NCBI RefSeq assembly: GCF_000507145.1
Contig: NZ_AYTO01000041.1
Coordinates: 248,001 to 312,000 of the forward strand
Direction of reading: 5' to 3'
Length of the DNA: 64,000 bases
Origin: Bacillus tequilensis KCTC 13622
GTDB taxonomy: Bacteria > Bacillota > Bacilli > Bacillales > Bacillaceae
The translations under genes were made by a program, and so were the position numbers. The notes under the pieces are model-generated. The model was not told the DNA's origin. It made no database searches and saw nothing but the letters and a program-made list of their open reading frames with translations. Below are positions 1 to 64,000 of the stretch, in pieces. Numbering within the stretch: the first letter of the stretch is position 1; every line of letters starts with the position of its first letter.

Positions 1-175
1 TTTTCCCCCTGATTGTGAACTTTTATATTAGGATGACTCAATGACTGCATAAAAAAACCTCTTTGCTGTTTTTACGCAAAGAGGCATACAAAGACCTGCC
101 GAATTCTTTCGGGGCTGGATCTTCGTTGTGCACCTCTTTGCAACCTCTCTGGATTGCCTTTAAAAAGGTGATCTA
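1..175 (-). promoter_or_regulatory. PyrR-dependent attenuator between pyrR and pyrP
   Basis: Untranslated segment between the pyrR stop and the next gene of the pyr operon (pyrP by gene order, just outside the window). On the minus strand it holds the conserved PyrR-binding element at 131-154 (CCAGAGAGGTTGCAAAGAGG type). It is followed by a 9-bp terminator stem at 58-84 and a run of seven T at 51-57. In this family UMP-bound PyrR stabilises the anti-antiterminator so that the terminator forms. A Shine-Dalgarno (SD) sequence for the next gene (AGGGGG) sits at the very edge, about 5-10. Strong sequence match; regulation inferred from the known pyr operon. Confidence 0.88.
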
Positions 176-877
<702 letters not shown>

Positions 878-906
878 ATTATTTCAGAAAAGGAACAGTC
901 TGTCAA
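878..906 (-). promoter_or_regulatory. sigma-A promoter of the pyr operon
   Basis: Minus strand: -35 TTGACA (901-906), 17-bp spacer, -10 AATAAT (878-883). The -35 box overlaps the stop codon region of the upstream rluD-like gene (stop at 903-905). Confidence 0.75.
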
Positions 907-1814
907 CCGTTTTTCCTGAGGTTTTCGATTAATTCTGCCATATCCTTCGGAAGCGGCGCTTCGAATTCGACATACTCACCGGTGCGAGGGTGATCAAAGC
1001 CTAAAATTCCGGCGTGAAGTGCCTGTCCGTTAAAATCGATCGTTTTTCTTGGACCATATTTTGGATCACCCGCTAATGGAAATCCGATATATTTCATATG
1101 CACACGGATTTGATGGGTTCTTCCTGTTTCAAGCTGGCATTCCACCAACGTAAAATCTTGAAAACGCTCAAGCACATGAAAATGAGTGACGGCGTTTTTG
1201 CCATCACGCGTGACAGTCATGCTTTGACGATCTTTCTTGTCCCGTCCGATCGGCGCATCAATTGTGCCGTCATCGTGAGAAATAAGCCCGTGGACAACCG
1301 CCGTATATTTCCGCGTAACCGTTTTGTGGACCAATTGGTTTACGAGTGACTCATGCGCCATATCATTTTTCGCCACCATTAATAAGCCGGACGTGTCCTT
1401 ATCGATTCTGTGAACGATTCCCGGACGCATCACGCCATTAATTCCAGATAGATCCGTACAATGAGCCATAAGGCCGTTTACAAGTGTGCCGGTAAGATGC
1501 CCGGGAGCCGGGTGCACAACCATTCCGCGAGGTTTATTGACGACCAGCACATCCTGATCTTCATAGTAAATATCCAGATCCATCGGTTCTGCCAATACGT
1601 CGAGCGCTTCCGGCTCAGGCACAGTGACGGTCACCTGATCACCCGGCTGAATTTTATAATTCGCTTTTACAGGATTTCCGTTTACGACAACTTGTCCGTC
1701 TTTCACCCATTGCTGCACCTGGGTTCTCGACCAATCATTTTCGGCCGATGCCAGAAATTTATCAATCCGCTCACTTTTTTGTTCTTCTGAAGCGGTTATA
1801 TCAAATTGATTCAT
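903..1814 (-). CDS. ylyB: RluD-family 23S/large-subunit rRNA pseudouridine synthase (YlyB)
   Basis: Predicted rRNA pseudouridine synthase of the RluA/RluD family, 303 residues. An S4-type RNA-binding domain covers about residues 14-65. The catalytic domain carries HRIDKDTSGLL at 135-145, with Asp138 as the expected catalytic nucleophile. Start chosen at ATG 1814: AAAGGAG is well placed upstream, whereas a longer in-frame extension would run into lspA. It begins one base after the lspA stop, so the two are co-transcribed. The exact modified uridine is inferred from family resemblance only. Confidence 0.92.
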   Translation of the reverse strand: MNQFDITASEEQKSERIDKFLASAENDWSRTQVQQWVKDGQVVVNGNPVKANYKIQPGDQVTVTVPEPEALDVLAEPMDLDIYYEDQDVLVVNKPRGMVVHPAPGHLTGTLVNGLMAHCTDLSGINGVMRPGIVHRIDKDTSGLLMVAKNDMAHESLVNQLVHKTVTRKYTAVVHGLISHDDGTIDAPIGRDKKDRQSMTVTRDGKNAVTHFHVLERFQDFTLVECQLETGRTHQIRVHMKYIGFPLAGDPKYGPRKTIDFNGQALHAGILGFDHPRTGEYVEFEAPLPKDMAELIENLRKNG

Positions 1815-1815
1815 G

Positions 1816-2280
1816 CTATTGCTCCTTTTTCTTTTTCCCGCTGTCCAACAGCATTTGTATAAATAAAAGCATGACGCCGACACATAGTGAAGAGTCCGCG
1901 ATGTTAAAAATCGGGTAATTGTAATCCACAATCATCACGTGGATAAAGTCAACAACTTCCTGTCTGACAGCCCGATCGATAAAGTTGCCGATGGCACCGC
2001 CAAGCATAAGTCCGAGGGCAACGCCAAGAAGCCTTTGTCCTTTTGTATAACGCTGTATGTAATAAACAATGCCAATAATAACCGCGGTTGTAATGAGGTA
2101 GAAAAACCACATCTGACCGGCTAATATCCCCCATGCAGCACCCGTATTGCGATGGGAGGTGATATAGAATACCTGATCAATGATCGGAATGCTTTGGCCA
2201 AGCTCCATGTTCTTAACGACAAGCCATTTTGTCAATTGATCAGCTGCAATAATAAGTAGTGCGATCACATAATACAGCAC
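1816..2280 (-). CDS. lspA: Lipoprotein signal peptidase (signal peptidase II)
   Basis: Membrane aspartic protease that cleaves the signal peptide of diacylglyceryl prolipoproteins just before the lipid-modified cysteine. The 154-residue product has four hydrophobic segments. The two catalytic aspartates are visible as D102 in GNFIDR and D129 in FNIADS, and the N-terminal AADQLTKW motif is typical. Start is GTG at 2280 with GGAGGAACGTTT upstream. Forms an operon with the downstream rluD-like ylyB. One likely substrate in this window is CtaC, which has a lipobox. Confidence 0.96.
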
Positions 2281-2382
2281 AAACGTTCCTCCAGTTTACG
2301 GTTACTTTAATCCATTATGCATTTTATCAATAAAAAGCCCCGGAGTAAAGATATATCAGGCATATTAGCCGGCCAGACACTG

Positions 2383-2757
2383 TTATTCATACAGTGCCTG
2401 ACCATATTCGAGATCCGTCGATTTCCACAGCGGAAGCGTTTTTTTTTCAAATTGGACAGAATAAACAAAATCATTTGCTGTTCGGGCAGTCGGCAGCACC
2501 GCCAGCTTTGAGAGAGGAATGGCATCCCCGGTTTCTTCACAGTATCCAAATGTGCCGTTTTCGATTTTGGACAATGCCAGGAGAACATCTTGAAGCTCTT
2601 CTTTAATGTGATAGATCAGAGTTGCTTTTTGTTTATGATTGATTGCGGCTTGCGGGCTTGTTGAAACTTGAAAGCAAGAATACTCAAATAATCTCGACTG
2701 TAGTTCTTCTTTCATTAGAAGAAGTTCCGTATAAATTGCGGTCAGTTGATCATTCAT
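2383..2757 (-). CDS. ylyA: RNA polymerase-binding DksA/TraR-like protein YlyA
   Basis: 124-residue protein of the DksA/TraR family: an N-terminal coiled-coil type region (about 1-65), then a zinc-finger-like segment GYCEETGDAIP at 71-81. Only one of the four expected zinc cysteines (C73) is present; the other positions are T76 and non-cysteine residues in the TARTAND region, so zinc binding is doubtful. In B. subtilis YlyA is reported to bind RNA polymerase and to affect sigma-G dependent germination genes. Start ATG 2757 follows AGGAG at 9 bases. It stands alone between the ileS terminator and lspA. I could not identify its promoter with confidence. Confidence 0.85.
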   Translation of the reverse strand: MNDQLTAIYTELLLMKEELQSRLFEYSCFQVSTSPQAAINHKQKATLIYHIKEELQDVLLALSKIENGTFGYCEETGDAIPLSKLAVLPTARTANDFVYSVQFEKKTLPLWKSTDLEYGQALYE

Positions 2758-2866
2758 TCATCACAACTCCTGCTCTTAACGTAGTACCTATATTGTTGCC
2801 TGTGAATGATGATCTAAAGCCCATAAGATTTTTCCTGCCGTTCTAAACGATGTCACTCTTGGCACG

Positions 2867-2894
2867 AAAAAAGCCCGGCTTTTTCCGCCGGGCC
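2867..2894 (-). terminator. Intrinsic terminator of ileS
   Basis: Minus strand hairpin GCCCGGC...GCCGGGC at 2873-2894 followed by six T (2867-2872), just after the ileS stop. Confidence 0.88.
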
Positions 2895-2905
2895 CTTTTC
2901 CTTTA

Positions 2906-5668
2906 TTATTGATAGTATTTTTCAACGATTTCAGCGTTTCGCAGCGAAAGTGTAGGGTATTTCGGATTTGCACCCACATCTTTTGAAATCACACGCGATC
3001 TCTCACACATTTCGCCTTCTGCTTTTTCGACAATGATTTTGCCTGTCGCAAAGCTTTGCGCATCATTCGGCGCTTCATTTTCCTCGCCGATTGTCAGTTC
3101 AGAAACAATAAACAGCTGAGAAAGATTTTCTTTAATGGAAGCCAAGAGCTCTTGGTTTTCTTTGTTCGGATACAATTTCAGGTTCGCTTCCAATGATTTA
3201 CCAATGATTTTTTCATTCCGCGCAGTTTCTAACGCTTTTAGCACATCATTACGAATAGCCATAAAGCGGTCAAACTTCTCTTCAGTCGCTTCGCTGTTTG
3301 GAACCTTAGTTGTTTCCGGCATGTCTGTCAGCTGTACGCTCTGCTCTTCTACAAATGTTAAATGAGTCCATAGCTCGTCAGCCGTATGCGGAAGGATAGG
3401 CGCTGACAGCTTCACTAATGCGAGAAGCGTCTCGTAGAATACGGTTTGCATGCTGCGTCTATCCGGATGATCGGCATGCTCGATGTACACAATATCTTTT
3501 GCGAAATCAAGATAGAATGAGCTCAATTCGATTGTGCAGAAATTATGGATGCTGTGATACACAACCGCAAATTCGTACTCATCGTACGCTTTTTTCACTT
3601 TTTCAATCAGTTTGTTCAGCTTAATCAGCATATACTGATCCACTTCACGAAGATCTTCGACAACCACCGCATTCGTTTTTGGATCAAAATCGAATAGGTT
3701 GCCATGAAGGAAACGGAACGTGTTGCGGATTTTACGGTATACTTCAGCAACCTGTTTCAAAATCGCGTCAGACACACGAACGTCCGCCTGGTAATCAACT
3801 GAAGACACCCATAATCTCAAGATGTCGGCGCCAAGCTGTTTCATGACTTTAGCTGGAACAACGACGTTACCGATTGATTTACTCATCTTGCGCCCTTCTC
3901 CATCCAGTGCAAATCCATGGCTGAGCACGCCTTTATACGGCGCTTTCCCTGTCACGGCTACTCCTGTAGAAAGAGATGAGTTGAACCAGCCGCGGTATTG
4001 GTCTGACCCTTCTAGATATAAATCAGCCGGGCGAACGAGATCTTCACGTTCTTCAAGCACGGCTTGGTGGGAAGATCCCGAATCGAACCACACATCCATG
4101 ATGTCCTGTTCTTTTGTAAATGTGCCGTTCGGGCTTCCAGGGTGCGTAAAGCCTTCCGGAAGAAGATCTTTCGCTTCTTTTTCAAACCAAATGTTTGATC
4201 CGTGCTGTCTGAATAATTCAGAAACATGTTCAATGGTTTCATCTGTAATAATCGGTTCTCCGTTTTCAGCATAAAATACCGGAATCGGAACACCCCATGC
4301 GCGCTGTCTGGAAATACACCAGTCTCCGCGGTCACGCACCATGTTGTGCAAACGCTGCTCGCCCCATTCAGGAACCCATTTGGTTTCTTTAATGGCATTC
4401 AGGAGATCTGATCTAAAATCTTTAATAGACGCAAACCATTGAGCTGTCGCTCTGAAAATGGTTGGTTTCTTCGTTCTCCAATCGTGCGGGTAAGAGTGAG
4501 TAATGAATTCAAGTTTTACAAGCGCGCCTTTTTCATCAAGCTGCTGTGTGATCGCTTTGTTCGCATCATCATAAAACATGCCTTCAAAGCCGGGCGCTTC
4601 GCTTGTCATAACACCTTTTGCATCAACAGGACAAAGCACGTCTAAACCGTATTTTTGGCCGATGATAAAGTCGTCTTCCCCATGTCCCGGGGCTGTATGA
4701 ACGCAGCCTGTACCGGCATCAGTTGTTACGTGTTCACCAAGCATAACGAGAGAGTCTCTGCCATAGAGCGGGTGTTCAGCGACAATATTCTCAAGGTCTT
4801 TCCCTTTGATCGTTCTTGTCACTTCATATTGATCAAATCCGCATGCAGCCGCAACATTTTCGACTAAAGCACTGGCTACGACAAAGCGGTCTTCACCCAC
4901 TGCAATCACACTGTACTCAAGATCAGGATGCACTGAAATTCCGAGGTTCGCCGGAATTGTCCACGGCGTTGTTGTCCAAATGATGATACGCTCGCCGTTT
5001 TCCAGAACGCCTTTTCCGTCTTTCACACCGAAAGCAACGTAAATAGATGCTGAACGTTTATCTTGATATTCGATTTCGGCTTCAGCCAAAGCAGACTCAC
5101 TTGAAGGTGACCAGTTGACTGGTTTAAGGCCTTTATAAATGTAGCCTCGTTTTGCCATCTCACCAAATACGCGAATTTGCTGCGCTTCGTATTCCGGTTT
5201 TAAAGTCACATACGGGTTTTCCCAATCACCGCGGACACCAAGGCGTTTAAACTGCTCACGCTGTCCCTCGATTTGCTTCCAAGCGTACTCTTCGCACAGT
5301 TTGCGGAATTCCGCTACTGACATTTCTTTGCGGTTGACTTTTTTATTTTTTGTGAGAGCCGTTTCAATCGGCAATCCATGTGTATCCCAGCCTGGTACAT
5401 ACGGCGCATTGTAGCCGCTCATTGATTTGTAGCGGACAATGAAATCCTTCAAAATTTTGTTAAGCGCGTGACCCATATGGATATCACCGTTTGCATACGG
5501 AGGTCCATCATGTAAAACAAATTTCGGGCGGTCTTTCGTCCGTTCCTGCACAAGACGGTAGATCTCCTCTTCCTCCCATTTCTTTTGGATGTCAGGCTCA
5601 CGGTTTGGCAAATTTCCCCGCATCGGGAAATCTGTTTTCGGCATTAAGAGCGTATCTTTAAAATCCAT
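2906..5668 (-). CDS. ileS: Isoleucyl-tRNA synthetase
   Basis: Class I aminoacyl-tRNA synthetase that charges tRNA-Ile, about 920 residues. The signature HIGH motif is HMGH at residues 64-67 ([15 protein letters not shown]) and the KMSKS motif lies near residue 595 ([10 protein letters not shown]). A large editing domain sits between them. Start: the ATG at 5668 is seven bases behind GGAGG, whereas the ATG two codons earlier (5674) is only one base from it. The C-terminal zinc-finger region retains one cysteine ([13 protein letters not shown]), so the classical four-cysteine site seems lost. Expression is controlled by the T-box leader upstream. Confidence 0.97.
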
Positions 5669-5700
5669 TTTCATTCCTCCACTGCATTTTTTCAGAAAAT

Positions 5701-5965
5701 AAAAAAAGCCCTCTCATCCCATAAGGGACGAGAAAGCTTATCTCGCGGTACCACCCTTTTAGAAAAAGCCACCATACGCTTTTTCCTCTCGAGCATCGTA
5801 ACGTGATGAACGTCCTAACCTACTGTGAGTTCAGAAAGGAAACTTAAGGGCTGATCTACATGATTCCGGCCATCCCGGACTTTCACCATCTCCGGGTCGC
5901 TATGAAGGCCTGAATGAAACATGACTGTCCCTTTCAACCGTTTTTTCATCTGAATTTATGAACGT
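5701..5965 (-). promoter_or_regulatory. T-box leader of ileS
   Basis: Minus strand leader of about 260 nt. It contains the T-box sequence AGGGTGGTACCGCG (about 5743-5756) that pairs with uncharged tRNA acceptor ends. Next comes a terminator stem with arms CTCGTCCC and GGGATGAG (about 5712-5731) and seven T at 5701-5707. A stem I-like region lies at 5850-5930. Two candidate isoleucine AUC specifier codons are present, at 5862-5864 (context GGAATCA) and 5853-5855; the first fits the usual GA-codon-A context better. Uncharged tRNA-Ile is expected to stabilise the antiterminator. Confidence 0.92.
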
Positions 5966-5995
5966 ATTATATTCGACAAGCTAAGAAAATGTCAA
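5966..5995 (-). promoter_or_regulatory. sigma-A promoter of ileS
   Basis: Minus strand: -35 TTGACA (5990-5995), 18-bp spacer, -10 TATAAT (5966-5971). Both hexamers match consensus exactly. Confidence 0.85.
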
Positions 5996-6009
5996 GATAA
6001 TCAGAGAAT

Positions 6010-6504
6010 TTATTCCTTTTCCTCAAATACTGCGTCGACTTCATACTCAAGCAGATGATCCCAATCGTCATTTTTCAGAAGATCAAGCTGCGCTTCAATC
6101 AGCATTTGGAAACGTGTTCTGAAAACTTTAGACTGTTTTTTCAGCTCTTCAATTTCCATAGCGATTTTTCTGGATTTTGATAAAGACTCGTTGATAATGC
6201 GATCAGCATTTTTCTCCGCTTCCCGAACGATCAGCTTTGCTTCTTTTTGAGAATTGCGTTTTACGTCTTCAGCCGCTTCTTGGGCAACTAAAATTGATTT
6301 ATTCAACGTTTCCTCAATGTTGGCAAAGTGTCCGATTCTTTCATCAAGTTCATTGACTTTCGCTTCAAGCTCAGTTTTCTTACGGAGAACAATTTCGTAA
6401 TCTTTTCTGACTTGCGCTAGGAATTCATTTACTTCATCTTCATCATATCCGCGAAAACTTTTTGTAAACGTCTTGTTGTGAATATCATTTGGCGTTAATG
6501 GCAT
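6010..6504 (-). CDS. divIVA: Cell-division positioning protein DivIVA
   Basis: Coiled-coil protein that binds negatively curved membrane at poles and septa. It recruits MinJ/MinCD and, in sporulation, RacA-bound origins. 164 residues, the B. subtilis length. The N-terminal membrane-binding part (1-60) shows the exposed tip residues F17 and R18 in FTKSFRGYDEDEVNEFL. From about residue 65 to 150 the sequence is predicted coiled coil. Start ATG 6504 has GGAGGTGG upstream. It sits downstream of the ylmD-ylmH/sepF cluster, the usual arrangement in Firmicutes. Confidence 0.97.
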   Translation of the reverse strand: MPLTPNDIHNKTFTKSFRGYDEDEVNEFLAQVRKDYEIVLRKKTELEAKVNELDERIGHFANIEETLNKSILVAQEAAEDVKRNSQKEAKLIVREAEKNADRIINESLSKSRKIAMEIEELKKQSKVFRTRFQMLIEAQLDLLKNDDWDHLLEYEVDAVFEEKE

Positions 6505-6597
6505 GATGCCACCTCCATTTTTACATTTCAGTACGGTTATCTAGTTCACATTATAAAACAAATTTCGCACAGATGGAGAAAAAAACTGAAAAACCGA

Positions 6598-7371
6598 CTA
6601 TTTTTGTCGTTCAAACGTCACTCTCCATTTGTCTTTTTTGGTTTTTCCTTCGATTTTTGTTAAGCTGCAGCGGCCAAAACCTCTGATAGACAGCATGTCC
6701 CCTTCTGCCACCATATAGGAAGGATCTTCAACTACCTTCCAGTTCACTTTTACGAGCCCGTTTTTTACGAGCGTCTGCGATTTCTGGCGGGATTGCCTGC
6801 TCATAGAGGCGCAGACGGCGTCAAGCCTCAAAGAAGAAACCGTGTCATCCCTTATTTCGACATCAACTGCCGGAATGTTAAGGTCTGACAAGTCAATTTT
6901 CTCTAAGCTGACCGCCGCTTTGCCTGCTTGGGTCAGCTGCGCAGCCACAAAATCAGCGGTATCGGCTGAGACAATCAATTGCACTGCTGTCTCAGAAAAC
7001 ACAATATCACCAAACTTTTGCCGCTTTAAGCCTATGCCCATTAATGCACCAAGCAGAGAACGGTGATCTACTGAGACAAACTTTTCTGCATAGCGGACGT
7101 GAAAAGCCTGCAGTTCAAAATGCGCCTCTTCCGGCGTCATGTACTCCGGATAGAGAATCGCCCGTTTTCGCTCCGCTCTGTCATAGCCGCCGGAAAAAGC
7201 AAGCCCGACATCGGCCTGTCCCGTAACAGCAGAGAGGATGACCTGCTCTCGGGGGTCTAAAAAGTCGGTCAGCTTCATCCTGTACTGCTCCTGGACAATA
7301 CTTTTCCATTCGAGCGCCTGATCAACAAAGGCCCGCTCGTCTTTTCTGAAATGCTGATAGATATCGCTCAT
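6598..7371 (-). CDS. ylmH: S4-domain RNA-binding protein YlmH (RqcP2-type)
   Basis: 257-residue protein with a C-terminal S4 RNA-binding domain: about residues 182-240, LRLDAVCASMSRQSRQKSQ through VAEGDMLSIRGFG. The N-terminal part resembles the conserved YlmH family. It lies between ylmG and divIVA in the conserved division cluster. Recent work on B. subtilis places YlmH in ribosome-associated quality control, binding large subunits carrying peptidyl-tRNA, functionally overlapping RqcP. The link to division is by gene neighbourhood only. Confidence 0.9.
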   Translation of the reverse strand: MSDIYQHFRKDERAFVDQALEWKSIVQEQYRMKLTDFLDPREQVILSAVTGQADVGLAFSGGYDRAERKRAILYPEYMTPEEAHFELQAFHVRYAEKFVSVDHRSLLGALMGIGLKRQKFGDIVFSETAVQLIVSADTADFVAAQLTQAGKAAVSLEKIDLSDLNIPAVDVEIRDDTVSSLRLDAVCASMSRQSRQKSQTLVKNGLVKVNWKVVEDPSYMVAEGDMLSIRGFGRCSLTKIEGKTKKDKWRVTFERQK

Positions 7372-7432
7372 CGTCTTTCCCTTCTATGTAAAGAGGCTTG
7401 GCTACTGCCAAGCCCCCTATCAAACTGTCACA

Positions 7433-7705
7433 TTAAAACGCAATCATGCGATAGAGCCCCCACAAGCCGGTTGTCGCAAACCGAAGCACAAGAATGGCTA
7501 CAATCGGTGAAATATCCAGCATTGCGATCGGAGGGATGATTTTTCTAAATGGTTCGAGATATGGTTCACAAATCGAAGCTAAAAAACGCCCGACTGCTGT
7601 TTCCCTTGTACTCGGCACCCATGACATAAAAATATATATAATCAGGGCAAATGAGTATATTGTGATTAATAAGCTTAAAACTGAAAAAACTTGATAAAGG
7701 ATCAT
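7433..7705 (-). CDS. ylmG: YggT-family membrane protein YlmG
   Basis: 90-residue integral membrane protein with two hydrophobic segments, about residues 4-30 and 62-86. A conserved loop ([21 protein letters not shown]) and PFRKIIPP follow the first segment, as in the YggT family. The exact role is unknown; homologues are tied to division or osmotic stress and in plastids to nucleoid/division-site distribution. Lies directly after sepF (6-bp gap), pointing to translational coupling in the sepF-ylmG-ylmH series. Confidence 0.9.
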
Positions 7706-7711
7706 CTCGCT

Positions 7712-8167
7712 TTACCACCTCTGATGTTCGTCTTCAGATATGAGCTCAGAAATTGTGCCTGATACATCTACGTTGTCAGGCGTGCAGAGAAAAATATCTG
7801 AGCCGATTCTTTGAATATCGCCGCCGATGGCATAAACGGTTCCGCTTAAAAAGTCAACAATCCGCTTAGCCTGGTCATGCTGTATCCGCTGAAGATTGAC
7901 GACAACTGCCCGCCGATTCTTCAAATGGTCGGCTATTTCCTGCGCCTCCGCATACACGCGCGGCTCACTCAACACCACTTTAGAGGATTTCTGAACACTT
8001 TGCAAGCTCACTACATTCTGTTTGCCCGCAGGTTTGTTTGCGGTATAAGCCGGCTTTTCTTTTTGCTCCTGCTCTTCATGAGACTCCCGCTCTGTCTCAA
8101 TATATTCATATTCGTATTCTTCATCATCCATTGAGAAAAAGTTTTTCAGTTTATTTTTCATACTCAT
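7712..8167 (-). CDS. sepF: FtsZ-bundling, membrane-anchoring division protein SepF
   Basis: SepF anchors and aligns FtsZ filaments at the membrane. The 151-residue product begins with an amphipathic membrane-binding helix ([11 protein letters not shown]). An acidic/charged linker (about 15-55) and a globular FtsZ-binding domain (about 60-140, including [20 protein letters not shown]) follow. The start codon overlaps the upstream ylmE stop by four bases. Nearly identical to B. subtilis SepF apart from linker changes. Works with FtsZ and FtsA encoded elsewhere in this window. Confidence 0.96.
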
Positions 8168-8856
8168 TGCTGTACACCCCCTGTTTCATTTCCGACTAAC
8201 GATGAGCCGATCCTAATATAAGTAGCCCCTTCTTCAATTGCAATTTCAAAATCATTTGACATGCCCATCGACAGTTCAGTACATGGAGCGTTTGGCTGTT
8301 TCAGCTCCTGAACCTGATCGCGGAGCTCTCTCAGCGCCCGGAAACAGCTTCTGATCTGACCTTGATCATCAGTCAGCGGAGCCATTGTCATCAGTCCGGC
8401 CACAACGATGTGTTTGAAGCCGGAAAGCTCCTGTATGAATGGAATGACTTCTTCTTTTTTCATGCCGTGCTTAGAAGGTTCAAGCGAGGTATTGACCTGC
8501 ACAAAGCATCGGACAGTACCTTCAGCACGTTTTTCAATTTCTTTCGCTAATGAGAGCCGGTCTAAGGAATGGATATAGGAAACAGAATGGACGACAGCTT
8601 TTGCTTTTCTTGATTGCAGACTGCCGATAAAATGCCATTCCGGATTCCCTTTGATTATTTCCTGTTTGCGGAGCAGTTCCGCATCCCTGTTCTCTCCAAG
8701 GCAGGTGATGCCCGCATCCACTGCCTCCTGTGCTCTTTCAGGCGATACATATTTTGTGACTGCTATAACCGTAACTTCATCGGAGCTGCGGCCCGATCTG
8801 TTACATGCTTCGTTTATTCGCTCGTTTATATGTCGTAATTGATCAGCAACACGCAC
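8164..8856 (-). CDS. ylmE: YggS-family pyridoxal phosphate homeostasis protein YlmE
   Basis: 230-residue PLP-binding protein of the YggS/PROSC family with an alanine-racemase-like TIM barrel. Visible marks are AVTKYVSPE (the Lys around residue 35 is the expected PLP Schiff base), [23 protein letters not shown] and the C-terminal [16 protein letters not shown]. The family controls free PLP levels and has no known enzymatic turnover. Start GTG 8856 with AGGAGG upstream; ends with a four-base overlap on sepF. Confidence 0.92.
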
Positions 8857-8862
8857 GATCTT

Positions 8863-9699
8863 TTATGCCTCCTTCATTCCGATAAAGGACATCATCCGTC
8901 CAGTTTTCCCCTGATCGCGGCGGTGAGAATAGAAAAGAGACGGCTCACTTTCCGTGCATAAACCGCTGACAGAAATCTGTTCATTTGCCAAACCGCTATT
9001 GATCAGTATAAGCCGGTTCAGCTCTTTCAGATCAAGCTGATATTGTGCCTGTCCCGTCTGATTCACGGCACGGTCTGCTGAAATCGGCAATGCCCGGACA
9101 GCATCCATGACACGGTCGTCTACTGTATAGCATGCCCCGCTGATAGACGGCCCAATAACTGCATGAATATCTGAGAGATTTGACCCTTCCTTCTCAGTCC
9201 ATTGCTTCACCATTTCTCTGCCAATCTGTTTGACGGTGCCTTTCCACCCGGCATGGGCGACCCCGACAAGCGATTTAACCGGATCATAAAAGAAAAGAGG
9301 CACACAATCAGCAAAGCATAATGCCAAAAACACATTTTTTTCATTTGTGTAAAGCCCGTCCGTTGCTTTTAGAGCCGTGTGATACTCACGTGCGCCTTTT
9401 CCACTATCCCTCTGCGTCACTTTCTGAACGCGGTTATCATGTGTCTGATCAGCAAATACCCAAGACTGCAAATCAATATTAAACATATCGGCAATATATT
9501 CGCGATTTTTAACTACATCTGCATCTTTGTCATGAACGTGCAATCCTGTATTTAACGATTCAAAAGGCTTTTGGCTGACACCGCCGTTTTTCGTCGTAAA
9601 TCCGGCAATGACTTCCCTATTGTTTTGATTCGTTTTTGTCCAGTCTTGTATCATGAGTGTCGAGGGTGTGGTAAGACTGAATGGGTGATATGTATTCAT
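8863..9699 (-). CDS. ylmD: YfiH/laccase-domain family protein YlmD
   Basis: 278-residue protein of the 'multicopper polyphenol oxidase' (YfiH/YlmD) family. Metal/active-site residues are visible in CFADCVPLFF, HAGWKGTVKQ and the C-terminal FYSHRRDQGKTGRM. Bacterial members are reported as purine nucleoside phosphorylase/adenosine deaminases or cytoplasmic peptidoglycan-precursor editing enzymes; which applies here is not visible. ATG 9699 is chosen over the TTG seven codons upstream, since AAAGG lies between them. Six bases separate it from ylmE. Confidence 0.9.
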   Translation of the reverse strand: MNTYHPFSLTTPSTLMIQDWTKTNQNNREVIAGFTTKNGGVSQKPFESLNTGLHVHDKDADVVKNREYIADMFNIDLQSWVFADQTHDNRVQKVTQRDSGKGAREYHTALKATDGLYTNEKNVFLALCFADCVPLFFYDPVKSLVGVAHAGWKGTVKQIGREMVKQWTEKEGSNLSDIHAVIGPSISGACYTVDDRVMDAVRALPISADRAVNQTGQAQYQLDLKELNRLILINSGLANEQISVSGLCTESEPSLFYSHRRDQGKTGRMMSFIGMKEA

Positions 9700-9809
9700 G
9701 ATGATCCAACCTTTCGACAAACATTTAAAAAAGCGAAATTTCCCACTTATTTTACCACATCTTTCTGCATTCGTTGAGCGCCGATTTACATATTTCTAAA
9801 ATGAAATGT

Positions 9810-9833
9810 GCCGGAAGAATCGAGACTTCCGGC
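9810..9833 (-). terminator. Hairpin after ylmC, possible weak terminator
   Basis: Inverted repeat GCCGGAAG / CTTCCGGC in the 160-bp gap between ylmC and ylmD. On the minus strand it is followed by the T-rich ACATTTCATTTTA, not a clean T run. Confidence 0.55.
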
Positions 9834-9861
9834 AATTTCCAATCGACAGCAAACAAGCAGG

Positions 9862-10107
9862 TTATGTATGCGGTTCATTTAATCGGACCAAGATGACATC
9901 TTCCCCGATTTTTACTATATTTCGCCATGGAATGACCAATTCCTCTTCTTTTCCAAAAAATCCGAGAATTTTCCCATTTCCCCCTAGTATGATCGCCTGA
10001 ATTTTGCCAGTGGTCACATTGATATCAATATCACCAATACTCCCCAGCTTTTTTCCGTTTGAGACATTGACGACATCTTTCACCTGAAATTCTGAAATGC
10101 TGATCAT
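9862..10107 (-). CDS. ylmC: PRC-barrel protein YlmC (YlmC/YmxH sporulation family)
   Basis: 81-residue protein consisting of one PRC-barrel domain (SEFQVKDVVNVSNGKKLGSI, then IPWRNIVKIGEDVILVRL). The YlmC/YmxH family is widespread in endospore formers, but its function is unknown. Start ATG 10107 gives MISISEFQV, the family's usual N-terminus; the longer reading frame upstream lacks an SD. Followed by a hairpin that may end the transcript. I saw no clear promoter. Confidence 0.85.
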   Translation of the reverse strand: MISISEFQVKDVVNVSNGKKLGSIGDIDINVTTGKIQAIILGGNGKILGFFGKEEELVIPWRNIVKIGEDVILVRLNEPHT

Positions 10108-10184
10108 TCCATCACGTCCCTTTCCCGTCCTTTTGTTCAAGTATATGAACGGGCAGGCTGAACCTTGTCAGCAAGAAGAAATTT

Positions 10185-11471
10185 TCATGGCCGCTGTTCT
10201 TTTTTACTGCTGCACCAGCTGATGATAAAATCGAGTATGATTTTTGTATACTCTACCAGGTGCTCAATCGCTACCTTCTCGTTCACGGAGTGTGCATTGT
10301 GCAGATCGCCAGGGCCGTATATGACGCATGGAATACCGGCATCATACAGCCATCCGCCATCTGTAACCGATTGAGAAACGTCAATAATTGGACACTCCCG
10401 TTTCACTTTCTCATGGGAGGCAGTAAGCGCTAAGACGCCCGGGTAGCCATGATCAACTTCCAGTGACGGAAAAATTTCTCCCCTGTCTTCAATTATAGAG
10501 GAGCCTCCCCACCTGAAGACAGGGCGGTTTTCCCTAAGCCAAATGTCACTGTCACTCAGCCGATTGATGTAATCTTCTATTTCCGCAGCCACTTGGTCAT
10601 GGGTTTCATTCGGATAAAAATGGACTGTGATCCACAGCCGGCATTCATCCGCTATAAAAGCCGCATGTCTGCCGCCTTCTATAACAGCCGGGTTAATTGT
10701 ATTTGTGCCCGGTGTAAAGCCGGGATAACTTTTCATAATGGACCAGTGGCGTTCAAGTTCACCGAGGCCCGCAATGATTTTCGCCATTTTTTCAATTGCG
10801 CTTGCTCCGAATGTTCCTCCGCCTGCATGAATCATATTCCGTCTCGTTCCATCATGAAATGTTTGACTACTTTTGATTTCAATCCATCCTGTAATGACAC
10901 CGCCTTGGCCTTGAATATGCATATCGCTCGTATCCGCGACAATTGCAAAATCAGCGTTGTAGCCCCTCTTGCAGCATTCAAGCGTGCCGGCTTCTCCAAC
11001 TTCCTCCCCGATAACCGATTGCAGAATCAGATCACCGGGAAGTTCAATGCCAGCTTCACGAATCAGTTTGACAGCAAACAGCACACACGCCATCCCGCCT
11101 TTCATATCAGAAGCGCCTCGCCCGATTAAGAGACCGTTTTTTTCAATTGGATGGAACGGGTCATGCTCCCATTCTTCATCCTCTTTTACCTCTGCCACAT
11201 CTACGTGACCATTGATGATCAGGCTATGATAATCTGCTGAGCCAGTTCCCTTTAGGTGGCCTACAACATTGGGATCTCCAGGGTACACATCCCATTTGTC
11301 GATCAAGAATCCTAATTTATTTAAAAATCCCGAAATCCATGACTGAATCCCCTCTGTATTTCTTGCAGGAGGAGCAGGTGTTTGATAAGAAATCAGCGTT
11401 TTAGCCAGCTGAATAAGCTCCTCCTTTTGTTCTTCCACTTTTTTGAGCAAAGAGTCTATTTGTTGATCCAA
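10185..11471 (-). CDS. ylmB: N-formyl-aminopyrimidine deformylase YlmB (M20 family)
   Basis: Zinc M20-family amidohydrolase, 428 residues. In B. subtilis YlmB removes the formyl group from N-formyl-4-amino-5-aminomethyl-2-methylpyrimidine, a salvage step feeding HMP into thiamine synthesis. Metal-ligand motifs are visible: INGHVDVAEVKED, the catalytic EEVGEAGT, and SDMKGGMA. Start is TTG 11471 with AGGAGCGG upstream. A TPP riboswitch directly precedes it, which independently supports a thiamine role. ArgE/DapE resemblance is family-wide and would mislead on its own. Confidence 0.92.
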   Translation of the reverse strand: MDQQIDSLLKKVEEQKEELIQLAKTLISYQTPAPPARNTEGIQSWISGFLNKLGFLIDKWDVYPGDPNVVGHLKGTGSADYHSLIINGHVDVAEVKEDEEWEHDPFHPIEKNGLLIGRGASDMKGGMACVLFAVKLIREAGIELPGDLILQSVIGEEVGEAGTLECCKRGYNADFAIVADTSDMHIQGQGGVITGWIEIKSSQTFHDGTRRNMIHAGGGTFGASAIEKMAKIIAGLGELERHWSIMKSYPGFTPGTNTINPAVIEGGRHAAFIADECRLWITVHFYPNETHDQVAAEIEDYINRLSDSDIWLRENRPVFRWGGSSIIEDRGEIFPSLEVDHGYPGVLALTASHEKVKRECPIIDVSQSVTDGGWLYDAGIPCVIYGPGDLHNAHSVNEKVAIEHLVEYTKIILDFIISWCSSKKEQRP

Positions 11472-11490
11472 TCGAATCCGCTCCTATTTC

Positions 11491-11650
11491 TAAAAATAAA
11501 AAGCCGTTTCACATGTTGTGAAACGGCTTAATCAAAACAAACAGAGTCCTTTGTACTCTGCTTTTCACCGCTTCCCTCCGCTGGCATGATCCAGATCAGG
11601 TCATAAGGGTTGAGACAATGTCTCTCTCAGCTTCGCAAAGCACCCCTAGG
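11491..11650 (-). promoter_or_regulatory. TPP (THI-box) riboswitch controlling ylmB
   Basis: Minus strand aptamer at 11566-11648 with the conserved THI-box pieces GGGGTGC, GCTGAGAGAG, ACCCTTATGACCTGATCTGG and the 3' CGGAGGGAAGCGGTG. An expression platform follows: a 12-bp stem AAGCCGTTTCAC/GTGAAACGGCTT (11501-11529) plus a T-rich tail (11491-11500), an intrinsic terminator. TPP binding is expected to favour termination before ylmB. Confidence 0.96.
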
Positions 11651-11669
11651 ATGAATCGATATGTGTTTG

Positions 11670-12461
11670 TCAGGCATTTATCGGCTCGGCTCTTGTTAAA
11701 AACGGCCGATCCCGGTTCCATAATACATGGATTGCCGTATCAAAAAAAGCGGAAAGTATGTGATCAGTAAGCATTTCCTTTATTTCCCCTGATCTAAAGA
11801 CCTCTCCCTGTTTTAGCAAAAGGGCTTTGTCAAAGACCGGCAAAATTTCTTCCGCATGATGTGTCACATAAAGGATCGATGGCGCATTTTCTTTGTTTGC
11901 AATGTATGTAATCGTATCTAACAATTTTTCCCGGGCAATAAAGTCCAAACCTGTGACTGGTTCGTCAAGTATCAGAAGCTCTGGATCAGCCATTAGCGCT
12001 CTTGCGATCAAAGCTCTTTGTTTTTCTCCTTGAGACAGGGTTTCATAGCGGCGGTCGGCGTATTCAATCGCTCCCAAGTCCTCTAACAAACCAATCGCTT
12101 TTTCCCTCGTTTCCGCACTTGGTGTTTCATATAATCCTATCGAAGCGTAAGCTCCGCTCAAAGCAATTTCAAATGCTGAGTCTGTGGGATAAAATTTTTG
12201 CTGAAGAGCCGCAGAGACGAGGCCGATTTTCCGTCTGAGTTTCTCCCCAAGCTCCGTTTTGCCAAATTCATGGCCAAGCACCTGCATCTCGCCTGCTGTT
12301 GGAAAATAATAAGAACAAAGCATATTTAACAGTGCTGTTTTTCCAGCGCCATTCAGCCCGTAAAGCACCCAATTTTCCTTTTCTTTCACCTCCCAATCAA
12401 TATCCTTTAATATCCATTTTCCATTTCGTTTTAGTGAGACATTGTCTAGCTGCAAAATCAT
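11670..12461 (-). CDS. ylmA: ABC transporter ATP-binding protein YlmA
   Basis: 263-residue ABC ATPase. Walker A GLNGAGKTALL (about 35-45), signature LSQGEKQ (about 142-148), Walker B LLILDEPVTGLD (about 163-174) and the switch histidine in YVTHHAEEI are all present. No membrane partner is encoded next to it, so the substrate is unknown. It ends only about 20 bases before the TPP aptamer of ylmB, so it lies outside that riboswitch's control; a thiamine-related role is possible but unproven. Confidence 0.85.
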   Translation of the reverse strand: MILQLDNVSLKRNGKWILKDIDWEVKEKENWVLYGLNGAGKTALLNMLCSYYFPTAGEMQVLGHEFGKTELGEKLRRKIGLVSAALQQKFYPTDSAFEIALSGAYASIGLYETPSAETREKAIGLLEDLGAIEYADRRYETLSQGEKQRALIARALMADPELLILDEPVTGLDFIAREKLLDTITYIANKENAPSILYVTHHAEEILPVFDKALLLKQGEVFRSGEIKEMLTDHILSAFFDTAIHVLWNRDRPFLTRAEPINA

Positions 12462-12561
12462 CTTGAGTTACTCCTTTTGTAATTGTTTTAATTTTCTTAA
12501 AACTCTGTATGGACTAGGATACCTCATTTTTCCCAAAACGTAAACCGCCCGAAATCAATAG

Positions 12562-12595
12562 AAAAGCCTTTAAAACAAAATTGTTTTAAAGGCTT
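12562..12595 (-). terminator. Terminator of sigG
   Basis: Minus strand: perfect stem AAGCCTTTAAAAC / GTTTTAAAGGCTT followed by TTTTC, immediately after the sigG stop. Confidence 0.85.
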
Positions 12596-12599
12596 CTCA

Positions 12600-13382
12600 T
12601 TATTGATGAATGTTCTTATTCATTTGTTTGATAGCCGCTTTTTCAAGCCTGGACACTTGCGCTTGGGAAATGCCGATTTCTTCGGCTACTTCCATTTGAG
12701 TTTTCCCTTGGAAGAATCGCTTTCTCAAAATCATTTTTTCCCTCTCGTTCAGCCTTCTCATGCCCTCTTTTAAAGCAAGCTCTTCAATCCATTGTGAATC
12801 TTTATTGCGCTCATCGCTGATTTGGTCCATCACATAAATCGGGTCTCCGCCGTCGTTATAGATCGGTTCAAATAAAGAGACCGGATCCTGGATGGCATCA
12901 AGCGCAAATACGATTTCCTCATGCGGTACTTCAAGAACTTTTGCGATGTCTTCGGCAGTCGGCTCCTTGCTTGTCTCACTAATTAACCGCTCTCTGACCT
13001 GAAGTGCCTTGTAAGCGATATCCCGGAGCGATCTTGAGACGCGGATCGGGTTATTATCGCGTAAATACCTGCGGATCTCGCCGATAATCATAGGTACAGC
13101 GTATGTTGAAAACTTCACATTGTGGCTTAGATCAAAATTATCAATGGATTTCATTAGTCCGATACAGCCGACCTGAAATAAGTCATCAACATACTCTCCT
13201 CTGTTATTAAATCTTTGAATGACACTTAAGACAAGACGCAAGTTCCCGTTTACAAGCTTTTCTCTTGCTGAATCATCACCTTCATCCTGCAGCTGCCGAA
13301 ACAGCCTTCTCATCTCTTCATTCTTGAGTACTGGTAACTTGGAGGTATCAACCCCGCAGATTTCGACTTTATTTCTCGACAC
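12600..13382 (-). CDS. sigG: Late forespore sigma factor SigG
   Basis: Sporulation sigma factor of the sigma-70 family directing late forespore transcription (SASP, germination genes, spoVA). The 260-residue product shows region 2 (VDDLFQVGCIGLMKSIDNFD, YAVPMIIGEIRRYLRDN) and a C-terminal region 4 helix-turn-helix (TQMEVAEEIGISQAQVSRLE). GTG 13382 is the start, with AGGGAGGG upstream. It is the third gene after spoIIGA and sigE and also has its own forespore promoter at 13418-13447. Besides the csfG small RNA in this window, other targets lie elsewhere. Confidence 0.97.
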   Translation of the reverse strand: MSRNKVEICGVDTSKLPVLKNEEMRRLFRQLQDEGDDSAREKLVNGNLRLVLSVIQRFNNRGEYVDDLFQVGCIGLMKSIDNFDLSHNVKFSTYAVPMIIGEIRRYLRDNNPIRVSRSLRDIAYKALQVRERLISETSKEPTAEDIAKVLEVPHEEIVFALDAIQDPVSLFEPIYNDGGDPIYVMDQISDERNKDSQWIEELALKEGMRRLNEREKMILRKRFFQGKTQMEVAEEIGISQAQVSRLEKAAIKQMNKNIHQ

Positions 13383-13417
13383 TTTTTTCCCTCCCTACAG
13401 GAGCTGCTGTACAACGT

Positions 13418-13447
13418 TAAGTATCTCCTCGGGTGGGAAAAATATGC
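13418..13447 (-). promoter_or_regulatory. Forespore (sigma-F/sigma-G) promoter of sigG
   Basis: Minus strand: -35-like GCATA (13443-13447) and -10-like GGAGATACTTA (13418-13428), 14 bp between the two blocks. Fits the sigma-F/sigma-G consensus and the known dual control of sigG. Confidence 0.72.
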
Positions 13448-13521
13448 ACTGCACTCAGACCGAAAAATAATCGAAATTGGGAAATCCCTGTAAAATAAAG
13501 GGGTTCTAACCATAAAAATTT

Positions 13522-14241
13522 TTACACCATTTTGTTGAACTCTTTTCTCAATCTTTTTATAATTCTTTTTTCCAAACGCGAAATATAGGATTGAGAAATT
13601 CCCATCATATCTGCTACATCCTTTTGGGTTTTTTCTTCTTCGCCGACTAGCCCAAACCGCAGCTCCATGATTTGCTTTTCTCTTTCATTGAGCTGTTCAA
13701 GCGCTTTTTTCAAAAGCTTTTTATCTACGTTAGCTTCTATGTCCTTTGTGATAATGTCGTCGTCAGTGCCGAGCACATCAGAAAGCAAAAGCTCATTTCC
13801 GTCCCAATCAATATTTAGCGGCTCATCAAAGGAAACCTCTGAGCGTATTTTGTTGTTTCTCCTTAAATACATCAGGATTTCGTTTTCTATACAGCGGGAG
13901 GCATAGGTCGCCAGCTTGATTTTCTTTTCTGGATTGAACGTATTTACAGCTTTGATTAATCCGATGGTGCCGATGCTGATTAAATCCTCTATATTGATTC
14001 CCGTATTTTCAAATTTACGGGCGATATAAACAACCAGACGCAGATTGCGTTCAATCAAAATGGCGCGAGCCGCCTGATCGCCGTTTGGGAGCTTCGCTAA
14101 CAGTACCTGCTCCTCATCCTTAGATAATGGCGGCGGCAGGGCTTCACTCCCGCCTATGTAATAAACTTCATCACTTTTCAGCCCCAGTTTCATCAGCAGC
14201 TTATACCAGAGGTGCGTCAATCGCAATTTCAGTTTTTTCAT
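13522..14241 (-). CDS. sigE: Mother-cell sigma factor precursor pro-SigE
   Basis: Early mother-cell sigma factor, made as an inactive 239-residue precursor. The N-terminal pro-sequence (about residues 1-27) is basic and hydrophobic ([14 protein letters not shown]), tethering it to membrane until SpoIIGA cleaves near VYYIGG. Region 2 ([18 protein letters not shown]) and region 4 ([22 protein letters not shown]) are intact. Start ATG 14241 follows GGGAGAGG. Directly downstream of its protease gene spoIIGA. Likely targets in this window include spoVD, gerR and ylbJ. Confidence 0.97.
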
Positions 14242-14303
14242 CTTCCTCTCCCTTCTAAATGTCACGCCGTTTGAGTATGATAAGTAACGGACATTTGCGA
14301 ACT

Positions 14304-15233
14304 TTATGAAACGTGTTTGATGGCCTTGCCCGAAAGCATTTTCGGATGAATAATCGCATCAAATTCTCCATCTGCCGATAGCTTTGTTGCGCTGATGCCA
14401 ATTAAACATTTATCTGCAGAAATCATTTCTTCTTTTGTCATAATCGTTACGTGATCCGGTTTTATGCATAATAAAAATTGATTTTGCTGACCTACTCCCC
14501 TGTACGGAATCAGCCTCATTTTATCTAAAAAGCGAAACGAATCATCGAGCTGTTGGATGGCTTCCAATGGATCTGTGTTTTTGATGATCATCGTTTCGGC
14601 TGCTCCGAATATCGGCTCCAGCTTATCAATGTAAATAATCATAACCGGCGTTTTTGTGAGAGGATCGTACAGCTGATTACCGGAATCAATCAGCCCTCTG
14701 ACATGAAGTGTTTGGCCCCCCAAATCCGCCTGTACGCTGACTCGTTCTTCATATTGAATGTTTTTTGTTTCAATATCATCAATTCTTCTTTTAGAAAAAA
14801 ACCATAACGCCGGGAAGCCAGCAACAATAAACAACCAGCTGATTGGGTCTCCAAATCCGGTTTGATTCGTCATCATAACACCATTGCGCACGATCGAATT
14901 TGACTGCAGCAAAGAATGGGCTCCAATCATTCCTCCCCCCATTAAAAAAGTGGCAAAATAAAAGGAAAACAAATTTTGAAAGAAATAACGGAATCTCTTA
15001 AAGCCAAATGTCACCATCACAATAACAACTGAAAAAGCCAGCTTGCCTGCCGGGTGTTCAACGATCGGCGAAAAAGGAGTAAACATCAAAAGGACAATAC
15101 TGGAACCGATGAACGCTCCGCCTATCAGTCTTCTTTTTTTCACATGCCGTTTTAAAATAAATGCCGTGAGCAAAAGCAAAAGTGCATCAAAACAAAAGTT
15201 TAACAGCCAAATGACATCTAAATAGATTTTCAC
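14304..15233 (-). CDS. spoIIGA: Pro-SigE processing aspartic protease SpoIIGA
   Basis: Membrane-embedded aspartic protease that activates pro-SigE on a forespore signal (SpoIIR). 309 residues: five hydrophobic segments in the first 150, then a cytoplasmic protease domain with the catalytic D-S-G motif at D183 ([12 protein letters not shown]). Start GTG 15233 has AAGGGAG at the right distance and gives [10 protein letters not shown]; the longer ORF start lacks support. First gene of spoIIGA-sigE-sigG, transcribed from the Spo0A-dependent promoter upstream. Confidence 0.96.
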
Positions 15234-15283
15234 ATCTGACTCCCTTCTTTCTCGCGTCACGCTGTTCCTCTTCTTATTTCATA

Positions 15284-15371
15284 AGTATAAAGCAAGCTCT
15301 GTGGGAAAGTCTGTCAATTAATGTTGAGAGATAACTACAATTTTTAAGGGATATCTGCTTAATTTGTCGAG
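15284..15371 (-). promoter_or_regulatory. spoIIG promoter with 22-bp spacer and Spo0A box
   Basis: Minus strand -35 TTGACA (15312-15317) and -10 TATACT (15284-15289) are both near consensus but 22 bp apart, the hallmark of the Spo0A-activated spoIIG promoter. A 0A-like box TGTCGAG lies upstream on the plus strand at 15365-15371. A second, weaker Spo0A site near the -35 is known in B. subtilis but not obvious to me by eye. Confidence 0.85.
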
Positions 15372-15392
15372 GAAATAAATGAGAGTATATAT

Positions 15393-15420
15393 AAAAAAGC
15401 TGCCTGTGGCGGCAGCTTTT
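15393..15420 (-). terminator. Terminator of bpr
   Basis: Minus strand stem AAGCTGCC / GGCAGCTT (15397-15418) followed by six T (15393-15398). Confidence 0.87.
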
Positions 15421-15426
15421 TCATAC

Positions 15427-18400
15427 TTACTTTTTAGTATTGATATAAAGTTTTCCATTCGCTGTTTTTCTCGTTTCATTTCCATAAGCATCACGTGCAA
15501 TCACTTCTACTTTTGCTCCGTTTGCATTAATAGAAGATGTGGCTGTCCAATAGCCTTCATATCTCCCTGGAGACACTTCTCTCAGCGGGAGCTCGGTGGC
15601 GTTTTGCACATTCGCTCTTGCATTTGTCAGCGGCAGGCGAATGACAAATGTTGCATCCAAATCTTCAGCGCTTGAGAAAGCGATTTTCACAGATTCACCG
15701 GCTTTTAAGGTTTTGTCCTCCCCAGGAATCAAGCCGGAAATGACGGGCTGGTCAAAGTTAACGTCAATGACAGCCTTTTTCGTCGTTTTGTTGCCGGCTA
15801 AGTCAGAGGCAGTCACCTTGACTTCATTGGTTCCGTTCTCCAAGAGAATACGGGCTGAGTATGAACCATCTGTAACTGTCGCTTTTTTGCCGTTCACCTT
15901 GACTTCTTTCAGGTGTTTATCTGATACAGACCCTTTGACAGTCAGTGTTTCTTTATTTGTTTTTTCGCCATCCTTTGGATTGTCCAGCGTCACTTCAGGT
16001 TTGTCTTGATCAAGCGTGACTGTGATTGGACTGGAGGCATCCGTAGTCCCGTTGTCTGTTGATGCAGCGGCCGTCAGCTCATTTTCACCCTTGCTGAGTG
16101 ATATGTCTGCCTGGAACGTGCCATCCTCAGCAGCTTTCGTTTCTCCTGCTTCTTTCTTTCCATTATAAAGGTGTACCGTTGTGCCAGGAGAGGCTTTTCC
16201 TTTTACCGTAACATTCTCTTTATTTGTGTATGATTTGTCCGCCGGTGAAGTAATTTCAGGTACAGCAGCTTCATAATCAACTAAGGCGCGAATCATATAG
16301 TTGCCGTCAGCTTTGTCACCTGGCTGCCATTGGCCGCCTATATACTGCCAGTTGCGGCCGGAGTTCTTACCGTTTTCATCCAATGCCAGTCCAGGTGAAT
16401 ATGGATCAGGTTTGGACTGGATATACACGAGATAAAAGTCTTTATCGACCATAATCCCTTTTGAACTGAGATCTACCTTTGTCCATTCACCATTGCGAAG
16501 GGCTTCAGCGTCAAATGGCCCGGCAATTTTTTTGCCTGGTGCGCCATCTTCTCCTGTAGCATCATATACCTCAACCTTAAACTCCGTGCCGCCGGGATCA
16601 GGGAACTCCGAATCCCAGAATCTGAACAGCCCTCCTGTAAGCATACCTTTGTCCTTGCCGTCAGCCAGCGTCATTTTGACCGCCCATCCGTTACCGGCCG
16701 CAAAATAGGAATTGGCATTCTCCGCCGTTCCATCATCATATGCTATCTCACCAGGATAACCGACGAAAGGCTTCAGTACAGTTTCTTTAGTCACATCACC
16801 TTTTAAATCAACGGAAAATTCATCGCTGTAATAACCCGGTGCAGCGATTTTAATCGTATAAGCGCCTTCATAGGCCTCAAGCGTATATTCACCTTTGTCG
16901 TTTGTTGTAGCCGGTTCAACCGCAGCATCCTCCACCACATAAACGGAGGCACCTTTTACCGGCTCACCTGTCGTTTTATTAATGACCATGCCTTTTAATG
17001 TACCCTTCTTCATTTCTTCTAACGTAAAATGAGCTTGTGTCGTCTGATCTGCTTGCAGAGAAACTTTTTGTGTTTTTGATTGATAGCCGTACGCTTCTGC
17101 CATCAGTGTATAGTCTCCGGCTTTGTGCATCAGCTTGTACTGCCCTGTAGATTGATCCGAATATGTTGATTTTCCTGTTTCTACTACACTGACTTGTGCT
17201 CTCAGCGGCAAAACTTGAGGCTGTATATCTTTACCCTCGGTTTTTACAGCTGTATGTTGAGATGGCTTAGCTTCTTTCGGATTCACTGCTTTTTTCTTTT
17301 GCTTTCCAGACGGCTTTTCAACACCCAGCTTATTCTTTTTGGCTGTTTTTCCGGACGATTTGTCAGAAAGCACCACATCATCAATGTACCAGCCTTCCTT
17401 TTCAATGCTTTCATCAGATTGAAGGTTGAACATCACTTGAATGTTCTGGCCTTTATAAGCAGTTAAATCAATTTCTTCTTCCGTCCAGCTTGCTGTCTTT
17501 CCATTATAGACACCAGCCTGCTCCCAATTCTTTTCACCTTCCGGAAGAACAAAAACATAGCCGTAATCAAAATCTTCCTCTAAATTGTGCCAGCTCTTAA
17601 ATTGCAAAAACAGATTTCCTGAATCCGGCACTTTAACAGGAGGCATGATGAGATTCATGTTTGCTGAACTGGAATAGTTTCCCGCCAGGTTTGTTCCGTA
17701 CACTTTTTCTCCTGATGCCGCTTTATTTGGGCCTGAAGACGGAACTCCCCATTCCCAGTTATTATTGGTTCCGCTCGTTATCCAGCCGCCGGGGGCAGCT
17801 TCAAAATCCTGCTTATATCCCACTGTGATGCTTGGTTTCACTGTTACATCGTATGTGTCAGACTCAACGACATGGCCGCCAAAATCCTGAATCATCCACT
17901 TATAGCTTAGTGCAGCCCCTTTTATGTTTGAGATCTCTGCCTGATACGTTCCTTTCAAGTGATCACCGCTGACTCGTTTAGCCGTTACTTGTGTCCATTC
18001 ACCTTGATCCAGCTTATAGGACAGCTTTACTGATGTCACACTTACATTATCCTCAGCTGTCAATGTCAGCGGCAGGTTCGCGCCTTCATAGGCTTCTGTT
18101 ACCTTCTCGTGCTGATAGACAGGGGGCTCTTGATCATTGCCCTCAACAGAAACTTGTCCTTCTGCTTTTCCTAATCCGTCTGTAACAGCGGATACAGCAT
18201 CAAAAGCGTTCACCAAACCATGGCCGTATCCGTTATTCGGTGAATCAGGAAATGTAGAATCCGTCAGCGGTTCAGCTGTACTGGTTAATATATCTTCCAT
18301 CTCATCAACAGAAAGTGAGGCATCCGCCTGTTTCAGCAGTGCGGCAACAGCGGATACGTGCGGACCTGCCATTGATGTGCCGTCCCATCCGTCCTCATAT

Positions 18401-19728
18401 GTCTGACCGGGAACGGAAGAGCGGATATTGACGCCCGGTGCAGAAATTTCCGGCTTTATTTCATCATATGGAGAGGGTCCTTGAAGGGAAAAGTCAGCGA
18501 GCTTTTTATTGATATCAGTCGCTCCAGTTGCAAACGACTCCGGATAGTTGGCAGGATTTGCGATAGAACCAGGTCCGCCCGGAATAAAGAGATCCGTATT
18601 CCCCGCTGAAAACTCAGGAAAAATATCGGCCGCACGCCAGGCATTGACCATGTCTCTGTACCATTCATCGAGTCCTGATCCCCCGCCCCAGGAGTTATTG
18701 ACAACATCAGGAGCCATCTCAGGATGTGGTTTGCCCTCTGCGTCCTTTGGAGCTAAAACCCATTCGCCAGCCTTCAAAATGTCAGCATCAGTGCCGCCAT
18801 CTTCGGAGAACGCTTTAACCGCAATCCATTTTGCGCCAGGCGCTACACCGATTTGATTTTTCCCATCCTGTTCAGCTCCCACCATCGTACCTGTTACGTG
18901 GGTTCCGTGAGCCAGATCATCGTAAGGGCTTTCTTCCCCTGCTACTGCATCGTACCAGTTCATTTCATGATTAGGCTTATCAGGATTTGCCGGATCATAT
19001 CCGCGATATTTCTCTTTTAACGCCGGATGGTTCCATTCCACACCGGTATCAATGGACGCAACAACTGTGCCAGTTCCATCGTATCCAAGTGCCCAAGCTT
19101 TCGGGGCATCGATTTGGTTTATATTCCACTCCACACCGTCAGTTGCTTTGACAGCTTTTTGCGTTTTTTTCATATGAAATGGTGAGGCTGACTTAAACAG
19201 CTGCCGTTTCTCATTTGGAAGCACCTTTTCCACTTCAGGGAACTGCGCCACTTTTTCCATCACCTCTTTTGAGGCATGGACAGCGATCCCATTCACGATA
19301 TAATAAGAGTGAATCTGGTCTGCATTCCCCTTATTTTTCTGGCTGTTCAAGTATGTTAAGACGTCACTCTGGGATTCATCGGCTGTGACTTTTAAAGATG
19401 ACACAACGGCAGAGCGCTTTTGATATTCTGTCTTAGCGGCAGTCAGATTCTTCGCTTTCGCTTTTTTAGCAGCTGCTTTTGCCGCTTTTTCTGTGTCGGC
19501 TTGATCTTTAAATTTAATCAGAAAGGTCATTTTTTCTTTCTTTTTAAAGCTTTTCTTTAATGAACTTGAGATCTTGTTCTGAATGGTTTCAGCAGATTGA
19601 AGCTCCTGTTTAACAGAAGTTGAGGCATCTTTGCTGCTTGCTCCGGCTGCACCCGGAAATAGCAGTGAACCAATGACAACCGTACTTAAAACAGAGCTGA
19701 TGAGTCTGTTTTTCGTTTTTTTCCTCAT
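15427..19728 (-). CDS. bpr: Secreted serine protease bacillopeptidase F
   Basis: Extracellular subtilisin-family protease, 1433 residues. Signal peptide at 1-30 (LISSVLSTVVIGSLLFPGAAGA), inhibitor-type propeptide to about 194, mature N-terminus expected near ATDGVEWN (195). The catalytic triad is D227 (ASIDTGV), H274 (AHGTHVTG) and S452 (GTSMAGPHV), with oxyanion N345. A long C-terminal part follows: a MAM/jelly-roll-like region (about 640-800), a carboxypeptidase-regulatory-like repeat (about 930-1010) and two tandem Ig-like repeats (about 1190-1350). SD AAGGGGG precedes ATG 19728. Lies between ftsZ and spoIIGA as in B. subtilis. Visibly more diverged from the 168 protein than its neighbours. 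Confidence 0.95.
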   Translation of the reverse strand: MRKKTKNRLISSVLSTVVIGSLLFPGAAGASSKDASTSVKQELQSAETIQNKISSSLKKSFKKKEKMTFLIKFKDQADTEKAAKAAAKKAKAKNLTAAKTEYQKRSAVVSSLKVTADESQSDVLTYLNSQKNKGNADQIHSYYIVNGIAVHASKEVMEKVAQFPEVEKVLPNEKRQLFKSASPFHMKKTQKAVKATDGVEWNINQIDAPKAWALGYDGTGTVVASIDTGVEWNHPALKEKYRGYDPANPDKPNHEMNWYDAVAGEESPYDDLAHGTHVTGTMVGAEQDGKNQIGVAPGAKWIAVKAFSEDGGTDADILKAGEWVLAPKDAEGKPHPEMAPDVVNNSWGGGSGLDEWYRDMVNAWRAADIFPEFSAGNTDLFIPGGPGSIANPANYPESFATGATDINKKLADFSLQGPSPYDEIKPEISAPGVNIRSSVPGQTYEDGWDGTSMAGPHVSAVAALLKQADASLSVDEMEDILTSTAEPLTDSTFPDSPNNGYGHGLVNAFDAVSAVTDGLGKAEGQVSVEGNDQEPPVYQHEKVTEAYEGANLPLTLTAEDNVSVTSVKLSYKLDQGEWTQVTAKRVSGDHLKGTYQAEISNIKGAALSYKWMIQDFGGHVVESDTYDVTVKPSITVGYKQDFEAAPGGWITSGTNNNWEWGVPSSGPNKAASGEKVYGTNLAGNYSSSANMNLIMPPVKVPDSGNLFLQFKSWHNLEEDFDYGYVFVLPEGEKNWEQAGVYNGKTASWTEEEIDLTAYKGQNIQVMFNLQSDESIEKEGWYIDDVVLSDKSSGKTAKKNKLGVEKPSGKQKKKAVNPKEAKPSQHTAVKTEGKDIQPQVLPLRAQVSVVETGKSTYSDQSTGQYKLMHKAGDYTLMAEAYGYQSKTQKVSLQADQTTQAHFTLEEMKKGTLKGMVINKTTGEPVKGASVYVVEDAAVEPATTNDKGEYTLEAYEGAYTIKIAAPGYYSDEFSVDLKGDVTKETVLKPFVGYPGEIAYDDGTAENANSYFAAGNGWAVKMTLADGKDKGMLTGGLFRFWDSEFPDPGGTEFKVEVYDATGEDGAPGKKIAGPFDAEALRNGEWTKVDLSSKGIMVDKDFYLVYIQSKPDPYSPGLALDENGKNSGRNWQYIGGQWQPGDKADGNYMIRALVDYEAAVPEITSPADKSYTNKENVTVKGKASPGTTVHLYNGKKEAGETKAAEDGTFQADISLSKGENELTAAASTDNGTTDASSPITVTLDQDKPEVTLDNPKDGEKTNKETLTVKGSVSDKHLKEVKVNGKKATVTDGSYSARILLENGTNEVKVTASDLAGNKTTKKAVIDVNFDQPVISGLIPGEDKTLKAGESVKIAFSSAEDLDATFVIRLPLTNARANVQNATELPLREVSPGRYEGYWTATSSINANGAKVEVIARDAYGNETRKTANGKLYINTKK

Positions 19729-19986
19729 TTTTATCCCCCTTATTCAACATGCGTTGTAAAAAATATGTCGTCCCTCCTTTTAAAAATGTGTGGTTTGTCA
19801 GAACATCGCTGTATGTTAACTGTAGACAATCTGCATTACAGATATTGTCGTTTTATGTCACCGAATTTCCAAATATATGAAAATGATAAAATCGTCACGA
19901 AACAATAATAGGTCTAATAGCCTGATTTGTTGCTATACGAAGGAAGACATGGAGAAAAAGATTTTACAAGAAGAAAAGGTTTTGGA
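19729..19986 (-). other. bpr upstream region
   Basis: Intergenic space between bpr and the ftsZ terminator. I find the bpr SD and an imperfect inverted repeat at 19825-19849 (arms GACAATCTG and CAG-AT-ATTGTC), but no promoter that meets a usual consensus. A plus-strand ORF here and into ftsZ (19877-20236) is not credible. Confidence 0.5.
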
Positions 19987-20027
19987 GAAAAACAAAAAGG
20001 ACAAAATCGGAAACGATTTTGTCCTTT
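19987..20027 (-). terminator. Terminator of ftsZ
   Basis: Perfect 14-bp stem AAAGGACAAAATCG / CGATTTTGTCCTTT (19996-20027) with a 4-nt loop, followed on the minus strand by T-rich sequence. Confidence 0.9.
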
Positions 20028-20030
20028 ACA

Positions 20031-21179
20031 TTAGCCGCGTTTATTACGGTTTCTTAAGAATGTCGGGATGTCAAGCGTATCATCAGCCGGCTGTGAAGTA
20101 TGACGGCTTACTGTGTTTTGCTGCTGAGGCTCCTCACGTTTTGGCTCACGCTTTGGAACACTTTGATTATGTGTTTTGCTGCTTTGGTTTAAGCTTGGAC
20201 GCTGAGGTTTTGTCACGTCCTTCTCTTGTTCGATAAAACCAGTCGCAATCACTGTCACCACAATCTCGTCTTTTAGATTCTCGTTAATAACAGAACCGAA
20301 AATCATGTTGACGTCTTGGTCAGACGCTGAAGCGACAATGTCTGCTGCTTCCTGAACTTCATATAGGCTGAGGTTTGTTCCCCCAGTGATGTTCATGAGG
20401 ACGCCTTGTGCACCGTCAATGGCCGCTTCAAGAAGCGGGCTGGAGATCGCTTTTTTCGCTGCCTCTGCCGCGCGGTTTTCTCCAGTTGCAATACCGATGC
20501 CCATCAAAGCAGATCCTTTGTTTGACATGATTGTTTTCACATCAGCAAAGTCAAGGTTGATAAGACCAGGCGTAGCAATCAAGTCAGAAATCCCTTGAAC
20601 CCCTTGGCGGAGTACGTTATCTGCTTCACGGAATGCTTCAAGCATCGGTGTGTTTTTATCAACAATTTCAAGGATACGGTCGTTCGGGATCACGATCAGT
20701 GTATCCACCGCTTCTTTCATTGCCGAGATTCCGCCTGCAGCTTGAAGCTGTCTTTTGCGTCCTTCAAATGTAAACGGTCTTGTGACGACTCCGACTGTTA
20801 GTGCGCCTAAGTCTTTCGCGATTTGCGCGATAACCGGTGCGGCACCTGTTCCTGTTCCGCCGCCCATACCAGCTGTCACGAATACCATGTCAGCGCCTTT
20901 TAACGCTTCTTCAATCTGCTCTTTGCTTTCTTCAGCGGCTTTTTTTCCGACTTCCGGATTCGCACCTGCTCCCAATCCTCTAGTCAGCTTTGCACCGATT
21001 TGCATTTTCACTTCTGCTTTTGACAGGTTAAGAGCTTGAGCGTCTGTATTTACCGCGATGTACTCTACTCCTTGCACTTCATTTTCAATCATTCGGTTAA
21101 CGGCGTTGTTACCGCCGCCTCCTACTCCGATTACTTTAATTGATGCTAAGCCGTCTATGTTTGTTTCGAACTCCAACAT
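20031..21179 (-). CDS. ftsZ: Cell division GTPase FtsZ
   Basis: Bacterial tubulin homologue that forms the cytokinetic Z-ring. 382 residues: N-terminal GTPase domain with tubulin signature GGGTGTG at 106-112, T7 catalytic loop region [11 protein letters not shown] near 206-216, a variable charged linker (about 316-365), and the conserved C-terminal tail [17 protein letters not shown] that binds FtsA, SepF, ZapA-type and other partners. Start ATG 21179 with AGGAGG. Lies 35 bp after ftsA and ends at a strong terminator; ends the dcw cluster. Confidence 0.98.
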
Positions 21180-21214
21180 GCTAAATCCTCCTAATCTGCC
21201 GAATGACTATCTAT

Positions 21215-22537
21215 CTATTCCCAAAACATGCTTAATAGTTTTTTCATTTTGCTCTGTTTATGTTGTTCGGCTTGTGTTTTTTGTTTTCCTTTTGGCCGCT
21301 GCTGCACCTTATTTTGGTGATGATGCTGCTCTTGTTCCTCTGATGATGAGACTGCAATTTCCTGCACCGCTTCTTCAGGCATCTTGAAGCCTATTGCTCT
21401 GCCTTGGATTCTTGCATTTCGGCAGGCGAATTGGATCAGGCCTACTCCCGTCATATATTGAGGATCTCTTACACCGATATAATTCGGGCTTGCCACCCTG
21501 ACATTGTTTTGCAGCACATCCTGTGCCAATGACATGACACCCGGCATTGCTGCTTGTCCTCCTGTCAGCACGAAGCCTCCCGGCAGATCGGTAATTCCCA
21601 TACTGCGAAGTTCTTCTGAAACAATTTCAAGAATTTCTTCTACTCTTGCTTCAATGATATTCGCTGCTTCCTGCTGTGTAAATGTTTGTTTTTGATTGGT
21701 GCCTATAACGGTTACCTCAAAGACTTCATCTTCAGAAGCTTCGTCATAGTAGGCATGTCCAAATTGCTTTTTCACGCGTTCTGCTTCTTCTGTTGACGTT
21801 CTCAATCCGATGGAGATATCTTTGGTGATATTTTCGCCTCCGAGAGGAATGACACGGGTAGAAGTGAGATGTCCGTTCTGGAATACGGCAATGGTTGTTG
21901 ACCCTCCCCCTATATCAATGAGAGCCACACCAAGGTTTTTCTCGTCCTTTGATAATGCAGCAGAACCGGCTGCCAGCGGCTGAAGACAAATGTCAGTTAT
22001 TTCAATACCGGCTCTTTCAACACAGCGGAGCAAGTTATGTAAGATTGTTTTTGAACCGGTGATCAAGGTGCCCTCTACTTCTAAACGCACACCCAGCATT
22101 TTTTTCGGATCAGTGATTTCATCTCTTCCATCAACGATAAACTGTTTAGGTACGACGTCCACAATCAGCTGTTCATGCGGTATTGAAACCACCTGGGCCG
22201 CCTCCATGACACGGCGCACATCTTCAACTTGAATTTCTTTATTTTCACTGGAAACTGCTACAACACCATTTGTATCTTGAATATTGATATAATTTCCATT
22301 AACGCCGACAATCGCTTTTCTTAGCGGAAAACCTACCATTCTTTCAGCTTGGTCAAACGCTTTTCTTATAGAATGAACGGTCTCATCTATATCAACGATT
22401 GAGCCTTTTTTTAACCCTTCGGACGGTACATTTCCCACACCGATAATATTAAGGGAATCATCTGTCATTTCTCCGACGATCACTTTTGTATTGGACGTAC
22501 CGATGTCAAGACTGACGTAAAGTTCATTGTTGTTCAT
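21215..22537 (-). CDS. ftsA: Actin-like cell division protein FtsA
   Basis: Actin/Hsp70-fold ATPase that tethers FtsZ to the membrane. 440 residues. Phosphate-binding loop YVSLDIGTSNTKVIVGE at 7-23, the second phosphate segment VALIDIGGGSTTIAVF near 205, adenosine motif LTGGQAAMPG near 336, and a C-terminal amphipathic helix KMKKLLSMFWE for membrane attachment. Start ATG 22537 with AGGAGGTG at 8 bases; the six extra upstream codons overlap the SD. Preceded by a regulatory region holding sigma-A and sigma-H type promoters. Confidence 0.97.
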   Translation of the reverse strand: MNNNELYVSLDIGTSNTKVIVGEMTDDSLNIIGVGNVPSEGLKKGSIVDIDETVHSIRKAFDQAERMVGFPLRKAIVGVNGNYINIQDTNGVVAVSSENKEIQVEDVRRVMEAAQVVSIPHEQLIVDVVPKQFIVDGRDEITDPKKMLGVRLEVEGTLITGSKTILHNLLRCVERAGIEITDICLQPLAAGSAALSKDEKNLGVALIDIGGGSTTIAVFQNGHLTSTRVIPLGGENITKDISIGLRTSTEEAERVKKQFGHAYYDEASEDEVFEVTVIGTNQKQTFTQQEAANIIEARVEEILEIVSEELRSMGITDLPGGFVLTGGQAAMPGVMSLAQDVLQNNVRVASPNYIGVRDPQYMTGVGLIQFACRNARIQGRAIGFKMPEEAVQEIAVSSSEEQEQHHHQNKVQQRPKGKQKTQAEQHKQSKMKKLLSMFWE

Positions 22538-22570
22538 TCTATGGCACCTCCTCACATTTCGATCATTTCT

Positions 22571-22599
22571 ATTCTATTATTTGCGGAACAACAATACAA
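22571..22599 (-). promoter_or_regulatory. Candidate sigma-A promoter of ftsAZ
   Basis: Minus strand -35 TTGTAT (22594-22599), 17-bp spacer, -10 TAGAAT (22571-22576), 34 bp before the ftsA start. Confidence 0.55.
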
Positions 22600-22682
22600 T
22601 GAATGTGGCTTTACAAGTGTGTAACAAAAAATAACAACGGAATATTCCTATGTGTTTTTCACATTTTATGTTTATTGAAAAT

Positions 22683-22707
22683 ATTCGTTATATCCTATGT
22701 ATATCCT
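22683..22707 (-). promoter_or_regulatory. Candidate sigma-H promoter of ftsAZ
   Basis: Minus strand AGGATAT (22701-22707), then GAAT (22683-22686), in the sigma-H pattern AGGAwWW - about 12 - GAAT. B. subtilis ftsAZ is known to have a sigma-H promoter that raises FtsZ at sporulation onset. Confidence 0.7.
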
Positions 22708-22710
22708 CTT

Positions 22711-23076
22711 TTATATCACATTTTTTTTATTTTTTTTAGTCAGAGACCACTTTGTTAGTAGATTTCTTCTGATAACGGCTATATTCTGAAATAATCTGAC
22801 TCCAAATGCGAAAATACCTGCTAAATACAAGTCTACACCAAGATGGACTCCCAGAAAAGCTAAACTTATTGCCAATATAATATTAAAAAAGAAACCGGAA
22901 ACAAATACCATTTCATCATATGTACCTTGTAAATGCGCTCTGATTCCGCCAATTAATGTATCAAGTGCGGCAAGCACGGCAAGCGATAAATAGTTTGAGT
23001 ATTCACTCGGTATCGTTAAGTTTGTCATCAGTCCTATCGCAATTCCGAGCACCAGTCCCAGCACGGGCAGCCACAT
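22711..23076 (-). CDS. sbp: Small basic membrane protein Sbp (DUF1290)
   Basis: 121-residue membrane protein of unknown function. Three or four hydrophobic segments (about 2-20, 24-40, 60-80, 82-100) and a basic C-terminal tail (IRRNLLTKWSLTKKNKK). SD AGGAGGAG precedes ATG 23076. Conserved position between ylxX and ftsA in Bacillus suggests a division- or envelope-related role, but this is context only. Confidence 0.85.
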   Translation of the reverse strand: MWLPVLGLVLGIAIGLMTNLTIPSEYSNYLSLAVLAALDTLIGGIRAHLQGTYDEMVFVSGFFFNIILAISLAFLGVHLGVDLYLAGIFAFGVRLFQNIAVIRRNLLTKWSLTKKNKKNVI

Positions 23077-23093
23077 GACAACTCTCCTCCTTT

Positions 23094-23801
23094 TCAGTCT
23101 TTAAGCGGTTTCAGCTGTTGTACGTCCAATGGTCTGTCATATGCTTTTAATGTCAGTTTGCTTTTAGATTGACCGGCTTTTAATGCTAAATTTTCAGATG
23201 CAAAGAGATCCTCAAGGCCTGACCCCTTTACTCTGCTGTACAGCATGTCCGGGTCTTCGGCAAGCACTTTTACTGTTAAAGGATAATCGTCAAGGCTGTA
23301 TCCGTCTATTTTTGTTATGCCGTTTATATCCCTTATGACTGTATGATTTACAACTCTTCGCTCATTAATCGAGATATGCTCCGCACCGAAAGAGTTAAGT
23401 TCATTGATCAGCTTCTTCAGCAAATCCGGAGGCGGATGTTCGATCGGCTCTCCTGTTAAGCTTTCCGAAAAAAGCGGGGAAATGGTGATGACAATTCCGC
23501 TACCTGTTATATCGGTCATGCCGGCTGTTTTTTTTAAGGTTTGCAATGTATTATTGATCGCGGTTTCTTTTGTCATTTCTTTTGTTTGTGAATAGCTATT
23601 CAGCAATTTGTCATATTTGTTTATTTCAGCCAGCAGCTTTTCCTGCTTTTTCTGTTCTGAAGTCAGCTCTTCCCTTATATCCCACATATCTCTTGTGTCT
23701 CTGACTTTAGGGTGCTGTAACGAGTTAAACTGAACAGCTATCATGAGGCCGAAGATGACCATAAGCACACTGATGCTTATGAAGGAACGCTTTATTTTCA
23801 A
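23094..23801 (-). CDS. ylxX: DUF881 membrane-anchored protein YlxX
   Basis: 235-residue protein with one N-terminal transmembrane helix (about 7-25), a coiled-coil stretch (about 45-90) and an extracellular DUF881 domain. It is paralogous to the adjacent ylxW: both share the GSGIVITI / GEGVEVTL-type core followed by an asparagine-rich 'E-H-I' segment. TTG 23801 is the start (SD GCGGGTG). Function unknown; its place between divIB and ftsA suggests a link with septal envelope work. Confidence 0.85.
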   Translation of the reverse strand: MKIKRSFISISVLMVIFGLMIAVQFNSLQHPKVRDTRDMWDIREELTSEQKKQEKLLAEINKYDKLLNSYSQTKEMTKETAINNTLQTLKKTAGMTDITGSGIVITISPLFSESLTGEPIEHPPPDLLKKLINELNSFGAEHISINERRVVNHTVIRDINGITKIDGYSLDDYPLTVKVLAEDPDMLYSRVKGSGLEDLFASENLALKAGQSKSKLTLKAYDRPLDVQQLKPLKD

Positions 23802-23823
23802 TCTGTTTCACCCGCTTTTTCCG

Positions 23824-24519
23824 TCATTCCTTCGTTTTCAGAATGGGTTTCATTTGTACGTTTTTCTCTTTTTCTGCGGAAACAGAAATATGATCGATTG
23901 ACAGCTGATCAACCAGGCCTCCTGCTATATTTAACGAGGGCAGCAGGACATCAGGATCTCCAATAGCAGATATCGTAAACGGAGCGGGATGCTGAACCCC
24001 GTCTACCGTTACAACAGGGCCGTTGCACTTGATATAGGAGTCATGTGTCAGACGCTGTCCATTCACAGCGACGGCCGCCGCACCCGAGATATACAGTTCG
24101 TTCACCACTTGAAAGATATGGCTTTCGTGAACGATGTAGCTGTTCACATTCTCCCCTTCCGGTATGTACGACGCATCTTCCAGGGTCACTTCAACGCCCT
24201 CTCCCTGTACACCGACTTCGCCAATATACATTCTGTATTTTTCTGTATCTTCGAGATCGTTATAGTATTCCGTCTTTTCTTTCTTCAGCTTGTTTTCCGC
24301 CTGACGGACTTTGTTCTGCTTTTGATATAATTCTTTTTCAAGATTTTTATTTTCTTTCTCCTGCTTGAGCAGTTCATCTCTCAGCGTATATTCTTTTTTC
24401 CACTCTTCCGTCTCAGCCGCGCTTTTGTTGTTTTGCTTTGTCATTTGAAACGAAAATGAAATCAAAAAGCCTGCGACAAGCATAATCAAAGAAAGAAGGA
24501 CTGCTGATTTGCCTCTCAA
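23824..24519 (-). CDS. ylxW: DUF881 membrane-anchored protein YlxW
   Basis: 231-residue paralogue of YlxX: N-terminal transmembrane helix (about 6-26), coiled coil (about 38-90, rich in Lys/Glu), then a DUF881 domain (VGVQGEGVEVTLEDASYIPEG onward). The TTG start at 24519 overlaps the divIB stop by four bases (TTGA), so translation is probably coupled to divIB. Function unknown. Confidence 0.85.
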   Translation of the reverse strand: MRGKSAVLLSLIMLVAGFLISFSFQMTKQNNKSAAETEEWKKEYTLRDELLKQEKENKNLEKELYQKQNKVRQAENKLKKEKTEYYNDLEDTEKYRMYIGEVGVQGEGVEVTLEDASYIPEGENVNSYIVHESHIFQVVNELYISGAAAVAVNGQRLTHDSYIKCNGPVVTVDGVQHPAPFTISAIGDPDVLLPSLNIAGGLVDQLSIDHISVSAEKEKNVQMKPILKTKE

Positions 24520-25307
24520 TTTTCCTCTTCCTTTTTAGCAGCTTTCCCATTTTTTCCAAACTCTTCAAAATAGGTTGCAACTTCTAAATGAATAATTCCT
24601 TTCTTATTGCTGCTAAGCTGCGAAATGATAGAAGGATACGTTTTCATTCGGTCTGCAAAGGTTTTAATAGACGCAGTGACGACATAACCGTCGTTCATAT
24701 ACAATTTAATGCGGTTTTTATCCATTTTTACAGGTGTATAATAAATTTCTGAAATCGACTGTTTTAAAGAATTCGAAAGAGCATCAAGCTGCTTGGCCAT
24801 TTGAGACCGTTTTTTCGCGTTTGTCCAATTGACCAAAATCGGTCCGGCATCATCCGGCGTTACTTCGTTTGGCAAAACTGAACCGTTTTCAAGCACTTCA
24901 TAGTAAACTTCGTCTTTTTCTAAATAAGCAATCGCTTTATATTCTTCGATCACAATGTTGATTTTATTAGGAAGCGATTTGCTGATTTCCGCTTTTTTCA
25001 CTAATTTATTTTGCTGAATCTTCTTTTCTGTTTTTTTCTTGTCCAAACTCCAAAACTCAGTATCTCCGCTGTTAATATCGGAAAGATCGATAATTTCCTT
25101 TTTGGATACATTCTCATTCCCTGTAACAGAAATTGTTGATACTTTGCTGATTGGCGTCTGCAGGTACACGATGACCAGCACCATCACAAAAAAGAGCATA
25201 ATAAATGAAATGAGACGGCGGTTTGCCTTCTGTTTCCGCTGCTCTTTAATTTTAGGAATCCGTTCTTCAATGTTTACGATTTTTTCTCGGTCATGACCTG
25301 GGTTCAT
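24516..25307 (-). CDS. divIB: Division septum protein DivIB (FtsQ homologue)
   Basis: Bitopic membrane protein of the divisome that works with DivIC and FtsL to stabilise and activate septal PBP2B/FtsW. 263 residues: cytoplasmic basic N-terminus (1-30), transmembrane helix (about 32-52), POTRA domain (SVTGNENVSKKEII, about 60-125), beta domain and acidic/charged tail. SD AGGTGAA before ATG 25307. Preceded by a strong hairpin at 25363-25388 that may modulate read-through from murB. Confidence 0.95.
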   Translation of the reverse strand: MNPGHDREKIVNIEERIPKIKEQRKQKANRRLISFIMLFFVMVLVIVYLQTPISKVSTISVTGNENVSKKEIIDLSDINSGDTEFWSLDKKKTEKKIQQNKLVKKAEISKSLPNKINIVIEEYKAIAYLEKDEVYYEVLENGSVLPNEVTPDDAGPILVNWTNAKKRSQMAKQLDALSNSLKQSISEIYYTPVKMDKNRIKLYMNDGYVVTASIKTFADRMKTYPSIISQLSSNKKGIIHLEVATYFEEFGKNGKAAKKEEEN

Positions 25308-25358
25308 TGCCTGTTCACCTCATTCAAATGAAACAGCTGTTAAAAGTCTGTCTACTCC

Positions 25359-25388
25359 AAAACAAACGGCATACTATGATGCCGTTTG
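25359..25388 (-). terminator. Hairpin with short T run between murB and divIB
   Basis: Perfect 10-bp stem CAAACGGCAT / ATGCCGTTTG with a 6-nt loop (25363-25388). On the minus strand it is followed by only four T, so it may act as a partial terminator or a processing/stability element inside the dcw operon. Confidence 0.6.
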
Positions 25389-25436
25389 TCGTTTGCTTAC
25401 AGTATATCACATGAACTGCTTCAGTCAGAACTTGAA

Positions 25437-26348
25437 TCAGCGATTGTCTCCGATGATTTCAACCTCTGTGTGCATATCAATCTCGTATTTTTCACGGATT
25501 GTCTTTTTCACATGGTCGATGAGATCAAGCACATCTTTTGCTGACGCTCCGCCCGCATTGACGATGAAGTTTCCGTGCATCTCCGAAATCTTTGCACCGC
25601 CGATTTGATATCCTTTCAAGCCTGCTTTTTCAACAAGGTTTCCGGCATGATTTGGTAGCGGGTTTCTGAATATGCTTCCCGCACAAGGGCTTGAATACGG
25701 CTGTGTATTTTTTCTATAGTCTTTGTTGCTTTGCATTTGCTGAACGATTGATTCCTTATCCTTCTGCTCCAGCTGCAAAACAGCTTCAAGGCAAACGCCC
25801 GGGCGTTTCTTTTGCAATACAGATGTTCTGTAGCTGAAATCCATTTGCTCATTTGTCAGCCACTCAATCGTGCCGTCTTCAAATAAAATATGGGCTTTAA
25901 CTAGGATTTCGCTCATATCAGAACCGTGAGCGCCGGCATTCATATAAACCGCTCCGCCGACTGATCCCGGAATACCCGCAGCAAATTCCAAGCCAGAGAG
26001 GCCTTTTTTGCTCAATGATGTAGCAAGACGAACCACTGAATAACCGCCTCCGACCGTCACTTGTTCCCCGTCAAGCTCCAAATGATCAAGGCCCGCGCCA
26101 AGCTTGATCACTACGCCTCTGATTCCTTCATCTAAAACAAGAAGATTTGATCCGCGGCCGATGACTGTCCACTTCATATCATGTTTTTTAATAACGTCCA
26201 TGATATCTTTGACAGCATCTACACTGCTTGGAATGACCAATACATCCGCAGGTCCGCCGATTTTCATCGTGGTATGATTCGCGAGCGGTTCGTTTGCAAG
26301 AACCTTGCCGACTTCGCGTTCTTTTAATTCCTGTATCACTTTCTCCAT
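25437..26348 (-). CDS. murB: UDP-N-acetylenolpyruvoylglucosamine reductase
   Basis: FAD enzyme that reduces UDP-GlcNAc-enolpyruvate to UDP-MurNAc with NADPH, the second committed step of peptidoglycan precursor synthesis. 303 residues, type II MurB. FAD-binding segments [12 protein letters not shown] (26-37) and GRGSNLLV, active-site region [12 protein letters not shown] with the catalytic Ser/Cys neighbourhood, and a C-terminal EVEIIG. Start ATG 26348 with GGAGG. Follows murG in the cluster. Confidence 0.96.
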
Positions 26349-26379
26349 CGTAAACCTCCGCATTCCATTTGCTTTTCTA

Positions 26380-27471
26380 TTATTTTTTCAATTCTTCGAG
26401 TACGCTGTATAAACGGGCAGCCGCGTCAGGAACACCGAGTGACTTTGTCCGTTCGCTCATTTCCTTTAACGTTTGCTCATTCAGTACAATCCGGTCAAGC
26501 GCATCAATCAGTTTTTCCCCGCTGAGCTCTGTTTCTTTTAGAACAATCGCCGCATCATGCTGGCCGAGAGATCTCGCATTGACCTCCTGGTGATTCGCTG
26601 TTACATACGGGCTTGGGATCAGCACACTTGGGATTCCAAGAGCAGTGATTTCGGCAATCGTCGTCGCACCGGCTCTGGCTACAATGACATCAATAGCTTT
26701 TAGATACTCAGGCATCTGGTGAAGAAACGGCTTTGTGACCATATTATCAGCGGCACCCTTGCTTTTCAGCTCATTCATCACTTTGTCATAGTGAACTTCG
26801 CCTGTGATATACAGCACTTGGTAGTCTCTTGTTTTCAGCGCATCCTGCATCTCAATGACAGCACGGTTAATCGGTGCTGCACCTCGGCTTCCGCCAAAAA
26901 TCAAGACCGTTTTCTTCTCCTCAGCAAGCCCAAATTCAGCCATTGATCGGCCCGTCTTTATTGAGACGACTTCAGAGGCTCTCGGGTTTCCTGTAAATAC
27001 AACTTTCTCGCTAGGAAAATGTGATTTGGCTTCTTCAAAACAAATCGCTACTTTATTAACATATTTTGAAAGAAACTTATTCGTGATGCCCGGCAGGCTG
27101 TTTTGTTCATGAACGATAGTCGGAATGCCCATTTTCGCAGCGGCATAGACAACCGGCCCGCATACGTAACCGCCCGTTCCAATCACGGCATCAGGCTTAA
27201 ATTCCGCTAAATACGATTTGCTCTTTTTTACGCCCTTCAGAAAACGCATTACAGTCTTGACGTTTTCAAATGACAGCTTTCTTTTAAATCCTGTAATTTC
27301 AATTGACCGAAACGGAATATTCTCCCGCTCAACAATTGTTTTCTCCAGCCCGTTTTCTGTTCCGATATATAAAAATTCTACATCAGGATGACGGCGCTGC
27401 ACTTCTTTAATAAAAGCAAGCGCAGGATAAATATGTCCTCCTGTGCCGCCTCCGCTTATTGCAATACGCAT
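26380..27471 (-). CDS. murG: Lipid II synthase MurG (GlcNAc transferase)
   Basis: Peripheral membrane GT28 glycosyltransferase that adds GlcNAc to lipid I on the inner leaflet to make lipid II. 363 residues. N-terminal glycine-rich loop [14 protein letters not shown] (6-19), second loop FGGSRGA near 193, and nucleotide-binding [11 protein letters not shown] region near 265. Preceded by a hairpin at 27509-27538 and separated from spoVE by about 120 bp, the widest gap in this part of the cluster. Confidence 0.96.
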
Positions 27472-27508
27472 ATCTCTTCCCCCAGTCTAAGTTTCTCTAT
27501 AACATAGC

Positions 27509-27538
27509 GATAACCCTGTTTAGTTAGACAGGGTTATC
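27509..27538 (-). repeat. Perfect inverted repeat between spoVE and murG
   Basis: Arms GATAACCCTGT / ACAGGGTTATC, 11 bp, loop 8 nt. No T run follows on either strand, so it is not a standard terminator; it could be a processing or stability element of the mur mRNA. Confidence 0.65.
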
Positions 27539-27593
27539 ACATCAATTGTTTCTCAGGCCCCCTGTTTCACAAAGAGCTTTGGCAATCCATTCA

Positions 27594-28694
27594 TTAATAC
27601 CTCGAGTAGCGGCTCACGTTCAGCAGCACACCGACAGCCATCAGCATTAGGGTCAAGGAAGAGCCTCCGTAGCTGAGAAACGGGAGGGTGATCCCTGTTA
27701 CCGGAATCAGGCCAGTGACTACACCGATATTAATCATGACTTGAATGGCAATCATTGAAATAATACCGACTGCGACAAAGCTCCCGTACAGATCAGGCGC
27801 ACCGAGCGCGATTCTGATCCCTCTCCACAGCAGAACGCTGAAGAGGAGCAAAATAAGTGTTCCTCCGATAAAGCCAAGTTCCTCAGACAAGATGGCAAAA
27901 ATAAAGTCTGTCTGCGGCTCAGGCAGATAAAAGAACTTCTGTCTGCTTTGTCCGAGTCCCATTCCGAACAATCCGCCGGGCCCCACTGCATAAAGCGATT
28001 GAATGATTTGAAAACCGCTTCCGAGCGGGTCTTCCCACGGATTTAAGTATGAAGTAATCCGCTTAATCCGATATGGAGCCGATAATACGAGCCCGACAAA
28101 TCCGCTGAGGCCAATCAGCCCTAGAAAGGCGAAATGGGCGATTCGCGCGCCGGCTACAAAAATCATGACAATACAAGTTCCGACCATTACGGTCCCCGTT
28201 CCAAGGTCAGGCTGGCACATGATAATCAAAAACGCTGAAAACACAATACCAAGTGCCGGGATGAATCCCCGTCTGAACGATGTGATGTTTTTTTGTTTTT
28301 CAGAGAGAAATTTAGCAAGGAATGCGATCATCGCAAGCTTCATAAACTCTGAAGGCTGAATGCTGAATGCTCCGACCCCGATCCAGCTTCTTGAACCGTT
28401 CCGCACCATGCCGACGCCCGGTATCAAAACCAGCACAAGAAGGAAAAAACAGATAACCAAGAGCATTTTGGACCATGTCCTCCAAGTCCAATAATCGACA
28501 TTCATGATAAAAAACATGGCAATGACGCCGATTCCCGCAAACAGCAGCTGCCGTTTCGCGAAAAAGAATGAGTCGTCAAATTTATAATCCGCCCAAACCG
28601 CACTCGCACTGTACACCATAATTAAACCGATTGTTAATAATAATAGCGTAATGATGACCAATAACAAATCAGGCGATGTTTTTTTAGTAGTCAA
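27594..28694 (-). CDS. spoVE: SEDS-family peptidoglycan polymerase SpoVE
   Basis: Polytopic SEDS protein of about ten transmembrane segments needed for spore cortex peptidoglycan; it acts with the class B PBP SpoVD. 366 residues. Family signature visible as NPWEDPLGSGFQIIQSLYAVG and PFLSYGGSSL near the C-terminus; the catalytic-type Asp lies in the PEPQTDFIF region. TTG 28694 is preferred as start: GGGGTG lies 9 bases upstream, and the upstream GTG would be part of the SD itself. It lies in the dcw operon between murD and murG. Confidence 0.94.
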   Translation of the reverse strand: MTTKKTSPDLLLVIITLLLLTIGLIMVYSASAVWADYKFDDSFFFAKRQLLFAGIGVIAMFFIMNVDYWTWRTWSKMLLVICFFLLVLVLIPGVGMVRNGSRSWIGVGAFSIQPSEFMKLAMIAFLAKFLSEKQKNITSFRRGFIPALGIVFSAFLIIMCQPDLGTGTVMVGTCIVMIFVAGARIAHFAFLGLIGLSGFVGLVLSAPYRIKRITSYLNPWEDPLGSGFQIIQSLYAVGPGGLFGMGLGQSRQKFFYLPEPQTDFIFAILSEELGFIGGTLILLLFSVLLWRGIRIALGAPDLYGSFVAVGIISMIAIQVMINIGVVTGLIPVTGITLPFLSYGGSSLTLMLMAVGVLLNVSRYSRY

Positions 28695-28754
28695 AGCAAT
28701 CGACACCCCAAGCTTAAAGTCATTAGGGCTGCTGATTCACTTCAAGACAAGCCC

Positions 28755-30110
28755 TTACTTAAGCATATGCACGGCATCTATAAACATGTCACCGCGTTCT
28801 TCAAATGTTTTGAATTGATCCCAGCTCGCACACGCAGGTGAAAGCAGGATAACATCTCCCTCATCTGAGAGCGCAAACGCCGCAGATACTGCTTGTTCAA
28901 CATTATCGACACGTTTGACATGTTGTATTCCCAGCTCATTGCCGATCTTCTCGAGCTTCGGTGCTGTCTGGCCAAATGTAAGCACCGCTTTGACATGCTT
29001 CATATACGGTTTTAAGTCGTCAAAACCATTTCCGCGATCCAGTCCGCCCGCAAGCAGAATGACCGGTTTGTCAAAAGCGGAAAGCGCCTTGCTTGTCGCC
29101 AAAATGTTTGTTGCTTTACTGTCATTATAAAACTTGCGGTCTTTCACTGTTGTGACATATTGGAGACGGTGCTTCACGCCTGTAAAGCTTGTCAGCACCT
29201 TTTTGACTGCTTCGTTGGACGCTCCAGCCGTTTTCACAACCGCTATGGCAGCTAAAATGTTCTCCATGTTATGAGCGCCGGGCAGCACAACCTCTTCAAG
29301 AGGAAGAATGGCTTCGCCGTTGAACATAATCACACCGTCTTTTACATAAGCGCCCTGCTCAAGGGTTTCACTGACAGAAAACGGGACGATTTCGGCTTTT
29401 CCAGCTTCAGCCAGACGCACGACGGTTGCATCATCCTGGTTCACAATGGCTTTATCTGAAGCAGTTTGATGAAGGTACACTTTCTGTTTCGCTTTTTCAT
29501 AATTTTCTCGCGTATGGTGATAATCCAAATGGGCGTCAAATATGTTTAAAATCAAGCTGATTTCCGGTCTGAAGGCGTGTGTTCCCATCAGCTGAAACGA
29601 AGACAGTTCAGTAACGATCCATTCATCCCCATCAGCATGATGGGCAACCTCACTTGCGACTGTGCCGATGTTGCCGGCAATCAATGCTTTTTGCGAGTCG
29701 GCTTTTAGCATTTCATAAATCAGCGTTGTCGTGGTCGTTTTTCCGTTTGATCCGGTGATCCCGATAAACTTTGCGTTTGTCAGGTAGTAAGCAAGCTCAA
29801 TTTCCGTCCAAACCGGGATCCCTCTTTTTTCCGCTTCCTGAACCATAATGTTTTCATAAGGAATACCCGGGTTTTTGATCAGAACCGTGATTTTATGCTG
29901 ATCGAACAGAGAAACCGGATGCTCTCCGCAAACAACCTCAATTCCTTTTTCAGAAAGCTTTTGCGCTGGTTCGTTTTCTTCAAAAGGCTTTTGGTCGTTA
30001 ACTGCCACATACATGCCTTTTTCATGAAGAATGGATGCCGCCGCATACCCGCTTTTCGCGAGCCCAAGGATTAAAAAATGCTGATTCTGTAAAAATTGAT
30101 CGTTTTCCAC
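28755..30110 (-). CDS. murD: UDP-MurNAc-L-alanine:D-glutamate ligase
   Basis: ATP-dependent Mur ligase adding D-Glu to UDP-MurNAc-L-Ala in the cytoplasm. 451 residues: N-terminal UDP-binding Rossmann domain ([11 protein letters not shown], about 15-25), central ATP domain with P-loop [12 protein letters not shown] (about 117-128), conserved LSSFQLMG and DAHLDYHH, and C-terminal domain with NDSKATN. GTG 30110 directly abuts the mraY stop (TAAGTG), implying coupled translation. Confidence 0.96.
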
Positions 30111-31085
30111 TTATAACCACACCTCGATGTAAATTCCTAAAACGGCAAGCAAAAGTCCCGCAGCCCAAAATGTCACGACTACTCTCCATTCAGACCAGCC
30201 GACAAGCTCATAGTGGTGATGAAGCGGACTCATTTTAAAGATTCGTTTACCCGTCGTTTTAAAGCTGATAACCTGCAGAATAACGGATAGTGTCTCGATA
30301 ACGAATACACCGCCGATGATAACCAGCAGGATTTCTAATTTCGTTAAAATCGCAATGGTAACGATAGCTCCTCCCAATGCAAGTGATCCCGTATCTCCCA
30401 TAAAGACTTTGGCCGGATGAGCATTAAATACAAGGAAGCCAAGCACTGCGCCGACAACTGCAACTGAGAAAATCGCTACGTCATATTGGGACTGATTCCA
30501 TGCCAGGATGGCAAAGGCGCCAAAAGCAATCGCAGCCGTACCCGATAATAAACCGTCAAGGCCGTCAGTCAGGTTAACCGCGTTTGATCCTCCGACAAGC
30601 ATAAAGAGCACAAGGATAAAGTAAGCCCAGCCAAGATCAAATGATAAATCAGTTCCAGGTACGCGAATATCCGTCGCGAAATTGTAGTAATGATACACGG
30701 CATAAAATACAACCGCAATGATAATTTGTCCGATTAGCTTTTGCTTTGACGTCAATCCAAGGTTGCGCTTCATGACGACCTTGATGTAATCATCTAAAAA
30801 GCCAAGCAGACCGTAGCCGAGTGTAACAAACAGAAGCAGCACCATTTCCGGGCTTATTTCTGAAAACTTCTGTGTCATCACAATTGTTGTCACAATGATA
30901 GAAAGTATGATCATAACCCCGCCCATTGTCGGCGTCCCTGATTTTTTTTGATGTGATTTCGGTCCTTCTTCTCTAATACTTTGGCCGAATTTTAATCTTC
31001 TTAAAAACGGAATAAGAATCGGAGAGAGCAGAACACTAATTAAAAACCCCATTAAAATTGTAAATAGAATGACTTGCTCAAGCAT
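30111..31085 (-). CDS. mraY: Phospho-MurNAc-pentapeptide translocase MraY
   Basis: Integral membrane enzyme transferring phospho-MurNAc-pentapeptide to undecaprenyl phosphate to form lipid I. 324 residues, ten predicted transmembrane segments. Catalytic aspartates are in [10 protein letters not shown] (about 93-102) and NLTDGLDGL (about 172-180); Mg/nucleotide region [12 protein letters not shown] (about 227-238) and C-terminal SPLHHHYE are conserved. Lies between murE and murD. Confidence 0.97.
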
Positions 31086-31196
31086 TGTCCTTTTCTCCTC
31101 CTGTTTCTTTCAAACGACATACGTAGTTATCATATTCATGATTTTTTTCCATATGAAAAATCTTTTCGAGCTCCATTATTCAATAACATCTCTTTC

Positions 31197-32681
31197 CTAT
31201 GAATTCGTCTTATTTTTATTGAGTTCGACAATGGCTCTCGCCGCCACCTCAGCATCATCAAAATCGAACGTTTTGTTTCCGATCTGCTGATAGGTTTCAT
31301 GCCCTTTTCCGGCTATGAGGACAACGTCGCCTTTTTTAGCATTGGCAATCGCGAAAAAGATCGCCTGCTCGCGGTTTGCGATGCTGTGGTAGTATGCGTT
31401 CACTACTCCAGCTTCCATATCTCTTAAAATCGCGCGAGGATCTTCGCTTCTCGGGTTATCTGAAGTGAAAATCGGCTCGTCAGCGAGCTCTACAGCGATT
31501 TTAGCCATTTTAGGGCGCTTCGTCTTGTCTCTGTCTCCCCCGCAGCCGACAACGACGAAAAGTTTTCCTTCCGTCATGTCTCTGCAAGTGTTCAGCACAT
31601 TTTCAAGGCTGTCCGGCGTGTGCGCGTAATCTACAATGACCGGAAACTCCTGCTGCTGATTGACCAATTCAAATCGGCCTCTTACGCCATGCAATTCTTC
31701 AACAGCTTCAGTGATAATTTCAAACGGGACGCCTGCTGCAATACATGTTGCGACCGCTGCCAGCACGTTATACACGTTAAATTGTCCGACGAGCGACATC
31801 GTAATGTGCTTAGTGCCTTTGTTTGTCACAAGATCAAAGCTTGTGCCCTGTGCAGTGATCGTGATGTTCTTCGCCATCACATCAGCGTTGTTTTTAATTC
31901 CGTATGTAGAGATATGCGCTGCTGTTACCTTTTCAAAATAAGCGCTCGCCTCATCGTCAGCGTTCAGCACGGCACGCTTTGGATGTTCATGGTTGAAAGC
32001 TCCGCCAAGCTGAGAAAAGAGCAGGCTTTTTGCATGTCGGTACTCATCCATCGTTTTATGATAGTCCAGATGGTCCTGCGTTAAATTCGTAAACACGGCA
32101 ATATCGTAATCGCAGCCATGAACCCGTCCTAAAGACAAAGCGTGAGAAGAAACTTCCATGATGGCAGTGTCTACATGCTTGTCATTCATTTTCTTAAACG
32201 TTTTCTGCAGCGTGACGCTTTCAGGCGTTGTGTTTTTAACAGGAAGTGTTTCATCGCCGATTTTCATGTACATAGTGCCGATTAAACCTGTTCGTTTTCC
32301 CGCTTTTTTCAGAATCTCATCGACCATGTGGGTCGTTGATGTTTTGCCGTTTGTGCCTGTGATTCCGATCAGCTGAAGCTTCTTTGTCGGCTGTCCGTAA
32401 AACGCATCAGACAAAACGCTGAGCGCACGCAGAGACTGGCGGACAATAATGACAGGCACATCCACATCGAGCTCTCTTTCTGCCACAATAGCCGCTGCGC
32501 CGCTTTCTACTGCTTTTTGGGCAAAATCATGGCCATCCACCGTATACCCTTTTACACATACAAAAAGACTCCCTTTCTTTACTTCCCTGGAGTCCATCTC
32601 AATTGAAGTTATGTCAGGGTCTTGTGTGTCGTTTACAGAAGGTTCGGTTGTTAAGTATGTAAGCAGCTTTGTAAGTTTCAT
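31197..32681 (-). CDS. murE: UDP-MurNAc-tripeptide synthetase MurE (meso-DAP adding)
   Basis: Mur ligase that adds meso-diaminopimelate to UDP-MurNAc-L-Ala-D-Glu. 494 residues. P-loop [13 protein letters not shown] (about 107-119), conserved MEVSSHAL and [10 protein letters not shown], and the substrate-selecting DNPR motif in [15 protein letters not shown], whose DNPR form indicates meso-DAP and not lysine. Preceded by about 175 bp that include the spoVD terminator. Confidence 0.97.
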
Positions 32682-32835
32682 CGTATCAAACCTCTCAACA
32701 TTCTAATTCGTTCTCTTTATCATTGAAGTCACGTCAAATGAAGTGATAATGATTTTAAGCATACAGTTCATATTTTAGCGTAAATAAAAGGATACATCCA
32801 GCTAATCTTGAAAGATATCAGCATTTTTTCTGCAA

Positions 32836-32870
32836 TAAAAGAATAGGCAGCCCAAATCAATCGGCTGCCT
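32836..32870 (-). terminator. Terminator at the end of spoVD
   Basis: Stem AGGCAGCC / GGCTGCCT at 32845-32870, overlapping the last codons of spoVD (stop at 32857-32859), followed on the minus strand by TATTCTTTTATT. Confidence 0.7.
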
Positions 32871-34797
32871 CCTTTTCATCTTCTTCAGTCAAATAAACGC
32901 GTATCTTTGAGCCCTCTTTTACTTTTGTTCCGGCAGCTGGCGATTGTTTTACGATTTTGCTTCCTTTCCCGGAAGCATCGACATTAAGATTCACCAAAAG
33001 TGACTCAAGATCTGAGACAGACATCCCTACAACATTCGGAACTTCTATTGTTTTTGTGTCGTTCCATTGATATTTTTTCTCGATTTGGTTTTTCCGAGGC
33101 TTCACACCAAGCTCCGGCAGGCTGTCTCTCATAATATTCCCGACAATAGGCGCTGCAACGGTTCCGCCAAATTGAATCGTGCCTTTCGGGTTATCCACCG
33201 CAACATAGACGACAAGACTAGGATCGTCAGCAGGCGCGAAACCGATAAATGATACAATGTGGTTGTTTTCGAGATATTTCCCGTCTTTAACTTTTTGTGC
33301 AGTTCCCGTCTTTCCGCCGACACGATACCCTTCAACAAATGCGTTGCGGCCGGTGCCTTCTGCGACGACGCTTTCTAGTGCATAACGGATTTGTTTAGAT
33401 GTTTCCTCAGAAATGACTTGTTTCTTAGCGATCGGTGATTGTTTTTTGACTGTTTTTTTCGTTACAGGGTCGATCCATTCCTTTGCAATATAAGGTGTGT
33501 AAAGCGTCCCTCCGTTTACTGCGGCGGATACGGCTGTAACCTGCTGAATCGGCGTGACAGATACCCCCTGCCCGAAAGCCGTAGTCGCTTGCTCGACCGG
33601 ACCTACTCTGTCAAGCGGGAATAAGATTCCTGTCCCCTCGCCTTGCAGATCAATTCCTGTTTTTTGGCCGAAACCAAAACCTTTGATATATTTGAAAAGC
33701 TTATCCTTCCCTAAACGCTCGCCCAATTCCACAAACCCCGGGTTGCAGGAATTCTGCACAACTTCTAGATACGTCTGCATTCCGTGTCCGCCTCTTTTCC
33801 AGCACCGCAGCCTCGCTCCGTCCACTTCCGCGTGCCCTTTATCATAAAATTGATCACGTTTTAAATTTACTTTTTGTTCTTCAAGGGCTGCTGCCAGTGT
33901 AATAATTTTAAATGTAGATCCAGGCTCATACGTGCTCCACACCGGCAGATTCCGATTGTAGACAGACGGATCGACTGATTGATAATCAGCCGGGTCAAAG
34001 TCAGGCCTGCTTGCCATTCCCAATATTTCTCCGTTTTTCGGATTCATGGCCACAGCAATCATACCGTCCGGATGATATTTGGCCTCAGCGTTATCAAGCT
34101 CTCTTTCCAGTATCGTCTGAACTTTTGAATCGACCGTCAGCTTCATATCAAGCCCATCCTTAGGCGGCGTGTAGTCATCCGCTTCATCAGGCATTTTCTT
34201 CCCCTTGGCATCTGTATAAAACTTAACAGAGCCCTTTTCTCCTTTTAGATCATCGTCGTAATAGGCTTCAAGTCCAAGGAGCCCTTGGTTGTCAATGCCG
34301 GCAAATCCAAGCACATGAGATAAAAAGCTGCCGAACGGGTAATGGCGGATACTGTCCTCCGCAACATACACACCTTTTAAATCCAGCGCTTTGATTTCTT
34401 TCGCCTTCTCATTGGAAATTTTTCTTCCTTCCGGCGTTATCTTTTCGATTGACGCTTTTTTTGTCACATGCTTATATACTTTTTCTTCTGACATGTTTAA
34501 AACCGCCGCAAGCTGCTTGCTCGTTTTCATCGGATTCTGAACTTGGCGCGGCACGACGAATACGGTCGGCGCGCTTTTGTTTGTTGCAAGCTTTACGCCG
34601 TTCCGATCCAGAATTTCGCCTCTCTCCGGCTCAAACGGCAGGTTCCTGCTCCAGGAATCTTTCGCCAGCGAAGTCAGTTTCTCACCCATCACAAACTGAA
34701 CATACCCCAGCCTTGTATCAATGATCAGAAACACGATCACGCCAAAAAGCAAAACAAATAATAAACGTTTTCTAACCGTTACATTCGAGACGCGCAA
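32857..34797 (-). CDS. spoVD: Sporulation-specific class B penicillin-binding protein SpoVD
   Basis: Transpeptidase required for spore cortex synthesis, partner of SpoVE. 646 residues: N-terminal membrane anchor (about 11-28), PBP dimerisation domain (about 55-205), and transpeptidase domain with active-site S294 in STFK, SCN motif (NSCNPG) and KTGTA box, then one C-terminal PASTA domain (EVPNVVGMSVSDLESLLVNL...). TTG 34797 is 9 bases from AAGGAG and preferred over GTG 34809, which is fused to the SD. Expected sigma-E controlled; candidate promoter at 34829-34858. Confidence 0.95.
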   Translation of the reverse strand: MRVSNVTVRKRLLFVLLFGVIVFLIIDTRLGYVQFVMGEKLTSLAKDSWSRNLPFEPERGEILDRNGVKLATNKSAPTVFVVPRQVQNPMKTSKQLAAVLNMSEEKVYKHVTKKASIEKITPEGRKISNEKAKEIKALDLKGVYVAEDSIRHYPFGSFLSHVLGFAGIDNQGLLGLEAYYDDDLKGEKGSVKFYTDAKGKKMPDEADDYTPPKDGLDMKLTVDSKVQTILERELDNAEAKYHPDGMIAVAMNPKNGEILGMASRPDFDPADYQSVDPSVYNRNLPVWSTYEPGSTFKIITLAAALEEQKVNLKRDQFYDKGHAEVDGARLRCWKRGGHGMQTYLEVVQNSCNPGFVELGERLGKDKLFKYIKGFGFGQKTGIDLQGEGTGILFPLDRVGPVEQATTAFGQGVSVTPIQQVTAVSAAVNGGTLYTPYIAKEWIDPVTKKTVKKQSPIAKKQVISEETSKQIRYALESVVAEGTGRNAFVEGYRVGGKTGTAQKVKDGKYLENNHIVSFIGFAPADDPSLVVYVAVDNPKGTIQFGGTVAAPIVGNIMRDSLPELGVKPRKNQIEKKYQWNDTKTIEVPNVVGMSVSDLESLLVNLNVDASGKGSKIVKQSPAAGTKVKEGSKIRVYLTEEDEKEAAD

Positions 34798-34828
34798 GAG
34801 ACCGTTCACTCCTTATTTAGGCTTGTTT

Positions 34829-34858
34829 CATTTTATGCCTGTCATTGGACAGGTAGAA
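34829..34858 (-). promoter_or_regulatory. Candidate sigma-E promoter of spoVD, with overlapping palindrome
   Basis: Minus strand -10-like CATAAAAT (34829-34836) about 15 bp behind a weak -35 (TTCTAC). The spacer holds a perfect palindrome CCTGTC-4-GACAGG (34838-34853). Sigma-E use is known for spoVD; exact positions are my inference. Confidence 0.4.
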
Positions 34859-34878
34859 CGATGCTCCTCTGAAGGCAT

Positions 34879-34911
34879 AAAAAAAGAAAGCCTGCATATC
34901 GCAAGCTTTCT
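34879..34911 (-). terminator. Terminator of pbpB
   Basis: Minus strand stem of about 12 bp (AAGAAAGC...GCTTTCTT arms) followed by a T run at 34879-34885, just after the pbpB stop at 34914. Confidence 0.85.
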
Positions 34912-34913
34912 TT

Positions 34914-37064
34914 TTAATCAGGATTTTTAAACTTAACCTTGATTACGGTTTTGTCTTTTATTTCTTTGTCTTTCTTTACGCTTTGACTGACAGCGTAGCC
35001 TTGTCCGCTTACTTCGATATGAATTCCCGCCAGCTCGCCGTACTGAAGAACCTCTCTTCTCGACCAGCCTGTCATATCAGGCATTTTGATTTTGCCGCCC
35101 GTTTTCAGGAAAACCTTCTGATTGGTGAGAACTTCCTCATCCGCTTTCGGATACTGCTCTTTTACAGCGATATCACTGCCGATGACGATCGGTGTGAGAT
35201 TCTCTTCTTTTGCTTTCTTTTGGGCATTGACAATGGTTTGATCTGTTAAATCAGGCATCGTCTGCGCTTTTGTTTCTTCCTTATCTGAATCAGTTTTTTC
35301 AGTTGGTTCAATGTTCAGGTAATGCAGGCTGTTTTTCATTGTCGGGTTAAAGATTTCAGATACTGGTTCTGAACTGCTTTGTCCCGCCTTTAACTGCGGC
35401 TGCTGTACTGCGACATAAATTAAAAGCTCAGGATTATCCTTTGGCGCCATTCCCATAAACGAGAAGATATAGTTATCTGTTCCGTCTAAATATCCGCCTT
35501 TACCTGCTATTTGCGCAGTACCGGTTTTCCCGGCAACATCAAAACCTTCGATTTTATAGGCTTGACCTGTTCCGATCTTCGATGTAACGACTTCTCCCAA
35601 TATATCCCGCACCTTTTTCGCCGTGCTTGCAGATATTGGAGTTCCGGCTGATTCCGGCTTATTTTGATAGACGGTTTTATCTTTATCGGGATCAACGATA
35701 TGGTCAATGACATAAGGTTTCATCATTTTGCCGTCATTCGCAATTGCCGTTGCGGCCTGAAGCTGCTGGATCGGTGTGACTGCAGACGCTTGGCCATATG
35801 CGGTTGACGCCTTATCAAATTCATATTTAAAGTTGATTTTACTGGAGACTTCTCCAGGCAAATCAATACCTGTTTTTTGATAAAAATTGAATTTGTGTAA
35901 ATATTGATTGAGGCGGTCGTAACCCAGCTTTCCTTTCGCCAGTTTCGCAAATGCGACATTTGACGATCTTAAGACACCGTCATGATAGGTTGTCGGCCCC
36001 CAGCCTACACCGTTATTGTGATCCTTAACAGGCTCCCCGCCAACTTCAAACGTACCTGATTTATATTTTTCATTCGCAGGAAACGCGTTTTCCTGCATCG
36101 CGGCAGCGAGTGTAAAAATCTTCATCGTTGATCCGGGTTCATACGCATATGAAATCAAATCATTATAGTAGTTTGTCACATCGCGTTTGTTCGGATCAAA
36201 GCTTGGGCGCTGCCCCATAGCAAGCACTTTTCCTGTTTTCGGATCGACGACTGCGGCCATGATTTTTTTCGGTTTATACTTTTTCGCCACTTTTGTCATG
36301 CTGTCTTCCAAAAAGGTTTGAATTTTCTGGTCAATGGTTAAATATACTTTGTCACCATTTTTTGGCGCTGTAATTTTATTTTTGCTGTTCGGGAGCTCCC
36401 AGCCGGATTTGTCGCTTTCATATGTCACATATCCGTCCCGCTCCTTCAAATACTTATCCAGCACTTTTTCTAATCCCATCGCGCCGGAAATTTCATTTGT
36501 TTTTTGGTCAACCTCGGCATAGCCGATTAAATTGGATGCGAAAATACCGTTTGGATAGTACCGTTTCGTATCCCGTAAAAATGAAATGCCCGGGAGTTTC
36601 AGCTTTTCGATTTTTTGCTTTTGTGCATACGTAATATCCCGGCCCGCTGAGCCGAACTCAACTTGTTTTACATCCTTATTTAAGATATCAAGGATATCGG
36701 CCTTGTCCATGTTTATCACTTTAGACAATGCTTCCGCTGTTTTTTCTTTGTTTTTGACATGCTGAGGATGCTTTTGATCAGTGGTCATTTTTTTATCGAG
36801 AATCGCGATCAGCTTATACGTCGCCGTATCCTCTGCAATCACTTTTCCTTTTCGATCTAAAATCGAGCCGCGGCTTGCTTCGATGGTCCGTTTCTTTTCA
36901 TGCTGCTCTGTCGCTTTTGTCGCAAGCACTTCGCCGTCCACTTTTCCGGTTATTTGAATATATGCCATTCTCCCAAGGATGACAAAGAAAAAGAGAGCGA
37001 AACAAATACTTAGAATCGCCGCTCCTCTATTCATAAATTTATTCTTTTTTGGCATTTGAATCAT
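34914..37064 (-). CDS. pbpB: Septal class B penicillin-binding protein PBP2B
   Basis: Essential divisome transpeptidase (FtsI/PBP3 equivalent), partner of FtsW/FtsL/DivIC. 716 residues: cytoplasmic tip, membrane anchor (about 13-35), pedestal domain, transpeptidase domain with active-site S312 (GSTMK), SSN motif (RSSNVAF) and KTGTA (near 502), and two C-terminal PASTA repeats. ATG 37064 overlaps the ftsL stop (ATGA). In B. subtilis the transpeptidase function of PBP2B is dispensable while the protein is essential; not visible here. Confidence 0.97.
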
Positions 37065-37414
37065 TCCTGTATGTTTTTCACTTTTTTATCTTTTAAATTC
37101 AAGCCCTTCTTTTTCGCAATGTCCATCATGCGCTGCGGTTTGCTTAAATCAGCAACGGTTTTTTCGAGGTCACCAATTTGCTTGTTTTCGGATGAAATTT
37201 GCTCTTCAAGCTTTTGCACCTCAATATTGGTCTGATATGCCGCATACGCCTTTGATACGATCAAAAGCGATACGCTGAGCACCGCCGCAGCAAAGAGGAC
37301 AAGGAGCACTTTTTCTCCGAGAGTAATGGAAGCCCTTTTCTTGACAATCACTTTTTTCTCAGGACTGATCGCATGCCGCTGCTGTTTCTCTGGTTGGTAA
37401 GCTAAATTGCTCAT
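37061..37414 (-). CDS. ftsL: Divisome protein FtsL
   Basis: Small bitopic division protein of 117 residues: basic cytoplasmic N-terminus (about 1-34), one transmembrane helix (about 35-55), extracytoplasmic leucine-zipper coiled coil (about 60-105). FtsL pairs with DivIC and is a short-lived, rate-limiting divisome component in B. subtilis. Overlaps pbpB by four bases. SD AGGAGG lies about 10 bases from ATG 37414. Confidence 0.93.
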
Positions 37415-37453
37415 AGGCTGATGACCTCCTTTTAAATATTCGTTCGCGTTTTG

Positions 37454-38389
37454 TTATTTTCTTTTTTCGGCAATCCGAAGCTTCGCAGAACGAGCCCGGT
37501 TGTTTTCTTCAAGCTCTTCTTGAGATGCAGTAATCGGTTTTCGTGTGATGAGCTTCAGCTCCGGCTCAAACTCTTCCGGTATGACTGGAAGACCCGGAGG
37601 AAGTTCCGGAAGTGACGATTTTTCTTTAAAAGTAGTTTTGCAAATTCTGTCTTCAAGCGAGTGGAAGGTAATGACTGATACCCTTCCCCCTGGCTTCAGA
37701 ACCTCAATTGCCTGCTCCAATGCCTCTTCAAACACCTTAAGTTCATCGTTCACGGCAATTCTGATTGCCTGAAACACGCGTTTAGCGGGATGTCCGCCGC
37801 TCCTTCTGGCCGGAGCGGGAATCGCGTCTTTTATTAGATCGACCAGTTGGCCCGTAGTTTGAATAGGAGATTTGATTCTTGCCTCCTCAATTTTTCTGGC
37901 GATCTGTTTGCTGAATTTCTCTTCGCCGTATTTAAAGAAGATACGGACGAGATCCTCATAGCGCCACTCATTCACGACTTCTTTCGCCGTAAGCGTGGCC
38001 GACTGGTCCATCCTCATGTCCAACGGTGCGTCATGATGGTAACTGAATCCGCGTTCCGGTGTATCCAGCTGCGGAGAAGACACCCCTAAGTCAAATAAAA
38101 CACCGTCTACTTCTGTAATGCCTTGTTCATTCAAACATTCTTTTAAATACCTGAAATTGCTTTTCATCAGAATGAGCTGCCCTTTGTAATCGGACAGCGT
38201 TTCTTTCGCATGCTGTAATGCAGTATCATCTTGGTCAAAAGCGATTAAACGCCCCTTCTCGGATAACTGCTGCAATAAATATGTACTGTGCCCGGCTCCG
38301 CCGAGTGTGCAGTCTACATATGTACCGTCCGGTTTAATATTGAGCCCGTCTACGGTTTCACGAAGAAGTACTGTCTTGTGTTGAAACAT
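37454..38389 (-). CDS. rsmH: 16S rRNA m4C1402 methyltransferase RsmH (MraW)
   Basis: SAM-dependent methyltransferase that N4-methylates C1402 of 16S rRNA in the ribosomal P site. 311 residues. SAM-binding motif [12 protein letters not shown] (25-36), [11 protein letters not shown] (about 99-109), [16 protein letters not shown] and FHSLEDR near the C-terminus are the family signatures. Start ATG 38389 yields MFQHKTVLL, the family N-terminus. Second gene of the mraZ-dcw operon. Confidence 0.96.
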
Positions 38390-38458
38390 AATGTGTTGGT
38401 CCCACCTTTTATCAGGATGAATTGAAATTGTTTTTAGAGTGTTATACACGAAGAATCA

Positions 38459-38890
38459 TTATATATCAAACCCAATCATGTTTTCAGCAATTTCAGCAAA
38501 TGAATCTTCTTGCTCTTCTGTGTATTGTTCCCAAATTACTTTACTCCACAATTCAATTCGATTAGAAACCCCGATAACAACACATTCTTTTTCCAGTTTG
38601 GCGTAATTCAATAGAGATGATGCGATATTTACCCTGCCTTGCTTGTCCAGTTCGCATTCAGTAGCCCCTGAAAAGAAGAAACGGGTAAACGCACGCGCAT
38701 CTTTTTTAGTGAGAGGAAGAGCTTTTAGTTTCTCTTCAATTTGTTTCCATTCGTGCATAGGGTAGCCGAAGAGACATTGGTCAAGGCCTCTGGTCAGCAC
38801 AAACTGCTCACCAAGTCCATCTCTGAATTTAGCGGGTACGATCATGCGGCCCTTCGCATCGATGGTATGCTGATATTCACCCATAAACAT
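38459..38890 (-). CDS. mraZ: Transcriptional regulator MraZ
   Basis: AbrB/SpoVT-fold DNA-binding protein that binds repeats upstream of its own gene and controls the dcw operon. 143 residues holding two tandem half-domains; conserved [13 protein letters not shown] (10-22) and [12 protein letters not shown] (about 84-95) are the duplicated signatures. Start ATG 38890 yields [14 protein letters not shown]. Repeats GTGG, in a 10-bp phase, lie just upstream at 38902-38946, so autoregulation is likely. Confidence 0.95.
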
Positions 38891-38901
38891 GATCTCTTGC
38901 C

Positions 38902-38946
38902 CCACTTTCTCTCCTTGACTCACCACTATCCACCACTTCTCTCCAC
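38902..38946 (-). promoter_or_regulatory. Phased GTGG repeats, likely MraZ operator
   Basis: Minus strand GTGG at 38943-38946, 38933-38936, 38923-38926 (exact 10-bp steps) and a fourth at 38902-38905 (21 bp further). In other bacteria MraZ recognises short G-rich direct repeats spaced one helical turn upstream of mraZ. Confidence 0.65.
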
Positions 38947-38971
38947 AAATTCATTTTACACTGTTTACCCA

Positions 38972-39000
38972 TAAAAAAAAACCCTGAACTATTCAGGGTT
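38972..39000 (-). terminator. Terminator of bshC
   Basis: Minus strand stem AACCCTGAA / TTCAGGGTT (38980-39000) followed by at least seven T. Separates bshC from the mraZ promoter region. Confidence 0.87.
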
Positions 39001-39015
39001 CTTTAAAACTTTATT

Positions 39016-40635
39016 TCAAAGTTTGACAACTTGGTGTTGATTTTGAAAAGAAAATGGCAGATTCTTGAATGATGTGAAGAATTTTGGACCATATCTGTTC
39101 AAGTAATACATAATATTCCAAATTCGTTCTTGCGGAGCAAGGAGCGGCCTAATGCTATTTTGGACTCTCTCATAATCCTTCAGGACATAGCCTTCTTTTT
39201 CTTCAATTCGCTTTGTCACCGTACGCTCTAAAAATTGAAGCTGATCCTGAATAAAAGCGGCATTCTTCAAGAGTAAAGGCTCCAAGCTTTGATCAACCTT
39301 TAATGCCTCTTGCCGAACCGTTTTGTGAATCGTTTCAATTTGGCTCTTCGCCTGATCCATCACCTCGGTAAACTCTTCCGGGATCTGGCGCTCAAAGTAT
39401 GTCTCTCTTTGATTCTCCGTTCCGCGTTCTATAGCATCTTGTAATGAGATATTCCGTTCCAGCAATTTTTTCTCAATATGGCGTTCAAGTATCGTAATGT
39501 TCAGCCTCGGCATCACAGGCGGCATTTTAAAGCCCATCACAGCAAAAGCCTGTTTGAGCTCACCCCAATAATTGATTTCTCCGGGCCCCGCAATAAATGC
39601 TAAAGTCGGAATGAGGTACTCCTGCATTAACGGTCTCGTGACAACATTGTTGCTGAAGCGCTCCGGTTTTTCTTCCATGTGTGTAAAAAGTTCATCAGGC
39701 GTCCATTCGAGATTAAGCTCATTGATGACAAAACGGCCGTTGTCTTTTTCAATTAAAAAGCGCTCTTCTTCATATTCATAAAACAGATTCGCCTGCTCTT
39801 TTCCGGACTCGATAATCGGTTTGTAGCCTGCTTCACGCATAAGAGCCTGCTGATCTGAAACAGCGCTGGCGAGTTTATCATTTTCCCGGAGAATCTTTTG
39901 GAACATGGCCGTTTCCAGCTTTTTAATTCCCGGATCTCCAGAATTTAATAAAACTAACCCCTCCTCTTGGAACAGATCCGCGACCAGCAGTTCAAAGAAG
40001 TCGGTGAACGTCACAGATTCCCTTAAACATCGCTTTACATTGTCTAGTAATGAATTCGTGTGGTCTGTTTCTTCAAAAGCGGCAAATACATCATCTATCC
40101 ATGCGGCACATTTTTCCTGATCAAGCGATGTGCTCGCTGCCGAAGACTTCTTCCAGTAAGACTGAGGCAGCTTTTTTTTCACAGGCCCATTCTCTTCAGA
40201 TGTATGGATAAAATTAATCTCATCCAAATCGTGGTCTTCTCCGGCCACCCAGAAGATCGGTACGACGGGCACTTGCAGTTGCTTTTCTTGTTCCTTTGCT
40301 AACACAATGATTGAAATGATTTTATGTATGGTGTATAGCGGCCCTGTTAAAAGTCCCGCCTGCTGTCCGCCGACAACAGCGGCACTTGACGGGTCCTTCA
40401 GCTTCTCAATAGCAGACTGCATCGCATTTGATCCGAATTTGTTATGGTAAGAGGATAAGTACGCCGCCAATTCCTCTCTTGCGAAAAACCGAGAAGACAA
40501 GTCTTGCAGTCTTTCGCGCCACATGTCCTTATGATGAATGCTGTAATCAAAAAAAGAAGACATTTCTTCTTTGCCATCTATATAGTGCTGTACAAACACA
40601 TTTTGATTTTTGATGGAAAGTTCAGTTAGCTGCAT
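39016..40635 (-). CDS. bshC: Bacillithiol synthase (cysteine-adding enzyme) BshC
   Basis: Adds cysteine to glucosaminyl-malate to finish bacillithiol, the main low-molecular-weight thiol of Bacillus. 539 residues. Family marks: VVGGQQAGLLTGPLYTIHKI (about 87-106), FWVAGEDHDLDEIN (about 128-141), AFIAGPGEINYW (about 353-364) and a long coiled-coil region near 390-470. Located between panE and mraZ, the standard Bacillus position (formerly YllA). Ends with its own terminator. Confidence 0.95.
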   Translation of the reverse strand: MQLTELSIKNQNVFVQHYIDGKEEMSSFFDYSIHHKDMWRERLQDLSSRFFAREELAAYLSSYHNKFGSNAMQSAIEKLKDPSSAAVVGGQQAGLLTGPLYTIHKIISIIVLAKEQEKQLQVPVVPIFWVAGEDHDLDEINFIHTSEENGPVKKKLPQSYWKKSSAASTSLDQEKCAAWIDDVFAAFEETDHTNSLLDNVKRCLRESVTFTDFFELLVADLFQEEGLVLLNSGDPGIKKLETAMFQKILRENDKLASAVSDQQALMREAGYKPIIESGKEQANLFYEYEEERFLIEKDNGRFVINELNLEWTPDELFTHMEEKPERFSNNVVTRPLMQEYLIPTLAFIAGPGEINYWGELKQAFAVMGFKMPPVMPRLNITILERHIEKKLLERNISLQDAIERGTENQRETYFERQIPEEFTEVMDQAKSQIETIHKTVRQEALKVDQSLEPLLLKNAAFIQDQLQFLERTVTKRIEEKEGYVLKDYERVQNSIRPLLAPQERIWNIMYYLNRYGPKFFTSFKNLPFSFQNQHQVVKL

Positions 40636-40705
40636 CTTCTAGAACTTCCTTTCTCCAATAAATAGTTAGTGATCCGAAATGAGTATAGCATGTTACAGAA
40701 AAAGC

Positions 40706-41602
40706 TCAAAAGACTTTGTTTGTATTTCGCTCCAAAGCTTTGATGCTGCCGTATAAAAACTCCAAATGGACGGCATCAAGGCCGTGAAGGCTTGCTTCTT
40801 TCAATAAATATCCGATAATAGCATCAGCTTCTGTCTGACGGCCTTCAGTGACGTCAACCAGCATTGAAGAGCGATTCTCTTTCGTTTGCCTGCAAACGGT
40901 CCGAACCCTTTCCCAAGCCTCTTCTTCGTCTTCAAGCCTTAAAATGCGGCACGCCTCCTGAAAAACCAGCCTCATAAAAGCAAGATAAGCCGGTGTTGTC
41001 AGCAGTTCCCCATTTTTCACCTGCAATAAGGCGGTTAACGGATTGATACAGGCATTTACAATCAGCTTGCCCGTCAGCAGGCGATACCAATCCGTCACAT
41101 AACGAATCGGAAAATCCGCATGGATATGCTGAAGTAAACCATTCAGACAATCTGGTTCAGCATTGTTGAACGCGCTCCATTTTATCGCACCTAAGCCCGT
41201 ATGATCAACAGCTGTATCTGATATTCTTACAGCTCCGTGTTCAACGATTCCAACATAAATGGAATGCTTGACGCGCCAGTCTTTTAGGTCGTGAATATGC
41301 CCCATGCCGTTTTGCAAAAATAATATATTCGTTTTCGCAACCTGTTCAAGCAACGGAAAAACAGACTGAAGCTGATGCTGCTTCACCGTCACGACAAGAA
41401 GATCAAAATCCGAATTGATACTCGTGTCCGCACTGCAATCAGCACTGAGTTCTATTCCGCCTTTATAAAGCCGAATCCCTTCAGACTGAATAGCCGCAGC
41501 CTGTTCTTTTCGTCTTGTCACAACCGTCACCTCGTGATGAAGCGACAAGTAATAGGCACATAAAAGACCGACGGAACCTCCGCCGATAATTCCAATTTTC
41601 AT
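40706..41602 (-). CDS. panE: 2-dehydropantoate 2-reductase (YlbQ/PanE)
   Basis: NADPH-dependent ketopantoate reductase in pantothenate and CoA synthesis. 298 residues. N-terminal dinucleotide motif IGIIGGGSVGLLCAYYL (3-19), then FLQNGMGH, and C-terminal helical domain with KLIVNACINPLTAL (catalytic Lys region, about 175-188). Related KPR-family enzymes act on other 2-keto acids, so substrate is inferred from B. subtilis. Transcribed apart from bshC by a 70-bp gap. Confidence 0.88.
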   Translation of the reverse strand: MKIGIIGGGSVGLLCAYYLSLHHEVTVVTRRKEQAAAIQSEGIRLYKGGIELSADCSADTSINSDFDLLVVTVKQHQLQSVFPLLEQVAKTNILFLQNGMGHIHDLKDWRVKHSIYVGIVEHGAVRISDTAVDHTGLGAIKWSAFNNAEPDCLNGLLQHIHADFPIRYVTDWYRLLTGKLIVNACINPLTALLQVKNGELLTTPAYLAFMRLVFQEACRILRLEDEEEAWERVRTVCRQTKENRSSMLVDVTEGRQTEADAIIGYLLKEASLHGLDAVHLEFLYGSIKALERNTNKVF

Positions 41603-41701
41603 GATGTCACACCCAATTTAGCATTTACGTATTATCATAGCAGAAGTACGAAGAAATTACTTCTCAAAGATTCTGTGTGGTTAAAATTAAAGTTTAAATA
41701 T

Positions 41702-41730
41702 TTGGATTTTTTAAATAAAGCGTTTACAAT
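41702..41730 (+). promoter_or_regulatory. Candidate sigma-A promoter of ylbP
   Basis: -35 TTGGAT (41702-41707), 17-bp spacer, -10 TACAAT (41725-41730), 31 bp before the GTG start. Confidence 0.6.
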
Positions 41731-41761
41731 ATAGGTAGTAACAACAAAGGGGGAGATTGAA

Positions 41762-42244
41762 GTGGTAAAGGTAGAACGTCTGCTCATTAACTATAAAACG
41801 CTGGAAGAATTCAAGGAATTCAAAGAATACGGCATTCAGGAGCTTTCAATGCTTGAAGATCTTCAGGATAATATTATTGAAAATGACAGCACATCGCCTT
41901 TTTACGGGATTTATTTTGGCGATAAACTTGTAGCGCGAATGAGCCTGTATCAAGTTAACGGCAAATCGAATCCTTATTTCGACAGCCGCCAGGATTATTT
42001 GGAACTGTGGAAGCTTGAAGTTCTTCCAGGCTACCAGAACCGGGGTTACGGGAGAGCCTTGGTTGAATTCGCAAAATCATTCAAAATGCCGATTCGAACA
42101 AATCCGCGAATGAAATCAGCGGAATTTTGGAATAAAATGAACTTTAAAACTGTTAAGTACGACATGGCGCGGGATAAAGGGGAAAACCCGCTCATCTGGC
42201 ATCCTGATATGGATCACGAAATGACGCCGGGAGAGTCTGCATAG
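41762..42244 (+). CDS. ylbP: GNAT-family N-acetyltransferase YlbP
   Basis: 160-residue protein with a GNAT acetyltransferase fold. The CoA-binding motif A is visible as LEVLPGYQNRGYGRALVEFAK (about 82-102; Q/R-x-x-G-x-G/A core NRGYGRA). The substrate is unknown. Start GTG 41762 with AGGGGGAG upstream. It stands alone on the plus strand, convergent with gerR, and has its own promoter and terminator. Confidence 0.85.
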   Translation: MVKVERLLINYKTLEEFKEFKEYGIQELSMLEDLQDNIIENDSTSPFYGIYFGDKLVARMSLYQVNGKSNPYFDSRQDYLELWKLEVLPGYQNRGYGRALVEFAKSFKMPIRTNPRMKSAEFWNKMNFKTVKYDMARDKGENPLIWHPDMDHEMTPGESA

Positions 42245-42254
42245 AAATAAAAAC

Positions 42255-42290
42255 AACCGGCCTATTTTCACTCTAGGGCCGGTTCATTTC
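42255..42290. terminator. Hairpin between convergent ylbP and gerR
   Basis: Stem AACCGGCC / GGCCGGTT (42255-42284) with a 14-nt loop; a short T-rich tail follows on the plus strand. Confidence 0.7.
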
Positions 42291-42297
42291 AGGCGTC

Positions 42298-42879
42298 TTA
42301 CGTTTCTTGAGCCGCTTTTTTCATTCTTCCATCTTCTTTTGAAACAACCATTTTTCTGGCCCGATCCATGATATCGATCAGTGCCTTGTAATCCTCTTCG
42401 GTCATTTCCAGCTGGTTCCTCAATGTTTGATTTTCACTCCGTAAATCCTCTAGCTCTTTTTGAAGCGACTGAACTTGCTCCTTCAATTTTTCCCTTTCAA
42501 GCTGAAATTCTTGTGCAGACGGTGTTTCTTTGAATTGTTCAAGAAATTGAATCACATCCTGAATGGACAAATCTCGTTTTCCTTCTGAAGCTGCCGCGGC
42601 AGTCTGCTTCACGGAATTCGGCATATTGACCGAATGAACGCCGATTTGCTTCCTCAATTCTTTCCTCTGTTTTTTCGCAAGCTCTATGCCTGACTGGTAT
42701 TGTTTTCTCACATACGAGTTCCATCTGAAACCACAGGCTGCCGCAGTTCTGGTCAGCGCCCTTCCCACCTCCTCAAAGGCGGAAAGCTGTGTTCCTCCCT
42801 CTCGAATATGGCGAAGCACAACTTCTGCCAGTAGCAAATCCTCATCCTGAGTCCAAGCATCTTGTCTTGTAATGGTCAA
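42298..42879 (-). CDS. gerR: Sporulation transcription regulator GerR (RsfA family)
   Basis: Mother-cell regulator, in B. subtilis made under sigma-E and repressing or adjusting part of the sigma-E regulon. 193 residues: N-terminal Myb/SANT-like DNA-binding region ([21 protein letters not shown]... [13 protein letters not shown], about 8-60), then a coiled-coil leucine-rich tail (about 110-165). Start is TTG: 42879 (about 10 bases behind GGAGG) preferred, with 42885 an in-frame alternative. Convergent with ylbP. Confidence 0.88.
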
Positions 42880-42984
42880 ATTCAATCTCCCTCCATGTCA
42901 GCTTATTTATCTCATACATATGCCGGTAATAGATTAGATAGACTATTTGCACTCACAAATTTTCCGCAAGCTGACAGGAGGAGA

Positions 42985-43019
42985 AAAAGAAAAAGCGCAG
43001 GGTTTTCACCCTGCGCTTT
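42985..43019 (-). terminator. Terminator of the ylbN-rpmF operon
   Basis: Minus strand 11-bp stem AAAGCGCAGGG / CCCTGCGCTTT (about 42992-43018) followed by T-rich sequence, directly after the rpmF stop. Confidence 0.88.
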
Positions 43020-43024
43020 TCTTA

Positions 43025-43225
<201 letters not shown>

Positions 43226-43744
43226 TTAAGATTCATCATCTTGTTTTAAGAGCTTCTCGAGGGCTGCAAGTCTCGGATCAACTTGTTTCTTCTTATCTTC
43301 CTCCGAAATGACTTGCCAGTCCTTTCCTTCTTGAGGAGCAGCTCCTTTTTCTTGTTCAGATTCACAAAAGATTTGCATAGGGATTTCTAAAAGAATTTCT
43401 TCTTTCACGATCGGAGTTAAGTCGACAGTATCGTCCTCGACAACGTGAACGTCCTCATCTTCTATATCATCCGTCTGATGAAATATAAACAGTTCTTTTG
43501 TTGAAATTTCAAATGGATACGGAACATCAACGAGTGTTCTTGAGCATGGCAAAATCATTTCGCCTGAAATTGTAAAATCAAACGAAACCTGTTTTGATTT
43601 GATATCCGCTCTGCCCTTCACCCGGACGGGAGAAATGCGGCGAATGTCAGAATTCAGCTTTGTCAGCTCGTTTAACTCAACTGTTTCATCAAACTCAAAA
43701 CTTTGTTTCGACATTTGATGCAGCTGATAAATCGTCCATTTCAT
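43226..43744 (-). CDS. ylbN: DUF177 (YceD-like) protein YlbN
   Basis: 172-residue protein of the DUF177/YceD family, widely found next to rpmF. Acidic, with the conserved core VKGRADIKSKQVSFDFTISGEMILPCSRTLVDVPYPF. In plants and bacteria the family is linked to 23S rRNA/large subunit accumulation, which fits its operon with L32; the molecular role is not settled. Start ATG 43744 with GAGGTGA. Transcribed from a near-perfect sigma-A promoter at 43775-43803. Confidence 0.88.
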   Translation of the reverse strand: MKWTIYQLHQMSKQSFEFDETVELNELTKLNSDIRRISPVRVKGRADIKSKQVSFDFTISGEMILPCSRTLVDVPYPFEISTKELFIFHQTDDIEDEDVHVVEDDTVDLTPIVKEEILLEIPMQIFCESEQEKGAAPQEGKDWQVISEEDKKKQVDPRLAALEKLLKQDDES

Positions 43745-43774
43745 TTGTATCACCTCAGGAAAGCAACAAACATG

Positions 43775-43803
43775 ATTATAGCTTTTAAGATTGTTTTTGT
43801 CAA
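43775..43803 (-). promoter_or_regulatory. sigma-A promoter of ylbN-rpmF
   Basis: Minus strand TTGACA (43798-43803), 17-bp spacer, TATAAT (43775-43780): exact consensus. Confidence 0.9.
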
Positions 43804-43843
43804 TATTTTTTCTTTACAGCATAATGCTGCCATTCAAGTATCG

Positions 43844-43872
43844 TTGACAGCGGAATAGGCGATGCATACACT
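43844..43872 (+). promoter_or_regulatory. sigma-A promoter of tmcAL (ylbM)
   Basis: TTGACA (43844-43849), 17-bp spacer, TACACT (43867-43872), divergent from the ylbN promoter 40 bp away. Confidence 0.75.
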
Positions 43873-43953
43873 TAAAATAAAAATAAGACGTAAGAGTTTT
43901 CATTTGCAAATGTACCATACGTTTTTAAACATAGCAAGAAAGGCGGAAAAAAT

Positions 43954-45201
43954 ATGAAAGCTGTCGGACTGGTTGTTGAATATAATCCCTTTCATAACGG
44001 TCACCTTTATCATGCCCAAACAGCTAAGCGGCAAACCGGATGCGACATAGCTGTCGCGGTCATGAGCGGACATTTTTTACAGCGCGGAGAGCCTGCCGTT
44101 GTGTCAAAATGGGCCCGAACCAAAATGGCGCTGCAAAGCGGAGTCGATCTTGTCATTGAGCTGCCTTATCTTTATGCGGTGCAAAAAGCGGAGATTTTTG
44201 CACGCGGCAGTGTTTCCCTCCTCAACAAACTCGGATGCGAGGCGCTGTTTTTCGGAAGTGAACATGGTGATATTGAGCCGTTTTTACAAACAGCAAAGCT
44301 TATTGATGAGCAAAAACTTACATTTGATGAGCGCATTAAAGAAGAGCTTAAAAAGGGTGCCAGTTATCCGGCTGCGGCAGCTATCGCCTTCAGCTCCATT
44401 TTACATACCGAAAATGCACTTGATTTGTCAAAACCAAATAACATTTTGGGATACCATTATGTGACTTCCATTCTTTCTGGAAGCTATCCGATGAAACCAT
44501 ATACGACAGCGCGCGTCTCCTCAGACTATCATGATGCCGATCTCCCTGAAAGTGAAAACCATATCGCAAGCGCAACGGGCATCAGAAAAGCGATGATTGA
44601 ACAGAATCTAGAAGCCTGCCTTCGTTTTCTTCCTGCTGCATCTGCGCGTGAATTAGCACATTACCGCAAATCTTTCGGATTGTGGCATTCACCTGAAAGC
44701 TATTTTTCTTACTTGAAATACAGCCTTTCAACTGTAACAGCACAGGAATTACAGCAAATATACGAGGTGGAGGAGGGCATTGAGCACAGAATTCTTCGCT
44801 CGATCAGAAATGCCAGCTCCTATCAGGAATTTATGGAGCTGCTGAAAACGAAACGTTATACGTGGACAAGGCTTCAGCGAATGAACACACACATTTTAAC
44901 CAGAACGAAAAAACAGGATATGCATAAACTGCTTGATGACGAAGAAGCGCCTTATATCAGGCTTCTCGGCATGACGAAAAAAGGACAGGCTTATTTATCC
45001 CAAAAGAAAAAAACGCTGTCCGTTCCGCTTGTCAGCAAACTGTCCTCATTCTCCCATCCAGCTCTCGATCTGGACATAAAAGCAAGCAGAATTTACAGCC
45101 TGCCGATAGAAGAGCCGCGGAGAACTGAGTTTGACCTGCAGGAATATGGACATACGCCGATTCGATATGATGAGGATGAAGAGTGTTTTTTAAGTATATA
45201 G
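43954..45201 (+). CDS. tmcAL: tRNA(Met) cytidine acetate ligase TmcAL (YlbM)
   Basis: Makes N4-acetylcytidine at position 34 of elongator tRNA-Met using acetate and ATP. 415 residues with an N-terminal nucleotidyltransferase domain whose HxGH motif is H14-N-G-H17 (VVEYNPFHNGHLYHA). Conserved MSGHFLQRGEPAVVSKWARTKMAL follows at about 38-61. ATG 43954 follows AAGGCGG. Faces ylbN divergently and converges with ylbL. Confidence 0.93.
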   Translation: MKAVGLVVEYNPFHNGHLYHAQTAKRQTGCDIAVAVMSGHFLQRGEPAVVSKWARTKMALQSGVDLVIELPYLYAVQKAEIFARGSVSLLNKLGCEALFFGSEHGDIEPFLQTAKLIDEQKLTFDERIKEELKKGASYPAAAAIAFSSILHTENALDLSKPNNILGYHYVTSILSGSYPMKPYTTARVSSDYHDADLPESENHIASATGIRKAMIEQNLEACLRFLPAASARELAHYRKSFGLWHSPESYFSYLKYSLSTVTAQELQQIYEVEEGIEHRILRSIRNASSYQEFMELLKTKRYTWTRLQRMNTHILTRTKKQDMHKLLDDEEAPYIRLLGMTKKGQAYLSQKKKTLSVPLVSKLSSFSHPALDLDIKASRIYSLPIEEPRRTEFDLQEYGHTPIRYDEDEECFLSI

Positions 45202-45226
45202 AAAAAGCACCTGGTATCAGGTGCTT
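45201..45226. terminator. Shared terminator of convergent tmcAL and ylbL
   Basis: Stem AAGCACCTG / CAGGTGCTT (45205-45226). On the minus strand it is followed by TTTTT; on the plus strand the tail is weaker. The ylbL stop codon (45217-45219) lies inside the hairpin. Confidence 0.75.
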
Positions 45227-46242
45227 CTCGCTTTAAGCTTATTCAAATAATCAATCGCATCCTGCATCGTGTCAACAGGCACAATCTTCATATGTGAATC
45301 AATATCTTTTGCTGTTTTTACTGCGTTTTTATAATCTGAATTGCTGGCGCCGTTTTGATTTGGCGCGAAGAAAATGTCTTTTCCGGCTTTGTCTGCAGCA
45401 ACGACTTTTTGATCAATGCCGCCGATCGGGCCTACTTTTCCGTCAACATCAATCGTACCTGTTCCTGCAATATCGTAGCCTTTTGTTTCGTCTGGTTTTG
45501 TCAGCTGATTATAGATTTCAAGTGACATCATTAACCCTGCTGACGGGCCGCCGATATTTTCAATTTTAAAATCAATATCAGGCTCTACCTTCACGTTTCT
45601 GTCCGTATAAAGCGAAACTCCGATTCCTGCTCGATCCGGTTCGTCAGGAAATTGTTTTAACGTAAGAGTGACACGCTTTTCTTTTTCGTCTCTTTCCATT
45701 TTTAACGTGACTTTCTCTCCCGCTTTTTTGCTGCTGATATAATCAATCAGCTTTTCAGCAGACTGATAGTTTTTGCCGTCTGCGCTGATGATTTTATCGC
45801 CGACTTCTATTTTCCCTTTTGCAGGCATGTTTTCAACGACTGAGCTTGCGTATATGCCGTTAAAGGAATAGCTGACTTTTTTTCCTGCCTTTTGATAGGC
45901 GGCAATAATCGCGTTTTCCTGTGAGCTTTGCATCATTTGGAGCTGCCTTTTCATATACTCCTTATCTGATTCGCCTTCTTCCTTGATGCTCTCATCAGGA
46001 ACAATTTCATAATAAGAGTGCATCTTTGCCCACACATATGTGAACGGATTAGCCGGTCCCACTTTGACAGTCATTAAGGACAGACTCCCTGTTTCCGGGT
46101 AGCCTCCCTCCACTTTTATCAGCGAAGCAAGCTCTGTCGCTTCTCCCGGTTTTGTAATATAGTATGGAAGTTTTATAAATGATAAAACGGCAATCAGAAT
46201 GAGGATGGCAAGCATCCAGCTAAAATGTTTTTTACGTAGCAA
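45217..46242 (-). CDS. ylbL: Membrane-anchored PDZ / Lon-like serine protease YlbL
   Basis: 341-residue cell-surface protease: N-terminal transmembrane helix (about 8-26), PDZ domain (about 125-205, [13 protein letters not shown]), and Lon-type S16 protease domain with catalytic Ser in [12 protein letters not shown] (about 233-236) and Lys in [12 protein letters not shown]. Known in B. subtilis as one of two proteases that clear the DNA-damage division inhibitor YneA. TTG 46242 start is eight bases behind GGGAGGG and one base after ylbK. Confidence 0.9.
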
Positions 46243-46243
46243 A

Positions 46244-47026
46244 TTATGAGCCCTCCCAATTCTCTATTTCTTTTTTTATCTTGCTGATCATTCGGTCTGT
46301 GGCCTCCTCGCCTGCCGATATCATTGCTTCAATATTGGCAAACGAGCTTGAGCTGTATGTTTCAAGAGAAGGGCGAATCATGATATCCGCGGCGATCGTT
46401 TGATGTCGCACCAATTCATTTTGCAGTATATCCATACTTTGCATAATCACATCAAAAATATGCGCCGCCGTTTCGGTTTTTCGAACTTTAGAGACATCCG
46501 AGGCAATGATGATATCAGCCCCCATGTCTTTTACAACAGAAACCGGAATTCGGTCGACGACCGCTCCATCTACAAAAAGCCGTTCGTCCAGCCTTTGCGG
46601 AATAAAGATACCCGGTATGCTGATGCTCGCCCGCACCGCATCCGACACTGATCCTTTGCGGAACACAACTTTTTCTCCCGTCCGCAAGTCACACGCCACA
46701 ATGCCCAACGGGATTTGAAGCTCTTCGATCGGTTTCCCGAAAGTATAAGCGTGCACAAGCTGCCTGACGCGGTCACCTTTTAGAAACCCAAGTCTGGGGA
46801 CCGTATAATCAGCATAAAACCGCCGTTTAAAGGCTTTGGCCACTTTTTTCATCGTTTCCACATCATGGCCCGCGGCATAGAAACTGCCCACCAAAGCGCC
46901 CACGCTGCTCCCCGCAATCATATCCACTTCAATTTGATGCTTATGTAAACTGGAAAGCACACCGAGATGAGCAAGCCCTCTGGCCCCGCCCGATCCTAAC
47001 GCTAACCCGATTTTAGGTTTGGCCAA
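46244..47026 (-). CDS. ylbK: Patatin-like phospholipase / esterase YlbK
   Basis: 260-residue patatin-family (RssA-type) hydrolase. Oxyanion loop [14 protein letters not shown] (about 11-24), nucleophile in GSSVG (GxSxG, about 40-44) and the DGA box of the Ser-Asp dyad in VDGAVVDR (about 154-157). Physiological substrate unknown. Two start codons fit AGGAGG: GTG 47029 (5 bases) or TTG 47026 (8 bases); TTG is preferred. Forms an operon with ylbL. Confidence 0.88.
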
Positions 47027-47144
47027 CACGTTAACCTCCTGCCTGAATTCCCTGTATACCGAATTCTATGGTCTAAACTGAACCCCTATGCTCGTATATT
47101 AGTACAAAGAATCAAGCGGACAGGTACTGCTTGGCCGGTTCGTG

Positions 47145-47172
47145 TCATACATTATTTTATCATGATATACAT
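47145..47172 (+). promoter_or_regulatory. Candidate sigma-E promoter of spoVV (ylbJ)
   Basis: -35-like TCATAC (47145-47150) and -10-like ATATACAT (47165-47172), 14 bp apart, in the pattern of mother-cell sigma-E promoters. Confidence 0.5.
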
Positions 47173-47206
47173 GTCATTGGGCATTTTTAGCATCGGGGAG
47201 GTAAGA

Positions 47207-48420
47207 ATGAACTTGTCGAAGATTCATACACTTTTGATTGCTTCGTTTTTTCTTTTTTTAACAGCAACTGTCATCTCACATCCGCAGGCCTCATTCGAAG
47301 CCTCTAAAACCGGGCTTTCTATGTGGTGGGAGGTTGTATTTCCGTCATTGCTGCCATTTTTTATTCTGTCTGAACTGTTAATCGGTTTTGGCATTGTGCG
47401 GTTTGTCGGTGTTTTGCTTGAGCCTTTTATGCGGCCGATCTTTCGCGTACCGGGGGTCGGCGGCTTCGTCCTCGCTATGGGAATGGCATCAGGAAACCCA
47501 GCTGGAGCAAAACTCACCGCCCGTCTTCGTCAGGAAAAACAGATTTCAAGAGTAGAAGCAGAACGGCTTGCATCGTTTACTAATTCTTCAAACCCGCTCT
47601 TTATTTTCGGCGCTGTTGCCGTCGGTTTCTTTCAAAACGCATCACTGGGCATTTTATTAGCTTCTGCACACTATTTGGGGAACCTGGCTGTCGGTTTAAC
47701 GATGCGTTCCTACGGCCGCAAGGAAGAGCAGCAGCTTATAAGGAAGAAAACGATACCTTTTCCTTCGCTCAAAGATGCTTTACATGCTTTGCATACCGCC
47801 AGACTTGCGGAAAAACGGCCTCTGGGCAAAATTTTAGGCGACGCTGTGACGTCTTCTGTTCAAACACTTCTTATGGTGGGCGGCTTTATTATTTTATTTT
47901 CTGTCTTTAACCGGCTGCTCTCGGTTGTTCAGATGACTGATATGCTGTCTGTTTTTACAAAAGGAGCGCTGACTTTGTTTCAGCTCCCGGCTCAACTGGA
48001 CATTCCCCTTTTATCAGGAATGTTTGAAATCACGTTAGGGAGCAAGCTCGTCAGCGAGACAGATGTGTCTCTTCTGCAAAAAGCCATTGTCGTCAGCTTT
48101 ATTCTCGGGTTTAGCGGCTTTTCCGTGCAAGCACAGGTGGCGGGTATTTTATCGGATACCGACATCAGATTTAAGCCGTTCTTTATCGCCCGAGTGCTTC
48201 AGGGCATTTATGCCGCCGTCTTCGTCATGCTTTTATGGAAACCGCTTTACACCGCATGGCATGACCCGTATCGGTATGTATTCAAGTCTCTTCATAGCGG
48301 CGAAATGCCAACTGCTTTTATACACGGCTGGAATCTGCTTGTGCAGATTGGACCTGCTGTCACATTATGCGCGCTGTTTGCGTACATTATCATTTTCTCT
48401 TACAGACTGACAAACGGTAC

Positions 48421-48433
<13 letters not shown>
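47207..48433 (+). CDS. ylbJ: Sporulation membrane protein SpoVV (YlbJ)
   Basis: Polytopic membrane protein, 408 residues, about 10 hydrophobic segments, with two nucleoside-transporter-gate-type (Gate) regions. In B. subtilis it is named SpoVV and needed to move dipicolinic acid from mother cell across the outer forespore membrane. ATG 47207 follows GGGGAGG; the longer ORF start at 47162 lacks an SD. Divergent from ylbK and convergent with coaD, whose stop is nine bases away. Confidence 0.92.
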
Positions 48434-49487
<1,054 letters not shown>

Positions 49488-49569
49488 GTTCCACACCACT
49501 TTTTCTAAAAGCTATTTTGTTTTCTTGTTCGGCCGGACGCCGCTATGTACATAGAAAAAAATCAATCCT

Positions 49570-49598
49570 ATCTTAACATAAAGCATTCTTTCAAACAA
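49570..49598 (-). promoter_or_regulatory. Candidate sigma-A promoter of rsmD-coaD
   Basis: Minus strand -35 TTGTTT (49593-49598), 17-bp spacer, -10 TAAGAT (49570-49575). Nearly back-to-back with the forespore promoter of csfG at 49623. Confidence 0.55.
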
Positions 49599-49622
49599 CG
49601 AACACTCATCTTGATAAACAGG

Positions 49623-49653
49623 TGTATAGCCAGACTGATCCTTGTCCATACTA
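49623..49653 (+). promoter_or_regulatory. Forespore sigma-G/sigma-F type promoter of csfG
   Basis: Plus strand -35-like TGTATA (49623-49628), 18-bp spacer, -10 CATACTA (49647-49653). Matches the sigma-G consensus TGmATA-17/18-CATnnTA closely. Start point expected near 49659. Confidence 0.75.
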
Positions 49654-49656
49654 TTA

Positions 49657-49805
49657 GCAACAGCATCTAGAGGATGTTGTTGCCAACCGCGGAGAAGACT
49701 TACGTTTCCCCATAAGTTCTTCCTCCGGTTTCTCCTCTCCCTTTGCCTTCTCCTTAACATGTTAAGGAATAGAAGGACCCCGCAGATGTCTGCGGGGATT
49801 TTTTT
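49657..49805 (+). ncRNA. csfG: Sporulation small RNA CsfG (Rfam 'ylbH leader' element)
   Basis: Plus-strand small RNA of about 146 nt. Features in order: hairpin 1 GCAACAGCATC / GATGTTGTTGC (49657-49683; a G-U wobble on this strand but a mismatch on the other, supporting the plus strand); long imperfect hairpin 2 (49685-49730) with apical loop CGTTTCCCCA; pyrimidine-rich single strand TCTCCTCTCCCTTTGCCTTC (49731-49750); palindrome CCTTAACATGTTAAGG (49752-49767); terminator CCCCGCAGA/TCTGCGGGG with seven T (49778-49805). No credible ORF is inside. CsfG in B. subtilis is a forespore RNA between ylbG and ylbH, which fits. CCTCC- and CTCC-rich stretches could pair with SD sequences; its target is unknown to me. 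Confidence 0.8.
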
Positions 49806-49811
49806 ATACTG

Positions 49812-50084
49812 CTATATGCCGATTTTATAATCGTATTCTTTTGCTTTATCAAGCTTTGACTCGAATTCCAATTTTAAAAATGGTTTATAAGAAGGCTCCA
49901 CTTTTTTCACAAACGAGTACGATGCGATCTTGTCCATTGTTTTTTCAATCTGGTCCATATCGCAATACAGCACAACATATTTTAAGCGTTTTGATACATA
50001 GTGCACATTTCCGAACTTTCTCAGCATTTTGCTTTGCTTGAGGGAATGCAGATACACAATCATACCCTGGCGCCTATTCTCCAA
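49812..50084 (-). CDS. ylbG: DUF2129 protein YlbG
   Basis: 90-residue uncharacterised protein conserved in Bacillaceae, without recognisable motifs; mixed alpha/beta, basic, with [21 protein letters not shown] in the centre. The TTG at 50084 gives the usual family length and lies about five bases behind AGGTGA; the GTG at 50093 is part of the SD. Downstream of ylbF with a 55-bp gap, probably co-transcribed. Confidence 0.82.
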
Positions 50085-50138
50085 TACAATCACCTGCCTG
50101 ATTTCTCTTATATGTAAAAGACGAGACGGCCAGTCTCG

Positions 50139-50588
50139 TCATGACACTTTGCATCCGCAGCTTCCGCCTGAACCGCAGCCGCCTCCGCATGAAGACAAAC
50201 CGTCAAAATAAGGGTTCCCCGTCGGAACTTTCACATGCTCCGAAACAGCTGTCCCGATCTCGACGCTGACCTCATCAAGAATGGACTGGAGCTCATTTTC
50301 AGCTCTCTTGAAGTCAGCCACCTTATCGTTCAGGTCCAGCTCGCGTTTGATCTCCCTCATTTTTCGGGATATTTCTCTATAGTCAGGATGATATTTGCCA
50401 AAACGCTGTACATCCTCATACTGCTCTTTTATTTTGATAAAAGAACGAATAATCCGCCCTGCCTCTTCATCTTCCTGGAGACGCTTGTAACAATTGCGGT
50501 AGTTCTCAGCCGTCTCCGACTGCAAAATCATCTCGGCAAGCTGCTGAGCTTCACTTTGAAGCCGCACGGATTCCATCGTCGCATACAT
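50139..50588 (-). CDS. ricF: RicF / YlbF, subunit of the RNase Y-modulating Y-complex
   Basis: Subunit of the YlbF-YmcA-YaaT (RicF-RicA-RicT) complex, which associates with RNase Y for mRNA maturation and is needed for competence, sporulation and biofilm. 149 residues: helical DUF964 domain (about 5-115), then a flexible, Gly/Cys-rich tail SSCGGGCGSGGSCGCKVS with four cysteines. These are candidate ligands for the complex's [4Fe-4S] cluster. ATG 50588 has GGAGGTG upstream. Sits ahead of ylbG. Confidence 0.93.
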   Translation of the reverse strand: MYATMESVRLQSEAQQLAEMILQSETAENYRNCYKRLQEDEEAGRIIRSFIKIKEQYEDVQRFGKYHPDYREISRKMREIKRELDLNDKVADFKRAENELQSILDEVSVEIGTAVSEHVKVPTGNPYFDGLSSCGGGCGSGGSCGCKVS

Positions 50589-50678
50589 AGCACGCACCTC
50601 CAGTTGTTAGTTTACCATGAAACCAGCCAATTGGAAAATGCTTAATCTCCGCCCAAACAATCTCCATATGACCGCACG

Positions 50679-50704
50679 AAAAAAGACCCTCTTTCGGGCC
50701 TTTT
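50679..50704 (-). terminator. Terminator of ylbE
   Basis: Minus strand stem AAAAGGCCC / GGGTCTTTT (one G-U pair) with a T-rich tail; overlaps the ylbE stop (50703). Confidence 0.72.
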
Positions 50705-50942
50705 AATCTTTTGTCCGCATCGCTTGGAACATTTGCATCATCATTTGCGCCATTTGAATCCCGCTCGTAAATTGGTTCACCCGGTGCGGTATGGTTTTTT
50801 CATAAAAGTTCATCATCTCAAGCTGAAAGGAGGACAAATCATCCGGTTTTCTCGAAAGCCTGCGGTACCATATCGGCTGTTCTCTGATGAATCGCTTGCG
50901 TTCTTCAGTTGCTGAAATAAATTCCTGTACCTCTTTGCGCAT
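50703..50942 (-). CDS. ylbE: YlbE-like protein, function unknown
   Basis: 79-residue basic protein with no recognised domain outside the YlbE family: helical, with WYRRLSRKPDDLSSFQLEMMNFYEKTIPHRV in the middle. Start ATG 50942 with AGGAGAGC. Lies 15 bp after ylbD, hence in one operon with it, and ends at its own terminator. Function not known. Confidence 0.8.
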   Translation of the reverse strand: MRKEVQEFISATEERKRFIREQPIWYRRLSRKPDDLSSFQLEMMNFYEKTIPHRVNQFTSGIQMAQMMMQMFQAMRTKD

Positions 50943-50957
50943 ATGAGCTCTCCTTTT

Positions 50958-51356
50958 TTAATCCTTTCGAAAAGAAAAAGGATGCTGTACAGAGCCTGGC
51001 TGAGATTGCTTCTGGCCGCTCCCGGAAAATGTATTAAGAAGGTTTTGCAAAGATGAGATTGACTGACTCATTTTATTGATTTGTTCGTTCATTTGATTGA
51101 CATCCATCTTTTTCACCGCTGTCACCATTTTCGAGACAAAATCATTTTTTGGCTCTGTTTCAGGCACTTCTTCAGCCGCTTCTTCCGGTTCACGATATGG
51201 ATCCCAAATCGGGTCGCTCTCCCCGAAGAGAACCCAATTTTCATATACGTCCTGCCAGCTTCTTTGTTCTTTACGTACTTCTTTTATCAGCTTGGGATGC
51301 TTTTTGACGAATTGTTTAAAGTCATTGATTGAATGATTGGCATGTTGATTTGCCAC
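50958..51356 (-). CDS. ylbD: YlbD, putative spore coat-associated protein
   Basis: 132-residue protein of the YlbD family (DUF), with a basic N-terminal half (INDFKQFVKKHPKLIKEVRK), an acidic linker rich in Glu/Pro and a Gln/Ser-rich C-terminus. B. subtilis YlbD is annotated as a possible coat protein; I see no sequence proof. Start GTG 51356 with GGGGTGAGG upstream; an upstream longer ORF is an artefact of open frame. First gene of ylbD-ylbE. Confidence 0.75.
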   Translation of the reverse strand: MANQHANHSINDFKQFVKKHPKLIKEVRKEQRSWQDVYENWVLFGESDPIWDPYREPEEAAEEVPETEPKNDFVSKMVTAVKKMDVNQMNEQINKMSQSISSLQNLLNTFSGSGQKQSQPGSVQHPFSFRKD

Positions 51357-51504
51357 AATCCTCACCCCCTCCGAAAATCGCTGCCTACTACAATGTATCG
51401 TTTTGTGAAGCATTGTGTTCGCCTATATTCATTCGCGAATTAGCTTTACGAAAAAGGAAACGGCCTCATCTGTTGCTCACTTATCCAGACCAGCCTGTAT
51501 GAAA

Positions 51505-51538
51505 ACAAAAAAGCCGCGGAACCATTCACCCGCGGCTT
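51505..51538 (-). terminator. Terminator of ylbC
   Basis: Minus strand perfect 9-bp stem AAGCCGCGG / CCGCGGCTT (51511-51538) followed by a T run. Confidence 0.88.
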
Positions 51539-51541
51539 TCA

Positions 51542-52582
51542 TTACCATCGCTTAATAAAATTTTGAGTGTAATATTTTCGATCTACCCCGACACCAAGAT
51601 GCGTATAATCTGGATGCAGAAGCGCTTTTCGATGTCCTTCGCTATTGAGCCAGCCTTCTACAGCAGCCGGGCCGTCGACATAATTGTACGCAATATTTTC
51701 TCCCGCTTGCTGAAAGTCAACATGTCCGTCTTCTAAGCGGTCTTTCAGTGTGCCGTATTTTTTAGAGTCATGGGAGAAATAATTATTATCCTTCATATCC
51801 TCGCTATGTCCAAAAGCTACTTCTGCCGTCGGCTGATCCCACTCAAGCTTCGCAAGCCCATGTTTGACGCGAATGACATTCGTCAAATCAAGTATTTGCT
51901 TTTCGCTCGTCGTTTGGATTTTTTTCCACTTATCATCTGAAACAGCTTCCGGTTTTATTAATTCACCGCGGTATACAACCTCATAAGGCCTTTGCTTTAC
52001 AAAGGTTTGCGCATCAAACGCCCTGATGCTGGATAGCTTCCCTTCAAATTTGTCCATGTACAGCTGGACATACATCTTTCCTACCTTTACAGTCGGCCTG
52101 GTGTTTATATCCTCTTCAGAAAACTCAAACCGGTAGGAATTTCCTTTATATTCTACATTCACAAACGGTGCCACCTGGGTCGTCTTAAATACATCTCCGG
52201 TTGATTCACCAATTTTGAAAGGCTTTGCGTTAATGTCATTCCCAGCCGCAAATAATGTGACGACTTTATTGTGTAATACCCCGATTTGGATATATTGGTC
52301 CTTTCCTTGATTGTACACCCACCAATCGTAATCATAAGCTGACGGGTCGATGCGTTCAGGTTCCCCAAGCTTTTTCGTTACATCATCGGCGGACTTGCCC
52401 ATAAAGGACAACAATCCTGAAGTCGGCATATGTATTCGTTTGCCGCTTTGCGCTTCCTCATTCGACACCTGCGGCTCACTGTCAGTTGATTTTTTTTCAG
52501 GAACAGATCCATATTGAATAAACAGAACGTAGGTTCCGCAGATAATCAAGAGGATAACCAATGCTCTCAATATATTTTTCAA
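51542..52582 (-). CDS. ylbC: Exported CAP (SCP/PR1)-domain protein YlbC
   Basis: 346-residue extracytoplasmic protein: N-terminal membrane helix or signal (about 4-24), a YkwD-like CAP-associated domain (about 60-200) and a C-terminal CAP domain (about 225-345) with HSEDMKDNNYFSHDSKKYGTL and GHRKALLHPDYTHLGVGV. Role unknown. TTG 52582 is seven bases behind GGGGGTGA, giving MKNILRALVI; the upstream ORF start lacks an SD. Single gene with its own terminator. Confidence 0.88.
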   Translation of the reverse strand: MKNILRALVILLIICGTYVLFIQYGSVPEKKSTDSEPQVSNEEAQSGKRIHMPTSGLLSFMGKSADDVTKKLGEPERIDPSAYDYDWWVYNQGKDQYIQIGVLHNKVVTLFAAGNDINAKPFKIGESTGDVFKTTQVAPFVNVEYKGNSYRFEFSEEDINTRPTVKVGKMYVQLYMDKFEGKLSSIRAFDAQTFVKQRPYEVVYRGELIKPEAVSDDKWKKIQTTSEKQILDLTNVIRVKHGLAKLEWDQPTAEVAFGHSEDMKDNNYFSHDSKKYGTLKDRLEDGHVDFQQAGENIAYNYVDGPAAVEGWLNSEGHRKALLHPDYTHLGVGVDRKYYTQNFIKRW

Positions 52583-52666
52583 TCTATCACCCCCGTGGCG
52601 AATCACAATGTCTTGCCTTACATCTCATTCCAATACAGCCTATTTAACAAGTCAATGATTTATGTG

Positions 52667-53113
52667 TTAATGAAAAAAGCCTTCTTCTCTATTATCACCC
52701 TCGGAAATATCCGATAAGGCGCTGCCCGCACGTTTATCCGTTTGTTCAGATAAAGAAAGATCACCAAGCGTGACAATGCCAATAAGCTTTTTGTTTTTTG
52801 TAACAGGTATCCTTCTGAGCTGATGAGATGCCATCAAATGAAGAACCTCATCAACTGAAGCATCTTCCTCCACACTGACAGGTTTTTCGGTCATTGCGTC
52901 AGTGATTTTTTGCGAATTTGGTTTTTTTATGGCGATTCCTCTTAATACGAGATCACGATCAGTCACAATGCCAACCAGAGTTTCTCCATCCTCATCAACG
53001 ACGGGAATCGCACCTACATTCGCATCTTTCATCTTTACTGCAACTTCATATACATTATCTAATACCGTGCAATATTGCAAGTCGGCTGTCATCAGATCTT
53101 TTATTTTTGCCAT
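52667..53113 (-). CDS. ylbB: Tandem CBS-domain protein YlbB
   Basis: 148-residue protein formed of two CBS domains (Bateman module): first about 5-60 (VYEVAVKMKDANVGAIPVVD, GIVTDRDLVLRG), second about 70-130 (VDEVLHLMASHQLRRIPVT, GIVTLGDLSL). Such stand-alone modules sense adenosyl nucleotides; the ligand here is unknown. Start ATG 53113 with AGGAGG. Divergent from ylbA. Confidence 0.88.
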   Translation of the reverse strand: MAKIKDLMTADLQYCTVLDNVYEVAVKMKDANVGAIPVVDEDGETLVGIVTDRDLVLRGIAIKKPNSQKITDAMTEKPVSVEEDASVDEVLHLMASHQLRRIPVTKNKKLIGIVTLGDLSLSEQTDKRAGSALSDISEGDNREEGFFH

Positions 53114-53189
53114 CCGTAAAACCTCCTTTAGTCTAGTGCTATTGTCGTCAAAATTTGATTTTTGCATACTTTCAAAAGAAGAAGATTCA

Positions 53190-53218
53190 TTGAAAGTTTA
53201 ACGCTTTCATACTATGAT
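53190..53218 (+). promoter_or_regulatory. Candidate sigma-A promoter of ylbA
   Basis: -35 TTGAAA (53190-53195), 17-bp spacer, -10 TATGAT (53213-53218), 34 bp before the ylbA start. Confidence 0.65.
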
Positions 53219-53252
53219 TGTCAGGAAAGGTAATTTTTATAAGGAGGGGTCA

Positions 53253-53615
53253 GTGTTGAAGTTTACTGAAAGCGGACTTGAAGGGGTAAAGGCTGAGCTC
53301 AGCTTGCTGGACGACTTGATGGAAAGCAAAGGCCTCATCAGAGCAGGTCAATGGGATTACGAAAGAGTCACCTACGACAGGAAGTTTTCGACGATCGAGG
53401 GTACGTTTTATCTGCGGATACAGGGCATTGCGGCAGAGGGCGACGTTGGAAGCGGCCGCGCCGTGATTCAATTAATGTCCCCTCTCTTAGGCAAGCATTA
53501 CTACCCGCACGGCGTAGAATATGGAGAAACGGAAGAGTTTCCCGTACAGGTTGTCACAAAAAGCAAGGCACTGATTCAGGAACTATCTGACATGTTAAAA
53601 ACCGTTCAAATGTAA
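53253..53615 (+). CDS. ylbA: YugN-like protein YlbA
   Basis: 120-residue protein resembling the YugN-like family: MLKFTESGLEGVKAELSLLDDLMESKGLIRAGQWDYERVTYD type start and a central RIQGIAAEGDVG. No catalytic motif or membrane segment. GTG 53253 is chosen because of the strong AGGAGGGG six bases upstream; the longer ORF from 53214 is not supported. Convergent with ctaG. Function unknown. Confidence 0.82.
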   Translation: MLKFTESGLEGVKAELSLLDDLMESKGLIRAGQWDYERVTYDRKFSTIEGTFYLRIQGIAAEGDVGSGRAVIQLMSPLLGKHYYPHGVEYGETEEFPVQVVTKSKALIQELSDMLKTVQM

Positions 53616-53616
53616 T

Positions 53617-53645
53617 GAAAAGGTACAGCATTTGCTGTACCTTTT
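53617..53645. terminator. Bidirectional terminator between ylbA and ctaG
   Basis: Perfect 13-bp stem AAAAGGTACAGCA / TGCTGTACCTTTT (53618-53645) with a 2-nt centre, flanked by A/T runs suitable in both directions. Overlaps the ctaG stop (53644-53646). Confidence 0.85.
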
Positions 53646-54540
53646 ATGATATCGTTTGCTGAATATACGGCGGCGGCTCCTCCTGCCCGTCCTTTTCTCT
53701 TTCTTTCTTCACCCATTGGAAAAAGATAATGGCCAAAAAAGTACCGTACACAATTTCCTGAATGATCTTCATCATAACGGCTCCGAGCTGCTGATCCTCT
53801 AATAAAGGCAGTGTATTCAATATCTCCGGTCCTGTTAATGGGACCTGCCCCATCATATCCGCAGGCACACAAAGCCTCATTGCCTCAGCCCACGCAGACG
53901 GATCTGTATAGGTGGCGTATAACGGCGCGCCGCTGAACATAATCAAGGCACAAGCCGGTGTGAGCAGCATACCGTCCGCCATAATATACCCCAGCTTCAT
54001 CAAGCCGCTGAGCTGCCGAAGACGCTCTACCTTATGAACAAGCGGCCACCACATCAAAAACGCAAGCACAAAGATAAACCAGGTGATTACTGTATGATAA
54101 AATGGATCCGTTTTGACCGTATCAAAGATAAGCGGAACATGATATAAAGAAAAAATCCCGTTAAACAAAACCAAAGCAATTAAAGGTGTTGTAAAAAAGG
54201 AAAAAAACGGTTTAACGGCAGGCCTGAAAATGATTTTTTCCCAGAGCCATGCAGGAATTCCCGCGATTAACAGCGGCGGGACAACCAAATACAGGACAGC
54301 CATCTGCACCATATGCGCGCTGAACATAATATGTCCGAGCAAATCAACCGGGCTTCCCTCGGCCGCATACAAAAACAGCATCGCCGACAGAAAGCACACC
54401 ATCTCTTTACCAGTTATTCGATTCGGCTTTGAAGACATTCGCCTGTAAAAATAAAGATAAAGTGCCGTAATGCCTAACAGAATACAAAAAAGATAAGGGC
54501 TCCACATCGCGCGAAACCCAAACACGTCTAACTGATTCAT
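53644..54540 (-). CDS. ctaG: Cytochrome c oxidase assembly factor CtaG (caa3-type)
   Basis: 298-residue polytopic membrane protein, about seven transmembrane segments, of the caa3_CtaG family (not related to copper-chaperone Cox11). Needed in B. subtilis for assembly of active caa3 oxidase. Conserved histidine-bearing segments [17 protein letters not shown] and [13 protein letters not shown] are present. Last gene of ctaCDEFG; AGGTGAAG precedes ATG 54540. Confidence 0.92.
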
Positions 54541-54566
54541 CTCTTCACCTCCGGCGGCTGCTCAAA

Positions 54567-54899
54567 TCACCACCATATAATTGTGACAAACGCAAGTACA
54601 GTGATAAACGCGACAAACATGCCTGAATACAAAAACAGTGCCGGCACCTCATGCCCTTTTTGATTCATATGCATGAAATAATACAGCTGGAAGATGACTT
54701 GAATCGCAGCAAGCAAAATAATGAAAGGGATCGTAAACCAGCTGCCGACACCGTCTGTTGCCACAGTCAGAAATGCAACAATCGTAAGCCCGATCATTAA
54801 ACCAAAAGACAGAACCTGATATTTCATCTCCTGGGCGTGCTTCTTTTTCTTAAATTCAAGGCCGCTGTTGACATGCTCCCTGCTTTTTTTATCGACCAT
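54567..54899 (-). CDS. ctaF: Cytochrome caa3 oxidase subunit IV
   Basis: Small membrane subunit of the caa3 oxidase, 110 residues, three hydrophobic segments (about 26-45, 55-75, 84-108). Conserved QLYYFMHMNQKGHE between the second and third. Start ATG 54899 begins MVDKKSREH; the upstream extension overlaps ctaE. Three bases after ctaE. Confidence 0.93.
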   Translation of the reverse strand: MVDKKSREHVNSGLEFKKKKHAQEMKYQVLSFGLMIGLTIVAFLTVATDGVGSWFTIPFIILLAAIQVIFQLYYFMHMNQKGHEVPALFLYSGMFVAFITVLAFVTIIWW

Positions 54900-54901
54900 G
54901 T

Positions 54902-55525
54902 TTATCCCACCATCCCCATTAAATATACAACGGTAAAGATGAAGACCCACACGACATCAATAAAGTGCCAATAAAGACTGGCAACATAAAACTTAGGCGC
55001 CGTATACAGGTTCAGCCCTCTCTTGGCATTGCGGATCATCAGTGTGCTGATCCACATAAGCCCAAATGCCACGTGTGCGCCGTGCGTACCGACAAGCGTG
55101 TAAAACGCAGAACCGAGCGCAGAGCTTGTGATAGTAAATCCAAATTCATGGATGTAATGCTTAAACTCATAGATTTCAAGTCCTAAAAAGCCCGCCCCCA
55201 ATAAAATCGTAATTCCCAGCCAAAGCTGCATTTTGCCAAAGGAAAAGTTCTTCATGTGATACATCGCATACACACTTGTTAAACTGCTCGTTAATAGCAG
55301 CATTGTGGCGATAAATACAAGCGTCACATCAAACATTTCCGTCGTAGGCGGATCACCGGCGTTTGAATTCCGGAGTGCAAGAAACGTGGCGAAGAGAGAC
55401 GCGAACAAAACTGTCTCTCCCCCAAGAAAAAGCCAAAAGCCTAAAAATTTATTTTTCCCTTCCAGTGTTACTTTTTCGGGAGAAGCCGGAAAGGTTTCTG
55501 CGGTGAATTTTTCTTGAATTTGCAT
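54902..55525 (-). CDS. ctaE: Cytochrome caa3 oxidase subunit III
   Basis: 207-residue subunit III with five transmembrane segments; GTHGAHVAFGLMW and the C-terminal YWHFIDVVWVFIF are the family signatures. ATG overlaps the ctaD stop (TAATG), implying coupled translation. Confidence 0.96.
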   Translation of the reverse strand: MQIQEKFTAETFPASPEKVTLEGKNKFLGFWLFLGGETVLFASLFATFLALRNSNAGDPPTTEMFDVTLVFIATMLLLTSSLTSVYAMYHMKNFSFGKMQLWLGITILLGAGFLGLEIYEFKHYIHEFGFTITSSALGSAFYTLVGTHGAHVAFGLMWISTLMIRNAKRGLNLYTAPKFYVASLYWHFIDVVWVFIFTVVYLMGMVG

Positions 55526-57393
55526 TATGCCTTCACCCCTTTATCATCGTTCGGCAGTTCCTCTTTATGAATATGATAGCCGTGATCATCAATAATTGAA
55601 CGAAGCAGCATCGTAATAAATGTGATGCCGAGCCCGATAAAGATCACCGGCAGGCCCCAAGCATAATCACTTCTGTACAGCAGCCCGAACGCTGCGACAA
55701 AAAGGCCGAAGGAAATGACAAACGGCAGGATTGAGCCGTTCGGCATATGAATATCATCAACTGGTTCTGCCGGTGTCATTGATTTGTGTCCTGCCTGCTT
55801 TTCGATCCAAAGCGGATCAAGTCCTCTGACAAAAGGAAGCTGTTTAAAGTTATACTCAGGCGGCGGAGAAGAAACGGTCCATTCAAGCGTACGTCCGTCC
55901 TGCCATGGATCAGCTCCGACATATTCGCCTTTTACTGATGTCCAAATGACATTGATCAGCAGAATAATAACAGCCGCCGCCATAAAAAACGCCCCGATTG
56001 TGCTGATCAAGTTGCCGGTTTCCAGACCCTGGTCTGGTAAAAACGTATAAACCCGGCGCGGCATCCCCATTAAACCGACAAAATGCTGAATGAAAAACGT
56101 GAGGTGAAAGCCGATAAAAAACAACACAAATGAAATTTTCCCCATCGTCTCATGCAGCATCTTACCGAACATTTTCGGCCACCAGAAATGCACTCCGGCT
56201 AAAAGGCCGAATACGACGCCGCCAATAATGACGTAGTGGAAGTGCGCCACCACAAAATACGTATCATGGAACTGATAATCAGCAGCAGCCGCGGCCAGCA
56301 TGACACCCGTCACACCGCCAAGCACAAAGGATGGGATGAATGAGACAGCATACAGCATAGCGGTCGTATACTTTACATTTCCTCCCCAAATCGTCAAAAG
56401 CCAGTTGAAAATTTTAATCCCGGTCGGAATCGCGATAGCCATTGTGGCAACCGCAAAAATCGCGTTTGCGATCGGGCCCAGACCAGTCGTGAACATGTGA
56501 TGCACCCACACCATAAAGCCTAGAAAGCCGATGAGCACGATTGCAAAAACCATTGAAGAATAGCCGAACAAACGCTTTCTGGCGAAAACAGGGATGACCT
56601 CGGAAAAAATACCGAACGCAGGCAAAATTAAGATATAAACCTCCGGATGACCGAAGATCCAAAATAAATGCTCCCAAATGACCGTATTTCCGCCAAGCTC
56701 TGGATTAAAGAAATTGGTGCCGAACAGCCGGTCCAGCATCATCAAGGCCAATCCGGCCGTTAGCGGCGGAAATGCGAACAAAATCAATGCCGAGGACACA
56801 AATGTCGTCCATGTAAACAAAGGCAGCCTCATGTACGTCATGCCCGGAGCCCTCATATTGATAATCGTGGCCAAAAAGTTAATCCCGGCTATCAGCGTCC
56901 CGAGCCCCGATATTTGCAGTCCAAGGACGAAAAAGTCTATGCCGTGCCCTTTAGAATGAAGCGAAAGTGAGGCATAAGACGTCCAGCCCGCGTCTGGCGC
57001 TCCGCCCAAAAACCAGCTTAAATTTAAGAAGATCCCTCCGAAAAAGAACAGCCAAAAACCAAGAGCGTTTAAAAATGGAAACGAAACGTCCCGAGCCCCA
57101 ATCTGCAAAGGGACGACCGCATTCATCAAGGCAAATAAGAGCGGCATCGCAGCCAGAAAGATCATCGTCGTTCCATGCATCGTCATCACTTCATTGTACG
57201 ATTGGGCGCTGAGAAACGCATTTTCCGGCTTTGCTAGCTGGATTCTGATAAACATCGCTTCAATTCCCCCGACAAGAAAGAAGAATCCCCCTGCCACTAA
57301 GTAAAGAATCGCGATTTTTTTATGGTCCACCGTCGTCAAATAATCCCAAAGCATAGATCCGCGCGTCCGCTTTTCTGTAAGCGCATTCAACAT
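55525..57393 (-). CDS. ctaD: Cytochrome caa3 oxidase subunit I
   Basis: Catalytic subunit with low-spin heme a and the heme a3-CuB centre; reduces O2 to water and pumps protons. 622 residues, about 14 hydrophobic segments. Copper B/heme ligands are visible: HGTTMIF (heme a His), WIFGHPEVYILILPAFG (CuB His and cross-linked Tyr) , VWVHHMFTTG (CuB His pair) and HFHYVIIGGVVFG (heme a3/a His). Start ATG 57393 with GGGAGG. Confidence 0.97.
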   Translation of the reverse strand: MLNALTEKRTRGSMLWDYLTTVDHKKIAILYLVAGGFFFLVGGIEAMFIRIQLAKPENAFLSAQSYNEVMTMHGTTMIFLAAMPLLFALMNAVVPLQIGARDVSFPFLNALGFWLFFFGGIFLNLSWFLGGAPDAGWTSYASLSLHSKGHGIDFFVLGLQISGLGTLIAGINFLATIINMRAPGMTYMRLPLFTWTTFVSSALILFAFPPLTAGLALMMLDRLFGTNFFNPELGGNTVIWEHLFWIFGHPEVYILILPAFGIFSEVIPVFARKRLFGYSSMVFAIVLIGFLGFMVWVHHMFTTGLGPIANAIFAVATMAIAIPTGIKIFNWLLTIWGGNVKYTTAMLYAVSFIPSFVLGGVTGVMLAAAAADYQFHDTYFVVAHFHYVIIGGVVFGLLAGVHFWWPKMFGKMLHETMGKISFVLFFIGFHLTFFIQHFVGLMGMPRRVYTFLPDQGLETGNLISTIGAFFMAAAVIILLINVIWTSVKGEYVGADPWQDGRTLEWTVSSPPPEYNFKQLPFVRGLDPLWIEKQAGHKSMTPAEPVDDIHMPNGSILPFVISFGLFVAAFGLLYRSDYAWGLPVIFIGLGITFITMLLRSIIDDHGYHIHKEELPNDDKGVKA

Positions 57394-57425
57394 ATGTGAC
57401 CTCCCCCAATATCTCCCTTTCTTCC

Positions 57426-58496
57426 CTACTTGCTTTCTGCTTTTAAGCCTTTTAAGTATTCATAAAGCGCATCAGTTTCACTGTCCGAGAGCTTCGGATA
57501 TGTGCCTGTCATTTTGTTGCCCGGCTTTATGCTGTCAGGGTCCTTCAGCCAAGCCTTCACATTTTCTTTGTTGGCGTCTTTCACTCCTGCCACTTTTGCC
57601 CTATCACCGAAGGTCGCCAAGTTGGGAGCCGTTCTAGCAGCTTCTGCACGCTTATCATTCGGCTCTACCGCATGACAGCTCAGGCAGTTCTTCTGTTTAA
57701 ACAGTTCTTCGCCCTGCTTAGCCAAATCGCTCTCTGTTGTGGACTTATAGTTTTTCATTTCTTTTGTCCAGCCCTGAAATTCTTTTGCAGACATGGTTTT
57801 GACCTTAAAATCCATCAGCGCGTGTGAAGGACCGCAAAGTTCTGCACACTTCCCAAAAAACATATCCCCTGCCTCTTTGCTTCGTTTTGAATCAAATGTC
57901 AGGTAGAACTTATTTTCATTATCCGTATTCGTATCAAGTTTTCCTCCAACTGAAGGAATCCAGAAGGAATGTTTTACGTCTGAAGCTTTTAAATTAAAAT
58001 ATACACGCTGGTCTGTCGGCACTATAAGCTCTTGGCTTGTGATAATGCCGTAATCAGGATATTCAAACTCCCACCAATATAAATTTGCCCGGACATTGAC
58101 GACAAGAGCATCCTCTGCTTTGCGGCCTTTCTTATCCATTGGTGATGTATCCGCCAGCTCAAGCGTATATAATACGACAGGGATCACAAGAATAACGAGC
58201 AGCAAAATCGGGATCACGGTCCATGTGATTTCTAAAAATTTGTTCCCCTCTACCTGTTTCGGTAACGTGTTCTCACCGACCCGAGATCTTCTGAATCTCA
58301 CAATCACATAAAAGAAGATAACAGAAACTACTGCAACAACAACCACCATAATCAATGTGCTGAGCACTGTCAGGTCATACTGTTTATCAGCCACCTCGCC
58401 AGCAGGCTTGAGCGTGGATAAAAAAGGTTTTCCACATCCGCTTAATAGAAGCGGCACTAAGGCTAATAATGAAATAAGACGCCAATGCTTTACCAT
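57426..58496 (-). CDS. ctaC: Cytochrome caa3 oxidase subunit II (lipoprotein, cytochrome c fused)
   Basis: Subunit II with a fused cytochrome c domain. 356 residues: lipoprotein signal peptide with lipobox LLSGC, lipid-modified Cys21; two transmembrane helices (about 44-64, 88-108); CuA domain with WWEFEYPD and the ligand cluster CAELCGPSHALM (about 211-222); then a heme c domain with CLSCH (about 268-272) and the Met ligand in KMTGTYP. Start ATG 58496. Lipoprotein processing would need LspA from this window. Separated from ctaB by a terminator. Confidence 0.97.
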   Translation of the reverse strand: MVKHWRLISLLALVPLLLSGCGKPFLSTLKPAGEVADKQYDLTVLSTLIMVVVVAVVSVIFFYVIVRFRRSRVGENTLPKQVEGNKFLEITWTVIPILLLVILVIPVVLYTLELADTSPMDKKGRKAEDALVVNVRANLYWWEFEYPDYGIITSQELIVPTDQRVYFNLKASDVKHSFWIPSVGGKLDTNTDNENKFYLTFDSKRSKEAGDMFFGKCAELCGPSHALMDFKVKTMSAKEFQGWTKEMKNYKSTTESDLAKQGEELFKQKNCLSCHAVEPNDKRAEAARTAPNLATFGDRAKVAGVKDANKENVKAWLKDPDSIKPGNKMTGTYPKLSDSETDALYEYLKGLKAESK

Positions 58497-58640
58497 TTCA
58501 CCCAACCCCTTTTCTGGTCAATACAAAGGCGGAGAGCAGACTTGAAGATCATCGCAATCCAGCCTATCGCCAATAAAGCACTTACATTTCCTCTTCTCTT
58601 AAATTATGAGTTTTTTTACTCAAAATGCCATCTATGTATA

Positions 58641-58679
58641 AAAGTAAAGCCGCCTGATTAAACAAGAGGTCAAGGCGGC
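58641..58679 (-). terminator. Terminator between ctaB and ctaC
   Basis: Minus strand stem GCCGCC...GGCGGC (58649-58679, with an extended imperfect stem) followed by TTTACTTTT. Partial read-through from ctaB to ctaC is possible. Confidence 0.75.
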
Positions 58680-58737
58680 ATTTACTAGTTGTCATCGTTT
58701 ATTTTGAAGCAATAAAACAAGCAACGTATCTATTTTT

Positions 58738-59655
58738 TTAGAAAAGAGTCAAGACAACCATGGCAACGAAATAGATTGTCATGTAGTTAAGCGAGTAAAC
58801 GAACATCTGCGTTGCCCACTTCATGATATTTTTAGAGCGGAAGCCCATTAAACCGAGAATCAGCCAGCCGATATTTAACAGCAAGCCAAGGATGACAATC
58901 GGAAGGCCAAGGCTTCCAAGGAAAAACGGAAGCGGCATCAGACATGCAACCCATACAATAATTTGTCTTTTTGTCACTTCAAATCCGTATACGACAGGAA
59001 GCATCGGAATATTTGCAGCTCTGTAATCCTCCGTTTTCTTAATAGCCAATGCTAAGAAGTGAGGAATCTGCCAAATAAATAAAATCATGAATAAGACCCA
59101 TGCAACGACACCGATATTGCCTTCCACTGCCGTCCATCCAATAAGCGGCGGCACTGCACCGGAAACACTTCCTACTACTGTGTTAATCGTATAGCGGCGT
59201 TTCGTCCACATTGTGTACAATACAACATACGTAAATACTCCGATAAACCCGATAACAGCAGCCGTGACAGTTGTCATCAGCAGCATGATCAATCCTAATG
59301 CAACTAGCAAAATTCCAGACCACAACGCCTGATTCGGCTGAATTTTACCCGTAACCGTCGGTCTTACTTTCGTGCGCTCCATAACATGGTCAATGTCTCG
59401 GTCATACCAGTTATTGATTGCACATGAGCCCGCAATAATCAGAGAAGACCCGATTAATGTAAGAAGAACGGTGTTTATATTGCCTAAAAAACTCAGACCG
59501 GAAATATGCAGTGCAAGCCACATTCCAGTAAAAGTCGTGATAAGATTAGAATTGACGATCCCTATTTTAATAAGGGACAGAAAATCTTTCCATGCCGTTG
59601 TTTCTTCAATTTGTCCGTCTATAGCTGTATCATTTAAGATTCTGGAGTTAGCCAT
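58738..59655 (-). CDS. ctaB: Protoheme IX farnesyltransferase (heme O synthase)
   Basis: UbiA-family prenyltransferase that adds a hydroxyethylfarnesyl group to heme B giving heme O, the precursor of heme A for caa3 oxidase. 305 residues, seven to nine transmembrane segments. Prenyl-diphosphate Asp motifs are NWYDRDIDHVMERTKVRP (about 82-99; core DRDID) and IKKTEDYRAANIPMLP. Start ATG 59655 with AGGGAGG; a 30-codon longer ORF is not supported. Divergent from ctaA. Confidence 0.95.
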   Translation of the reverse strand: MANSRILNDTAIDGQIEETTAWKDFLSLIKIGIVNSNLITTFTGMWLALHISGLSFLGNINTVLLTLIGSSLIIAGSCAINNWYDRDIDHVMERTKVRPTVTGKIQPNQALWSGILLVALGLIMLLMTTVTAAVIGFIGVFTYVVLYTMWTKRRYTINTVVGSVSGAVPPLIGWTAVEGNIGVVAWVLFMILFIWQIPHFLALAIKKTEDYRAANIPMLPVVYGFEVTKRQIIVWVACLMPLPFFLGSLGLPIVILGLLLNIGWLILGLMGFRSKNIMKWATQMFVYSLNYMTIYFVAMVVLTLF

Positions 59656-59717
59656 AACGTAAACCTCCCTTACAAACCTAACGCAGGAGAATGAAAAACC
59701 TGCAACTCTTTCTATCA

Positions 59718-59736
59718 TACAAGATAACATCTTGTA
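59718..59736. repeat. 19-bp perfect palindrome upstream of ctaB
   Basis: TACAAGAT-3-ATCTTGTA in the ctaA-ctaB intergenic region, overlapping a plausible minus-strand -10 (TATGAT). Looks like an operator or a leader stem; the binding protein is unknown to me. Confidence 0.6.
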
Positions 59737-59778
59737 AAAAAACATCCTATTAAATATTAAACGACAAATAGGAATTTA

Positions 59779-59920
59779 TTTGTGAACTTTTTATGAATTT
59801 TACCAAAGATGAAGGCAATCGCCAAATCGGCAGTGCGTTTACCTTATTTCTATCAGACCCGGCATGAATAATCAAGTGTACATTTTACGGAAGCCGTCAT
59901 TCTATTATATTTTTGTGAAC
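59779..59920 (+). promoter_or_regulatory. ResD-like boxes and ctaA promoter region
   Basis: The 357-bp gap between ctaB and ctaA. ResD-like sites (consensus TTTGTGAAT): TTTGTGAAC at 59779-59787 and TTTATGAAT at 59790-59798, an exact 11-bp tandem; and TTTGTGAAC again at 59912-59920. The ctaA -10 is probably TATAAA (about 59974-59979) with a poor -35, as expected for an activated promoter. ResD control of ctaA is known in B. subtilis; these exact sites are my inference. Confidence 0.55.
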
Positions 59921-60012
59921 AAAATGCGCTAAGAATTGCCACAAAACACATATTCGCTTACACTTGGAACGTATATAAAATTGCAGCAGTATGTTGAGAA
60001 GGTGATTATTGT

Positions 60013-60933
60013 ATGAATAAAGCATTAAAAGCTCTCGGTGTTCTGACAACATTTGTCATGCTTATTGTTTTAATCGGGGGAGCCCTCGTTACAAAAACAG
60101 GTTCCGGCCAAGGCTGCGGCAGACAGTGGCCGCTGTGTCACGGCCGTTTTTTCCCTGAACTGAATCCGGCTTCAATTATTGAGTGGAGCCACAGATTCGC
60201 AAGCGGGATCTCCATTATCCTTGTGTTAAGCCTTGCATTTTGGTCATGGAGAAAAATCACGCCGATTTTCCGTGAAACAACGTTTCTCGCGATTATGTCA
60301 ATTATCTTTTTATTTTTACAAGCACTGCTTGGCGCATTGGCTGTCGTATTCGGTTCAAACGCGCTGATTATGGCGCTTCACTTTGGTATCTCATTGATAT
60401 CTTTCGCTTCAGTGCTCATTTTGACGTTGCTCATATTTGAAGCTGATAAATCAGTCAGAAAGCTGGTAAAGCCGCTTGAAATCGGCAAAAAAATGCAATT
60501 TCACATGATAGGGATTTTAATCTACTCCTATATCGTTGTGTATACAGGCGCTTATGTAAGACATACAGAATCAAGTCTGGCATGTCCGGATGTGCCTCTG
60601 TGCAGTCCGCTGCACAATGGACTTCCGACTCAATTCCATGAATGGGTGCAAATGGGCCACAGAACAGCAGCATTGCTGTTGTTTGTATGGATTATTGTGG
60701 CCGCTGTTCATGCAATGACTTTCTATAAAGATCAAAAGCAGATCTTTTGGGGCTGGATTTCATGTCTTGTTTTTATCACATTGCAGGCACTGTCAGGTAT
60801 CATGATCGTATACTCTGAACTGGCTCTGGGCTTTGCGCTTGCCCACTCCTTCTTTATTGCCTGCCTGTTTGGCATTCTATGCTACTTCTTATTATTAATT
60901 GCACGTTTCCGTTATGAATCAAGACAATCATAA
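60013..60933 (+). CDS. ctaA: Heme A synthase (heme O monooxygenase)
   Basis: Oxidises heme O to heme A for the caa3 oxidase. 306 residues, eight transmembrane segments in two four-helix repeats. Heme-ligand histidines and the conserved cysteine pairs of the Bacillus type are seen in [15 protein letters not shown] (about 35-49) and [16 protein letters not shown] (about 191-206), with EWSHRFAS and GHRTAALLL. Start ATG 60013 with AAGGTG. Divergent from ctaB, its pathway partner. Confidence 0.96.
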
Positions 60934-60940
60934 TGACTCT

Positions 60941-60973
60941 AGACCAAAGCCTTCAGTGCTTTGGTCTTTTTTT
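60941..60973 (+). terminator. Terminator of ctaA
   Basis: Plus strand 10-bp perfect stem AGACCAAAGC / GCTTTGGTCT (60941-60967) followed by a run of T. Confidence 0.9.
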
Positions 60974-61200
60974 ACGGCATGTTTTTTTTACTGTGCCTCA
61001 ATAAGAAAACAGATAATGTCCGAAAGAAATATTTATGGCTCGTATCATACTTCACATCCAGCAAGTACGGATGGATATGAAACATCGGCAGCAGATAAGC
61101 ATTTTTTGCTTTAAATAAGAAATAGCTTGGAAGCCTTAAAATCTCTTTTGAACCATAAATCCCAACCTATCTTCACCTGTTTCACCCCGTTTTTTCTATA
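60974..61200. other. ctaA-pycA spacer
   Basis: About 230 bp between the ctaA and pycA terminators. I see no gene with SD and start here. A 32-codon plus-strand ORF (61016-61114, MSERNIYGSYHTSHPAS...) lacks an SD and is most likely chance. Confidence 0.5.
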
Positions 61201-61238
61201 AAACAAGAGTGTATGTCAAAAGACATACACTCTTGTTT
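61201..61238. terminator. Bidirectional terminator after pycA
   Basis: Perfect 17-bp stem (61201-61217 with 61222-61238; AAACAAGAGTGTATGTC and its complement) with loop AAAA, adjoining the pycA stop at 61241. Confidence 0.92.
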
Positions 61239-61240
61239 TA

Positions 61241-64000
61241 TTATGCTTTTTCAATTTCGAGAAGCAGATCTCCCGTTTGAATCGGCTCGCCATTTTTCAC
61301 ATGAACCTGCTTGATTGTTCCTGAGAAAGGCGCTTGAACCGTCGTTTCCATTTTCATCGCTTCATTGATCATCAAATGATCACCTTTATTGACTTTTGTG
61401 CCTGCTTCCGTCAAAACTTTAATAACCGTTCCAGGCATGGAAGCTGCGATGTGGCTTGGGTTTGTCCGGTCCGCTTTCAGCCTTTCCTGAACAGAAGATT
61501 TGATACTTTCATCTTTGATGACAACTTCACGCGGCTGCCCGTTCAGTTCGAAATATACGACACGAGTGGCATCAGGCTGAGGCTCACCGATTGAGATCAG
61601 CTTAACGATCAGCGTTTTTCCGCGCTCAATCTCCACTTCTATTTCTTCACCTAATGTCATGCCATAGAAAAATGTCGGCGTATCTAATACTGAAATGTCG
61701 CCATAGCTTTCTGCCGTTTTCACATAATCAGTGAAGACTTTAGGATAAAGTGCATATGCCAAAGCATCTTGATCTGAAATCTCCATGTTATGCTGCTCTT
61801 TAAATTCCTGTTTGATCGCATCAAAGGATACCGGCTCAAGCAGTTCTCCCGGTCTGACCGAAATCGGCTTCTGTCCTTTTAAAATCAGCTTTTGCAGTTT
61901 TTCCGGGAATCCGCCATGAGGCTGGCCGATGTTTCCTTTGAAAAGCTCCACGACAGAATCAGGGAAATCTAATTGTTCGCCTTTTTCGTAAACGTCCTTT
62001 TCAGTCAGGTTGTTTTGCACCATGTAAAGCGCCATATCTCCGACTACTTTGGAGGAAGGCGTGACCTTTACAATGTCGCCAAACATATCGTTGACGCGTC
62101 TGTACATTTCCTTGACTTCATTCCAGCGATCGCCCAAGCCTACTCCCTTGGCCTGCTGCTGCAGGTTGCTGTATTGGCCGCCAGGCATCTCATGTTCATA
62201 AATTTCTGTATGCGGAGACTTCATGCCGCTTTCGAATTCGCTATAGTATTTACGAACTGACTCCCAATATTGAGACAGCAATTCAACGCCTTGAACATTC
62301 ATTTCCGGACGGCGGTCGTTGCCTTCCATCGCATGATAAAATCCGCTCGCGCTAGGCTGAGACGTTAATCCCGCCATAGAACTGACCGCAACGTCTATGA
62401 TATCAACGCCGGCTTCAACGGCTTTCGCATACATATAAATGCCGTTGCCGCTCGTATCATGCGTATGAAGGTGAACAGGAATATCGATCGTCTCTTTCAG
62501 CGCAGAAACAAGCTCATAGGCAGCCTGCGGTTTTAACAGCCCCGCCATATCTTTAATTCCGAGAATATGGGCTCCGGCAGCCTCAAGCTCCTTCGCCATC
62601 GACGTATAATAGGCAAGATCATATTTCGTGCGATTTTTATCAAGGATATCTCCTGTATAACAAATCGCAGCTTCTGCCACCTTACCGGTATCCCGAACAG
62701 CATCAATGGCTAACGTCATACCTTTTACCCAGTTTAAGCTGTCGAAAATACGGAACACATCAATACCGGCTTGAGCAGATTGCTTCACAAATTCTTTAAT
62801 CACATTATCCGGATAATTCGTATAGCCGACTGCGTTTGATGAACGAAGGAGCATCTGGAATAAGGTATTCGGCACTTCCTTGCGAAGGTCCTCCAAACGC
62901 TTCCATGGATCTTCTTTCAGGAATCGATAGGCTACATCGAATGTCGCGCCTCCCCACATTTCCATACTGAATAGTTCAGGCCATAACGCAGCTGTCGGAT
63001 TCGCGATTTTTTTCAAATCATGCGATCTGAATCTCGTCGCCAATAATGATTGGTGAGCATCCCTGAATGTCGTATCAGTTAAAAGGACAGATTTTTGTTC
63101 CTTCACCCAATTTGCAAGCCCTTCAGCACCTTTTTCATCGAGAATTTGCTTTGTTCCTCTGGCAGGCTGCTGATCAACGTCTACTTTTACATTTAACGGC
63201 TTGTCAAACGCCGGCTTTTCTTTTTTCCCGATTCCAGGGAAGCCGTTCACTGTCACATTGCTGATGTAAGTAAGCATTTTCGTTCCGCGGTCCTTCTGCT
63301 TAGGGAAAATAAATAATTCAGGTGTTGTATCAATGAAAGACGTATCATATTGTCCCGTCAGGAATTTTTCATGCTTTGCAACGTTCTCAAGGAACGGAAT
63401 GTTTGTTTTAATGCCTCTGATTCTAAACTCCTGAAGATTCCGGACCATTTTAGCCGCCGCCTGTTCAAACGTTAAAGCCCAGGTTGAGAGCTTAACGAGA
63501 AGCGAATCATAATACGGTGTGATCACGGCGCCTTGGAAGCTGTTTCCGGTATCAAGACGGACACCAAATCCGCCGCCTGAGCGGTAGGCCATGATTTTCC
63601 CGGTATCAGGCATGAAATCATTTTGCGGATCCTCAGTCGTCACGCGTGATTGAATCGCATAGCCGATTGTAAAAATGTCCTTTTGCTCAGGAATATTTAC
63701 TTGTTTGCTGTGAAGGCTGTGCCCTTGAGCAACAAGGATCTGTGTTTGAACAATATCAACACCCGTAATCATTTCTGTAATCGTGTGTTCAACTTGTACG
63801 CGGGGGTTTACTTCAATAAAGTAGAACTCGTTGTTCGCAACAAGGAATTCGACCGTGCCCGCGTTGATATAATTTACATTTTTCGCAAGCGCAACTGCCG
63901 CTTCACAGATTTGATCTCTTAATTCAGTGGACAGCGAGACACTCGGCGCCACTTCAATGACTTTTTGGTGGCGTCTTTGAACAGAACAATCTCTCTCAAA
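61241..64000 (-). CDS. pycA: Pyruvate carboxylase (5' end beyond the window)
   Basis: Biotin-dependent, ATP-using carboxylation of pyruvate to oxaloacetate, the main anaplerotic step. About 919 codons are visible; the open frame runs off at 64000 (...FERDCSVQRRHQKVIEVAPS), so roughly the first 230 residues, the N-terminal half of the biotin carboxylase domain, are missing. Present: the end of biotin carboxylase (EVNPRVQVEHTITEM), the carboxyltransferase domain (LLTDTTFRDAHQSLLATR; metal region HTHDTSGNG) and the C-terminal biotinyl domain with the lysine in NEAMKMETTVQAP. ORF callers that start at GTG 63952 are artefacts. Confidence 0.96.
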   Translation of the reverse strand, partial: FERDCSVQRRHQKVIEVAPSVSLSTELRDQICEAAVALAKNVNYINAGTVEFLVANNEFYFIEVNPRVQVEHTITEMITGVDIVQTQILVAQGHSLHSKQVNIPEQKDIFTIGYAIQSRVTTEDPQNDFMPDTGKIMAYRSGGGFGVRLDTGNSFQGAVITPYYDSLLVKLSTWALTFEQAAAKMVRNLQEFRIRGIKTNIPFLENVAKHEKFLTGQYDTSFIDTTPELFIFPKQKDRGTKMLTYISNVTVNGFPGIGKKEKPAFDKPLNVKVDVDQQPARGTKQILDEKGAEGLANWVKEQKSVLLTDTTFRDAHQSLLATRFRSHDLKKIANPTAALWPELFSMEMWGGATFDVAYRFLKEDPWKRLEDLRKEVPNTLFQMLLRSSNAVGYTNYPDNVIKEFVKQSAQAGIDVFRIFDSLNWVKGMTLAIDAVRDTGKVAEAAICYTGDILDKNRTKYDLAYYTSMAKELEAAGAHILGIKDMAGLLKPQAAYELVSALKETIDIPVHLHTHDTSGNGIYMYAKAVEAGVDIIDVAVSSMAGLTSQPSASGFYHAMEGNDRRPEMNVQGVELLSQYWESVRKYYSEFESGMKSPHTEIYEHEMPGGQYSNLQQQAKGVGLGDRWNEVKEMYRRVNDMFGDIVKVTPSSKVVGDMALYMVQNNLTEKDVYEKGEQLDFPDSVVELFKGNIGQPHGGFPEKLQKLILKGQKPISVRPGELLEPVSFDAIKQEFKEQHNMEISDQDALAYALYPKVFTDYVKTAESYGDISVLDTPTFFYGMTLGEEIEVEIERGKTLIVKLISIGEPQPDATRVVYFELNGQPREVVIKDESIKSSVQERLKADRTNPSHIAASMPGTVIKVLTEAGTKVNKGDHLMINEAMKMETTVQAPFSGTIKQVHVKNGEPIQTGDLLLEIEKA

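Follow-up and report, generated by a model that had tools for sequence, protein, structure and literature searches.

The forespore small RNA CsfG of Bacillus tequilensis: its strand, its core traced into Clostridia, and its possible mode of action

Introduction

Two minus-strand genes, rsmD (ylbH) and ylbG, enclose an interval in the 64,000-nucleotide stretch of Bacillus tequilensis DNA analysed here (the window) that raises the question of which RNA is made there, from which strand, and how this RNA might act. The initial annotation had read the interval as one complete plus-strand transcription unit and had named it CsfG, a small RNA of the forespore. The names rsmD and ylbG are those that we presume from the gene order of B. 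subtilis. They agree with PMC3574147.

Marchais et al. (2011) is said to be the founding paper on CsfG, with a title that speaks of endospore formers. In B. subtilis, passages of PMC9147052 and PMC8216469 describe a forespore-restricted transcript, and the latter places csfG under the control of sigma-F and sigma-G and describes three C-rich regions comparable to those of RoxS and FsrA. A csfG peak is listed at 1569212-1569347 in PMC3574147, where a northern detected only the CsfG strand, RNA of the ylbH strand being undetectable, and where CsfG co-immunoprecipitated with Hfq. The RNA was also found by RNA-seq in B. licheniformis (PMC3871023). The passages on CsfG in PMC9147052 and PMC8216469 know of no established target, in agreement with the initial annotation, and the former reports that disrupting a group of small RNAs that includes CsfG produced no obvious sporulation defect. 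A passage from 2025 credits CsfG, in looser terms and together with another factor, with regulating mRNAs of sporulation, germination, and competence (PMC12456014).

Results

A transcription unit that matches csfG

Sequence, fold, and terminator scan agree on the proposed unit, i.e. a TGTATA-18-CATACTA promoter followed by three stem-loops and a terminator with seven T (Table 1), and both neighbours are indeed on the opposite strand. The fold of 49659-49805, in which the 5' hairpin spans 49659-49681, reaches -53.1 kcal/mol, whereas shuffles average -35.4 (sd 4.1; z = -4.3), and none of 200 dinucleotide shuffles folds equally well. The terminator scan detected the terminator on the plus strand; the sigma-70 scan did not report the promoter, as is expected of a sigma-F/G site. 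Two plus-strand ORFs of at least 30 amino acids in the ORF list touch the transcript (49545-49670 and 49642-49830), and the second of them begins before the transcript is expected to start.

Table 1. Features of the csfG locus in the window and of related phage segments
Feature	Position	Strand	Basis
-35 element TGTATA of sigma-F/sigma-G type promoter	49623-49628	+	sequence
-10 element CATACTA, 18-base spacer to -35	49647-49653	+	sequence, conservation
Expected csfG transcript start	about 49658-49660	+	
CsfG 5' hairpin, outside RF00516	49658-49682	+	fold, consensus pairs
CsfG central hairpin	49685-49730	+	fold; mostly invariant in 36 aligned order-level rows
C-rich region 1, TTTCCCC, in central hairpin loop	49705-49711	+	fold
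C-rich region 2, in central stem of predicted fold	49719-49726	+	fold
C-rich region 3, last 11 nt of core, unpaired between helices	49729-49741	+	fold
Near-invariant pyrimidine core, 23 nt, CTTCCTCCGGTTTCTCCTCTCCC	49719-49741	+	alignment; present in phylum-level loci
CsfG third hairpin, variable in sequence	49746-49776	+	fold, alignment
Intrinsic terminator, 8-bp stem and seven T	49778-49805	+	sequence, terminator scan
Terminator stem; seven T	49778-49797; 49799-49805	+	fold, sequence
Rfam RF00516 'ylbH leader' match	49687-49807	-	covariance model, opposite strand to transcript
rsmD (ylbH), divergent neighbour of csfG	48933-49499	-	ORF list; neighbour kept in relatives
ylbG, convergent neighbour of csfG	49812-50093	-	ORF list
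Phage csfG-core segment	L324:1351-1645; L323:5780-6090 (minus)		

There is hardly any doubt that the element is csfG, the sigma-F/sigma-G forespore small RNA already known from publications. The Rfam family RF00516, the 'ylbH leader' under which the initial annotation had said this RNA was filed, matches the DNA over its full length on the minus strand with 134.7 bits (gathering score 50). It has one copy in the source genome, a copy over the cut-off in all 61 genomes of the set of relatives (source genome included), and a match at 1569199-1569319 in G004, which is probably B. subtilis 168. The B. subtilis gene likewise lies between ylbG and ylbH, and it agrees with the one described here in strand, promoter type, length, and core; it differs in a few bases of loops and hairpins, among which we saw nothing of substance. 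The name, the strand, and the length of about 146 nt are upheld by the Rfam match, by the conservation of promoter and structure on the plus strand, and by PMC3574147. Sporulation control stands as well, but the published control is by sigma-F and sigma-G (PMC8216469), not by sigma-G alone.

Bvs196 of B. velezensis is, like CsfG, a forespore small RNA under sigma-F/sigma-G, but it is a separate gene of 294 nt located between hinT and ecsA (PMC9147052). A match to RF02837 (anti-hemB) with 26.4 bits, against a gathering score of 49.5, was judged to be due to chance. A csfG match next to a YlbG gene was also seen at NZ_CP083716.1:383176-383327, in a B. velezensis record of 807 kb that is classed as a plasmid but is perhaps a piece of chromosome.

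The strand of the transcript

RF00516 is built on the same DNA as csfG, but it models the opposite strand, is labelled as a cis-regulatory leader, and omits the 5' hairpin; the RNA is still filed in this way in Rfam release 15. A model that fits the minus strand superficially speaks against a plus-strand RNA, but both the structure and the promoter are in better agreement with the plus strand. The sequence from the window and those of 35 relatives, 36 in all, were aligned on each strand. They were taken from 55 distinct order-level sequences, 19 of which were left out, including the divergent L051, L053, and L054; the rows L011 and L018 were shortened at the 3' end by a T-run rule. The plus-strand consensus fold reaches -36.3 kcal/mol, and 17 of its 39 pairs show compensated changes, against -24.7 kcal/mol and 8 of 32 pairs on the minus strand. 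In the 5' hairpin, seven of the nine consensus pairs are changed on both sides with pairing kept, and the terminator stem also shows compensatory pairs. The plus-strand helices contain 98 G.U cells versus 14 A.C cells (32 versus 5 in the variable 5' hairpin alone), a count in which 36 of the 98 come from one invariant pair and which is biased towards the plus strand because the structure itself was predicted on it.

Promoter conservation provides a test that is independent of folding. The consensus used for scoring was fixed once the first loci had been seen. A score of at least 12 of 13 upstream of the core was found in 54 of 57 order-level loci (each with 12 or 13), 7 of 23 class-level loci, and 26 of 38 phylum-level loci, two of the 40 phylum-level loci (L174 and L181) being omitted with their core unrecognised. 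Such scores occur in 0.4%, 0.9%, and 1.3% of the respective shuffles, and in none of the loci at any level on the opposite strand at the other side. The low class-level figure arises because many of these loci keep the -35 element and have a different -10 element. With a narrower search region, which does not reach some clostridial promoters, the counts were 54 of 57, 8 of 23, and 15 of 38. Promoter conservation, consensus fold, and the published northern thus favour the plus strand. The Rfam reading of this DNA as a minus-strand leader of ylbH has the strand of the RF00516 match on its side, but the fold, the promoter, and the pattern of base-pair changes point to the strand opposite ylbH, and the northern found that other strand only (PMC3574147), so that we give this reading practically no credence.

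We have just as little reason to think that a short peptide is made here. On the minus strand, GGAGG is followed by ATGGGGAAACGTAAG (49687-49726), and MGKRKSSP is read in 63 of the 105 loci in which the motif was found (117 tried), but relatives do not preserve the frame: it has at most six codons in 14 of the 105, with lengths that range from 3 codons to the script's limit of 80. On the plus strand, the frame 49674-49715, with its ATG at 49674 and 13 codons, is the longest closed ORF inside the transcript. At the order level it stays open to a start in 51 of 57 loci and at the class level in 13 of 23, but at the phylum level in only 6 of 38, and an SD-like 4-mer precedes it in 0/51, 1/13, and 0/6 of these open cases (1/70 overall). 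Conserved residues are accounted for by conserved RNA bases, and the peptides of both strands were rejected, since neither frame is kept across the phylum.

An almost unchanged core in a stable place

The 23-nt core is identical in all 36 aligned order-level rows. Of the first 100 loci, 97 have a recognised core, in 37 distinct 52-nt stretches, and three weak RF00516 matches without it (L055-L057) were excluded. Its 5' part is altered in L053, L054, and L062. Several phylum-level genomes vary in the core, mostly at its GG, and the hairpin arm that precedes it is completely changed. In named genomes, 85 stretches matched an exact 36-base pattern; the 80 listed include Moorella, Tepidanaerobacter, Thermovorax, Fervidicola, Dethiobacter, Alicyclobacillus, and Tumebacillus. 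The core, the promoter, and the place beside rsmD can be followed into Clostridia such as Moorella. Two MAG contigs titled Desulfovibrio sp. (L243 and L313) hold the exact core and are perhaps misnamed or misbinned; in L313, coaD adjoins the core.

By tblastn, rsmD was found in all 100 core-bearing loci (57 order-level, 23 class-level, and 20 phylum-level), divergent and within 600 nt of csfG in 98 of them; in L063 it adjoins csfG in the same direction, and in L095 it lies 2 kb away. Among 20 further phylum-level loci, 17 fit an adjacent divergent rsmD, L169 is without rsmD, and two have no recognised core. In the 80 named loci, rsmD is adjacent and divergent in 72, otherwise placed in one, and not detected in seven. 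Three of these seven had more than 3.9 kb of room: one has coaD adjoining, and in L240 and L267 csfG lies amid other genes. The place of csfG is very stable, and it is not obligatory. The atypical arrangements of L063, L240, and L267 are cases in which trans action could be tested. YlbG, suggested as a partner in a passage of PMC3814617, was found in the 5-kb stretches of 2 of 20 class-level and none of 20 phylum-level loci, and was rejected as a candidate.

The association with sporulation

We compared the presence of CsfG with that of SpoIVA in two samples of 398 genomes each, in counts that ignore the relatedness of genomes and that lose weak CsfG matches to the stricter filters of the CsfG searches. 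In the class sample, CsfG occurs at E 0.001 or better in 230 genomes (193 over the family cut-off) and SpoIVA in 268: 229 have both, one has CsfG alone, 39 have SpoIVA alone, and 129 have neither, i.e. SpoIVA is present in 229 of the 230 CsfG-positive genomes. The phylum sample has CsfG in 149 genomes (only 13 over the cut-off) and SpoIVA in 336, with 147, 2, 189, and 60 genomes in the same four categories. CsfG is hardly present outside genomes with SpoIVA, and many clostridia with SpoIVA have no detected copy. Of the 39 class-level genomes with SpoIVA alone, 26 belong to a single family (f35), in which neither CsfG nor, with as many as 3 mismatches allowed, the core pattern was found. This pattern had three matches in the 40 genomes tried, with 0, 2, and 3 mismatches, the perfect one being in the only class-level genome with CsfG alone. 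The members of f35 are possibly spore formers that lost CsfG; their SpoIVA match is weaker than in most other genomes.

Searches for targets

Simple sequence patterns, used without energy models, revealed no conserved mRNA target. A 23-nt wobble pattern with at most 3 mismatches had 32 sites besides csfG in 12 genomes, versus 20 for a backward control, with no clear series of orthologs at a start codon. Look-alike sites of this pattern were seen in related genomes (G018 on C24, G021 at 2315863, and G027 on C35). The last 11 nt of the core had 82 exact complements in 16 genomes, and 16 of these matches are csfG itself; the other 66 sites compare with 39 for the backward control, half of each being in G061, and purine-rich ribosome-binding sites alone may explain this modest excess. 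The 30 of the 82 sites that were examined (8 of them csfG) included no orthologous ribosome-binding site, and the hits at possible ribosome-binding sites were in single genomes. One look-alike pair of 11-nt sites (L228/L230) appears to lie within a coding region. In one genome only (G006), near the middle of locus L215, an exact complement is placed at the expected ribosome-binding site of an ORF that resembles what we take to be the flavohaemoglobin gene hmp.

Copies of the core in phages

The exact core is also present in two IMG/VR contigs, L323 and L324, to which a looser pattern added none. They share 33 or 34 nt with the csfG of the window, and an integrase gene, truncated in L323, ends about 95 nt before these shared nucleotides; L324 also encodes endolysin and tail proteins. 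The phage core is flanked by GCGCACAA repeats at about -115, -97, -86, +145, and +156, and the obtained stretches hold no copies of this repeat beyond these and one or two adjoining inverted ones. A terminator-like hairpin follows the core in both contigs. Judging from the sequence, a core set between repeats that resemble integrase arm sites is probably an attP site targeting csfG, and it looks as if the phage would restore the 3' end of csfG upon attachment. Alternatively, these contigs may carry a phage-borne mimic of CsfG, since the phage side adds its own hairpin arm. We found no lysogen with a prophage in csfG: relatives of the integrase at E 1e-30 occur in 12 of 220 class-level genomes, and in the seven of them for which a csfG place is listed (G000, G017, G049, G108, G188, G258, and G265) they are not near it. 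A blastn search against 50,697 phage records gave, among the matches listed, only values of E 0.5 to 0.9.

Discussion

Our analysis confirms that CsfG is a known and real small RNA, extremely conserved in spore formers, and that it was rightly recognised from the sequence. What is extended here is the tracing of core, promoter, and place into Clostridia and the link with SpoIVA. We cannot say whether clostridial copies had been reported before; our literature search, which did not extend to Marchais et al. (2011), found no statement on them.

The explanation that we consider best, and probable on the whole, is that CsfG is a forespore small RNA acting in trans through C-rich pairing to ribosome-binding sites. 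It would be a non-coding RNA of about 146 nt, transcribed from a sigma-F/sigma-G promoter away from rsmD and towards ylbG and ending at an intrinsic terminator, whose three C-rich segments would pair with G-rich ribosome-binding sites on mRNAs of the forespore and make these mRNAs less translated or less stable, in the manner of RoxS and FsrA. This mode of pairing is proposed because the C-rich segments are like those of RoxS and FsrA. It is the likeliest mechanism for CsfG, and yet we would put the pairing and its effect slightly short of an even chance. The gene with its strand, promoter, structure, conservation, and link to sporulation genes comes from the present analysis, sigma-F/G control and Hfq association come from publications, and the trans pairing with its effect is inferred. 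By published descriptions, C-rich regions are common to RoxS/RsaE, FsrA, and CsfG, but the former two are other regulators, and the long near-invariant core belongs to CsfG. The persistence of this core in the three roomy named loci without detected rsmD is what a trans factor may show. Several points go against the mechanism: our pattern searches found no target, the core varies less than short seeds would require, in the predicted fold region 2 would be held in a stem, regions 1 and 3 alone being unpaired, and the disruption of the group of small RNAs that includes CsfG gave no obvious sporulation defect (PMC9147052).

The near-invariance of the 23 nt, which short seeds leave unexplained, makes a fixed partner the main rival to short-seed pairing. 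The core would then be a sequence-specific site for one universally conserved forespore partner, either an RNA-binding protein or a structured RNA, which CsfG would sequester or guide, pairing with multiple mRNAs being secondary. The little change of the core from Bacillus to Clostridia while the surrounding hairpins change, and the lack of a conserved mRNA partner in the target searches, are in favour of such a site; it is opposed by the likeness of the C-rich segments to those of proven pairing small RNAs, by the few phylum-level genomes that vary inside the core, and by the passages on CsfG in the literature, which name no such partner. We regard it as a minority possibility, if a serious one. 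Pairing with 16S rRNA is far less credible. A 13-nt piece of the CsfG complement (AAACCGGAGGAAG) is exact in the 16S rRNA of G004, and 13 of the 19 genomes with both sequences readable retain this 16S stretch, although CsfG is different there in two of the 13 (G134 and G592); in the other six, the 16S rRNA has changed at the site and CsfG does not follow, and this absence of covariation led us to reject the pairing.

Action in cis on the ylbG-rsmD-coaD transcript, through antisense pairing or divergent transcription, seems improbable to us, though not to the same degree. The adjacent and divergent rsmD of most loci in all the sets invites the idea, and an RNA reading through from ylbG would be fully complementary to CsfG. 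But pairing in cis requires no conserved sequence and the core is nearly unchanged; the csfG start is upstream of a possible rsmD promoter (a minus-strand match at 49594-49565, of a kind found at chance frequency), so the rsmD transcript need not overlap CsfG; and rsmD has the same direction as csfG in L063 and was not detected in the three named loci that had room for it.

A broader and more speculative scenario, to which we attach a rather low probability, would see CsfG as an ancient, phylum-wide spore RNA whose near-invariant 23-nt core is read not by scattered Shine-Dalgarno seeds but by one universally conserved partner in the forespore, and at whose core some temperate phages attach, bringing their own terminator and so keeping the gene whole. 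The phylum-wide alignment and the correction of the strand show which bases of csfG to test, and the negative target searches narrow the range of its possible targets. The att-like sites of the phages suggest that csfG is a stable landmark, which phages may use without destroying the gene.
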